A DNA stretch of 64,000 nt from Scatophagus argus (taxonomy: Eukaryota; Chordata; Actinopteri; Scatophagidae). A program made the position numbers and the translations under genes. The stretch covers positions 8,341,774 through 8,405,773 of the forward strand of contig NC_058513.1 of NCBI RefSeq assembly GCF_020382885.2, read 5' to 3'. Within the stretch, counting starts at the first letter, position 1; the number at the start of each line of letters is the position of its first letter. Shown here in pieces: positions 1 to 64,000 of this stretch. Below the pieces are notes generated by a model, which had not been told where the DNA came from, ran no database searches, and saw only the letters and a list, made by a program, of their open reading frames with translations.

Positions 1-1324
1 ATCTGCTCTGTTAGTAGTTTTAAGTTCACATAATCTGTCATATCCTTCTTGACATAACACATTATCAACAAGCTCTCTAATTTTTAGGGCATGCCATATT
101 TTACAGCAGCGTCTCAGCTGTCTCTGTAATCTGTCACTAACAAGAACTGTCTGTTCCTCCTTCAGTTTTCTTTGCTTCTCCTCTGACATTGACAGATGCT
201 GTAGCCTAATTGACATGTAGAAGCTAAGTAAGGGCTTTGTGATTTCTTTGCTCGTCTTGCATGACCATTTATAGAAATGGATTGGCATGAGCTGTAGATG
301 GCTGTGTTTTGTGAACGATTGGTGTTCCTTCTAAGACACACTTACCTGTCTATTGTACTAATGGCTGATGCTCAAGGTAAACGTTTGAAAGACTGGAGCA
401 GGCATGTTTAGAGAATAATGAGTCCAGTGATATCTGAACAAAATTCATTTCAGAGGATCGTGGTCTCCTTTGTTGAATCCTTGCTTTAGGATTCAGCTGA
501 TTTGTATATGTATTTTTATAATCTTAATGTGACCTTTAAACGTAAATGATCAGTTGTTCATCACTTTGAAGGTAGATGACATTTTGAGTGATGTTTCACA
601 TTTGTGGCATGTATTGCCAGGGTTAGTTTCTTTGAAAGGGCTGTGCTTTTCCAGGGACAAATCATTGTGAGATGTAATGGCTCTTATTTAAGTCGATCTA
701 TGACTCACATCTAATGGATCTTTGGCAGACTCACCTTTTAAAGAAGGCCCTGAATTTTACAAAAAATTGTTGGAATTATTCCACAGGGATCTTCGCCCAT
801 GCTGAATCAGTAGTTTTACTCATTTAATGCATAATTTTCAGCTGTGCTGTTTTGCTGTGATCCCTATTCTGCCACTCATCTCAAAACTGGAAGTATGCAG
901 CCCTTTGGAGTTGACTAAATATTGTCATGATCTCAAAAACATCAGGAGAAAAAAAGCAGTGTTTTTATAGACTGTTCACAGATCGATGCACCTGGACTCC
1001 CAACAGCTTTAAAATTTGCACTGGTGTTTTGGTGATAATCAAGGGCTAGAAAGTGTTTCCAATTTTTGACTTCAGGATTGACGCTAATAGAATGTTTTTT
1101 CCACGTTGCATGCCTTGTATTGATGCTTTATTTACTCAAGACTGGAGGAGCATGTTGTTTACATACATTTTGATGTGTACAGAATACCGTGGATATTGAA
1201 TGTAGTCTGTGAATGTGAATACCTGTGTGACAAGGAGGTGTATTTTAAGGTATGTGTTTTCCTCAAACAGCTGATGTATGCCTCTCTGTCTTGTGTGTGT
1301 GTGTATGTACTCATGCTCTTGAAG
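1..1324. other. Non-coding left flank, probably katnip 5' intron or upstream sequence
   Basis: I find no exon that can be supported here. The sequence is AT-rich with short open frames only. The first recognisable katnip exon starts near 1325, and by comparison with the human protein only about 25 N-terminal residues are missing, so the start exon may lie in this stretch unrecognised or left of the window. A short GT run sits just before the exon. Confidence 0.5.
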
Positions 1325-4300
1325 GAGAGTAAGACGTGCCAAGGAGAGAAACTTACCTCTGCTGTCGATGACACTCTGGATGAATATTTAATTGCCCTCC
1401 AGCACAAAAACAGGTGAAGTGTGAGCACAGGCTGCCGAGGAGAGACTGATTGTATTTCAGAGTGGAAGTGCACAACTCCTTCAGGACCTTTGGTGCTGCC
1501 GAATAGCAGCAGTGATTGGGTCTTTGCTTTGAGATACACAGAATTATTGTGTCAAATGTGACAGAATGGAGGCTAAAAAATTTCCTGAATCATGATCATG
1601 GCCATCTCAAACTTGTGATACACTGTTTTTATTGCTAATTGTCAATGTAGTCATCAGTTTGCTTTGCTCCTCAGGATCTTAAAGCGCCTTAAAGTCAAAG
1701 CCCCCAGGGAGATTGAGTTGGAGAAGCTTGAGCAGGGTTTTTCCATTTATCTTAATGGAGCAAATGCTGAAGCCAGTAGGAAGCAGCCCAAGAGCACCAG
1801 TCAGAAGTCTGTCACCTCTCCACCTGCTTGGAGACCTGCATGTACAGCAGGTATGCTGCTACTGGGCCAAAATAAATCCACAGACAATCAGAAATTAAAA
1901 CTTGATTGTAGTCTCATCATTTTTTACTACTGTATTGTACAGGAGTATTGTGTTGTATTGTTCTTGGGCATTCAGTCATTTTTACAGTGAAGGCACCAGC
2001 TCATACTCTACTCTCATTGCCTCTGTCATTCCTCAAACCGTATGGAACAACAGCTAACAGCCGCCACTCCTCAGCTTGTGGTTTGCATGGCATGATCCTA
2101 CGCTGAGTCCCAGTGAATAAATGATAGTGACAGTTGTAGCTGGCAGCTAGTTTTTTGGTCTTCCTCTATGTGCTGTGGACCATCTGCATACGTGACTGTG
2201 CATTCCTTCTCCTCTGAGGCAGTAGTCTCCTGCAAGCTGTTCATGTTCCTGTCTGTGCTGTTACTCATCTGCAGATGTCTGTAGAAGCGCCCACCAGCTA
2301 ACTGAAGATAGCAGTGGTTTGGAGCAGACACACAGCAAGAGGAGCCACACTGCCCCAGGACAGGTTCAGAGGAAAGAATGGGTGCAGGTAGAGGCTTTCT
2401 AATTTCTGTATTGCATGCTAATATTGCAGTGGTTAAAAAATTTGTCTTTGAAAGTACACATATTAAAATATTTCCTTTTGTCATTTATACAGGATTCTGT
2501 CAGAATTCGAACAGAGGAAGGACCATGTTTGCTGGTTTCCCCAGAAAAGCGCTACTCCGAGGATTTTGAGCCCTACGAAAGTGTAGACATGGAGGTAGAG
2601 TGAAGACATGACAATGCCTGCTATTCCTGTGTGTGTGTGGGTGTTTTTTTCTAGGGGAGGGGCTATGTGTCAGATGCAGCTGTCTGTACTACTTAGCATC
2701 TCTTCATCTCTGCCATTTCCCCTTTATCCAATCACCTTGTTCCATATAGAGCTCCAACCAGCGCTCACCTCATAGTTCCCGCTCCCCAAGGGACACCTCC
2801 AAGCTGTCACGCTCGTTCAGCTCCAGACCTGAGAGCCAAGGGGGTCAAGCAGATCAGGAGCACAGTGAGAAGGTACTTCTCAACCTTGAGGAAGTGAAGG
2901 TGAGTGGAAGTAATAGTATGTGTTTTATCTCATTTTGTCAACATGTCACAGCATGTAGTGAATCGCCTTTATTTGCTTTATGCTCCTATTTTTCGGTGGT
3001 AGTCAAACGAATCAAGGGATGTCAGCGTGCATGGGCATATGGTTGGGCCCACAAGTGCTTACACTGATGACTGTGTGTATGGATGCATGCATAACGCTGA
3101 CCTTTTAACTAGGTTCTGCGTCGGAGCCTGGAGGTTAGCATGCGGCGCAGCAGCCGCGGCTCAGCAGGGGAGGAGTCAGACGAGGAGTGGGTGGAGGAGC
3201 AGATTGAGAGGGAGGACAGCACTGAGAGTCTTGACGAACTGGGGCTGCCTCTCTCAACCTCCAAGTCCTCCTCCCACCGTCAGCCCAGTGGTTCCCATGG
3301 CCATCTTGACTCAGCAAACCTCATTGTTCTGGACTTTGGACCCTCACCTAAAGGTGTGCTTCAGCATTCACTTTCATATGGAAATTTAATATTGATTTCC
3401 AGGGTGAGTCTTAATTGTCCAGAGTGCTTCCATCTCCTCGTATCTGCTTCATCAGCAGTGACCTGATCACTCAGAGAATAGGCAACTGCATTAGCAGTCT
3501 GTGCACAGTTCAAGCGTTATGTTAGCCAGGCTCTTTGACCCTTTATGCATATAAACTCACAATATCACGTTGTGTTTGTATACTGTGAAAATTTTCCTCC
3601 TTTTCATCCTTTATTCCAGGTCGTAAGATTGAACGCTCTCTGTCTGCAAAAAGGAAAGAAACCATTGACACCTTTATACACACAAAGCCTATGTTGGTGA
3701 AGAGCAAAACATTAGATGGACCACCTTCCAAAGACAGCCGGGATGCTCAAAGTAAGTCTTTAAACATTTTGAAAGTGAAGTCAGTGCTAAACAAAAGTTC
3801 ATTATTAACAAGCTCTAAAATGTGAGGTCTACACTGCTTAGAACGCAATTTTTTCATTTTGGAATAAAATTCTTTATACAAGCTCTTTTATACAAATGTT
3901 TTTGGAGATGGATCTGCTGGATAGCATGGTGCATGATTGTTGTTTAAAAGATGCATGTTTCTCGCTTAAGGGCCAAGGAGTCGCATAGAGAGGCCCCTGT
4001 CTGCAGCCAGAAAGGCTTCTGTTGAGGAGCAGGACCCAGAGGAGATGGCATGTAGGGTGCGCCAGGCCATCCAGAGAGAAAATGACCCTGTGCAGAGTCC
4101 AGAGGTCTTCAGCCGCAACACGGTCTGCCTGCCCCACACTGCACATGTCCCATCTCTGCTCAGTTTAGGCCACTACTTATTAAAAACGGTTACTACTGAC
4201 TGTACTATTATAGTCTGACATCTCACTCTCCACCTCCTCCAACTCTACACATGTCCTGTATGTGCTCTTGATTTTAACACATTGATAATTTTATGGATTT

Positions 4301-7300
4301 GGCTTACATGTACACTCTGCCCCTAAAGCTTATGTATCTTCTATTTGGCTTCATTTTATCCAGGTCAGGGGACACCAGATGATGAATGGCTTAGTGCATC
4401 ACAACATCCATGACAAGGATGAGAACAATGTCACTTTGGCCATGCAGAGGATCACAGTCATGGGTCCCAGGTATGCTGAGAGAATATGTCTCTTAAATAC
4501 ACGCATACAGTAAGTATATATGTTCTGGCTTCTGATGGACAGAAGGACATCTGGTAATCCTGTAGGGACAGAAACAACATAATAGTGTTTTATAGAAGCT
4601 AATGCCATCAGAGATTTATGGTGTACACACCCTCTGACCTTGAAGAATTATTTATCAGTGTAGCTGTGTTCAGCCATCTGAACACATCAGTTGGCTGAAC
4701 ACAGTTCCATCAGGTGCTTTGTCTATTGTCCCTTAACTTCATATTAGTATGAAGTATGAGCTGAGCGTGTCTTCCTTCTGTCCAGGCAACAACAAAAACT
4801 GCTGAAAGCCTTGGAGAAACTTGAAACAGGTCCCAGCTACAACATTGCTCAGAGTGTCAAAACAGACTATAGCAGCAAGCAGCCGGTGAGTCAGTAGCAC
4901 TGCTTCACAGACCAGAATGAATAACTCAAATACTGCTGGGTGGGATGGAAACATAAGCACTCAGAAGCACTTGTGAATGGTTTGTGTTGTCGTTGCAGAG
5001 AAGGCAGTCCTCAGTAGAGGTCACCCCTGCTTTTTATGTTACCATGGAGATCCTGTCAAACTGGGGGAACGCTTTACAGGTCGGGCTGACTGAGTTGCAG
5101 TTCTTCTGCCTCAGAAACAAGAAGCTGTATGTGTCACCTCATGACTTAGACATCAGGAATGTTGACTACCCTGGGAATCTGGGGGCACTTGTGAATGGAA
5201 AGGTGAAGGTGAGTCACTGTCGCCTGCATCAGTCTAATGTTTGAATGATTTCTGCTGCACAAATGAACTATTACTGATTTCATCTGTTTTCTTGGGTTGA
5301 CAGACCACCAAGGAACGTCACATGTGGACATGTCCTTTCCACCCTCCCATCCAGCTCTACTTTATCATCAGGAACACAGAGCGCTCCATTGACTTTGGAA
5401 TATCACGCATCAAAATCTGGAACTACAACAGAAGCCTCAATGTAAGTGCTTGTTAAATTTTTGTTTATGTGTCTTCATAGTTGATAAAAAGATGAATTGC
5501 TAAGTAACACGTTTTGTAATCCGTTCCACTCATCTTTTGATTTATCCCTCTCTCAAGTTCATTTAGCTGTCCATGGCACTAGAGCTCATAAATCCAACAT
5601 GCTTGTGTGTTGTCACTGTAATACGGGGTGACAGTATTGGTGTGATTACGTCACGGGGGGTGGGGTCTATTTTAGCAGTGGCTGTCTGAGCTGCCAGTCA
5701 GTCTGTCCAAATGTAGAACAGTGAGAGATTAGCCCCAGAGGATTAGTGTTAGGAGAAACGTGGGCTCTTGCCTCTGAATCTCACTGCTGCTCATAGAGGG
5801 GTAAAAAGACCCCATCATATCTCTTTCTGTGTTACTATCAGTTATCTAGAATCACTTGATGTCTTAAACCTGGAAGGTAAGGAACTGTTGGTGGGAGGTT
5901 CTAGGTTAGCCTGGGTGCATGGTGGTTTACGGATTTGAGTTTGGCTTTAGTTATTTATTAATGGCAACCATGACTTAATGCCTTTGAGAGCACTAATTAC
6001 CGCTTGCTTGGAGAGCTCCTACTCTGTATGTAAGAAATAGATCAATCAGTGAATCAAAGATTTACTTTTTGGTCTATTTGCTTTTGAGTTCGCAGCTTCT
6101 GTTGCAATCTTCATACACTCAGTGTTGTTCAGTATACAGTTAGACATAATATGTAAAATATTTTCCTGTAATATCATTCAGCCCCAAATTCTTTGTGCTT
6201 GATTTGTTTGCATCTTGTATCTTGAATCCAACGATTTTGCGTAAAGCAAATATTAAAATTTAAAATTAGCACTATTGGATGCCAGAAGTCTAAAGGTGTG
6301 CAAAGTGTTGAATGAATTCATATATTCAGGTAAACAGAAGCTCTATTTTCTTTTTAGGATCTTGACATTGGTGCACGGCATATAAAGCTGTACCTTAACA
6401 GCACATTGGTGTTTGAGGGTGAGCTGGAGAAGGGCTGCGGTAACCAGATCTTTGATTACAGCACCTCAGTTGACCTCAAGGATTTCCAGGTCTCAGACTC
6501 CTTGTTCTCCAGCCCCGTGTCTTCAGGACACAGTCTACGGGGTGCCAGCCCCCAACGCCATGAGGACAGGAGGGGTGGGGAGGGCAGCAGCAACCATAGT
6601 TCAAATGTGCAGCCATCAGACACAGGAGGCCAGACTATGACAGACATGCAGGAGAAATCACATTCAGTGCTACCGCCCATCACCCCTTCACTGGTGGGTG
6701 TTTCATCCTCTGTTCGTCGCTCCTCCACGCAAAGAAACTCTTTTGACCTGTCTGCCTCTGAAGAGCCCCTCTCTCTCAGGCAGCAGGTGGAGCAGCCTGC
6801 ATCCATAGAGCAGACAGTCACTACCCAGCCATCCTCCTCACGAGTGGCTCCCCAGTGGCTACAACCCCTCAACAGAGGAGCACCAGAGGGCTGCGAGGCC
6901 AGCAGGGAAAGGCCCCGGTGGCTGGTGCCTCAGCAATCTGCAGATCCTAAATCTCTGTCTGCCTCATCCTCTTCAATGCTCCCAGAGCTGCCGTGCAACC
7001 CAGGCCGAGTGTGTAGGGGTATGGAGAGGACAGTGAATGGGGGTCAGTGGAAGGCTAACTCTCTGGAACTGAACTGTGATTTGCTGGAGGAGCTTGGGGA
7101 GCCAAAGCCAGACAGGCCCATTAGTGGACGCAGGAGCTCAGTCCGAAACACTGCAGTCAGTGGCAGGCAGACAGAGGAGCAGCACCTCAGAGCTGCTGCA
7201 CTGACAAACACAGGTATGAAAGTCTGCTACCTTCTGGTTTTAAAGTTGTGATACACAGAAACACAGAGGGATAACTTTATGTATTTTTATGTCTCCCTTA

Positions 7301-10300
7301 TACTTTATCTTGTGCTTATTTTGTGCTATTCACATTCACACTGTATTCACTCTGAATTCAATTAATTAACTTTTAAACTGATAAACCTGCTTTTGTAATT
7401 CCCAATAAGAGATTATATTGGGGTAGTTCAACCAAATAACCATCAGCTAATGTCTCTGTGTTTTCTCCTTTTATTTAACTTCATCTGCCCTTTCTGCTGC
7501 ATGTGGTTTTAGACACCTTGTCATTGGCTCCCTATATGAAGCACTCCACCCTTAGTCTCTTTTAGAAGTTAATCTGCTTGTTTTGAGACAGTCATCATGT
7601 AGAGCATGCGTATATGGGCTGAGGGTGTAGCATTATGTGTCACTGGGCTGGGTGAACAATGAAAGGGCTACTACTCATATAGTTTAGAGTCTTTACAGCA
7701 CGCCTCTCTGAACAGCCATGCTTCTTGCTCCAGACTTTGTGCAGTGTAATGATTGTCCTTTTCTGCTGCTAATTAACTAATTGTCTTTTTATATATATTT
7801 TTTTAACTGTAACACAAAAATTTCATCTCTGCATATGTGTTTCTGAATTGCTGCAATTGCTGTCTATGCTGTAGAAAGACAAATAAGACTGTATTTTTGA
7901 AATTGTTGCTGCATGACCAGAGAGAAAAACATAAAGGCAGTTTGCAGTCATTAAAGGATTATGTACTTATTTCCTATGGCTTGTTATTAATTAAAAGATA
8001 TTCTTTGTGTGTTCTCCAGAGGAGCCATTGTCATTGGTGAGCAGCAGCAGGAGACACTGCACCTCTCTGGCTCAGCTGCACAGCCAACAGGATGACACCC
8101 TTATGGAGTCCTGGGACTCCCTCACCAAGTTCAACCAATGCCAACGTGGACGCATCTCCAACATGGCCTTTGAAGGCGACATCTTTGATGAGTTTCTCCA
8201 GCGTCAGGGCCGCGGTCCACCCACAGTGCCAGTAAACCCCTCCACAGCACCAAGGAGCCCACTCTCCTCCTTGTCCACTCAGGGCGCACTGTGTGAAGGC
8301 CCTGATGATGATCCATCCATGGAGCGCGACGATGAGTTTGAGATCCCAGTGCTGCCCCGGGGCCAAAGACTGGTCATCAACATCCTGTCCACCTGGGGCG
8401 ACCGCCACTACGTGGGCCTCAATGGCCTTGAGGTGTTCAGTTCCAGTGGAGAGCCCCTACAACCTGTTCACATCAGTGCTGACCCTCCAGACATCAACAT
8501 TCTCCCTGCGTATGGCAAAGATCCACGTGTAGTCACTAACTTGATTGACGGCACCAATCGCACCCAGGATGACATGCATCTTTGGCTGGCTCCGTTCACC
8601 CCTGGTCGTAGCCACACCATCTACCTAGACTTTGGAGCCTCCTACCAGGTGGCCATGATCCGAGTGTGGAACTACAACAAGTCACGCATTCACTCCTTCC
8701 GAGGGGTGAGGGAGGTGGAGATGCTGCTGGATGGAAGGTGCATCTTCACGGGCGAGATTGCCAAGGCCTCTGGGACCCTATCTGGAGGTAGCCGAACAGA
8801 ACAAGCTCACAAGTTTTCATGCTTCTTTTGTGTGTTGCTTTTGGTCATTTTTCCCCCAAACTTTGTTGTCTCTTCAGGGCTGGACCAATTTGGTGACACT
8901 ATCCTGTTCACCACCGACGATGAGATCCTGGAGGCTATGTCTCGTTATGACGAAACCTTCCTCGGTGAAGGCGAGGGTCCTGAGGGTCTAGTTCATGAGG
9001 AGGAGCTGCAGAGACCACGTACCGCAGATGGAGAAGGAGAAGAAAGACCCTTCACCCAGGCTGGTTTCCGAGAGGAGGACTTCAAAGTACGTATAGGCCT
9101 TAGTAGGAGTTGTAGGTGTTTTAATCTTCATATGGTGTTTTTTTTATTTAGCATTATCATTAGTGTTAATTGTCTTATTTAAATGTTTGTAAATTTAAGC
9201 ACCATACCTGACCAAACAAGACCCAGGACATTAAAACATCTGTTCAGCAAGGCGTGTTACTAGTTATCCCAGCATCAACAGGACAATGTGAAACAATGAT
9301 GGTTTAAATGTATTCACTTCTTATCATAGTTAAAACTCCAGCTCAACCCAACTATGAGCCAGTCTGAGGAGAACATGGAGCATATTCCTGGGATGTACAC
9401 TGGAAAGTGTGAGTAGACATTCAGCACCACCATGCCTTCACATGTTCAGTTCTCTTTTTTGCTATTTGGGAACTTAGATTAAGTGTCTTACTCCGCTCCA
9501 GGCCTTAGACTAGAGCTGGTGATGACTTGGGGAGACTCCCACTACATGGGCCTGACAGGACTGGAGGTGGTGGGGAAGGATGGAGAGAGTTTACCTTTAG
9601 ACCTCAGTATGATGGCTGCCTCACCACAAGACCTCAATGACCTGCCTGAGTACCGACATGACCTGCGCACGCTTGATAAGTACGCCTGACACTGTATGAG
9701 ACAGTTAAATCCTCTGACATTATTTATTCATGTTGTTTTTTATTTACGCAACAATAATGTAGCAGTCGTAAAATAAAAGTAAAAGTATTTTTTTTTTCTG
9801 AATGATCTTTCTCTTTACCAGTTTCCTCACTCTACTATTCATATATCTTTCTACATATTTTACACTCATGCACACTTTATTTTACCTACCCTGTTCTCAA
9901 GAAAAATCTTTCATCATCCAGACTCCGATCAGATCATTATTGTTTTGGTGCAGTCTTCAGTGTCTGTTTTCATTGCCCAGGCTTATAGATGGCAACAACA
10001 TTACCACTGATGATCAGCACATGTGGCTGATCCCTTTCTCCTATGGAGAGCCCCACACCTTGAACGTGACATTCAGCAAGGCCCAGACCATCGCTGGACT
10101 CCGTATCTGGAACTACAACAAGTCCCCTGAGGACTCCTACAGAGGGGTGAGGCACTTGTTTGCTGTAAAAGTGCAGTTTTAACGAGAGAACAGTGTAAGG
10201 TGCCTGTAAAAGATAGTGATGGTAGCAAAAAGCTTGTATCAAATAATATAGTACTGTATATAGTAAACTTGTTTTTTTACATTTAACAAGAAAGGATTGA

Positions 10301-12848
10301 TGCAGTAGAATATAAACAAAAACTGACAAAATCTCTGAATCTTTCTTCCAGGTGAAGGTCATCCATGTGTTCATGGATGATGTTGCAATCTCCCCATCTG
10401 AGGGATTCCTGATCAGGAAGGGACCAGGCAACTGTCACTTTGACTTTGCCCAGGAGATCCTCTTTGTAGACTTCCTCCAGATGCCTACCGACAACAAGAG
10501 TGCAGAGGACTACTACAAGTAGGGACCAGAAATTTAATGAGCGCATACTGTCTTTTCATGCCAAAGTTTGAAAACGGCATTAATAAATTTGTCATCCATA
10601 ATTCAGAGGAAGTTCTAAAAGACGAGAACAGGCCAGCATGGATTACGAAGCTCCCATCATGCCTTGTGGATGTATCCTTCTGACATGGACATGTGGGCGG
10701 ATGTGTTTAATGCCACTGTGTGGATTGTTGCTTGAGTCACATCGGATGTGGATGTTGTTTGTATGTTTGTCAATAGTTTGCTCTGCATTGAACAAAATAA
10801 TTTATATGTATGAAGTGGAGTGTTGATATTGTGCACGACATAGTAAAGAGGGAGTGACTTTAAACCCAGCCCAGGCCTGATGTGTGCTATACATGCTGTA
10901 TGTTCCTTGACCTTGGCCCATCAGTCATCTTTCAGCTGCAGCTGTTAACAACCTGGGGAGACCCGTACTACATTGGCCTCAACGGCCTTGAATTTTATGA
11001 CCAGAACCATGAGAAGATCAGTCTCAGTGACAACAGTATCCTTTCTTCATGCACCAGTCTTCACTAGCCTAAACTATTTTCACCTGCTAGAATATATTCA
11101 TAATAATGCTAATGTTTTCACTTTTAATCTTATCAGCATTGAGTTTAGACAGTGTCATTATTAAAATCTACCTGATATCATGATAACTGTGTTTTAGTGT
11201 CGGTGTTACATTTATTTTGTGGAAATTTGGACATGTTTCTTGATGCTTCATGATGCTTTTATGTGTTGTGTCAGTGCCAGCAAAAAATGTCTATGAAAGG
11301 TTAAACAACTTAAAAAGATCGTAACTGCCACGCAGTTGTCCCGGGTGCTAAATTAGTAGAAGCTGTTGAAGGAATATTAATGGGTATGAATTTATATCTG
11401 TTCCTGAACGTTATGTCCACCAGACATCGCTGCTTTTCCAGACAGTGTGAACGTACTGGACAATGTGAGCGGTGATGTGAGGACTCCTGATAAATTAATA
11501 GACGGAGTCAACAGTACCAACGATGGAAGACACATGTGGTTAGCCCCGGTGCTCCCTGGACTGGTGAGGATTTCAGAGAGAGAGAGAGGAAGAGCAGTTC
11601 AGCTGACACACTGCTGAGTTTCGAAATACATTTGTCTGAGTTGCTTGTTTCCACGCAGGTGAACCGTGTGTACGTCATCTTTGATCAGCCAGTGACAGTG
11701 TCCATGATCAAACTGTGGAACTATTCAAAGACACCACAGAGGGGAGTAAAGGAGTTTGGGGTAAGCGTCTCTGTGTGCTGTGAGCTGGACGATCATTTTT
11801 GTTTTACATTTAGACCTCAAGCTTCAATCTGTATTTCTATTATCTGTGTGTGCAGCTCCTGGTGGATGACCTCCTGGTGTATAATGGCATTCTGGACAGT
11901 GTAAGCCATGTGGCACGTGGCATTCTGCCCACCTGCGATCCAGTGGTGCCCTACCACACCATCCTGTTCACGGACAACTCCTACATCGCACACCGTGAGA
12001 GGAACACTGTCATCAGGTAGTTGAATATTTAGGATGTAGGAGTATGGTTGTCTTAATTTGACAAATGAAAGTCATGAGACAAACTAATGAGATGAGAGAA
12101 ACTAATGGATTGACAAGGGAGGTTAGATTTCAGCTCCATTATCCCAAAGTTGGTGAGTTGTTTTGAACAGAGATGTGCTCTTCTCCACCTCAGCCCCCGT
12201 GGCAGAAGACACCACCACCAACAGTGAGTAGCAGAGCCCCTGAAAGCCCCGTGTCAGCACCTCCCTGTGGTCAATCCCTGTATTGAAGATTCCTCCAGTG
12301 CCCTCAAATGCCCTCCAGCCATCCCACACCCTCCTTACCACATGCTTGACTTGTGATTCCTGTGTCCCTCCTCTGTACCCTTCTCTTTCCTCCGTCACCT
12401 CTAGCTCCATCTTTGGTCTCAAGGCCAGGACTCGCTGGCTTCAAGCTTTGTTATTAGTTAGCCCTTCATTTTGTGTCATTCCCTGTTCCCAGTTTTCCAT
12501 AGGTGACATTCACTTAAAAGTTTTTGCTGTGTCTTCATTTTTGTGCCAGTAATTACATGGAGGAGGATCAGGATGTGAAGATGACCAATGAGAATCAGAT
12601 AGTCCATCACAATAAGAAGAAGCAAACAGCAGATCCAGGTGAGTCAGGAAAACAGCTAGACTTTCTTTTTTTTTACTTTTTTTTTTAAAATTTCAGGCAA
12701 GTTTGAAAATGTCAATCACCCGTCAGAAAAGTAACTACTGAGTAAAATTGTAATGGACTAAAAAAGTTACTTATTCAACCTCAATGCAGCTCTTCGGCCT
12801 AAAACCTGCATGACTGATGGCGGGAAGCATGGAAAGCGGAGGTACTGA
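1325..12848 (+). CDS. katnip: Katanin-interacting protein (KATNIP/KIAA0556), 26 exons, 5' end missing
   Basis: KATNIP is a scaffold at the ciliary base that binds microtubules and katanin; human loss causes Joubert syndrome (family knowledge). Exons: 1325-1413, 1675-1850, 2275-2363, 2493-2594, 2750-2899, 3113-3353, 3620-3751, 3971-4122, 4364-4470, 4786-4885, 4999-5208, 5304-5441, 6358-7213, 8020-8787, 8878-9086, 9330-9408, 9502-9679, 9981-10146, 10352-10518, 10607-10671, 10925-11035, 11424-11563, 11659-11760, 11856-12016, 12550-12638, 12790-12848. All phases agree and give about 1,611 residues (human 1,618). Recognised stretches are [27 protein letters not shown] and, near the C-terminus, ALRPKTC. 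Four repeats of the KATNIP/DUF4457 type carry TWGDxxYxGLxGLE, HMWLxPF and IxxWNYxKS motifs. The first is degenerate ([17 protein letters not shown]). The 6358-7213 exon is Ser/Pro-rich and probably disordered. The 1325 start is uncertain, and the 4123 donor (gtctgc) is weak. Confidence 0.95.
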
Positions 12849-14420
12849 TGGACAGGTGACTGACTGACAGATGTGGATTCAGTAAGAAAATGTGACCCCC
12901 TTGTTTTTTTGGTGGGTGAAAACTTTCCAAAGCAAAGCAACCCAGCTATGGTCCAGACTGAGGAGGACGGAGCTTTCACAGAAAACAATGGGTTTGCACA
13001 CACACACACAAACACACGATTCCACTTGGTTGGTTGGATTACTCCCCTTCCCCTTGCTGTGAAAACATGCCCAACCCCAGATACATGTTATGCTGAACAC
13101 TTACTGTAGTACTGTATGGTTATTCCAGTTGCCCCCCCCCCCACACACCCCCACAGTGCCAGGATAAACCTGTGAGGCTGCATTTTTATCAGCCCTATTA
13201 TTGTGCCTAGTACTAAACACTATATCTGTGGCTGCTACTTGTGACTTTTGTGCTGCATATTTAAATGCTGCTTGTGGATTGTAAATACTGAAAAAAGGGG
13301 GGGAAAGTTCCAAAGCCACATTAATACACCCTCACATCAGGATGTGGCCAATGCTACATTTGTTATTTATGACTTTTATCCACTGATGAGCCTAGACGAT
13401 CAGCTCTTTGCCTAATGGATATTAGGACTGACCTGACTAACACCACCCCCATGCACCAACCAATCGTAATGCTATGCAGACACTGATTTATATCTATTAA
13501 TAATTTATATCTGTTGGCTAATATATTTGAAAACTTAATGGTTTTCCTTGGGGAGGTGCTTCCACTGATGTTTTCACCTTCGGAAGATTTATATGGATGG
13601 CTTAAGTGGTACACTTGTAGTTGAAAAACAGTACAGTGGTCAAATTTTTGTACATTTCAGCTTGATTAAAATTAAAACTGAAGCTTCAGGCTCCGCACTT
13701 GAATATTTGACATATATTTGGTTTCACAAAATTAGGTCAGTATATTTTTCCTGCATAGCGACAGGTTGAAAAAAGTAAACTGTTTGCAATCCAAGTGACC
13801 TTTTATTGAAGTTGCTGTATAAGTTAGATTATTTTGGAAGCAAACATTTCTTGAGCTAGTAAAGCAGTTTCAGTTGTTTGGAAATGGAAAAAAATAAATC
13901 TACATTTGTGAGTTTAGATGACAAGTAGATTCAGTAACAGGCAACTTCTAATATGCAAATACTATAACTTTACCTCAAATTGAGAAGAAAAATCTTTTAA
14001 AAGGGATTTATCTGATTCTACCTTCACTATAATACTTGATGTTGTTATGTTCATTCACTCAGTATTTACTGTACTAACTTGTTGCATGGGAAAGTCTTTT
14101 CAGCATTAGCTGCTGTTATCATCTATAATGTTAGATACTTTGGGTTTGGAAGAGTTTTTACTGCTTCATTGAGCCCCAATATAAACAGTTTCACACTCCT
14201 TACTCATAACAGGAGTAATTGTACATGAAATGCAGTTTTATGTATTTAATTTCAGCGTGTCCAACTGCAAAAATAGTCATTACTCTGTAACTCAGTCCTG
14301 CATTGTTGGGTTTTGGCTATTATTGTAGTGTGGCGTTTAGTGTTTTGAAATATTTAATTATTTTTCTAATCTCAATTAAATATGTATATTTGATGTAGGT
14401 TTATTTGAATGAATAAAATT
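12849..14420 (+). terminator. katnip 3' UTR with candidate poly(A) signals
   Basis: No coding exon follows the TGA at 12846-12848. AATAAA occurs at 13893-13898 and 14412-14417, the second being my preferred end. The stretch holds a CA run (about 12997-13010), a run of eleven C (13132-13142) and AT-rich sequence. UTR extent is inferred, not shown. Confidence 0.5.
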
Positions 14421-14713
14421 TTCAAAATAGATTGGTTTACATTTGTAGTTCTTTTTCTTTAAGGCTGTCAGTATGAAGGCATGACGGGACCACAAAGAGC
14501 TGCTCAGAAAAAAACAAAAAAACCAAAACAAAACAAAACTTAAATGCAGGTAAATGACCTGATCTTAACTTTGTGCTACAGGCCTTTATGCTTAGATTTT
14601 CATGTCCTTGCTTGACACTGTTGTGAACGAACACAAACTATTTGGTTGGATGGACACCATAAAGAGGGAAAAACATGATGGACAACTGAGCTACTTAAAT
14701 ATATCCTGAGATA

Positions 14714-14719
14714 CTTTAA
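14714..14719 (-). terminator. Candidate cox6b1 poly(A) signal (ATTAAA)
   Basis: ATTAAA on the minus strand lies about 185 nt after the cox6b1 stop. An alternative AATAAA lies at 14400-14405 (minus), almost back-to-back with the katnip signal at 14412-14417. Which is used cannot be decided from sequence. Confidence 0.35.
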
Positions 14720-14904
14720 TGCAGATTCTGCTGTACATTTCATGATATTTATAAGGAATGGCCATTCGGTTATAGAGTGCTCCGAGGACAGAGCATCAGT
14801 GGAGCAAAGGTGGTGATGGAGACACATGAACTCCCACCACTTGAACAAACATTCAGTTGAGAAGATTACATCTTCGCAGACCAACGGTTCTGGAGATGGC
14901 AGTG

Positions 14905-15869
14905 TTAGATTTTTCCTGGAAAGGTCCCCTCTGCTCTCTGGTCATCCCATTTTTGGACCTAATGGGACAAAATTTAAAACCTGTTTTAGGACGCAAACAT
15001 TCTTTTTGAATTCACAAAAGTTCAGTGAGTGAATTTTCCTTATTTGGCTTGAGAAATGTTTAAAGATAGAACATCTACATTGTGTAATTTTGACCCGAAC
15101 TCTTCATGTTGTTTTGATTCTCAGGGCGAAGCAGAGACTCACAGGAATGTGAGGAACGATCAAGTTGTTTGACCCCTACTAAACAAACTCAGCCCATAAA
15201 GGGGAAAGTACAATGTACATGTGTCCAGTATACTAGTCCTCCTTCCTGGGTGTCTGTACAGTGGTTTCTCTCATTAAAAATAAATACATAAAAATGATTT
15301 ACCCAGGAGATAGGGCAGAGTGATTTGTAGACCCTTTTGTACCAGTCACATGGGGTATTGTCAACTCCTTTGGCGTCCAGAGCTTTCTGGCAGCGGTGAT
15401 AGTCTATTAATAGAGAAACAAAAACAACAATGAATATTTATAAAAGCACATGGACTCAATCCAGGTTTCATGGTGAAGGGCCATGTCAGAAGCCCTTTGA
15501 GAAATCACCTTCAGCCCAGAGAGTCAGGATGAACACTCCTAAAGACCTGATTTAGGCTTCGAGGTGGACCTATTTCACCAGTCTTCAAGACTGCTTAGTA
15601 CATTGTTCATCAAATGTATAATCTACAATATTTTATTATATCTTAACATCTTAATGGAAGAGCAGGTCCTCATAGTTTTAATTGGTTGTTAAAAGAGTAT
15701 CTTCATGTACAAAGAAACGTAATGAACACAGCTTACTGCTTTGACCTTGACATGCAGTCTTACCCAGGTAGTTGGACCAGCAGTTCCTGGTCTGGTTCTG
15801 GTTGGGGAATCTGGCATCAAAGGGGGCAGTGCGATAATTCTCAAGTTTAGTCTTAATGTCCTCGGCCAT
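14905..15869 (-). CDS. cox6b1: Cytochrome c oxidase subunit 6B1
   Basis: This is a small intermembrane-space subunit of complex IV that bridges the two halves of the oxidase dimer. Three coding exons on the minus strand (15764-15869, 15303-15403, 14905-14958) give exactly 86 residues, the same length as human COX6B1. The protein starts [20 protein letters not shown] and ends [11 protein letters not shown]. Four cysteines at 30, 40, 54 and 65 form the CHCH twin pattern C-X9-C / C-X10-C, which is oxidised by the Mia40 pathway on import. The start is the ATG at 15869-15867; an upstream in-frame ATG (MTEVK...) would add four residues and is less likely. A non-coding first exon probably lies near 16634-16740. 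The sequence is far closer to COX6B1 than to the testis form COX6B2. The gene converges on katnip. Confidence 0.93.
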
Positions 15870-16633
15870 TTTCACCTCTGTCAAGAGAATATGAGCTCAT
15901 GGATACACAAAGGATTGTTTCGTTTCAAACGTATAGACCCATTTATTGTCAGATAGAGCGAGACTAACATGTATGCACCGACAGCTGTTGCACAGGTGTG
16001 CAGATAACCTGTGCGGTGTATGTACTGACTTCATATGGAGGGTCTGTAGCTGAGGATACGCAGCGACTACAGCCTCAGCAGAGGACCGCTATGGGGGGGT
16101 ATCGGGGTGCTGCATGCGGCACCTTAAGGATCTTTCTAGAAATGTAGCACTTCTGTCAAATACTCCTCTCACAGAGCAAATCTGTACCACAACACCTTAT
16201 TATATAGGCGGTCGACTGTCAAGCAAGCGCCTAATTATAGGATTCTTACCCCAAAATGCGAAAATCACATACGTGTTAAAACGATATTGGCAGGCGCCTT
16301 ATCAATAGCCTTGTTCACCAGGCCTATACAAGCATTTCCTCCTAACAACCCAGTTTCTGTTTCCTTTTCATTCGAACAAATAACAGGCTACTCTTAGTCT
16401 CCAAGGTGTTTAATAATACACTTAATAATACAGCTTGTGATAAGAGATTTAAATAGAAAAATCTACAAACGCAACTCAAATTGGTGTTCTCGTTTTCAGA
16501 CGCTGTGCGGCTGAGTCTTTTTTTTTTTTTTTTGTATTGTCTCAAAATATACACATTAAATTACACGAGGCGTGTGTTTTTAGAGAAATAGCTAAAAACA
16601 GAGAAGAAATGAAGACATGCAAGTTGACGTTAC
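15870..16633 (-). other. cox6b1 intron 1
   Basis: This lies between the coding start exon and the presumed 5' UTR exon. It contains a run of about 17 T at 16516-16532. No other gene is recognised. Confidence 0.4.
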
Positions 16634-16880
16634 CTTGTGTGATAGTTGCTGGCTGGGGCTCAAAGTGACTTTTATACCGGACGGTGAAAGTGTGTCGCTC
16701 CTCTGATAAGCAGCGCGCGCGCCTCACGCTACAGTGTGGAGACGTTAGCAGCCGTGCAGTGCGATCATAGAGGTATGGCCGCCTCAGGTCACATTGAAAT
16801 GACAGCTCACGGCTCGCACTGTCTGCTTCACATGCGGTGTTCGCACAGGTGACGTGCGGGGTGAACCGAGGTAGCCCGCG
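16634..16880 (-). promoter_or_regulatory. Probable cox6b1 first (non-coding) exon and CpG-rich promoter
   Basis: A good minus-strand donor (GTAACG, plus-strand gacgttac ending at 16633) is followed upstream by a CpG-rich patch with cgcgcgcgcc and several gcgc/acgt sites. This is consistent with a TATA-less housekeeping promoter for cox6b1. The exon limits are inferred; there is no transcript evidence. Confidence 0.45.
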
Positions 16881-18070
16881 AAGGCAGCATGTTTAATGTA
16901 AAGTGGTTTAAATCATGTTTCACACGCATCTGTTAACTTTTCTTCACAGGCGGAAGTATCCTGCCATTTCAGTGTATGTGTTAATTATTAATGGGTATTA
17001 ATGGTAGGCGGTAGGTGTTGTTCTTAAATGGAGGGATACAGGCAATGGTGCGTTATTTGTGCTCCAGATATTCTTTATTCGGAAGAAAATGTGAGCGGCT
17101 GGCAAATGCTCAGGTTCTCCAAACCAGGAACTCTGTCAAGGAATTACAGCAGCCAGGTCATGTGGGCCGATCTGTCTGTGAGTCATATCAAACTGTAGTA
17201 CAGGGTAGTAAAGAAAAGCGCACAGTCCTGTTGATGTCTGCACGGTTACAGCCCAAAGGAAATAAAAAACGGGCCAGTTTCATCTAACTTAAGGAGCAAT
17301 AACTTCACAATCCCTGCTTTTCTGGTAGGATGGCGAATGGATAAATGCATCTATCCAGCAGTCATCATGACAGTGCGGTTTGTGCGCCTTTCCGCCTCGT
17401 ATCGCGATCCCTTCCAGCCTTGTCCTGCCTTGCATGGTTTTCCAAAAAAAAAAAAAAATAGAGAAAGAAAGAAAAGTCAGGTACGACAGGCTTCGTGTCT
17501 CATGATCCGGCTATTTCCTTTCCTTATAGAGAGAGGCTTTCCATTCCCCAGAGTAATTGAGGAGGGCAGCAGTCGTGCGTCATGGTGACCTAACAACGCG
17601 ATGGAAATATTTAGGGAGTAAATTGTACTGAGCAACTCCCCTGTGATACGTGACTGACTTCAATACATTCATGGACAGTGAGACACACGGCGGCTCTGCC
17701 CGCGCTTTAGTGCGCATGGTCGCGGTGGTTTGTGTCCACGTTACACCACAAGAGGGCAGCAAAGGTTTGCTTTTCTGTTATGGATCATGACGCAAACGAT
17801 TTGAATTTATGGGGATGCTGGGCATTTCATTGCTTGCTATAAAATATTTAACAAGGCAATAGTTTAAAGAGATATTATAAATGACCAACAGTAGTTAATG
17901 AGATGACTATATATTGTAAATTAATATGCTTTTTTGGTCAGGCTTAATGGCACCATCCGTAGTGAAGAAAGAATAGCAAAGTCAGTGTTTCACCTCCTTT
18001 CAGAAAACACACAAGATTCATGATTAAATGTAAAAAGGAGCAGGAGACTAATAAAGTGCTCATGCTCTCA
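16881..18070. other. Intergenic region between cox6b1 and fam234a
   Basis: No gene is recognised. The longest open frame (17015-17287, plus, 90 codons) has no recognisable domain or splice partner. A poly(A) tract of about 15 lies near 17444-17458. The sequence is moderately CpG-containing up to about 17750 and AT-rich after that. Confidence 0.4.
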
Positions 18071-18082
18071 AATTAGGTTTGG

Positions 18083-18088
18083 TTTATT
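18083..18088 (-). terminator. Candidate fam234a poly(A) signal
   Basis: AATAAA on the minus strand lies about 1.1 kb after the fam234a stop. The intervening 18089-19176 holds no exon and reads as 3' UTR. Confidence 0.45.
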
Positions 18089-19176
18089 TGAAAGCTGCCA
18101 GTTATTTTCTGCTTACCGTATTAGCTCTCATAATAAGACATCTTTGAAATTACACCAAAGCTGTTATTTTAAAAATTATTTAATGCTGCAAAAAATTTAA
18201 AACACATCAAGTCAGAAAGAAAAGCCAGCTCCAACAAAGGCACATTCCACATCTTCAATATACTAATGTACAGCAAAAACAAGAGCCTCAATATCACTTA
18301 TCTAATATTCCCATCACTTAAAACATCTTTTTAAAGGAGTTGTGAACCCACAGCAATAACTCAATATTATGGAGAACCTTTGAGACTCAACATGGAGTGC
18401 AACAGAGGTTTAATCAGTGTGCATTTCAGAGCATCACTAGTTACAGCATCTTGGATTAAGTACGTAAGGAACATGCTTTTTATTAGAGACAACAGTACCA
18501 TTTAATAAAAGAAAGAAAACAAAAACAAACAAAAACCATAACCATGTTAAGTTTTCAGTAAGGTCAGAAGGGTTTCTGTCATCTTTCAAGTTTCAGTGTC
18601 CACATTTGTCTATACAGTTTGAGGAAATTTACCAAAAGAAAAGAAGCCCTATCACTGTATGAGCAATAAGGCTGCTATAATTTTAAATATTCAGAACTAG
18701 CACCTGTTGTTGCAGGCATCTGCTACCTTTAAAGCCCAGTGCGACATAAAGTTGCATAGATCTAAATAATAATCCAGCCTCTGCGATTAAAAAAAGAGCA
18801 TCGCTTTGATAGGTGAAAGTGCTCGAAAAAATACAGCACGGCAGGTCCTATGGTATATGGATCTATCAGCAGGAGAACAGCAATCTGTGCTACGTGATTG
18901 TCAGGGGCCAGTAGCTCTTTGGACACTAGATAAGATCAAACTCATGATAGTATGCAGTCAAGTCTGGAAATAAATGTCTGATTTGTCCAGTGGAGATTAA
19001 TGGAAGAACCCCATCAAAGCAAGTCAATCCAAGTCTCTAAACACAAAGGATTTGTTTTGGTTGTCAGCAGCTGGAAAGTCATAGCTAGTGTACACACTTT
19101 GGTTTTCGGAGTTCAGCTGTGCCAAAATGGGCTTAACACTGAGGACGTACTGCCCACGTTACAGTCGACCCTCTCA

Positions 19177-22100
19177 CTAATCGCTGAAGCGGAGACGGCT
19201 GAAGGCCTCTTTGATGTTGTCGTTGGTCTCTGAACCTCCGCCGGTGCCAATACGGAGCACGTTGCTGTGAGAGACGTCTTGCTTCATCTTTCGCTTGCTG
19301 AGGACCACCGTGCCTTCACTTCCCTCCTTCCCGGGACCTGTCAGCAGGATGTAGGCAGCATGGCGTCCATGCTCCAACAGTGTGGCTAAGTAAACACACA
19401 GATACAGGTCATACAAAGAGCTCTGTTTCCACATCCCTCCGACCACTTACATGTTGTAGGCGAATGATAATTTTGTCATAGAGCAAAAAGCACCTTTGAA
19501 TGTTACGATGTGGTCAACGGAACTGGTCGACTCAAGGAGAACTTTGGAATAGAGAGGATGGAGCATGTAAGAGCGCCGGTCGCTAATTAGCGGTACCTGG
19601 GTGGAAACATTTGAGTTCGATTAACATTTTGTGAGAAATCTGTTAACATCTTTCAGTAAAAGCAGAGTACTTACAGATGAGTTGGTCTCTGAGGGCATCA
19701 TGCCCCAAAACACGAAGATCGAGAAGGAGTTGGTGGTGTATATTGAGGCGGGTCGCGGCGAGTTAGGAGTAGCCAAGAGGTTCACTTCCCACAGCACACC
19801 ACCAGACTGCCCATCAAGAATTATAACCTACACACAAGGCAGACCGTGGTGCAGTTACTGGCACAGTTAATGATTCAACTAGATCAGCATATGAGAGATG
19901 ATACACACAGAAAATAAAATGTAAGAGAAATAAGACCAAACTTACCCTCTTTGTGTAGTTGCCAATATCGTCCTCGACCACAACATCGAGTACGCCGTCT
20001 TTGTTAAAGTGACCAAAGGAGGGCTCACTGTCAGGACGAGAAAAGGGGAGAAGACTTATGTGACTCAAGCCTGGCTATTACGACAACATATGGGTTACTA
20101 TGATATTTTAGGTCCTCTCCAAAGACAGTGTAACCATATCAGGGGCTGACAGGATTGTTGATCAGTACAAATGACTCGTAACACAATATGTTACTTTGTG
20201 TATTGTTTCATCAATGGACATTCAGTTAGATCTCCTTTATAATCACCTCTGGCTTACTTTTTCAACTGCACATATCTAACCATTATTCCAAATTCTGACT
20301 GGCAAACATAAGATGAGATAACAGTGATTTGTTTAAAAAGAATTTCAAAATATTTACTGGCCAATTATATGTTAATGTTCAACTCCAATATTCATTTTAA
20401 GGCTTGAACAGTTAACGTCATCACTTCATCTGCTGATTATTGTCTCAATAAATTCATCATTTGGGTTATGAAGTATCAGCAAACAGTGTAAAAAGCCCAC
20501 ACTAATGTACTGTATTGGACCAAAATCCAGCAACATTAAGATTACTGTCATAAAAGACCATTATCAAAATAGCTGCCAGCTGATTTTAATTAAACAACTG
20601 CTTATTTCCGCTTTAAGTAATTTGTACAGGCAATATAAAGTAACAAAGAGGAGGGTTACCTGAGGACTGAGCTGATATTGAACCTCCACAGCAGCTGCAA
20701 ATTCTTTCCACTGATTAATGCCACTTCCTTCCCAGTCACAAGCAGCAGATTGGGCAGATCATCTGTTTCTCCTGCTTTTAGCACTTGTCTCACTGAGTCA
20801 GACCTACAATGATAATGATAAATAGTAGTAAAAGTCTCAAGCTACAAGCGATATTCACCAGGTTAATGTCTTCTTACTCATAGATGGGTACAAGGCCAGA
20901 TGTTGGATTGGCATTCTTCTCCCAGTGTTTGTCCTTTTTGAGACCCTTCTCCATCCCTGCTTTAGCCTTGGCAGCGATCCTCCACAGTGCCCATCCATAC
21001 AAGCCAGTGTCTGTGAATAAGCACAAGATTACTCACTACTACATCAAGTTGTGAGTAAATCCAAGTGTATATATCTGTGTATCTGGTGGAACTTTTAGTT
21101 GTATTTTTATAAAATGAAACTAAAATGAGATGACAAACTGTCCAATAAGAATACAAATGGGACTTTGTGAGTGTATTAAAGTAAACTACTTCTACAGGCG
21201 CAAACGAAGCTGTGGCCCTGGTTTCCACCTGACATGAAAGAAGTATTTCACCAGTGGAGAGATGGTCTTTTCATAAAGCGTTGCTGTCTGCGCAACAGAA
21301 AGAAGTATTTTTAGACTGAAATGGGTGCTACGTGACCAGAGAAAACAGAGAAAAAGGCTGTGATTTTCCCTTGTGCTCCAAAGACAGAACACCTACCACT
21401 GAACTAGACCAGTAAACAACTCATGAACTCAGAGTTGTTTACTTGTGGTCAGATTGCCCAAGGCACATGTTGATGGCAGATATAAAGGAATACTGCAAGG
21501 TTACTGAGCAGGATGGCTGAAAGAGGAGTAAAGAGCTACAGATGATATATTGTTCATATTGTCCAGGACGTTTTTTTGATACAGTGCAATCAATTCACAT
21601 ACAAACCTTTTTGTAGTAGTACATAATGTGAACCCTCTGTAGTGCAATAAAGAAGATGATTGGCTGTCTCTGGGGAGTCAAGAACCACCGTAGAGCCAAT
21701 CTGAACACCCGTCTTCCCTGAGAGAAATACCACCTGAGTCTGCAGATATGATGAGAGATATGAAATTGGGTGAATTCTATTTTTCTGACACATCAGCATA
21801 TTGTTTCACTGCCAATGCTTATTATTTGCATATTTGATTCTGGTTACAGCAGATTGTTATTAAGAAAAATTCTAAAAAAACAATGTGATTCAATTCTTAC
21901 ATAGTCAGAAGTGAGCAAAGAAAGGAGATAAACGTGGGTGTGATGAATAAAAGTACTTGTATTTACCTGTGTGTTGTCAGATGCCACCAGAGCCACATCG
22001 ATGACCTTGTCCTCATCCAGATCTGGGACACTAAGAACAGGCACAGTGCTGTGCAGACCAGAAGGCTGATGCTGCTGCCACCTCACCTCACCTGTACACA

Positions 22101-23408
22101 CACACACACACCACATAGAAGCTCTCAATCTGACTGAGTTCATTCAATTTTATAACAAGATCTAAAGCTTTCTTTTTCGAGCAAGAAAGTTCATTCTTGA
22201 TCTTGAAGTGTATAAAGTATATCTATCTATCCTGGAAATAGCAGACAAAATAATCGTAACTCGAAGCTCACTTAGTAATTTTTCGCTGAGCTTTTAACTG
22301 CATCTCAGGGATCGTCAGGAAACTGACTCTACTCAGTGAGCAAAATACAACTTTCTTATCACCGAAACTTATTTCTTTAATGTTCACAATGCTTTAGATC
22401 TGTTGTTATTAGAATCTGACCTGAGGACACTATAAAAAAATGAAAGCAATACATAGACTGCAGCAATTTTCACAAAAACTCACTCTCTCAAAACTACAAG
22501 TTATTTTTGATGCTATGACTCCAAAGTAAAACTTGTGATGCACTTACACATACTGTAGTATTCATAATACAGAATACATTATATTTACATTAGTATATAT
22601 AGTACTTTCACTAACCAGTGTATTTGTCAATGGCTGTGAGTTGGTCAGAATGGGACAGCAAACAGTCCCAGGTTCTACTTGTGTCTCTGTCCAGACCACA
22701 CTGGGCCCAGTGGAACTCAGGTTCCAGCGGACGCTCCCACAGGGTTGCTCCATCTGTCCCATCCACTGCTAACACAAACACACATGGCGAGGGAAGACCT
22801 GGGGGAAAAAACAAAACAAAACATAGAACAACAGCATGTCTGAATTACTCAACAGAAACATAGAATACAGAGCCACCGTATAGAGAGTAATCCAACTCTT
22901 CTTTCTTCTTCTTCTCAGAAAAGTTAATTTAAGAACACTTTATACCTGCACCAGCACACGTCTTGTTCGGACTGGCTTCTGTGTTTCTGAGGATGAACAG
23001 GACATCCATCACCTTGTCCCTGCTTGCATCTTCAGTAGCTAAGAAGTCATAGGTTGCTACAATGGAAGAGAGCGTAATAGTTAGTCTGACATTTAAAACG
23101 CAAATACACTGTATACACAGAACGTAACTGTACACACCTGCTTCAGAAAAAGTCCTGTTCCAGGAAACAAGATACTGTGGTCTGACAGGACAGGGGATGA
23201 TGAAGGAGAAAGCAAACACTATGGTGAGGCATAGGAACAAGGAGAGGAAGAAGACTGCGGTTCGCCAGTGGGTCAGTTTAGCAAAACCCAAAACTTCTTT
23301 GCAGCTCTTCTTCTTCAGCTCTGTTGCTGATGGTGTCGTTCCTGTCTCTACCCCGTCCTCTCCTCTCTTCAGAGGGTCACCCTCTGTGGCAGCACCTGCG
23401 GTCTCCAT
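19177..23408 (-). CDS. fam234a: FAM234A (ITFG3), type II membrane glycoprotein with FG-GAP-like repeats
   Basis: Its function is poorly known; the family has one membrane span and a large outer beta-propeller-like domain. Minus-strand coding exons: 23138-23408, 22946-23056, 22616-22798, 21967-22091, 21607-21739, 20878-21010, 20660-20803, 19946-20029 region (82 nt, 19946-20027), 19675-19827, 19494-19596, 19177-19385. Phases agree and give 548 residues (human about 552). A cytosolic tail is followed by a hydrophobic span at about residues 50-71, then an N-glycosylation sequon (NRT, residues 84-86). ATYDFLATEDASRDKVMDV and the C-terminal HGRHAAYILLTGP and FSRLRFSD match the human protein as I remember it. 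FNKDGVLDVV resembles the Ca-binding loop of FG-GAP repeats. The gene is head-to-head with luc7l, as LUC7L and FAM234A are in human 16p13.3. The 5' UTR exon is not located. Confidence 0.93.
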
Positions 23409-24805
23409 TGTCGCCTCAATGCATTACCGGCCCACAGATCTACTCCACAGGAAAAAGAGCTTCCAGTAAATCCCTACCTCAAAATAATGCTGGTTTTCAA
23501 TATACATTTAACTGACAAAATCCTGTTTAATGACTTCACAGTTAACACTCTTATCACGGCATACAATTTGCTTCTGCATCTGTCTCACTATGGAGTCAAC
23601 TACTAACATGCATACGTCAAAGTAACCAGCAATAATAACAGACCAAACTCGCTGGCATTATATGAAAAAATACCGAAGGCAGCAATGTCTGTCAGTCCAG
23701 CTAGTTCTGCTGCATCAACCTTTGTGGATCTAAGCCTATTCAGAGGTGCCAGCACTGAGTCCAGATATTTCTCAACACAAAAACAACAAACCCATAATGA
23801 ACTATTATTATCACATTGGCTGGCACACCCTGTTACGTTTCCCCTACTCAACGGCGTATTACTCTTAGAACTACGTGTTACCAGCTTAACACAATACAGA
23901 AAGCTATCAAAATCATTTAAAAGTCAGTGAGTTTACCACACGATGTTATGCAAGTAGCCGCAAGAATACCTGCTCCGAGTAGTTCAGTGTCGGATAGCTA
24001 TCACTGTTAGCTAGCTTTGGTTGAGAAAGTTCACGGTTAACACATAGTTAAGTTGCTAACTTGTTGAACAAAGCCCTGGTACTGCAAAATCCTTAATACA
24101 GCGTAACATTATCACCAATGTCTAGTCACTTGAAGTTCAATGTCCACTGCAAGAACACCTCGAGAAAAGTTTCTTACTTTATGGTCCAATGTAGTGTTGG
24201 GTGGTCACTGGTGCGGCTAACTGTGGGTAGTAGGCCTGACACACCAACAAAGCTGCTTGTCAACCCTAGCTACGTAAACAAATCACAGGCAAGTCCACTG
24301 TTGTAGTGTGGTTTCATTGCCTTAAGTTTGTCTCTCGGGCAAAGCTTTCTCCTTGCCTACATTAAAGGTTTAGAGACCGAACAATGTCATAACCCCAAAC
24401 TACGGCACCAACGTAAATACCAGCCTTCTCTAACCTAAACATGAATGTAACTTATAGTTAAGGGTCTAACAATGAACCATAATATATGAAGAACCGCTGC
24501 CTGAAAGGCAAAGCTCAGGGCGTATGGACCCACTGAAATTAGGCAGTTGTGATTGGTCAAGTTACTTGTTCTTAAATGCTGTGATTGGTCAGATCACACC
24601 AATCTCCCTCCTATGACTTTCAAACAACAGGGCCTATCGTCATTTCCTTAATGTAAAACGGAAACTGGCCCGTCCACGAATTTGAGAAAATCTTCGAGCG
24701 GTGATGCTTGGACGAATAAATAATCATATAACCTAAGAGAAATACTAAAGAATTGTTTTCAGTAGCTAAATTTTTTATAGCACTATCGACTGGAGGTCCA
24801 CGACA
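23409..24805. promoter_or_regulatory. Divergent fam234a / luc7l intergenic region
   Basis: The two start codons face away from each other across 1.4 kb. The stretch should hold a non-coding fam234a first exon and both promoters. Two similar tgtgattggtca motifs (CCAAT-box type) lie near 24548-24592, about 200-260 bp before the luc7l ATG, a usual place for NF-Y sites. No TATA box stands out. Positions of transcription starts are inferred. Confidence 0.5.
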
Positions 24806-27800
24806 ATGTCTGCCCAAGCTCAAATGAGAGCTTTGCTCGACCAGCTAATGGGAACAGCGAGGGATGGTGAGTTGCCGTAGCATGCTAGCTAGCTAGCTAG
24901 CCAAGATGGAGCCACTGCTGAGGATGGCTTGTGTTGGTGTGTGATGGACAGGTCTGCATGAATGGATGTAACGTTACTGCAGAGGGCTGTGTAAACTACA
25001 GTAAACTTACAGTCAAGCAGAGTTTACGGATTAACATTAGGACTTAATGTTTGTATCCATTTTGGCTTATTTTAATTTTTTAAAAAAGTTACCACGCTTA
25101 TAGTTTCGGCCTTACCACCTTTCCGTTAACTGATTCTTAGCTAACGTTAATAACTAACGCTACTGTTTGTACTGAAGTTACGGAACCTCCAGGCGCCATG
25201 CTACTTAGCATTGAACGATATTCAGAATTTTATCAGACCCTGGAATGAACTAATTTACAACAAGTTCAGTTGTAATATTTTTAGTGGTTATTAAAGGATT
25301 CAAATCCCTATAAAATGAATACGTGAAATTTAAAGTTCCGTATTCATGATCTTAATCGAGACCCACAAGTAGGTTACGATCAACAGAGCTCTATTTGAAA
25401 TATCTAAAGTAAAATTATTTATTATACAGCAGAATACCCTTGTAAAAGTACAACATTTACCACAGAAATTTAATAATTGTAATAACAGATTGTAATGATC
25501 TCTAGTTGCATGCTCCTGAGTTTAGGCAAACTATGCACCAGGCCATTTACTTGGTACTGTGGGTGTGCAGTCAACCGTTTTTGGATCGAAATCGGGCTTG
25601 AAGGCGTCAGTCAACTTTTTGTGCGAACTGTAGAAATCGCGATATTTAGTGTCCTCGTATTTCACGTGACCTCATTCACTAGCAAGTTAGTGGTACGTGA
25701 ACATACCAATAGAGTGCTGTAGCCAGTTAGATGGCAATGCTGATTGACCAAATTAATTCATTTGACTCTTCCTTGGGGAAACAATGCAACCTGCGCTGTA
25801 GATAGCGGCATGGCAGACGAGAAAGATGTGCAAAGAGAACCATCGTTAATGAAAGACGTTTGAAAGAAAATTAGAGGTTATTTCAAATGTTGTACATCGT
25901 GAATCTAATTAAATGGATCATGATATCATGTTTTGGCCAGATCACCCACCCCTGCCTGTTTATAAATAAGTAAATTACTACTACTATCATTAATAATAAT
26001 TGGTTATGAACCTGATAAATCTAAAACTGCCTAAAATGAAGTAGTATTATCTTGGCAGTATAACCGCTATTAAGTTGGACTTTTGACATGCTAAAATGAA
26101 ATTATTAATGATTGAACCCAGCCTATTGGATACAGACATTAAAAGGTAACTCACCTGTCAAGTCTGATTGTAATGGGCCTAAAATGACAGCTTCATGCTG
26201 CCCTGCCATTTTATAAATAAGATGTTCATCCTGACAGTTGATAGAATAGAACTACAGCCCTGTGGATTATCTTTTACCAAGTTGATAATTCGATCTGTAC
26301 AGTGAATTTGTGTTGTGAGCTTGTGGGTGTATGTGTGATGAGATTGATATCAAATTCTTCCCATACATTTGTTGCATACAAACTGAACAATTGTGGCCCC
26401 TTTATTTTATTCATTAAGGTTCAGTGTATCTTTGCCAGCCTACATCAATCTGCAAAGGAGTTGCAGAAAAGCCTCATGTTCATCGAGCCGTGAGTCACAC
26501 ATAATTTTTAAAGCTGTTATGATGAATATCCAAACAATTTGTTTGCCTTCCGGAAGTTATTGTAGCCTTTTTGTAATCACACAAATGGGTATATCTTCAG
26601 TGGCAATAGAATTGCAATTTGGATTAATACTATGCAGCTTGAGCTAAAACGTCTGGTCGCGCTGAATCCAAACGTGCAGTTTTCCATTAGACGTCTGTTA
26701 TCAGAAGGCAATTTTAGCAGTCTTCGAAACAAAAACTTTGCACACATCGTTTACAATCTGACTTGTGTATGACTCCCAACTTCTTACTACAGGTATGGGC
26801 AAGAAAACTGTTCCCATTTATACTTTTCTACAGCGGGTTTAAAATTCTGCTGCTGAGGTCTTGAAGATGCAGAAGGGTACAGTATATGGTGCAGATCGCA
26901 GTGTGTATAAACTAAATTTTTTTTCTTGGATTTCTTTTGTATTTTTGTTTTGAATTTCCTCTCAATGTTTCTTATTTGTAAAAGGCTTGGCTGGAACATT
27001 TGTCTGACATGTTTACATTTATTGTCACAATCTTAACAGCCAATTGTGTTGCAGTCTAAAGAACCCTTCAAAATAAAGGTAGCTCTGTTCACACCAGTTA
27101 GCATCAAGAATATAGTTATTCTCTAGGATCGTGCCCCTTTTAGCCTAATCTCGTAATACTCCACATTTAAAGAGTGGACACTGAGCCTTGTCACAAGTTA
27201 AACTGATTTGAGGCTCTAATATAGCCACTTTTTATTGAGGCTTGGGTAAGGTAAGCACCAGGAATAAGAGTAAGGTCCACATGTATGCACACATGTAACT
27301 TTTACTTCAGTCTTGACACATACGTAGATAATTAAAAATGGTCTAAGCATGTTATTCTAATGAAGTAAATGCAAAACTTTGACAATCAAATATAAGACTT
27401 GGTTTTCCCTCTTGTAGGTGGGCACAAAATGCTTGAATGCAGATATAGTGACACATCTGCCCAATGAATATCGTGCATTTACAGTATTGTATACTAAAGC
27501 ACTGGATACTTCGCCCCTGCTAACAAGTATGTGAGGTCTTTCTCACTGGTTGTTCTTTGGATTGTTTCAGGGGATGAGACGCGACAGAGGGTCAAGTTCA
27601 CTGATGAGCGTGTCTGCAAAAGTCACCTTCTGAACTGCTGTCCTCATGACATCCTGTCTGGAACGGTAAGTGGCTTGTAATTTAGGTCTGACCACCCCAA
27701 AACAATTCTAGTACTTAAGAAAAGAGGAAAAGCTAAATCATGTACTCTCAATAATCTTCACTCATATGATGCGTTGTTTGAGTCATGTCTGCTTGTGTTT

Positions 27801-30458
27801 TGGCGGTAGCGCATGGACCTGGGAGAGTGCACCAAGATCCATGACCTGGCACTTCGAGCAGATTATGAAATTGCCTCCAAGGAGAGAGATCTGTTCTTCG
27901 AGCTTGACGTAAGTGATGTGCTCCTATTAAACAGTACAGGTGTGCACAACATAGAATTGCCAGTCACCATAGTAAAAACGGAGATGTGAGGTAACTGGGT
28001 GGCTGGCTTTACAAGACATGCTACTATACTTTCTGTTGCTTTTATTAAATCGAGTGGTAAGCAACAGGTGACCGTTTCAGCTCACAACTTTTAACATGAC
28101 CACAGTAACTGCACTCTTTTCAGATCCAAATTCAAATGCCTGTACTTGCTAAGTTTGGCTATTTTTAACTGTTTCTGCTGCTTTTCTGGACAAGTAGCTT
28201 GTGACTCACCGTCCCCCCCGTCCCCCCTCCACACATACACACACACAATCACAATCACAATCACAATAATTGTGTAGCCAAGTACTACAGTTGTGCTTCT
28301 TTCCAGTATCTGTGACTGGCAGCCATGAAACGGCCTGAGTTTTAGACCAATCGTTTTAAACAACATGTGCACTGTAACAACAGTATATGATTTTGATCAG
28401 CAGGTGTTGCTAATGTAAATGCTGAGTTTATTGTACTTTACACCCTCAGATTTGTTTTAGGAGCAACTGACTCCCACTCAGGTGACTTAAAGAAAAGCAG
28501 AAGAGCTAAAATTTTCTTGTGTGTCTGTGTCAACAAATCTGAGTCTGTTTTTCTGTTAACAAATTTTCTCCCTCAAAAGGCGGTGGATCACCTGGAGTCA
28601 TTCATTGCTGACTGTGACCGGAGGACAGAATTAGCCAAGAAGCGTCTGGCTGAAACCCAAGAGGAGATCAGTGCTGAGGTGGCAGCGAAGGTCAGTGAGG
28701 GAACACATACTACATTGTGATATCTATGTGACATACGTGCACACAACTTTTTGCTGTGGCAGCACATTTTGTTATAGACCCATCAGATGTAAATTGTGTT
28801 TGTGCTGTGTTGCAGGCAGAGAAGGTTCATGAGCTGAATGAGGAAATCGGGAAGCTCCTGGCCAAGGCTGAGCAGCTTGGAGCTGAGGGCAATGTTGATG
28901 AGGCCCAGAAGGTCCTGCAGGAAGTTGAGAAGGTTCGCACCAGGAAGAAGGATGCTGAGGTGAGGAAAGAGTATTGGGGAGGCACTCCCAGTTTAAGCAG
29001 ATGAGGTGTTTTCACTTCAATTAATAATTCCATCCACTGATTCTTCAGTGATTCTTTTTTCTTTATGATTGTCCACAGGAAGAGTACAGAAACTCCATGC
29101 CGGCTTCCAGCTTCCAACAGCAGAAGCTTCGGGTGTGCGAGGTGTGCTCTGCTTACCTCGGTCTCCATGACAATGACCGTCGTTTGGCCGACCATTTTGG
29201 TGGGAAGCTTCACCTGGGCTTCATCCAGATCAGAGAGAAACTGGACCAACTGAAAGTATGTCTTAACTTGTCTCGCCATGTAAACTATAAACTACAGAAA
29301 AAGAAAGAAATGGCTAATAATGTGTTGAGGTTGGATAAAGACTGTTTCACCTGTAACTGGATACTGTTTTTATTTTGAACAGAAAACCGTGGTTGACAAA
29401 CAGGAGAAAAGAAACCAGGAGCGCTTAAAGAGACGAGAAGAGAGGGAGAAAGAGGAAAGGATGAGGAAGAGGTGAGTTCCAATATTTACGGAAGTTTATT
29501 TGTGGAATAAAGTGTATGTTGACTGCATAAACGCATGGTTTTCAAGAATTTCCCTCCAGGGATAAATAAAGGAATTCTGATTCTGATTCTGATTTTGCTA
29601 TCCACTTATTTCGTAGGACCAGATCACGGAGCAGAGAGCATAGAAGGTAAGAAAGTCGCTCTGTTTATCTACATTTTAAATCAATCCGTTGTCCTTATTA
29701 AAGGAGCTTTCGGAGATGAACTTTAAATCGTGTTTTTCTTTGTTTTCATCAGGTCCCGTTCTCGTGACCGCAGAAGGAGACGCTCACGCTCCTCATCACG
29801 AGACAGGCGCCGTTCGCGCTCGCGCTCCAGGGAGAGGAGGAGGAGGCACCGCAGCCGATCCCGCTCTCGCAGCCGAGGACACCGTCACAGCCACGAACAG
29901 AGCTCCAAACACAAGTAAATACCCAACAGAGCTCACATAGCTCACAACAAGCCCACACAGAGTGCACCAACGCATTTCTTACGGTTGCCACTTTTCTAGA
30001 TGTGGTGTTTTTCCTGCAGACTGGTGAAAAGTGCAAACCAATCAGTGCTTCATCCAACAAACTGCTGGTTCATACTTGATCACTTTAAATGGTGACGCAC
30101 TTCATCTGCTGGTCACATTTTGACAGAAGCTTGCTAGCTTTTAGCAAGTGTATATAAGCAGATTGTTGAGCAGGATATTTCACTGATGTTATCATAAATC
30201 CAAGTAAGCTCCTTCACACTATTAGAGATTATAGTTTGGCTCTTTCCAAATCCACTCCTGCTTTCTATTTTCTTCTTCTAAGTGCTCGTACTTGTTGTGT
30301 TGCTTCTCTGATAATCTTGAATTGTCTCGTCACACAGGTCGTCCAGGGACAGGGAGCGCTCGTCCAGAGACAGGTCACGGGAGCGAGACAGACGGGACGG
30401 TATGAACGGCAGGTCAGACTCCCGCCGGGCAGATGACAGGGACATGGGGGACCTCTGA
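24806..30458 (+). CDS. luc7l: LUC7-like U1 snRNP-associated splicing factor
   Basis: It is a homologue of yeast Luc7, which binds U1 snRNP and tunes 5' splice-site choice in the nucleus. Exons: 24806-24866, 27571-27665, 27810-27908, 28580-28690, 28816-28959, 29079-29255, 29383-29471, 29617-29646, 29753-29914, 30338-30458. Phases close and give 362 residues (human LUC7L 371). Zinc finger 1 is CCCH type (C36, C44, C59, H63, with CCPHDIL). A coiled coil follows at about 95-170. Zinc finger 2 is C2H2 (C190, C193, H209, H215 in LRVCEVCSAYLGLHDNDR). From about 231 the chain is highly charged, then an RS/RE-rich tail from about 259 ends in DRDMGDL. The start MSAQAQMRALLDQLMGTARD is the family start. 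Intron 1 (24867-27570) contains nothing I recognise. The gene converges on eps8l1. Confidence 0.96.
29546..29596 (+). repeat. Short 3' end of a fish LINE/SINE-like element in luc7l intron
   Basis: A ccctccagggataaataaag-type segment followed by ttctga tandem units has the look of the 3' tail of common teleost non-LTR elements. It lies in the intron between luc7l exons 29383-29471 and 29617-29646. Family assignment is from memory only. Confidence 0.45.
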
Positions 30459-31529
30459 AGACCAAATTCAGCCATCACAGCACACAACCTCCTCCTGTCT
30501 CTCTCACCTGTCTGTCCATCCATTCATAATAACCTAATGTTACTCACAGTCCTTGCCTTGAACCGTTCGCTTTCCCGCCTGACTCCTTTTTTTTGCTTTG
30601 ACAGATAACGCAGCCGACCCAGAGCGTACCTGAAATATTGTATGGATTCAGTTGTCTTGCATCGATCAATAGTGGAGTGTACTGTGATACATCTGTAACT
30701 TGGTGGCTGTTTGCATCCAATACATCTCATGTGTTCTTATAAACTACCCTAGAGAGATTCCAAGCGAAAAAGTAAACAAATGGATGGTCTGCTGGACTGA
30801 AGTGTAAAATGTAACTGATCCGCATTCTTTTATTATTACCCGACTTTTTTTTTGATACAGAATCTGTCTGTAAATATGTTTTGGGCCCACTGACTGTCAT
30901 TGTCTGGAAGGCCTCATCCCATAGTTTGCTTTTTTTTCTCCTCTGTCCTTATTAGATTTCTTTCCTGCCAGTAAACATTTGTTGTTGTGCAGCTTGAGTG
31001 CAGTTCTTGAATGTCTGTCTGCATTTACTTAGTTTGCTAAAGCCCAGTCAAAGTGTGAGAAACCCAGTTCAAAACCAACAGGTTTTAAAGTTGCAAATAT
31101 TTGTATCAACCTTATTTCTTCCATCGTCCACTCATTACTTTTGACTAATCCAGTTTTATTTTGTTATCATTAGTGAAGGGCGTTTGGCCAGTTTAAGTAA
31201 ATGCTTGTTTTGAAGTTTTTTTTGTTTGATAATTTGTTTCTATCCTGATTTTGTTTAAAATAATGAAAATAAACGATAACTTCAAACTTAGTGTCAGCAT
31301 GTGAAACAGTAGGCTCAGAAATGATACATCGGAAATTCACTGCTATGTAAGACTGTACATACCTTTTTATTAGTCAAGTCATAAAATTTAAATCTTGGCC
31401 CAATTTGGACAGATTCCCTTGTGAATAGGTTTATAATTGCAAACAGCTTTTAATGGATGCATTTCTTTAACCTAGTGTGTGAAGTCATATCTGTTTATGT
31501 TCTGCTGGAAATCTTTTCTTTAAAGTCTC

Positions 31530-31535
31530 AATAAA
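31530..31535 (+). terminator. Candidate luc7l poly(A) signal
   Basis: AATAAA is followed directly by an A-run, 1.07 kb after the luc7l stop. An earlier AATAAA lies at 31268-31273. The stretch 30459-31529 holds no other gene and is read as 3' UTR. Confidence 0.55.
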
Positions 31536-31559
31536 AAAAAAAAACTCACCATTTTAAAC

Positions 31560-31565
31560 TTTATT
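31560..31565 (-). terminator. Candidate eps8l1 poly(A) signal
   Basis: AATAAA on the minus strand lies 420 nt after the eps8l1 stop and only 24 bp from the luc7l signal on the other strand. The cleavage sites of the two genes should therefore overlap. Confidence 0.5.
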
Positions 31566-31985
31566 GTCTGTTGGCCTTTCTTTCTGGGGTCTTGTCATTC
31601 TCCCAGCATGTTAATTATGTTTGAATTATCAGGCAAATATTTTACAAAGATAAATACATTTCATTTAACTTAGTCCTTACCTACTAGGCAGAAGTGAGAG
31701 AAAACTATTCACATGAAAACTGAAATACACTGAACTGTAAATTAATGTTAACAGCACCTGCTTGAAGTAAAAGCTTAAATGTCTGCCAAATACTTTAATT
31801 TTAAAATGAATTCTGTCATAATTACCCTTTACATAGTGTGATGTTCGTCACAGTGTTGTGGGGTCAAGTCATGTTTGTTCTCTGGTGAATATAATTAATA
31901 ATTAAGGAGGTCACTCTGAAGTGACGACACCAGAAGAACTCAACCTATTTTTCATCTGTAGCTTCATGTTGTAGATGCCTGTTGC

Positions 31986-34900
31986 TCACAATGTGCTGCT
32001 CTCCAGTTTCAGATCAACCTTCATTTTCTGTTTCTCCATGACTGCCTCCAACTCTGTGGCTCTTCGGGCATCCTGTAGAAAGAAGACGAAGTTTAGGACA
32101 GGCGATGGAATAAAAAGGTCAGCATTTTTACTGACGAGAACGATGTGTGGTAATAAAATCACAATTAAGGATCTCATATTTGAGTTCCAAAGGTGCCAGA
32201 GTTGCCTACAAGATTAACTACAGATGTCTTTCTCTATGACTCACCAATAAATTATCCCAAAATGTATATGAAATTAATGTAGACCCATTCCAACATGCAT
32301 GGTCATAGTTGCAACAAAACAAAACATCTAAAGAATTATTTTTACTGAGCATTACTATTCTGAAATTATGCAGAAAAACAGATTTCTGGGCTTTCCTCAA
32401 TTGTTTACTCACTAATAAACTGATATAAAACAAAGAAATAAGGTCTAGCTGTAAAACATCCATGATTGACTTCACCTCCAGCAGTGCTTTCTGCACAGTA
32501 AGCTGGCTGTACACTCTGGCGCCCTCTTCAGGAACCACAGCTCGTAGCTCATCCTTGTTGAGGGAGAAGAGCTGGGCGCCTGTCAGTACTCCCAAACATG
32601 TCACCGTCCTGAGGGACAAAAAATAGAAAATGACCTCCAAGTCAGACAAAGAAGACACTATCAGTGGAAGAAGGAAGTCACTTAGAGAAAAAGACTGGCA
32701 GCAGTCCCAGAGTGTAAAGAGGTGTGCGGTGAAGAGTTGTGACACACTCACGGTTCACTGAAGCCCTTCCCTCTGAGCCACTCGGACACCTCCTCTGGAG
32801 GAGAGTTGTAGTCCAGAGGAACAGAGGTCTCTGAGGAACGATGGATGACCAGAGGTTTGTTCAGATTGGTCTTCCCGTTGGTCAGCCTCTGGAGCAGCTC
32901 GTCATTCACCAACATGACTGAGCAGATGCAAAGGGATAGAAAGAATGGTGATATTTAAGCCTGATAGGCCAAAATGATAATGTCACTACATGACTCACAA
33001 AACAACAACAGAAAAATCAACTGAAACAATCATTTAATTCCTATGGTAGAATCAAGCATTTTTTTTTACTTTCTCAATGGGCCAGCTGTGACGTCAGTAA
33101 ACACTGTCACAGTCCATAAAGTCCGCAGAAAAATTTAAATTTGAATATCAAACAGCTGTTTCTTCAGTCTTATATTTGGTTATTTTCCAACTTAATCTCA
33201 TTCAAGCTTGGTCTTCTCATTACTTTAGAGTTGTACTAATCTACTTAAGTAAGACATTCCAGCAGTCTCCACTCCTGTCAATCCATTATTTGTCTTCTCT
33301 GACTCACACATGCCCAGTACCTGTGCCAGAGACAGCCTAGGACATTACAGCTCCCCACCTTATGACAGCATTTATGTGACATGCCAACACCTCCTACACA
33401 AGGCCATATAGTTTGTTACCTTTATTATCGGTGTCATCCACTGCTGGTATATGTTGGCTGTACGGTGGTAAGCTGCGTGGGCGTTGTGGGGAAGGGGAGG
33501 GGGAAGGAGAGGGAGCCTGGGGTGGAGCAGGAGGGCTGGGTGGGACTGCGGAGAAAGTCTTGGCGAGGGGCGGTGCAGCTGGAGCCTGAAGGAATGTGGA
33601 GCGTAGAGAAAATGACACCAGAATTCAGTCCAAGGTATGTACAGGTGAGAGCATACCTCTGTGCTTGTGTGATTTGCATGTGTTTTTGTGCCTTACACTC
33701 GGGGGTCTGTTGTTGACAGGGCTGTCTATGTGAGCCACAGGTTCCAGGATGTTGAAGGGAACAAATCCAATCTGGTTAAATCGATTACGACACTTCCACC
33801 AGCGCTTGGATGATTCGATCACCTGGCAGATGGAAGAGACATCACCATTCACTTGATGTCAACCCAAGTGCTCCATTTTCCTCATGAACACTTTTCTACA
33901 TGCTTCACTTGAGGGTCTTTATTACCTCTAGTGTCTCCCCCTGCTGCACTGAAAGCTCACTGCTGTTCCTGGCTATGAAGTCGTAGGTGCAGCTGTAGAG
34001 CCTCTCAGGCTCTGGTGGGACTGTGCTGCCGTCTCTGGGAGGAAAAGGAGACAGTTATTCACACAGTTGGGGGTAAATTGTAGCAGCCAACTGATGTGCT
34101 TGCTAAAGAAGACCTACGTTTCATCACTGATGTGGATGCTTGGAGGTCTGACAGGCTGAGGTGGTTGGTGCTGCTGTGGATGAAAATGAGATGGAAACTC
34201 AGCAGCAGCAGCACACACACGCAAGCAAGAACAGGCAGCGAGAAATGGGAATGGGGTCATCATATGAATGGGACGGAGGCGGTTTACAAAATAAAAGACT
34301 AAAGATTTTGTTAATCATACACGCGACTTAAACAGTAAGAGCTTTGACAGTTTCCTCTTAAGCTTTCAAAAGAGAGATTGGGCAACTAGCAAAGATGAGT
34401 CGAAATATCCTCCTTATTCAACAGTCTTAAACAACAGCACAATTCAAGACAGTACAAAACCACATCCTTAAAAATGAAAATGTGCCATTCGCATACCATA
34501 GCAAATTTGATAGTTTAATAGTTTTAAGGCCGAAACAAAAATATATATTTTCTGATTTTTTTTAAAAAAAGCACAACAACTGGGGCCCGGTGCAAAGGCG
34601 AGAAAGTGAGATGGTGGTTGGATGGGCTATTTGTCTACCAGCCAGGGTTCCATTTGAAAAGCAAACATGTTTAAAAACAATCCAGAGGTAAAATAAAATG
34701 CTAAGAGAATAAGAAAGACAAGAACATGTCCATTACATATTGTTTTTAGCACTTGTACTTGATGTGTGTGTAACCCACATTACATGCAGGTATTCCATAC
34801 CTCTTGTTTTACTCGGAGGTCCTCATGTTTGTGCTGTGACTCAACCGGATCTTCCCAAACCTGCCCGTCTGCCCTCAAGGCTTCTGGCTTCCAACCATCC

Positions 34901-37900
34901 GAGAACACGGGGGTGTACGGCGCTATGGGTCCTCTGAGCTGAGAGCTGAAAGAGCACAAAGAGTCGCCTGCTTTGGTCCTCATTATGATTACTTTTAAAC
35001 AGAGTTCCATCCAGTTTTTGGATGCTAATACCACAGCGGAGACTGTAGGTGTAAAGCTCCCAGTAGCCATTATTTTGTGGAAATGCTATATACCTCCATA
35101 TTGGACCATTTTTATGCTGTAGAAATCCCTCTAAAATATGCATCAAATGTGGCCAACATATATTATTAGCTGTGTGGAAACAATTAATTCCAATAAAATT
35201 CCCCCATTAAAACTCATGTCTCATGGAGCACACCTTTAGTAAATAATAAATGAGTGAATGAGTAGCCAGTGTTTGTTGCATGTTGGTACTGACCATGGGA
35301 GTGTCCAGTTGTGTCCCAGGGACGTCCACAGCTCCCTCTCCTCCTCGTTCAGGTTGTCTTGTAGCAGGGTGATGGCAGAGTTGGTCATGGCGGGGCTGGA
35401 CACAGAGGCTCCCAGAGCCGGTCCCCCTGTTGTCCTCACCATCTGTACACACACACACACACACACACAGATGAGAAAAAACAGTTTTTATGCTCCCAGT
35501 CCACAAAAAGAGCTCTGATACCACTGAGTCAGAATAAGTTCATGTTATTCCAAGCTTGTACACATTTGACTATTTATTTAACCTCTACACAACTGACAAT
35601 CAAAACACAGACACACAAAAAAAGCATTGTAGATGCATCCACACACACACACTCTCACACACAAAGAAGTGACATAACACAGTCCCGTAGATATGAGGCT
35701 GTGTGTTTCCATGCAGGTGTGCCAGTATGCACAAATCAAACACACCCATTCCACCCTTTGATTCCCTTGATGAGGACTGATTTGTACCTGAATAGAAGAG
35801 ACCAGGCATCAAACATCAGCTGAGACACACCTGGCTGACATCAGACATGTCTGATGTCTCTCATTAAATGTGGAATGAGTTAAAGGCTGCTTTTTTGATT
35901 TATCTGGTGTTGTCATATTTTCTAAATCTGATGGCACTGAAAGTCATAGAGAAATCATTTTTGACAGCTGAAAAACATCAATGCTGTAATTCAAAGCAGC
36001 AGTCAGGGGACAGAAAATCTAATGGAAATCCAGCTCAAATCCAAACCAAATGTTTGTAGAAGTATGCACCAAGAGCTCACGCCTGCACACAAACTGCCAC
36101 GTAAACCAGGTCAAATAAATACTGCTTTTATCAAGTGTTTGGAGTTAGGGTAACACTCATGGAACTGCCTTGTGTAAATACTGATTGAAGTTTGTAGTTT
36201 CTGGCAACATTACTCACCTACACCGATGACTTTCCATTATTTAGACATGACACAGCTCAAGGACAAACATGCCTCATATTATCCTATTTTTGAACCATAG
36301 CCTCCATTTAAATAATTCAAACAACATTATATACTTACTACCATGACAGGCTCCAAATGTTATCTACACCATTATCCTCTGTTCATCTCTGCCCTAAATT
36401 GTGGATGATGTCATCATGAGAATTTATTTTAAGATGCTCTTCATGTCTGACTCAAGCATTTTATCTGTGCTGCTATAAAAGATGACGCCTCATGTTTACA
36501 GCAATAGCAACAACAGGTGTTGCCTCCACAAGCCTGGCTGGCTGAGACATAGCCTAACCCTTCCTAAACAAGCTAAATGATGTGAAAGTATCCAATGAGT
36601 AGCCATGATGAGAGCTGGTCAACGTCTCTAAATGCTCAGGGAATGTGCTTCAGTGCTTCCTCTCCTATCTCCTTTAGTTCCTTGTGACTCTGTAAGTGCA
36701 GTCAGATTCTCTTAACATGACAGTTAAGTAGTTATGGATTCGCCTTCCCTTGACCTCATGACATATTCCATCAAGTCGTTTCGGAAAAGACTCAGGATGG
36801 ATTTTTAATCCAGTAGTCTTGTATACGGTAATCAAACCACAGCCAAATCTCCACAGCATTAGGTGTGGAGGTTATAACTTTCACTCACCATATCCAGTGG
36901 TTTGAACACATGGTGAACAAGCTCTTCTGATGAAGGATTGGAGATGGTGGATTTCAGACGAGCCTGTAAAGAAATAAACGGTGGGATTTACTATGTAGCA
37001 CAGAAAGCTAACCAACAAAAAGAAAAGAAATATAACCTGTCTGAGTACACACCAGCAGGCTGAAGCAATATTTGAATTTCTGGAAGATGTTGATGAACTC
37101 TTCCTCTGGTGGAGGACGGGCCTTTGCAGTGAGTAAATCTTCTGTTGTTTGAAAATGGTGAAAACACAAGAGAATAGCTCAATCCCAGTGTGATCAGGAT
37201 CCATAACTGTGGTATTTCAACTTGAAGACATACTGTTGTGCACATAATCTGCAAAAGCATCTGTTTTTTTTACCTTCAGCACTTTGCTTTTTGCTTTTCT
37301 TCTTTTTCTTCTTCCTTTGGTTCAGCACCGTCGCGGCCTCGGCGGACTGCTGCAGCTTGCCCATGAAGTTCTCGATGTCGTCGAAACAGTGATTGAGGAT
37401 CCCCTGAGGAAGGGAGAACTCGTTTGTTAACACGGTCAGATATGAATTACAGACAGAAGAATAGACTCAAAGAAACAAAAGGTGATGAGGAGGCGTACCA
37501 CTTCTCTCTCCGCTCGCAGGAAAGAAATGTCAGGCCCGCCATTCACTGTTGCATAAGAGAGGAGAGGATTCAGTTCATCCATTTTCTTTCTTGGCCCTGG
37601 TCTTTGCTGCATTTCCTGCCCCCTTTACTCCTGAAACCCACCCCCCATACACACAAAGCAATCTCTGTGCTCCTAAATACCTCTCACTTCTCACTTTCCC
37701 TTCCTCTTGCTTTCCCATCATGCCAAATACTTTTATAGCATACATGTAAAAATAAGTATTCTTTTTCCCTCTTACCTCTGGGTCCTGGATAAGGTGGAGG
37801 GTTGACTGGTGGGGGATTTGGAGCATGTGCGATGGGGTGTCTCGGGATTTCATAAGGGTCGATCATCTCTCCCCCACTCTGAGTAGGCCTAAAAGGAAGA

Positions 37901-39737
37901 GAGCATACGCCCTCACTGCTTTGCACTACATAACGTAACGTTCTTCGTGATGATGGCAGCATCACAGGAAACACTCTTCAGTCACTTAAAGAAGTCAGTC
38001 ACACATTCATAAACGACACTTTAGACTGCAGAGATTCTCATCCTCATTCTGGACATGGCCTTAGAGACCATTTACAATGGGAGGACATCTTTGATCAGTG
38101 GATCCAGCCAGACAATGCAGTCCTTTATCAGCAGACATCATCCGATGCCTCTGAAATTCAATCCTGCAGCCCTCATTCCACTATGAACGTACAGTAAACA
38201 GTCCGACTGTTTTCTCATGGATACAGCCTATATTCCACACAACACTGCGGTTCAATCAAATTTATCCTTTCAAACAAATCAACAAGCAGCAAGCCTGTTT
38301 TAAATGCAAAGGACAAGGATGTGGATCAAAGTGGCTTAAAGGTTTTGTATGTTTGCCTACTCTTGCGAACGCTTAAGCTATATGCAAATACCTTGCCGTA
38401 CTGAATCAGTATTTAAACCCACCCATCTGCTCGTCTTACCACGTTGTTTAAGGAGAAGTTTTTTTCAGTAGGTAATCCGTAAAGGCCCCGAGTGTGCACT
38501 CTGCTGCCACTGCCGTCGTCCCTCCTCTGCTCTCGTTCTCTCTGCTTTCTGTCACAATGGCCTTGTTATCTCTGTCACACCTTCTTAAGTTATGTGGAAA
38601 CCGGTAAAACAAGTCTTTCTTTCTCTCCCTCAGCTGTTTACACTGTCCTTTCTGTCTCCCTCCTTCTTTTTCTCTTTCAGACAGGTGGATGGTGGCCGCT
38701 TTGATTCAGTGGAAAATGAAACATAATGGCAGAAAAAGAGGAGAAAAGCATACTTTTTCATGGGCAAATGGGGCTGAACTGTACTGTGTATTGTATTAGC
38801 TGTCTGTTGCTTTGTTTAGCTGTGTCTCTTATTATTTGACTGTCCATCATCATCCTCTGATACGAGTACGCACACACATGCACACAAACATACTTTCTTC
38901 TATTAAGAAATTGAGCACTTAATTATTTTTTTTTTTTGGAGCTTGTGAACATGACATTCACTGTACCTGAGGGTGTCCGGGATTTTCTTACTCCTGTTTT
39001 TGGAGGAATCTGAAACGGCTTGTGCGATGTCGTCACAGATGTGCTCTGCCTGTGAGAATAAGAACCTAGAAGTGGCATCACTTGTAAAACCTGAAGCAGG
39101 TTCATGACTCAGAACTGACACCCTGAGACTGGCTGCAGAGACTGGGAAGCTCGCTCCAGCGTCATTACTCACCTTCACAGTCTCGCAGTTAAAGAACTGA
39201 ATGTCCGGCTTCTTCTGATCTGCACCTTGGCAGACGAGCAAGAGTAGGGATGGGAAGTGTTTTTCCGTGTTAATGGCGTCACAGCGGTAGATGGATTTGA
39301 AAGAGTAGTTCTCCAGCTCATCCTGCATGAATAGATGACAAAAGAAGGCCATTATGTGCTCAAATATGAATGGTGTAAATCATCTATTCACAACCCACAG
39401 CTCTTGTTGACCGTCGCGTATCTGTTCTCACCTGGCTCTGTATGTCTCTAAGGTGAATGGCCTCCGTTCCAATGTCCAGGTACATCTGTTGACTCCACAG
39501 CTTTTTGTTCTGAGCCAGGAAAGAGAGACGTGCCTGGGCTTCCTCCACGCTCTGCACATCCCCATCCTGGAGTGAGAATGTCAGCAGGTGCTGCAGGCAG
39601 GGAAAGAAAGACGTAAAAAGATGAGGAAGTGAGGAAGAATTCATCTTAAAATGTCACTTGAGGAAGAAAGTTGATTCAAGGTGCGACGTGTTGCGGAGAA
39701 GACTTACGTTAACAAGATACCGTGAGATGTTTGTCAT
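31986..39737 (-). CDS. eps8l1: EPS8-like protein 1 (PTB, SH3 and C-terminal SAM-like domains)
   Basis: EPS8-family adaptors link receptor signalling to Rac and actin. Minus-strand exons: 39708-39737, 39432-39590, 39173-39322, 38967-39049, 37776-37888, 37499-37545, 37274-37403, 37053-37138, 36889-36963, 35294-35442, 34801-34945, 34118-34173, 33926-34034, 33697-33822, 33420-33585, 32752-32917, 32476-32608, 31986-32072. Phases close; 669 residues. The N-terminal PTB (about 1-140) starts [28 protein letters not shown] and [10 protein letters not shown] are family motifs. SH3 spans about 419-475 ([24 protein letters not shown]). A Pro-rich segment follows, then the SAM-like effector end with [29 protein letters not shown] at the C-terminus matches EPS8L1 better than EPS8L2 or L3. 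A run of six lysines is coded near 37310. The 34118-34173 exon has a NAGNAG acceptor, so one Gln may be optional. The 5' UTR exon was not found. Confidence 0.88.
35447..35469. repeat. (CA)n microsatellite in eps8l1 intron
   Basis: About 11 AC units lie directly upstream, on the gene strand, of the acceptor of the eps8l1 exon 35294-35442. On the coding strand the tract is therefore TG repeats next to the 3' splice site. The rest of this 1.4 kb intron (35443-36888) holds no recognised gene. Confidence 0.9.
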
Positions 39738-40023
39738 CCTTTGACCACTGGATCAGCTGCTTTGGAGTTCGAAAAAGTTCAAGTTAGAGCAGCCTTTTAG
39801 GGAATTACAGCTGGAGAGACAAGATTAGAAAACATATTAGACATCTGGTGCAGCTGGTGTTGTTTTATAGTCAGGCAGCAGAATAACCTCAGCTAGTCTC
39901 TCTCTAAACTAACAAGTCTAAGCCAGTACCTTTGGAAGAAACGCCCTCATTCAAATTTTGTCTTCCCCTGTTTGAGTTTACGTCAGCCTGTGCTTCTCTC
40001 TGTTTCAGTAACCCGGGATTACG

Positions 40024-40024
<1 letters not shown>

Positions 40025-40082
<58 letters not shown>
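40025..40082 (+). repeat. Compound (TG)n(GA)n microsatellite
   Basis: About 19 TG units run straight into about 10 GA units. It is a simple, probably length-variable tract upstream of eps8l1. Confidence 0.95.
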
Positions 40083-41510
40083 CAGGTGAGCCGCCTAACC
40101 AGTCTGACGACAATACAGTGTAGGCCTCTCACCACCGCCATGACCATCAATACTGTGATCACTGGTATCAGGAGAGCCAACATCCTGTACCATTTACACT
40201 TCCTTAAGATTGGTTTCTATGGGAAATCATGTCTCCACCTACTGGTATCTGTTTACACCACTGTGTATGACACTGGCCGTATATGAGTCAAACAGCAAGT
40301 GCCAAAGCGGTGTCATACTAGTATACTAGTACATGGTGTAGTATTTCAAAATAAAAGTCTCAGGCGGAGCGGTGACAGTGATTAACATGGAAATTTGTGC
40401 ATATTATTCTTTGGTAAAAAAAAATACACTTTAACATCTTGACTGAATTCTATATCAGCATACTGAGAATTAATGTCTCCCTGTTAATAACTATGACAAT
40501 GCATGTAATATCAGCCACCCCAAGTATTATACTAAAAGGCTGTGTGCTCTCCACAGTTCATATTTATATTACAACACAAGTAGGAAACAAGCTATCCTTT
40601 AGTCACAATTGGGCAAAATACTAAAAAAGAATGTGTTGAAACAGGGATATGACCTATGATTCATTTAAGTGTACATGGTGTTTTTTAGTTCAATAAATCC
40701 ACATTAGAGGTTTGAAAGTCCTCCAAACTGAGAAAAATAAATAGCAATACTAATAATACTTGTTTGACAAATTGCTACACTACCAGAAGTGACATGGAAA
40801 AATATGAAACATCGTGAGACACAACTCCACACCTCTTTAAGTGCAGTTTCTGATTCATGGCGGCTGTACGGCTGTACATGTCCAAGTTCATTTAAGAGTT
40901 AAACAGTTAAGTATTCTACTACCACAGAATCTCATGAATGGAAGTGGATGTTTGATCAACTTACCAGTGTTGATAGGTGTCCACTTTTCCGTATGTGTGC
41001 TTACAGCGACAGAAAAACCCGTCCTGTGTCTCAGTGTACTTGCATGTACCTCACTCACTTTGCTCTCTTTAGTATTCAAAGCTTTTTCAGAGCAGACGTG
41101 TGTCACCTTGTGCAGTCCCGCCCAGTTTACCACCCCACCTTAGAGATAAAAATATGTACTCATTCTCTGTTGGGACAAATTCAGAAAAAAAAACTGTACT
41201 GGGCTCTGGCTATCACTGGCAAATCGTATCTTTTGTATTTTTTCCTGGAATTGAAAAAACATTTACAGCCTGTATACAATGATACCATTTTTAGACCTTA
41301 TATATTAAAACTGGATGGTTTTAAGGCAAACAAAATACAGATTCTCCATTTCTCACAAGAATGTAATTCCAGCAGTGTGAGGAAGGTTATGATAAGCATT
41401 AAAAAAAAAGAGCAAAACAAAAATCTTAATGTTGGGTCATAAAGCAGGGAATATAACTGCAACAAGTTGTTAATAGTTGCAGCTTCATAGCATCTTTAAG
41501 CAGCAGATGA

Positions 41511-41547
41511 GGGTGGGGATGGGGAGTTTGGGGTTTGGGGTGGGGGT
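41511..41547 (+). other. G-rich tract with six G-runs (possible G-quadruplex)
   Basis: Six runs of three to five G separated by loops of one to three bases fit the G3+N1-7 quadruplex pattern with runs to spare. It sits in the divergent eps8l1 / slc6a16-like interval. Structure and function are inferred. Confidence 0.55.
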
Positions 41548-43099
41548 GTTATATCTAGAAATACACACGAGTGGAAAAAATGGGAATGCGTGGTGTCACA
41601 TTTCATAACAGTCCTCAAGTGGACGTGGTCAAGTCACCATTTTGTATTCGCCAATAGAGAGATATGGGCGGAGTCAGGTGAAAGAGAAAGGTTATCACTT
41701 CTGACTTGACTTTGATGTGAAGACACTGAGGATAATTTTGCAAGGACCTCAGCTATTTGATACCACAAGGTATTTATCAGTTCTTCACAAATAGCCTACA
41801 TTCCGTTGTTTCAAAGCGCATATGCTGTTTGTTTATGAGCTGCTCGCGGCTGTAGACTTTCGTTTTATTTGCCTCAACAAGAAGCTTACGTGGCATACAA
41901 TGTGTGTGCGTGTGTGAGTGTGAGACTATGCGACTGGTGGGACCTGCCGTGAATGCTGTGGGACCAATAACTTTAACGTGAAAGATGAGTTTGAAACTTC
42001 GCAATGCTGTTAATGATCATAGGACTCAAAATTATTCCAGTCCGCTACAAAACCTACAAAGCCATGCTTTCGTGCTTCATGACACGAGGAGACGATTGCA
42101 TCAGCATACCCTCTCTTTTCTTTTTTTTTTGAAAATGAACCGAAACAAGCAAAAAACAAACAAACAAACAAAAAAAGCTAACACAGGTGAGATTTCATGC
42201 AGTAAGGGTGGTTCAAATTATTCAACTTTATTCCATCAACTTGTCAATAATGTGACTTAACAATATCAAACAACCCCTGCGATGGCATTTAAAAGACCCG
42301 GTGAAAGGTGGGTGGGATCCCGACCTTTACTTTTCTGTAAACTGCGCGTTCAACCTGGCAACCCACAGTCACACGTGCTGGGAAGCTGAATGTTGAGCGG
42401 ATCTCTTAGCTTATGCGGCGTTCAGGGCTCCTGGTACGTGTGAGAGACCCGCTGGAACGCAGTCATGTCGAATTGAATTAGATGTATCTCGAAAATAGTG
42501 TTTATACAAAATCAGTGCATCAGTAACATTAATTCAAAGAAAAAAAAATGACAAACGTAAATGTCCAAAAATACTGTCAGGAACGTATTCTCCCATTGTG
42601 AGAATATTGTTATGAGTTTCGATGATTTGCTGACTGTTTTATAATATTCAAAGTAAATAATGATACTTTTAGGTTCGCACGTAAATAAAGATTTTTCAAG
42701 ATATCACCTTCTGCTCCGGAAAAGAACAGATATAACTGACAGATATTATTTATATATTGACAGATATAAATAATGAATAAACTATTAAAAGCTGACGTGT
42801 TCTGTCGAGCTGTTCGCGTGTTCTACTTGTGCGCGCTAATAACGGTGTACAATTTTCGTGCAGCTCCCTGAAACCAGCACCGTAGGTGGGGTCCATTATA
42901 TTGCATCACGCGGAAGAAAAGCGCTTTATGAACTGCAAGAAAGCGCGGCTATAAACTGCGTGTACACGGATGTTATTTGTTTTTCCACCCCATGTGGCTG
43001 TCAGCAATAATGTACCTCGTGTATTACATTTAATTTGAGTTGTAGAAACATAGGAATAACTTAGGTCGAGTGTGCTTGGTTGTCAGCAGCGAGGGACCG

Positions 43100-43221
43100 A
43101 AACGCTACTACACGTGTTTGCATCTTCTGAACGGACCGAAGAACAAAATAGTGTCGTCGACTTCCTCCGTTTTCTATCGTCTCCAGCGTTTCTTCTACCT
43201 CCTCCTTGAACACAGTAGCTG
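43100..43221 (+). promoter_or_regulatory. Probable 5' UTR exon of transporter copy A
   Basis: A good donor (AGCTG|gtgagc) ends at 43221, and the preceding sequence from about 43137 is repeated almost exactly before copy B (54898-54980). Conservation between copies and the donor support a shared first exon. The 5' end is not defined; a ctataaa lies about 150 bp upstream. Confidence 0.5.
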
Positions 43222-43741
43222 GTGAGCAGGTTAGTTTGGTTTATCAGAGACGTTTCGGTGTACACGTTCCCTACAAAGACATACGATCTTTGCTAGTTCT
43301 TTAGCTGGTTCCAGTTCAGTTGCTGCACAAACAGATTAGAGCTGAGTTTATTTCCTGGAGGCAAAGGTGATATAAGATTGGTTAGCACGATAAGTGCTCT
43401 AAGTAATGTGAAATATGAGGATAAATGTTTACTGCATCTATCCAGTCTAATCGGGGATTATTTCAAATCCGGGTTAGTAGGTGAATACTATTAGCGTAAC
43501 TGATCACCAGGCTGCTTTTACGTACACTCAGACTGTTTCATGCATTGTCCTTTCTGTCAGGTCCTACTCTCATTCATGTAAGTAGGGTGGACAACATTAC
43601 AGACATCTCCATTATAGCATTTCTCAGTTCACCAGCACTACTACTGCAGCCTGCAAATATAGCTGAACGAACACTGTGCAGGGCTGTGGTACTAGACTAC
43701 ATCAATTTTAGGAAGGTGTACCTTAGTAACTGGCAACTGAG

Positions 43742-43743
<2 letters not shown>

Positions 43744-43776
<33 letters not shown>

Positions 43777-43790
43777 ATACACACACACTG
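43744..43790 (+). repeat. (CA)n microsatellite in copy A 5' intron
   Basis: About 22 CA units, interrupted by cat units near the end, lie 150 bp before the coding start exon of copy A. There is no counterpart before copy B. Confidence 0.93.
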
Positions 43791-43935
43791 TTCAACTGCA
43801 GAAAAGTCATTCAGAAATTTTTAAATAAATACACCATAGCTGCGTTGGTCGTCTTGCTGCAGACTGCTTCACCAGTGCAGTTGTTAAAATGTGTGTCTTG
43901 ATCAGTTTCTTTCCCCCCCTCCCATACTACCTTAG

Positions 43936-46900
43936 ATGGAGAAGCAGCCATTGCCAGGTGACGATGACAAGACAGGAACCATGGAGTCAGAGACTGATCA
44001 GCAGGGCTCATCTGAGCCAGCAGCTCGAGCAGGATGGAACAGTAAAATAGAGTATTTTTTGGCTCAGGTGGGATTCAGTGTTGGGCTTGGCAACGTCTGG
44101 AGGTTTCCATATTTGTGTCATCAAAATGGAGGGGGTGAGTACTTATTATTATTGCTGTTATTATTATTATTATTATCTTCATCATGTTAGATGGCTGCCA
44201 CAAGTTTGGGACCTGTGGGTCCCATGGGACCAAACACGAATGTTGTGGTTGCAAGATATTCAGTATTTACTCAAAGGAAAGTTTACTAAACAAATAAATG
44301 AATAAACTAAACAATGTTGCTCTTAAGTCTTTTGTTTGAACCATTTGGTTTCTGTCTATTTTCAGGAGCAATTAAAAAACAACTAAAAAACAAATACATG
44401 CATAAATACTGAAATTTTGCTTGCACTGTATTTAAGCAGAATAGTCTGGCCAAAACATCTTCTTGTCTTTTATTGTATAAAATTGTGGTGCTCACTGACT
44501 AACTACTGGATACCCTCTCTCCTCAGGAGCTTTCCTCTTCCTGTATGTGCTGTTGATGCTGGTTGTGGGAATCCCCTTATTCTTCCTGGAGCTGGCAGCC
44601 GGTCAGGCCATCCGACAAGGCAGCATCGGAGTGTGGAAGTACATCTCCCCCAGGCTCGCAGGGATCGGCTACTCCAGTTGTGTGGTAAGAATCTGTTAAA
44701 TGATTGACTTACCTTCCAATAGCCTTAGATTGTTCAGTGTATGATATTGCATGCATTTCAAGTGACACTTTTACTGTTATAAATGTTACACATTTATGCT
44801 TCACTGAGTTATTTTCTGTTTTCCTTTTGCCACCATCTAGAACAGCACATTCCTATTGCTGTAAGTGTAAGGAGTAATGGTGTTTACCCATTTAATGAAA
44901 GTATAGGGATAGCAAACAAAGATGCGATGATGTGTACTGTAAGGTCGGGCAGCATTTTGATATTGTTGAATCGAGAATGAATGTGCTGCATATGAATGAA
45001 ATGTCAGCATGGTCTAAGCATTGTCAATAAAAGATTTAATATTCACTTATTCACTTGTGCTGATTATAATAATGTGCTGATAATACCGGTTTTTGTTTTG
45101 TTTTTTTGTTTTTTTTACAAAAAGGGATGAAGTACTTTCTTTGGATTATTGTCTTTGACGAGGACATTATTTCAGCTGTAGAGAGAAACATGTGTCTTAT
45201 TACCACATACGTAGGTTGCATTTATCCTTGAAAACGTTAAACCTTCTTATTAATCAAATAACCATGTTCCATCCTCAGGTGTGTTTCTTTGTGGCTATCT
45301 ACTACAATGTAATCCTTGCATGGAGTCTTTTCTATCTGGGGAAATCGTTCCAGTACCCTTTGCCTTGGGAGCAGTGTCCAAAACAGGGGAACGTAACAGG
45401 TAAACACATAACACTAAGGTTCAAAAGTGACTGCATTAGCTGTGCGTCATATGTAAGACTACGAACTGATCGTGATTTTTCTTTACACACCAGTACAAGA
45501 ATGTGAAAAGAGCTCGCCCACATCATATTTCTGGTACCGCGAGGCTTTGGACATCACAGACTCGATTGATGAGACTGGCTCTTTCAACCCTTACATTGTC
45601 TGCTGTCTGCTGGCTGCCTGGACCATTGTGTGCTTGGGAATGTTCAAGGGTATCAAGAGTTCTGTCAAGGTGATATTCTTTGCTTTCTTTTAGCATCTGA
45701 CAGATGTTTCAGTAGAGCTGTGATGATCAAGAGATTTAAACTAGGGTTGTTTGTTTTCCCCATCGCCCACCCTCCCAGCAAAACAGTGAAGGAAGCATGC
45801 CAAAAAAAGTCTCAACCCCAAGATTTTCTTAGCATTCAACTTAATATGAATAACAAAATGAGGGGAGAATTGAGTGCTCTGCTGTGTTGTTATTAATGTT
45901 ATGTCTCCTGCTGTAAGGAGCAGTGAGACAGCGAGTGGGTGCAGTGTTTTTCATGTGAAACAGACTCAGCAATTTGTTACCTGAAAGTTAAGTTTAGGTT
46001 GTTTAATGTTGCAGAGTCTGTTGGTCAGCTGATCTCATTTGTACTGCCGATTGCTGCTCCGTTCAGCTAAAGTTAGGCTCTGAGTGATGGTGTACAAAGT
46101 ACCGACAATACATGGCTCGTTCTTCTAGAGGCAATTACTTAGTCAATAGATGAAAAAAAAATGTCTAACTGGTGCCTAATGAGATATTTCAGCATTGAAA
46201 ATGGTCAAAGTTAAAAGTGTCTTAATCAACCAGATGCACTATTTGCTTTCCACAGCCACACGCATCAGTCATTTCTGTTCCAGCAAGACAAGTTTGGTTG
46301 CCCAGATTTCTGTGGTGCAACCAAAATCAAAATCCTGGCTTCATGCCTGGTTCAGAAGCTTCAAACACTGCAGCTACTGTGAAATGAATTCCTGGCAGTT
46401 ACTAGGTCAGTTACTTCTTCAAAGAAAGGGTGCAACGGTTGTTCCTCTGCTGAGCGTTATCAGCCAGTATTCATCCCAAATAGTTTGATTGGTGGTCCCT
46501 GTAAAGGCTAATCACAAGAACTAGTTTCTCTTTGCACCAGTACAATGTAATGGCTTGCAGGGCTTGAACGGCATCCTATTCTCCTGTGAGGGGCGATGAA
46601 AAACGAGTGTGTTTGGCGTGACTAGGATATAACAAATGACAAACTCAACTGAGCATGACCATTACTGGCTGGCTACTTGGCACAAGGTATGTCAAAAATC
46701 TGAAGGTTCTGAAGTTTTTCTGCAGTACCCGTCCATCTGTCGCTCAGCCACAAATGGCTTGTTGGGACAAATTTGTTGGACTGGTCAAACGGAGGGAGCA
46801 GGGCAGGTCTTTATCAAAATCAGCAGGAGGACAATTAGTTGGCTGTTATCAGCCCAGGAGCAGCAACAGTACTTGTACACGTGGGCAAAGCCAAATAAGT

Positions 46901-49295
46901 GACTTTTGCTGCTATTTTGTAGATTTAAACATCCTTTCTCATGTTCTAGGTGATGTACTTCTCTTCCATCTTCCCCTACGTGGTGCTGTTCTGCTTTCTC
47001 GTCCGAGGACTCCTGCTGGACGGGTCCTTAGAAGGAATCACCTACATGTTCTACCCCAAGGTATGTGCACATGATGTGTCTTTTTGAGTGCAGAGGGGAT
47101 GCAGACATGAGTATTTCCCTAACACACCTCTTGTTCCTTCTACATGTTTACAGCCAGAAATTTGGGGGGATGTGCAGGTGTGGCGGCAGGCAGCAACGCA
47201 GGTATTCTTTGCCTTAGGACTTGGCTTTGGGTCCATTATTGCCTACTCATCCTACAATCCCAAGAACAACAACTGCCACCGCGATGCCTTCACTGTCTCT
47301 GCTATAAACTTCCTCACATCTGTACTGGCCACCCTAGTGGTGTTTGCTGTGCTTGGTTTCCGTGCAAAGGAAAAGGTCATGAAATGTGTAGTCAGGTATG
47401 TTTAATCAGATGATTAATATTGAATTGTGCATAAAAAGACCTGCAAAATATGATGACTTCAAATGTTATTCGTGAGAATAGAAATATTTGTATATATTAA
47501 TGTTGTAAGCTTCCTCTTCTTTACATTTGTCATGGCTCATGCCAAATGTGTTTTTAATATCTTTTATGTTTGAAATCACATTTTATTTTGTCTTGTTCTT
47601 TTCTCAGTAATATGAAGACATTTTCAGATCAGTTTCACAGTGGTGTTGTGGACCAAAACCTGATTCCAGCCTTCAACTATTCTGATCCCAGTTCAGTGGC
47701 TTTAGAGGACTACAGTGCCTGGTTTAAACAGTATGGAAATTCTGTCCCTGGAAACTTAACAGAGTGTGACCTGGAAAAAGAGATGCAGAAGGTAAAGACT
47801 GTCAATTTGCTGTGGTGGATGTTTTTTTATTGGTGTGTTGTATATAACAACTAAAGCTGGCACATCTTGTTTGTTGTTAGGGTGTGGAGGGCACAGGCCT
47901 GGCTTTTATAGCCTTCACAGAGGCCATGACACTCCTGCCTGGTAGTCCCTTCTGGTCAGCACTCTTCTTCCTCATGCTGCTCAACTTAGGACTCAGCACC
48001 ATGTTTGGCACTATGGAAGGCATCCTCGCTCCACTCACTGATCGCTTCAAAACCCTGGCCAACAACAAGACCAAACTCACAAGTAAATGCCTGTTCACTT
48101 GTTTCACTTCCACGACTCAGGATAGTTAGAGAGCTGGGTTTTATTTTCACTGTACATTAAGACTGGAGAATTTTAAATATGTCTGAATTTGAAAAATGAA
48201 TGGCCATTTTTGGAAATCAGGCTTAATGCTTATGGTGTTATTAGCAACATTGGGTTCAACATAGCTCATAGTTATTGGGTCAAGCCTATTTTGCGATGAG
48301 ACTTCTGGTGGTGGAGAGAGCATCAACGCTGTCTTGATTTCTTTTCTGTGTTTGATTGCGTACGCTGTGTTTAAAGTTGTTGTTTCATCCTAACGTGTCT
48401 GTTCTGTTTTTATATTGTTGCAGTCTTCAGCTGCATCATTGGCTTTTTAATTGGCCTTCTCTTCGCCCAGCGTTGTGGGAACTACTTTGTGATGATGTTT
48501 GATGATTACTCCGCCACTCTGCCCCTCATCATTGTGGTGGTGTTTGAGACCTTCAGTGTGTCTTGGCTGTATGGAGCTGACAGGTGAACTCTTGAAATGG
48601 TCAAACCTACGCAGATGTCAACTCTTCTCTATCAGTGTTGGTCATGACAAATGTGTAGTTTCTGAAATTTTGTCACTCTTTGTACCTGAAGATTCCTTGA
48701 TGACATTGAGGGGATGCTGGGCTGGCGTCCCAGTGTGATTTACAAGTACCTGTGGAAATACATCTGCCTGCTTGCTATGCTTGGGCTGCTGGGAGCCACC
48801 GGCATCCGTATGTTCATCAAACACCCAACATATATGGCCTGGAACCAAGAGAAGGTATGAAGAGTTATACTAAGATACTATTAAGAAAAAAACTATTGCA
48901 AATGTTAACACATATTCTACACCTGCTTCCCTTCCATAAGGAAGCAAGTGATGGTGACTTTCTCTCACTTCACATTAAATATGTAAAGCAGAGGAGTAAA
49001 AGTTGTGGTTGTCTAAAGTGTTAAGTGATGATGAATTTGATTCTCTCTTGTTCAGGCTTCCGAGGAACACCTGGCGTACCCTGGCTGGGCTCTGGCCGTT
49101 TTGGCTATACTGATCATGTTTGCCATGATGCCTGTCCCAGTGGCTTTAATCCACAGAGTTCTGAAAGACAGAACAAACCAAACAACCAGAGATACAGAGA
49201 TCGGTCAGTACAGCATTGTTGACACTGATGACAAGTGTGAAACCGCTATGACTGACATGTCAGAGCTGGACCAAAGGAACGGCCACGCTGACTAA
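43936..49295 (+). CDS. slc6a16: SLC6 family Na+/Cl- dependent transporter, SLC6A15-17/SLC6A16-like, copy A
   Basis: It is a 12-span plasma or vesicle membrane transporter of the amino-acid/orphan branch; the substrate is unknown. Coding exons: 43936-44134, 44527-44684, 45279-45399, 45494-45669, 46950-47060, 47154-47395, 47608-47791, 47881-48082, 48424-48583, 48692-48854, 49056-49295; 651 residues. TM1 has the canonical [16 protein letters not shown] (residues 46-61) with the Na1-site Asn53. TM3 has Tyr128 (LeuT Tyr108). TM7 has Asn307 and Ser311 (GAT1 Asn327, Ser331). TM8 reads LGLSTMF (Ser436, Thr437), where copy B and SLC6A15 have LGLGSMF. The long EL4-side insert and CHRDAF are typical of the SLC6A15/17 group. 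The symbol rests on subfamily similarity plus eps8l1/cox6b1 neighbours that are 19q13 genes in human; slc6a15 or slc6a17 paralogues are not formally excluded. Confidence 0.85.
44142..44176 (+). repeat. (TTA)n tract in copy A intron
   Basis: An imperfect tta repeat lies just after the first coding exon. The homologous intron of copy B carries its own version at about 55571-55610, of different length, so the repeat predates the duplication. Confidence 0.85.
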
Positions 49296-49585
49296 TTTCC
49301 CTCAACAGTGGACATGATGTTACTGTTTTTTCTTTTAATATCTGAAGACTTTTCCCACCTTTTTTATTTATTAAATCCAGACATATTCAAAAGATTTTTA
49401 CTTTTTAAAAATACTGCAACAAGTGCAACTTTAACGTATTTGTAATATTGAAAAACGAAGATGTGGAACAAATGGTTTATTTCTGTTTGGTAATTACGAG
49501 TTTTTACGAGAATTTGTAACACCTGTTGTCCAAATGAGCTGTAACAATGTTTTGCAGTTTTCAGTGTAAACCACAGACATAATAT

Positions 49586-49896
49586 CCATCCATCCATCCA
49601 TCCATCCATTTTCTATACCGCTTATCCGTCAGGGTCGCGGGGGGGCTGGAGCCTATCCCAGCTGACTACGGGCGAGAGGCGGGGTACACCCTGGACTGGT
49701 CGCCAGTCAATCGCAGGGCCAACACACAAAGACAAACAACCACACACTCTCACACTCACACCTAGGGGCAATTTAGAGTAGCCAATTAACCTAATGTGCA
49801 TGTTTTTGGTATTGTGGGAGGAAGCCGGAGTACCCGGAGAAAACCCACGCAGGCACAGGGAGAACATGCGAACTCCACATAGAAGGGCCCAGACCG
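49586..49896 (+). mobile_element. Non-LTR retroelement fragment with 12-bp target-site duplication
   Basis: A 311-bp insert begins with ccatcc units and continues with the ttctataccgcttatcc, gagaaaacccacgcaggc and gggagaacatgcgaactcc segments that are widespread in percomorph genomes. It is flanked by cagacataatat at 49574-49585 and 49897-49908, a perfect 12-bp target-site duplication, so it is a genuine retroposition into the 3' region of copy A. It resembles the 3' part of an L2/Maui-type LINE or a derived SINE; the family name is from memory. Confidence 0.8.
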
Positions 49897-50926
49897 CAGA
49901 CATAATATCATTCTTTTAATTTTTGTATGAATAGCACTTGTGGCATGTTTTACCAAAAAAAGACATTTATTTTGCTCTTTTTTTAATTTCATAGAAGAAA
50001 CGTCGCGTGAGAGTTATAAAAGTTAAAAAAAAGCATAATTTCAAGAATCCATAAATGACAACGTGGGTCCCAAAAAATTTGTCAGTTTTTCAGAATCCGA
50101 CGCCTCACAGTCTTCATTGCATTATAACAGAATCAGAATTCACTGTTCAAAGACTCTCCTAGACGCAAGCTCTTGTGTTCATTTACCTTAAACACTTAAC
50201 TCAGTGTTGTTTTTCCAGCCCCGTAAATGAGACAGTTATTATCAAAATTGTTTTAGGTTGGGAATTAGATTTTGTTTGAGTTACAATGAAAAAGCTGAGC
50301 CTGAATTAAAACGATGATGATAGGATAATGTATGTTAAGGATAATGATGGCTTTAGAAGGCTGCCACATCAGGACAGAGTTCATTCGACTATGTTTTATC
50401 TCAGTACAGCTGTTTGTTACAGTATTGCTGTTGTTCACGAGAAGCCATCCAACTGTGTTTACAGCTCAACATGCACCTGAGGCCTGTACAACAAAGCAGG
50501 TTCAGCATAACAGGATATCTTTCTGTTATCTGTCTTCACTGATCCTAGCAACCACAGTTACACTAAGCTATAACACGACGACTGTCATGTGTTACCCCTA
50601 AAGTTACCTCACTAACACCAAATCTTGCTTTAGTACAGGCCTTTGAGCCACTGTGCTGCTTCAGTTTGATACACTGCATGTTTGCAGGTGTTCTGTGTAG
50701 CTACACAAGTCACACTACATGTGTGTTATCCTTCTCTGTTTAAACTGACCTGAATTCCAACAGATGATTCACAGTCTCTGAGCGAACAGCATTTGCTTTG
50801 GTTAAAAGTCATTGTTATGTCTTTGTTTTACTGGTGAAAGATATCAAGTCGGACTCTGAATGTCTGAGTTTCCATCATCCTGTCACATTGATTTCTGTGA
50901 TGTCAGACAATGGCAACAAAACCACT

Positions 50927-50947
50927 GGGGGGGGGGGGGGGGGGGGG
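50927..50947 (+). repeat. Poly-G run of 21
   Basis: An uninterrupted run of 21 G lies in the 3' region of copy A. Such runs are rare and error-prone in sequencing, so the exact length is uncertain. Confidence 0.9.
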
Positions 50948-51706
50948 TTCAGTCATACAGTGTTGTGGAAGCGTTAAGGTCAACTCCTATATGTAATGTA
51001 AAAATGTATATAGCACAAGTTTAAAAAAAAATCAACCAAGAACACATAATTGAAAATAGGTGAGTTTTTAAACATTTGTTGTTATTGAAACTCTACATGA
51101 CGTGTTGATTTTTGTTAGTTTGGGAAAAGTATTTGCATATTTGTTTGAACAGGCTATACAAAGTACTACAGAAAGTACTCTTTCAGATTTTATGTGGATT
51201 TAATTTAAGGTGTTTATTTCGTAAAAAGTTTTAAAACATAATTGCTCGGTCATGTCTTGTTTTTTGTAGCCATTTGTCTAAAAAACTTTAAAGTGTCAAT
51301 TTTTACAGTTTCAGTGGATTACTATCAACACTTAAATGCAGTTGTATGATTGTAACACAACTAAGTGCCTTTTAAATTTAGTGAGGCTGATTACACAAGA
51401 TTTCACAAGCTTTTTAACATATTTAGCATTTTAAAGACCTTAGTTTTGGCAGATTTCACTTTTCAGCAATGTGTGTAGTCTGTGTGTATATAATGAATGT
51501 TTAATGAAAATGTGATATAAAACCATTTCAGTGTAATATATTTTAGCTATTATGAAATGTTTTCTTGAAATGCAGCTTAAGCTTGTAGTTTAAACATTAC
51601 TTGGACTTTTTCCCAACAAGATGACTTGTTTTTTATATTTACATGTATAGAAAGTGATTTTCAGGGTATTTGTCTTGTCCTTTATAGAAAAGGTGCTCTG
51701 AATCTG

Positions 51707-51712
51707 AATAAA
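51707..51712 (+). terminator. Candidate copy A poly(A) signal
   Basis: AATAAA in the context aatctgaataaattctg. The homologous position after copy B reads AGTAAA (61227-61232). Confidence 0.45.
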
Positions 51713-53728
51713 TTCTGTTTTGCAAGTATGAATTAGTTGTGCAAAAGAGATATTTTGAGCTGGGAAATACGATTGAATCATTTTCCTCCATTATACAGAA
51801 CATAAATGTGTTAAATGCAACATGTTATGTTATCTTCTCACCCATGTTTGTCTAATATTTCAAGGTTTGTACAGTATAGTGGGCTGGTGTTTGCCAAGTC
51901 AGTTAAGTGAAAGTTGGCCCAAAAGTGTTTAAGTGCTGCTAAGAGGCCCCGAATATCGAGGCCAGATATTGATTGAATATTTTGCTGACACAGCAGTTCC
52001 GACAACCACTCTCCAGATAGTGACGTTTTCTTTCCATTACTTACTTTGGCAAGCCCAGTGTATACAGTTTTCTAGTATTTCTTGCAGGGCGCCGCCACTG
52101 AAGCATTTGTGGTTGTCTAACGTCACTTCAGAGTTGCTGGCAGTTTTCCATGGACTAAGAAGCATTTCTGTAGTCATGTTCTCCGTCAACATCCTGGCTG
52201 AGTGCTGCTGGCCACCTGCACTCTTATCTGTCTGGGAAAAGCTGTGCCATGTCAAGGCTTCTGCTAAAGTAGATGTCTCAACATCAAGGACAACATGCTT
52301 TTTTGCCTGATGAAGCTAAATCTGCCTGACTGGGAAATATTTTTAAGTTTTCCCAGCTCTGACTGACTGCAGGCAGATTTCGCTTCATGTTTGTAAAACC
52401 TGACGGCTTGTATTTGCATATTAAATGCAGGTGTCCTGAAATGTGATGACTGAAGCTGTGACCTGTGTTCATAGATCTGACCTGCTGTAGTTTTAGCTTT
52501 TCAAAACAATCTTTTCACTGATAGTGAATAGTTAAAACATTTCTTGGTTATTTTCTTCCATATCAGTCCTTGAGCAGTTTGAGTGTCCTCACCAGACAGT
52601 GCAGACTGTGTAAAGGGAACACACACCACCCTGAATGAAAAATGTTTCAAACCAGCCAGCTCACAGGGCCAAATATCAGACTGTTAGATCTCCAGATTGT
52701 TAATCAACAAGGACAGAGTGAAATATGATACATTTTCATGCCTCTAAAAAAACAAACAAACAGCTGATTGATATCAATTTTTTTTTATCAATCATGATGA
52801 TTGATTTTTCAGTGAACTTTGCATCTGTCAGATCGATTGGCCACAGGCTTGAGTTCTCTTCCTCTTTGCTGGCTTTGTTTTATTGTGTTTCAGGCAATTG
52901 ATTGGGTGGAGCTGAGAACTCATTGGATCCGACTCACCTGAGCTGGTTGGGATCAGGAAGTCATAAAGCAGCCCTGAAAGACGTTCTCACCCTCCTCCCT
53001 TCGCCTGCCAGCTGAGATTTTTTCTGTTTGTGGTTTGTGTTTGATACTAATACACACAGACATTGCACTTGTCCAGATCTGCTGACAGACACACCCACTG
53101 TCTTGTTTAATTAACTTCATCAAAACCTTTGTCATTAAAACAGTGTAGTCTCCCTCTTTTGTCACATACCTTTGAGCCTGGTTGTGACAGTAAATTAATG
53201 AATTTAACAATAAAATAACCCTTGATGTCCTTTATCCAGAGAATCTTTTAGGTTTCTATATTCTGCATTATTTTTAGACTTAAGTAAAAAATAAAAGTCT
53301 ACAATGCTAGATGTTAACATTCAGTTGCGCATGATGGTTTCTCTTCCTGTCAAAAGGACTCAAATGCTCAAATGCTCCTGTTGCCTGAGATTGAAGCAGT
53401 ACATTTATGTGTCAGTAGGGAGCGCTGCTTCACTCAGAGCATTTCTTTACTGAACATCATCCTGTTTCAGAAGGTTGCGTGACCTCTGCAAAAACATTTC
53501 AGCTCTTGTTTTGTCATTTTGATATTAAATGCCTCACAGTTTTCATTGCCTTCAAATCACTGCTGTCTATCTGTTCAAACTGCAGCTTCAAGGTTAAGTT
53601 TCTAAATGTTTGTAGAGGATTCACAGGTGTACCTGTGGTAATACTGAGGGTCCTGGAAAACAATTACAATTGTTTTGATCGATTAACATTTTATCTTTCC
53701 ATTTGTAGGTGTACCATTGGTGACCCAC

Positions 53729-53893
53729 ATGGCAGGCCTGGCAGCCCTGTGCCTGCTGCTGGTGTTTCCACTGAGCAGCTCCCAGAGCGCCCTGCAGTCT
53801 GAGCAGGAGATCAGTGGCCATCAGGCCCCGGCAGGACCTCCTCCACCACCTCACATAGAGACTTTCTCAGAAAAGAAAAAACTACTTATTTAA
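53729..53893 (+). pseudogene. Stranded, frameshifted signal-peptide exon of the downstream membrane-protein gene
   Basis: The first 41 codons, from [17 protein letters not shown] to the Pro-rich PAGPP, are nearly the same as the first coding exon of the gene at 62401 (Thr21 to Ala is the only change seen). After the PAGPP codons the copy is four bases shorter, shifts frame and meets TAA at 53891-53893. The old donor (acat|gtaagtg, about 53909) and 100 bp of intron are preserved, but the membrane and tail exons are absent: the next kilobase holds a Tc1 fragment and then transporter copy B. It is read as the left-behind end of a tandem duplication. It could still be spliced onto something downstream, but I see no partner. 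Confidence 0.85.
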
Positions 53894-54288
53894 ATGCAAA
53901 GCAAACATGTAAGTGCAATTCAGAGACATGTTGTCCAGTAGAACTGCAAGTATCCAACCTGCACATTGTTAATGTTTCAAATGCAACACATGATAAACAA
54001 GGATGCCCCCAGTCGGAACAGGATTGGTGTGTGATACCTCTTACCTATCACTCTGGTGGTCTTTGTTCTGTGTTTGTGCCTCCCTCAACTCTATTTGCTG
54101 AATGTTAATGTGCTCATGTTTGACCAGACTCGTGCTGTAATCGTGTTGCCTGCTGTAATCTTCTACGTGCTGCACTCCCTCCCAGTTGAGTTTTGCCTTT
54201 TTGTTTTATCAGCATCATATTAGAAAACTGATTGGGTGTCTCATTCAGCCCGATAGGACCAAGTCTCTTTGTTGTCATTTTCATTACA

Positions 54289-54666
54289 TCACAGTGTATC
54301 AGTGTACAGTTCAGTAACTGCAGGCAAACCAAACTCATCCAACCATGTCTTTATGGGCTTTGCTTTGTGCACTGGTTCACAGCCATGCTGGAACAGTAAA
54401 GGGCCTTCAAACTGTTGCCACAAGGTTGGAAGCATAGCATCGTCCAAAATGTCTTGGTATGCTGAAACATTAAGATTTCCCTTCATTTGAAGTAAGGAGC
54501 TGAGCCCAAACCCTGAAAAACAGCCCCATGCCAATACTTTTGTCTTTATCATATCCATGGCCTGAACTAACCCTGTGCAAATTTCCATGTTTCCATTAGC
54601 TGAGGGGTGAACCCAGCGGTGATTACAAAGTTTACTGGCTCCCGTCACCATACAGCAGGGAAACAT
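54289..54666 (-). mobile_element. Tc1/mariner transposase fragment, inactive
   Basis: A minus-strand open frame of 125 codons contains [32 protein letters not shown] and [12 protein letters not shown], the middle of a teleost Tc1-like DDE transposase. The second catalytic Asp (family QHDxAPVH) is Gly here, the N-terminal DNA-binding part is missing and the LNPIEHLW end is not seen, so it is dead. It sits between the stranded exon and copy B, at the join of the duplicated units. No terminal repeats were identified. Confidence 0.85.
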
Positions 54667-54897
54667 GTGTGGGATATAAAAAAAACAAAAACATTTAAGA
54701 TATTTAAAATAAACACCACATTTAAAGCTTGATGTCCCTAATTTAAGTCAGAAAAAGAAAAAACTAAATTTTCACTTTTGCACCACCCACTCTCCTCTCT
54801 TAAATAAAGAAGAGTCATTTAATGTAATTACCATAGTCATGAAGTAAATACAGCTTTAAGCTACCTTAGATACATTTAATGTGGAAAATAGAAATAA

Positions 54898-54980
54898 GAA
54901 GAACAAATAGTATCGTCGACTTCCTCGGTTTTCTGCCGTCTCCAGCATTTCTTCCACCTCCTCCTTGAACACAGTAGCTG
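54898..54980 (+). promoter_or_regulatory. Probable partial 5' UTR exon of transporter copy B
   Basis: This matches copy A 43137-43221 and ends at the same AGCTG|gtgagc donor. Homology to copy A fades just left of about 54898, inside this exon, so the sequence 5' of the copy A exon was not carried along. Copy B must use another promoter or start within this remnant. Confidence 0.5.
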
Positions 54981-55363
54981 GTGAGCAGGTCAGTTTGGTT
55001 TATCAGAGACGTCTTGGTGTACACGGTCCCTACAACGATGCACGGTCAGATGATGACGCTGTAGTTCTTTAGATTGACTTCAGATATCGCGCAATGATAT
55101 TGGACCCATGTGGTCTAAGAGGGGATTATTTAAAACTTGGCGTAGAAAGTGGATTTATTTAGGATAATTGATAAGCTGGTGGGGAAAACTGACTGCTTTA
55201 ATGTACACTCGGTCTCATGCACCATTAAACTTGAATAGAGTAAAATAAAGTTGAATGAAGACGTTTCAATACAGTTTCAATAAAAACAGATTATGAAGGT
55301 AGGATATATGACAGGGATCAGTTTCAGCCATAGTAGTAAGTCTTTTTTATTCTTTCGTCTTAG

Positions 55364-58300
55364 ATGGAGAAGCAGCCTTTGCCAAGTGATGATGCCAAGA
55401 CAGGAACCATGGAGTCAGAGACTGATCAGCAGGGCTCATCTGAGCCAGCAGCTCGAGCAGGATGGAACAGTAAAATAGAGTATTTTTTGGCTCAGGTGGG
55501 ATTCAGCATCGGCCATGGAACCATCTGGAGGTTTCCATATTTGTGTCATCAAAATGGAGGGGGTGAGTACTTATTATTATTAGTATAACTATTATTATTA
55601 TTATTATTATCTTCATCGTGTTAGGTGGCTACCACAAGTTTGGGACCTGTGGGTCCCATGGGACCAAACACGAATGTTGTGGTTGCAGGATATTCAGTAT
55701 TTACTCAAAGGAAAGAGTTTGTAGTCAGCCGCACAGGACAAGCAGGTGATGAAAGAGAGACTTAACCAAACATGTAAAAATGCTTTCATTACCAAATGTT
55801 TAAGCCTATGCAGTACACTTCTTAACATTTTGCTTTATAGATGTATAAACTATCCGTAAATAAACTGAACAATGCTCCTCTTAAGTCTGTTGTTCAAACC
55901 CTCTGGTTTCTGTCTCTTGCCAGGGGACGTGATATAAACTCCAAGATTAACAAATACAAATACGGCCCATAACAATTTAATCGTTTTATCTGTGAATGCT
56001 ACTTGGTTATTTTTACTTTCAATGAGGCTTACTGTCAGTTTGTTTTATAATTGTGGTTTACAAAACCATTGAGGCGTGATATACAGATTTCTGAAGAACA
56101 CTGTCAGAATCAAAATTCTGTTTGCAATAGATTGAAGGAAGATAGCATGGCAGAAACATCTGCTTCTCCTCCAGAATATCACATCGTGCAGCTCATTGAC
56201 TGACTGACTGCTGGCCACCCTCTCTCCTCAGGAGCTTTTCTGTTACTGTTTGTGCTGTCGATGCTGGTTATGGGCATCCCCTTTTTATTTTTGGAGCTGG
56301 CAGCCGGTCAGGTCATCCGACAAGGCAGCATCGGAGTGTGGGAGTACATCTCCCCCAGGCTCTCGGGGATTGGATATTGTACCTGTGTGGTAAGAAGCTG
56401 ATTGACTTGTCTTGTAATAGCATTAAATTAATGCTTTAAGTGTAATTATTGCTATAAGTGTAAGGCAAGGGAATAATGGTGTGTTTAAACCAATTAATAA
56501 AAACATTTGAACAGTGAACTAAGATGTGTACTAGTTACACAGCCTGCATGTTATCCTATAAATCATCGTTTTTTTCATTAACTGCGTAACCATGTTCTGA
56601 ACTGTCCTCAGGTGTGTTTATTAATGAGTCTTTACCACAATGTAATCCTTGCATGGAGTCTTTTCTATCTGGGGAACTCGTTCCAGTACCCTTTGCCTTG
56701 GGAGCAGTGTCCAAAACAGGGGAACGTAACAGGTAAACACATAACATTAAGATTCAAAAGTGACTGCATTAGCTGTGCGTCATATGTAAGACTACGAACT
56801 GATTGTGATTTTTCTTTACACACCAGTACAAGAATGTGAAAAGAGCTCGCCCACATCATATTTCTGGTACCGCGAGGCTTTGGACATCACAGACTCGATT
56901 GATGAGACTGGCTCTTTCAACCCTTACATTGTCTGCTGTCTGCTGGCTGCCTGGACCATTGTGTGCTTGGGAATGTTCAAGGGTATCAAGAGTTCTGTCA
57001 AGGTGATATTCTTTGCTTTCTTTTAGCATCTGACAGATGTTTCAGTAGAGCTGTGATAGTAATAAAGTTGGCTTGGGTAGGTTTTTGGTTTTTCTCAGTT
57101 TGGTCCAGTGTACAAGCTTAAACCAGTTTAATTCCATACAAACCAATTGGACAAGTGGTGTTGTATGCAGTTCTGGTTCCCCTGCCCCATGCCTGTCAGA
57201 GCAGTGGAGGAAGTGCTCCCAGTATTTGTTCTTTAAAGTGTACTGAAGAAGTATCTCCTGCAGCATGACTAAATTGTATCAACAAGGAATAAAAGGTTTG
57301 GTTTGACAGGTTTGACTTAAAAAAAAAACAATAGCTAATGGTAGAGTTTATTAATTACTCGGTGTGTTATTTAGTTTTTGACACAAAGGGCCTGTGCGCA
57401 CAGGGAAAACCAAACAAGCAACTTTTGCTGCTATTTTGTTGATTTAAACATCCTTTCTCATGTTCTAGGTGATGTACTTCTCCTCCATCTTCCCCTACGT
57501 GGTGCTGTTCTGCTTTCTCGTCCGAGGACTCCTACTGGACGGGTCCTTAGAAGGAATCGCCTACATGTTCTACCCCAAGGTATGTGCACATGATGTGTCT
57601 TTTTGAGTGCAGAGGGGATGCAGACATGAGTATTTCCCTAACACACCTCTTGTTCCTTCTACATGTTTACAGCCAGAAATTTGGGGGGATGTGCAGGTGT
57701 GGCGGCAGGCAGCAACGCAGGTATTCTTTGCCTTAGGACTTGGCTTTGGGTCCATTATTGTCTACTCATCCTACAATCCCAAGAACAACAACTGCCACCG
57801 CGATGCCTTCATCGTCTCTGCTATTAATATCTTCACCTGTTCGCTGGCCTCCCTAGTGGTGTTTGCTGTGCTCGGCTTCCGTGCCAAAAAACGAGTCATG
57901 AAATGTGTAGTCGGGTATGTTTAATCAGATGATAAATGTTGAATTGTGCGTAAAAAGACCTGCAAAATATGTTGACTTCAAATGTAACACACACACACAC
58001 TGGTATACTTCCTCTATATCTTTATACACCGATCAACCACAACATTAACACCACTGACAGGTGAAGAGAGCAACATTAATTATCATGCTGACCAAATACC
58101 TCCCGCCAGGAGGCCCCATGCTCAATGCTCAGGACCCAAAGGAACCAACATTCCCACATTTCAATGCCAGTGACCACAAAATGCCCACAAAGGTCCCATC
58201 TCTCTTCCACTGACAGGTCAGCGTTGTTTAAGCAGCACAAGGGGAACCTACAAAATATCAAGCAGGTGGTTTTAATGTTGTAGCTGATCTGTGTATCTGT

Positions 58301-60148
58301 GTATTTATTTATGTGTAATACTGAACATGTTTTTAAACTTGATATCTTTTATGTTTGAAATCACATTTTATTTTGTCTTGTTCTTTTCTCAGTAATATGA
58401 AGACATTTTCAGATCAGTTTCACAGTGGTGTTGTGGACCAAAACCTGATTCCAGCCTTCAACTATTCTGATCCCAGTTCAGTGGCTTTAGAGGACTACAG
58501 TGCCTGGTTTAAACAGTATGGAAATTCTGTCCCTGGAAACTTAACAGAGTGTGACCTGGAAAAAGAGATGCAGAAGGCAAAGACTGTTAATTTGCTGTGG
58601 TGGATTTTTTTGTATTTAGTGTCTTGTACATAAAAACTAAAGCTGGCACTCTTGTTAATTTTCAGACTGTGGAAGGCCCAGGCCTGGCTTTTGTAGCCTT
58701 CACAGAGGCCATGACACTCCTGCCTGGCAGTCCCTTCTGGTCAGCGCTCTTCTTCCTCATGCTGCTCAACTTAGGACTCGGCAGCATGTTTGGCACTATG
58801 GAAGGCATCCTCGCTCCACTCACTGATCGCTTCAAAACCCTGGCCAACAACAAGACCAAACTCACAAGTAAACGCCTGTTCACTTGTTTCACTTCCGTGT
58901 AGCATGTCCTCCATATCACATTACTGACATGATTCAAGTTAGTTAGGGAGCTGGGCTTGTAAGAAGACGTGACATGTACCAGTACAGTAAAACACACTTC
59001 ACTTCTTTGGCACATCAAAAAAACAAACTAATTTCAGTGAACTAACTCAAATTATTTTTATTGCTCACACTGGTGGTATTGGAACAAAAAAAAGGTCAAG
59101 TTTTGAAATGAAGGACAATCCATCAGCTGATTTCATTGACATGTTCAAGCAGAGAGAGAACAAAAGTTGTAAATTGATCTGCAAAGGTTATTCAGAATGA
59201 AACACAAATTGTCCAGTGCCTCTATTTTAAAGTTGTTGTTTCATCCTAACGTGTCTGTTGTGTTTTTATATTGTTGCAGTCTTCAGCTGCATCATTGGCT
59301 TTTTAATTGGCCTTCTCTTCACCCAGCGTTGTGGGAACTACTTTGTGATGATGTTCGATGATTACTCCGCCACTCTGCCCCTCATCATTGTGGTGGTGTT
59401 TGAGACCTTCAGTGTGTCTTGGCTGTATGGAGCTGACAGGTGAACTCTTGAAATGGTCAAACCTATGCAGATGTCAACTCTTCTCTATCAGTGTTTGTCA
59501 CAACAAATATGTGGTTTCTGAAATTTTGTCACTCTTTGTTCCTGAAGATTCCTTGATGACATTGAGGGGATGCTGGGCTGGCGTCCCAGTGTGATTTACA
59601 AGTACCTGTGGAAATACATCTGCCTGCTTGCTATGCTTGGGCTGATGGGAGCCACCGGCATCCAAATGTTCATCAAACACCCAGCATATATGGCCTGGAA
59701 CCAAGAGAAGGTATGGAAAGATATATTAAAGTACACTTTTAACCTTGAAAAGAAAATAGCTATTGGAGATAATGGAGGACGTGGACAGGGTTTTGTTTGT
59801 GGAGTTTGAACTCTTGAAGGTAACAATTGATTTCAAATTTCTCTCACTTCATATTAAATATGTAATACTCGGTCGTTGACAGTTCCAGATTGTTCTTGCG
59901 TTCTTGGGCGATAAATTTGATTCTCTTTTGTTCAGGCTTCTGAGGAGCACCTGGACTACCCTGGCTGGGCTCTGGCCATTTTGGTTATACTGATCATATG
60001 TGTCATAATGCCTGTCCCAGTGGCCTTTATCCACAGAGTTCTGAAAGACAGAACAAACCAAACACCCAAAGATACAGAGATCGGTCAGTACAGCATTGTT
60101 AAGGCTGATGGCAAGTGTGAAACCCTTAAGTATACTTTGGCACGATAA
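55364..60148 (+). CDS. SLC6 family transporter, SLC6A16-like tandem copy B with altered ion and substrate sites
   Basis: Tandem paralogue of copy A. Exons: 55364-55562, 56232-56389, 56612-56732, 56827-57002, 57469-57579, 57673-57914, 58393-58576, 58666-58867, 59280-59439, 59548-59710, 59936-60148; 642 residues with no stop or frameshift. Against copy A, TM1 reads [13 protein letters not shown] (Leu51 to His, Asn53 to Thr), TM3 reads LYHNV (Tyr128 to His) and TM7 reads INIFTCSLA (Ser311 to Cys). These correspond to LeuT Leu25, Asn27 and Tyr108 and to GAT1 Ser331, which normally hold Na+, substrate and Cl-. TM8 keeps LGLGSMF. The donor after 58576 is GC instead of GT; if unused, the frame stops about 19 codons on. 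The C-terminus is shorter and different ([10 protein letters not shown]). It may be a non-transporting or re-tuned paralogue; pseudogenisation in progress is possible. Confidence 0.82.
55571..55610 (+). repeat. (TTA)n tract in copy B intron
   Basis: The counterpart of the copy A tract at 44142-44176, with a different length and interruption. Confidence 0.85.
58025..58295. mobile_element. MITE with 30-bp terminal inverted repeats, TA ends
   Basis: Inverted ends at 58025-58054 and 58266-58295 match at 26 of 30 positions and begin and end with ta, as expected for Tc1/mariner-type non-autonomous elements. The 271-bp body has no coding capacity. It lies in the copy B intron between exons 57673-57914 and 58393-58576 and is missing from the matching copy A intron, so it inserted after the duplication or was lost from A. 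Confidence 0.8.
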
Positions 60149-61856
60149 TTTTAACCTTATTCTATTAGCTGCAGCCTCAGTTGTGTCAATTGAACTTTGG
60201 AGTAAAAAAGAAATCAATCTAAGAACATATTTCAGAGCAGTATGTAGGCTCATTTTTCTATATTTTAAGTACAACAAGTACAAGTCCTTATTGTTTTAAT
60301 CAGTCTTTGTTGCAGGACGTTGGAATACAACAGCACAGTTAAATGACTTTGACGTGGCTTGCAGCCAGCAGGAAAAAAACTGAAATGAAGATGGAGAAGT
60401 GGAGCACAGGATCACCCCTCACACAATTCGCAACGGGCTCCATGGGATCTTTACCAAGGTGATGCCTTTATCCAAGAGAAGCGATTGGCCAGAAGGCAGT
60501 GCTTTTATACACATTTATCTGTTATCTCCAACATAACCTGCTACAGATTATCTCTGCATGGAGTGAATCACCGTCATGACCAATAAAACCTGTGGTTAAC
60601 ACTGAAGTTACCTCACTAACACCAAATCTTGCTTTGCAGTACAGGCCTTTGAGTCACTGTGCTGCTTCAGTTTGATATCCTGCATGTTTGCAGGTGTTCT
60701 GTGTAGCTACACAAGTCACTCTGCATGTATGTTAACCTTCTCTGTCCAAACCAACCTGAAACTCAACAGATGATACACAGTCTCATTTTACATTGTCTCA
60801 TGGTGATTATTTTAACATCAGTTTTCTTTTTATTGGTAAGAGATATGAAGTTGAACTGAATGTCAGTCCAGTGTTGAAGAGCAAAAGGCACAAGGACTTT
60901 CAGCAGCCTGCTTTCTGCTGGACCAGTTGTCAACATAATATAAAAAATAATTTAAACTTCTTTTAAACAACATATAAAAAACATTTAAACATATTTGTCA
61001 TGGTCATAAATATTCTAATAATGTAATATTATATTTTCAATAGACCTTTCTTTTGGCAGATTTACAGTAGTGTGCGTAGTCTGAAATTGTAACACTATTA
61101 TTAAATGTTTTCTTGAAATGCAGCTCAAGTTTACAGTTTAAACATTACTTTCATCATTTACATGTATAGAAAGTGGTTTTCCGGGTGTTTGTGTGTTTCC
61201 TTCCAAAAAAGGGATCTCTGAATCTGAGTAAATTCTGTTTTGCCAGTTCAGAGTAGTTGTACAAAAGAAATCCTTGATTAAAATTTTGCGCTGGTAAGTA
61301 CAAGTGAATCCTTTTTCTTCATTCCACCTTTTTTATTTTCATCATTTGAATGTCATTTATATTTTGTGACAAATCAGCTCAGACAACCACTCTCTCAGAC
61401 AGTGACATTTTCTTTACATTTTCCATTCAATCTGGAAAGCACACACAGTGCACGGTTTTCTAGTTTTTCTTGCAGGGCCCCTCTGATTGGTTGTTGGACT
61501 TCTTGGCAAATGGACTCAACTCTGGTTGAAATTTAAGCAGTACATTTATGCATCAGTAGGAAGCGCTGTTACACTCATGTCAGAGCCTCTCGGTAGGCTG
61601 CGTGACCTCTGCAAAAACATTTAAGCTCTTGTTTTGTCATGTTGATATTAAATGCCCCACAGCTTTCATTGTCTTCAAATCACTGCTGTCTCTCTGTTCA
61701 AACTGCAGTTTCAAGGTCAAGTTTTTAAAGGTTTGTAAAACATTGTAGAGAATGGAAGTTTGCTAAAAAAAATTCTGTCACACCAATTGATTTTTGTTTT
61801 CCTTTGTAAGGCTGCATCGTGTTTCTCAGCATAGCACTTTTGTAAGTCGTTTTCTA
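60149..61856. other. Copy B 3' UTR and spacer
   Basis: No gene is seen. AATAAA at 60582-60587 is the first plausible poly(A) signal. Blocks homologous to the copy A 3' region occur at about 60605-60770, 61090-61240 and 61570-61740. The position matching the copy A poly(A) signal is AGTAAA (61227-61232). Confidence 0.5.
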
Positions 61857-62026
61857 AATGAGTATGTCTGTGAGGAGGAGTTCAGGTGTTCCTGTGGTAA
61901 TACTGGGTGTCTGGGGAGTCCAGTCGTCTTGGATGCAGTCTCACTTCAGTCAGCAAGAGCAAGAGGCAGAGAAGACAGGACCAACACCCGACAAAGAGAA
62001 ACACAACAACCTCGCTTCGACCTCAG
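61857..62026 (+). other. Probable 5' UTR (or N-terminal coding) exon of the membrane-protein gene
   Basis: A donor (cctcag|gtaaac) ends at 62026. The frame from ATG 61858 is open to the donor and would splice in phase onto the 62381 exon, reading through to ATG 62401. That would place about 63 extra residues before the signal sequence. A hydrophobic signal peptide directly after ATG 62401 argues that this exon is untranslated or an alternative start. Confidence 0.35.
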
Positions 62027-62058
62027 GTAAACATGATTGATTGGTTTTAAATATTGCC

Positions 62059-62059
<1 letters not shown>

Positions 62060-62092
<33 letters not shown>
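62060..62092 (+). repeat. (TG)n microsatellite
   Basis: About 16 TG units in the intron before the signal-peptide exon. Confidence 0.93.
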
Positions 62093-62097
<5 letters not shown>

Positions 62098-62400
62098 TAT
62101 GGAGATTACTGTACAGTTTCAGAGGCCTCCTCTTAGAGCAGGACCAGGCTGGGTTTATTCCAAAGTTATTCCAAAGAACAACAAGCTGTAGTGTGGAAAA
62201 CAGCTGTGATATTGTTTGGTCTGTAGGTTTGCTATGTAACTTAAAGTGAGAGTTGAGATGACATAAATAGTCTTCTGAGACAGCATAGCTGCTGAACTTT
62301 CAAAATGAGAAAACCTCAGTAGAAAACCTTCATGCAGCAATAATATTTATGTTTGTTATATTTTATCTTTCCATTTGTAGGTGTACCAGTGGTGACCCAA

Positions 62401-62950
62401 ATGGCAGGCCTGGCAGCCCTGTGCCTGCTGCTGGTGTTTCCACTGAGCAGCTCCCAGAGCACCCTGCAGTCTGAGCAGGAGATCAGTGGCCATCAGGCCC
62501 CGGCAGGACCTCCTCTGCCTCCACCGCAGATACGAGATCTGCTCAGAAAAGAGGAAAACACTCATTTAAATGCAATGCAAACATGTAAGTGTAATTCAGA
62601 GACATTTCAGTAGAACTGCAAGTATCCAACCTGCACATTGTTAATGTCTCAAATGCAACATGTGATTAAATAACAAAGATGTCTTACACTGAGTTGGAGC
62701 TTAAAGGCATAAAATATGCAGAATATACTGGGTGTTGTTTGTAAACATATTCTGGAAAATGACCATTAACTCACAGAAATGTCCCAAACATAACAAAATA
62801 ATGACAGAATAAGAAAACACAGGAAGAGCGAAGATACAGACACAACCACACACTTCTAGTGGATCCTTAGTGATCGCTGAGATTGATTATTTTTGCATTT
62901 ATATTTAGGAAGTTCCTGCATATTATATCTTTAACTCATCTTAAACAGGA

Positions 62951-62987
<37 letters not shown>

Positions 62988-64000
62988 CAGAGAGAGAGAG
63001 AGAGAGACTCCTCTGACTCTGACAGTCTTTGTTATGCATTTGCTTCTGCACAGATGCTCGTTTAGACAAAGATAATGCCAAAGTGGGTCTGTTCATCGCT
63101 GCCTCCATTGGAACCTTTGTTCTGATGGCTGCAGTGTACTGTATCTACAACAAGTTCTACACCAAACAGCAGTACCTGCACACCCAACTTAACGACGACT
63201 TAGGTATGCGTTTTTATTACACTGTTAATGATTTAGAGCCTACAGTGACTGCAGAGACTCGACCAGAAACTTGAAGACAAGACTTTTGTATTTGTGGTTA
63301 GATGTAAAAATACTCACATATCGTCCTGCACAACAAAGTGGCAACAAAAAAAAAGCTGTCGAGTGAGGAAAAAAAACTGAAGTATCGAAACTTCTCTCAG
63401 AGTGACGAATGCGGCTAGAGACTGAAATAGAAACCGTCTCATCATAAGCAGACACAAAGAGAGAGAAAGAGACTTCAAACCAGAGAAAACTGCACTCATC
63501 AATGTCTTTTTCCTCACTTGTCTCTTGGGGATCATTTGTTGTCAAAAGCATTGCAGGCCAGCTGGGTTATCAAACATGAGCCTGTTATGTCATGTTTACT
63601 GACTTGCAGGAAGACGCCTAAGAAGCACTTCCTGCTTGCTTGGTCTGAGGCAATAATAAATGATTTTATCTGGTGCAGCTTTAAATACAGCAGTAAATAT
63701 CTATATACAGTCAATGTTAAATGTACTTACAGACACATGTCTGATCATAATGAAAAAATGCACTTCATTTTTTTTTACTGCCATGAAGTGGAACTTAATG
63801 CTGTCTTGTGTGCTAATTTTCAGGCAGTATCTACACATTTTAGGTTCATTCTGTGATATCTCTGTGTGCAGATTTGACCGCAGACCCCATGGACCCTCCC
63901 CCTGTGTTTTTCCACGCCTCTGTTGCCTCCAGTGCAGCAGATGTGCGGAAAGCTGGTTATGGCTCGCTCTCTGACACTCCGTCCATCATCTCAGTGCCAC
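62401..64000 (+). CDS. Unrecognised type I single-pass membrane protein, 3' end outside window
   Basis: I do not recognise the family. Exons are 62401-62584, 63054-63203 and 63872-64000 (cut by the window edge), phases consistent, about 154 residues visible. The chain begins with a clear signal peptide ([20 protein letters not shown]). A short Pro-containing ectodomain follows, then a single span ([20 protein letters not shown]) with a [19 protein letters not shown] juxtamembrane part. The cytosolic tail is rich in Ser/Pro and reads [26 protein letters not shown]. Orientation follows the signal peptide: N-terminus outside. Its first coding exon is also present as a broken duplicate at 53729-53893, so this is the intact parent. 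The start at 62401 was chosen for the signal peptide. Tail tyrosine (GYGSLSD) and serines may be phosphorylated; this is inference. Confidence 0.75.
62952..63007 (+). repeat. Compound (TG)n(AG)n microsatellite
   Basis: About 17 TG units followed by about 9 AG units lie 50 bp before the exon coding the membrane span (63054-63203). Confidence 0.93.

Follow-up and report, generated by a model that had tools for sequence, protein, structure and literature searches.

A tandem SLC6A15/16/17-group duplicate in Scatophagus argus with a replaced ion and cargo core, probably retained and repurposed

Introduction

Which residues can an SLC6 protein lose and yet be kept? The window studied here, the whole 64,000-nucleotide stretch of Scatophagus argus DNA that was analysed, offers a natural experiment on this question, as it carries two SLC6 genes head to tail. 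One, which we call copy A, is canonical. The other, copy B, had been singled out in an initial annotation, which noted four replaced residues in an open frame and proposed loss of ordinary Na+/Cl- coupled transport with retention of the protein, either in a new role or in early decay. The two copies form a matched pair, in which much of the sequence is near-identical and the differences are focused on ion and cargo sites. The pair separates the Na1/carboxylate centre from the rest of the protein, making a Na2-type site and gates without that centre directly testable, and may help toward the role of the orphan SLC6A16 group. Our best explanation, to which we assign a probability of about 0.6, is that copy B is a tandem duplicate of the SLC6A15/16/17 group, retained as a full-length membrane protein of the LeuT fold and repurposed. 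The evidence for this, and for the explanations that compete with it, is set out below.

Results and discussion

Two genes, head to tail

Gene models were built by splicing the window DNA at conserved boundaries. Copy A (43936..49295, plus strand) is a transporter of the slc6a15/16/17 group with 11 coding exons, 651 amino acids and canonical residues; copy B (55364..60148, plus strand), its tandem paralogue with an altered core, has 11 coding exons and 642 amino acids, and the exon phases match. Splicing confirmed the open frame that had been claimed for copy B, with 0 stops in 642 codons; the span first given for it, 55497-57850, does lie within the gene and is only part of it. Against the Pfam SNF profile (PF00209, cut-off 27) copy A scores 592 bits and copy B 565 bits, and copy B covers profile positions 1-523 of 524, which places it in the SLC6 family by profile. 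From residue 636 on, its C-terminal tail is unrelated to that of copy A. All introns of the two genes are GT-AG except intron 7 of copy B (58577..58665, plus strand), which is GC-AG in the splice models; the donor is GT in copy A and in the paralogue C16 introduced below, which marks GC as the derived state. Were this intron retained, an in-frame stop would follow.

Upstream of copy A, in CpG-rich surroundings, a 5' non-coding block at 43138..43288 (plus strand) is the probable first untranslated exon of that gene. Its match before copy B lies at 54898..55047 (plus strand), and the duplicated unit begins at this block (43138 / 54898), with weaker non-coding matches further in. A counterpart of the sequence upstream of copy A was sought before the copy B block and was not found. 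The 500 bp upstream of the copy B block are CpG-poor, the observed/expected CpG ratio being 1.36 upstream of A (42640-43140) as against 0.18 upstream of B (54400-54900), a contrast hinting at different promoter regulation. The tandem duplication also carried a fragment of the next gene along, which now lies between the copies as an extra partial copy at 53688..53997 (plus strand) and matches 62360-62669. The following exon of that gene, near 63050, gave no match in 43000-54905, and Pfam gave no match to part of the downstream protein that was spliced by eye.

The initial annotation had named an allele or assembly artefact as an outcome that would overturn its reading, A and B then being one gene seen twice, as alleles or a haplotig. 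Identity at the DNA level of exon 4 (176 bp), exon 7 (184 bp) and intron 5 (93 bp) would agree with this. However, the two copies stand on the same contig with their starts 11.4 kb apart, 6 of the 10 introns are unequal in length, the duplicated next-gene fragment lies between them, and the diverged islands described below differ at a dS of 0.32. A TM1 search of the 570.7-Mb genome, in which the window lies on contig C21, returned no third copy of the kind, the next best match being C16 at 86%. We therefore regard an artefact as highly improbable, and treat A and B as separate genes.

Replaced residues in the core of copy B

The residues in question are well described in related transporters. 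In GAT1, the Na1 side chains are Asn66, Ser295 and Asn327, Tyr140 binds the carboxylate of GABA, and chloride is held by Gln291, Ser295, Tyr86 and Ser331 (PMC10352132). The chloride ligands of SERT are Asn101, Tyr121, Gln332, Ser336 and Ser372, and its Na2 site is made of Gly94, Val97, Leu434 and Ser438 (PMC12139788), while the carboxylate site of NTT4 comprises Gly81, Tyr157 and Na1 (PMC11416165). The four replacements reported for copy B, L51H, N53T, Y128H and S311C, are all exact in the A/B comparison, with copy A canonical at each. Motif anchoring to Table 2 of PMC2194793 puts them at LeuT L25, N27, Y108 and E290 (GAT1 L64, N66, Y140 and S331). Further core changes had been overlooked, namely Y73F, V124M, V49I and S436G/T437S.

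The changes come in short runs. The TM1 island, codons 48-54 (55505..55525, plus strand), holds V49I, L51H, N53T and V54I, the first three at the positions of LeuT V23, L25 and N27, and is flanked by 111 and 39 identical bp inside the same exon. Y73F, in TM2 (56249..56251, plus strand), falls on the chloride-site Tyr (LeuT Y47, GAT1 Y86, SERT Y121), a position at which the B0AT1 chains also have Phe. The TM3 island (56612..56638, plus strand) comprises F122L, F123L, V124M, A125S, I126L and Y128H, with V124M and Y128H at LeuT V104 and Y108; one more A/B difference, K141N, occurs in the rest of this exon. The TM7 island, codons 302-329 (57811..57894, plus strand), includes S311C (GAT1 S331, SERT S372), and here Asn307, the Na1 Asn of TM7, is retained. 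At the Na2 region of TM8, copy B has G436 and S437 (58780..58785, plus strand), where A and C16 have Ser-Thr and the paralogues C3, C7 and C8 have Gly-Ser; judged by these residues, both changes in B may be a return to an older state.

Taken site by site, copy B is a family member by profile that lacks two residues defining the transport mechanism: the Na1 Asn of TM1 (LeuT N27) is Thr and the cargo-binding Tyr of TM3 (LeuT Y108) is His. Asn307 is the one Na1 side chain left, as N53 is replaced and position 275 (GAT1 S295, the chloride/Na1 Ser) is Ala in all 6 paralogues compared. The chloride ligand positions of copy B read T53, F73, Q271, A275 and C311, so that 1 of 5 is kept, against 4 of 5 in copy A. 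In the Na2 list G46, L433 and S437 are present and V49I and S436G are changed, the Na2 Ser being kept (S437, as in SERT) and G436 being as in three paralogues. Two of the five listed extracellular-gate sites are changed (Y73F, S311C), and all five listed cytoplasmic-gate sites are kept (R31, W34, S288, Y289, D451). No change is seen in the gate pair R56/D492, at Q271 or E88, or in the TM6 pocket residues of the list.

Rarity and direction of the changes

A survey of exons from the same genome covered TM1 and TM3, with gene numbers from the searches being lower bounds. Asn is present at the N27 position in 51 of the 52 SLC6 TM1 exons returned, copy B being the sole exception, and Tyr at the Y108 position in 44 of the 45 TM3 exons returned, where copy B, with His, is again the sole exception. 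The TM3 tally is made up of 39 fetched exons (38 with Tyr by index, the last after a short gap placed by eye), of A, C16, C3, C7 and C8, all with Tyr, and of B. The L25 position is Leu in 48 of 52 TM1 exons, the others having Ile, Val, Pro and, in B, His; at the V23 position Ile occurs in 16 of 52, B included, so V49I is a common state. The earlier description of these residues as near-invariant is thus apt for N27 and Y108, from which B alone departs, and weaker for L25 with its three other exceptions.

The four nearest paralogues in the genome are C16, which has 78% identity with A in 455 common columns, and C3, C7 and C8. Identity is 90% between C3 and C8, and 62-64% between B and each of C3, C7 and C8 in 455 columns. 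Copy A and these four have the usual residues at all seven B-unique sites, and since four near paralogues share them the changes are derived in B. In a tree made without any named SLC6A15, 16 or 17 sequence, the fork of A and B is supported at 100/100, as is a branch that unites A, B and C16 and stands beside C7 and C3/C8; the branch ends measure 0.0008 changes per column for copy A and 0.091 for copy B. We take C3, C7 and C8, in part by elimination, to be slc6a15/17-like. A, B and C16 would then fall into the SLC6A16 group, a placement made by elimination.

Polarised by C16, 35 amino acid changes are B-derived, 5 are A-derived and 14 are unassigned by the outgroup; among nucleotide changes, B has 36 nonsynonymous and 15 synonymous, A has 8 and 13, and 25 are not polarised. 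B0AT1 and SIT1 were dropped as outgroup: 19 positions match A, 13 match B, 2 are mixed and 20 match neither. The polarisation they give is less one-sided than that by C16, and both carry the A residue at 51, 53, 128 and 311. The other five paralogues agree at 31 functional sites (defined below), and B departs from them at 7; at 215 further sites with the same agreement it departs at 10 (p 0.002). The same count gave 0 of 24 for A, 1 of 25 for C16, and 0 of 24 for each of C3, C7 and C8.

These data bear on whether copy B shows no more than the usual variation of its subfamily. Chloride independence, which has been described for orthologues of B0AT1 and B0AT2 (PMC8310414), would in this group make S311C and Y73F tolerable. 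The Phe of the B0AT1 chains at Y73 and the frequency of V49I agree with such a reading. Mammalian SLC6A16 (NTT5) may likewise depart from the canonical TM1 residues. Set against these points, A, C16, C3, C7 and C8 are canonical at every B-unique site, and N27 and Y108 are without another exception among the exons returned. We therefore think it improbable that subfamily variation accounts for the changes.

Gene conversion and diverged islands

Divergence between the copies is uneven. Exon 4 of copy B (56827..57002, plus strand), with 0 of 176 bp differing from that of copy A, is a probable gene-conversion tract, and introns 2, 4, 8 and 10 are 56-63% identical over ungapped columns. Five islands (165 codons), which were delimited after the data had been seen, have a dS of 0.32 and a dN of 0.14, and the other 455 codons a dS of 0.019. 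Scan windows show the clustering. Exon 1 has 12 differences over 199 bp, of which 8 lie within 17 bp (window 22 bp). A 22-bp window in the exon 3-4 block captures 8 of the 12 differences present over 391 bp, and a 40-bp window captures 12 of the 35 present over the 583 bp of the exon 5-6 block. For each of these three clusters, the figure was reached in 0 of 10,000 permutations. The edge of the TM3 island is sharp on the 3' side, and that of the TM7 island mainly on the 5' side.

Much of the A/B coding sequence has probably been homogenised by gene conversion, with the TM1, TM3 and TM7 islands staying distinct. From this we infer that conversion kept acting on the pair, and that over the altered core it was counter-selected or absent. 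It should be considered that the diverged introns adjoining part of the islands can by themselves limit conversion.

Concentration of changes at functional sites

In order to avoid a post hoc choice of sites, functional sites were taken as the 34 LeuT sites of Table 2 of PMC2194793. Copies A and B differ at 9 of these 34 (V49I, L51H, N53T, Y73F, V124M, Y128H, S311C, S436G and T437S), while the remaining 586 positions carry 45 differences (Fisher p 0.0014). When the site mask was shifted circularly round the protein, 9 or more differences were obtained in 4 of 619 shifts. Leaving out the homogenised exons 4 and 7 gave 9/34 against 45/466 (p 0.006), and the islands alone 9/15 against 33/150 (p 0.003). 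If V49I, S436G and T437S are counted as unchanged, being mild or reversible, the comparison becomes 6/34 against 45/586 (p 0.051), and with the same exclusion for B-derived changes only it is 6/34 against 26/575 (p 0.006).

Selection and the case for decay

Rates were estimated with our own three-branch codon model (A, B and C16), either over 609 codons or over the islands. For the B branch, the 609 codons give an omega of 0.68 and the islands one of 1.35; neither is distinguishable from 1 (p 0.69 and p 0.82). Equality of omega between A and B was not rejected (p 0.60 over 609 codons, p 0.25 in the islands), because C16 is saturated at synonymous sites; in the 609-codon fit its branch length reached the bound. 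With the sites partitioned, the B branch has an omega of 3.26 for the 34 functional sites and of 0.84 for the rest (likelihood ratio test, p 0.002), with a p of 0.055 for a value above 1 at the 34 sites. All p values from this model are uncorrected for the number of tests. A whole-gene dN/dS of 0.42 was set aside, as conversion masks the history and the value averages both branches.

The frame itself also speaks to constraint. If 36-46 missense changes had accumulated free of constraint, about 2 stops should have arisen with them; copy B has 0. The islands, 495 bp in all, have 0 indels, against about 6.5 expected over both branches together at the non-coding rate, which was taken from the best-aligned non-coding blocks (14 events in 1060 bp).

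It is logical to ask whether copy B is simply under relaxed constraint and becoming a pseudogene, its open frame reflecting recent decay or repair by conversion from A. The dN/dS check suggested by the initial annotation, in which a value near 1 together with missing transcripts would mean plain pseudogenisation, was run for the B branch; the value of 0.68, indistinguishable from 1, agrees with the dN/dS half of that condition. The derived GC donor of intron 7, with a stop following any splice failure, the altered C-terminus, the CpG-poor upstream region unlike that of A, and the p of only 0.051 once the three milder changes are discounted all point the same way. Decay alone, however, would be expected to scatter changes rather than focus them on functional sites, and it sits poorly with islands at a dS of 0.32 without an indel or stop and with intact salt-bridge and cytoplasmic-gate residues. 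The core focus of the changes in B is hard to ascribe to drift alone, though the rate fits relaxed constraint. Pseudogenisation is thus unlikely in our judgement, though a serious competitor. Of the two outcomes envisaged at the outset, a retained protein with a new role is favoured by the derived changes and the open frame, and an omega near 1 and the GC donor leave room for early decay.

What copy B may do

In copy B, derived changes have replaced the Na1 ligand of TM1 (N53T), a cargo-adjacent TM1 residue (L51H), the TM3 Tyr that meets the cargo carboxylate (Y128H), a residue of the pocket wall (V124M) and two chloride-site residues (Y73F, S311C). Judged from what is known of the family, N53T and Y128H together should abolish the canonical cargo site, and B should not be an ordinary Na+/amino acid symporter. 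It would presumably no longer bind an alpha-amino acid with Na+ at Na1, and may still shift conformation around another ligand, its state being set by Na2 or by protons at the two new His. A conformational change around a different ligand is likeliest because the Na2-type site and the gate residues remain.

As to the loss of ordinary Na+/Cl- coupled transport that had been proposed, the Na1/carboxylate chemistry would be expected to be gone, and the chloride part of the claim is weaker, both because the GAT1 S295 position is already Ala in all six paralogues and because B0AT1/B0AT2 orthologues are described as chloride-independent (PMC8310414). Dependence on chloride may have been weak in the group before B changed. 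Since the Na2 Ser, R56/D492, Q271 and the cytoplasmic gate are kept, loss of all transport does not follow.

Within the best explanation, a transporter with an altered ligand is a tentative first choice, and a non-transporting sensor or partner a rather less probable second. The latter overlaps with a further proposal, that copy B no longer transports and survives as a scaffold or signalling partner, in the manner of SNF-12 of C. elegans, an SLC6 protein of a different lineage which we liken to B by role and not by residues. SNF-12 has been called a key signalling protein, STA-2 activation being believed to need it (PMC7043892), and this precedent from immune signalling, with the loss of the Na1 Asn and carboxylate Tyr in an intact frame, speaks for a scaffold. 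Such a role gives no reason for a focused change of the pocket, or for the kept Na2 Ser and gates, and we consider it doubtful, somewhat more so than decay. Overall, we would order the readings as altered ligand or coupling first, a non-transporting sensor or scaffold second, and decay close behind.

More speculatively, H51 (LeuT L25) and H128 (Y108), possibly with C311, could form a proton- or transition-metal-binding centre in place of the Na1/carboxylate centre, yielding a pH- or zinc-gated protein that keeps the Na2-type site and gate salt bridge. We would put little weight on this idea.

Comparison with known systems

SLC6A15 (B0AT2) and SLC6A17 (NTT4), which are Na+-dependent neutral amino acid transporters, belong to the same group as copy B. 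The slc6a15/17-like paralogues C3, C7 and C8 resemble B in the Gly-Ser of TM8, which is equal to theirs, and differ in retaining Leu and Asn in TM1 and Tyr in TM3, all of which B has replaced. Of the carboxylate site described for NTT4, Gly81, Tyr157 and Na1 (PMC11416165), B keeps the Gly only. The solved structures nearest in sequence, B0AT1 (SLC6A19) and SIT1 (SLC6A20), have whole-length homology to copy A at about 498 bits each; at the three core positions both retain Leu, Asn and Tyr, unlike B.

SLC6A16 has been grouped with SLC6A15 and SLC6A17 (PMC8310414, PMC6590891). A, B and C16 would be the third branch of that group, orthology to the orphan SLC6A16 (NTT5) being assigned by elimination. 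If the departure of mammalian SLC6A16 in TM1 holds, the Na1 centre would have been lost on more than one occasion within the group, with copy A as its conservative member. Among the open-licence literature matches listed, none described a fish copy resembling B, and the names slc6a16a and slc6a16b appeared in a bird study only. No relatives were found in IMG/VR, which may omit records from the window's own genome or close to it.

Neighbouring genes and other SLC6 loci

Several other genes lie in the window. A plus-strand gene at 8.0-9.2 kb carries DUF4457 by Pfam, and we take it to be KATNIP. On the minus strand, a beta-propeller of FAM234A/B type was found by Pfam at 22.9-23.4 kb; CD37, which had been considered for this gene, was ruled out by the Pfam match. 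A LUC7 N-terminus lies near 28.5 kb on the plus strand, with a Pfam score below cut-off, and PTB and SAM_3 pieces by Pfam at about 32-39.4 kb on the minus strand belong to what is presumably an EPS8-like gene.

Elsewhere in the genome, six TM1 exons of SLC6 genes lie within about 48 kb of contig C13 (3483341-3531309; L044, L045, L049, L073, L074 and L076), and on contig C5 two SLC6 exons separated by about 600 bp encode one and the same TM1 peptide (L050, L051). One further TM1 exon (L086, G000:C14:16635585-16635892) has Pro at the L25 position and keeps the Asn at N27.
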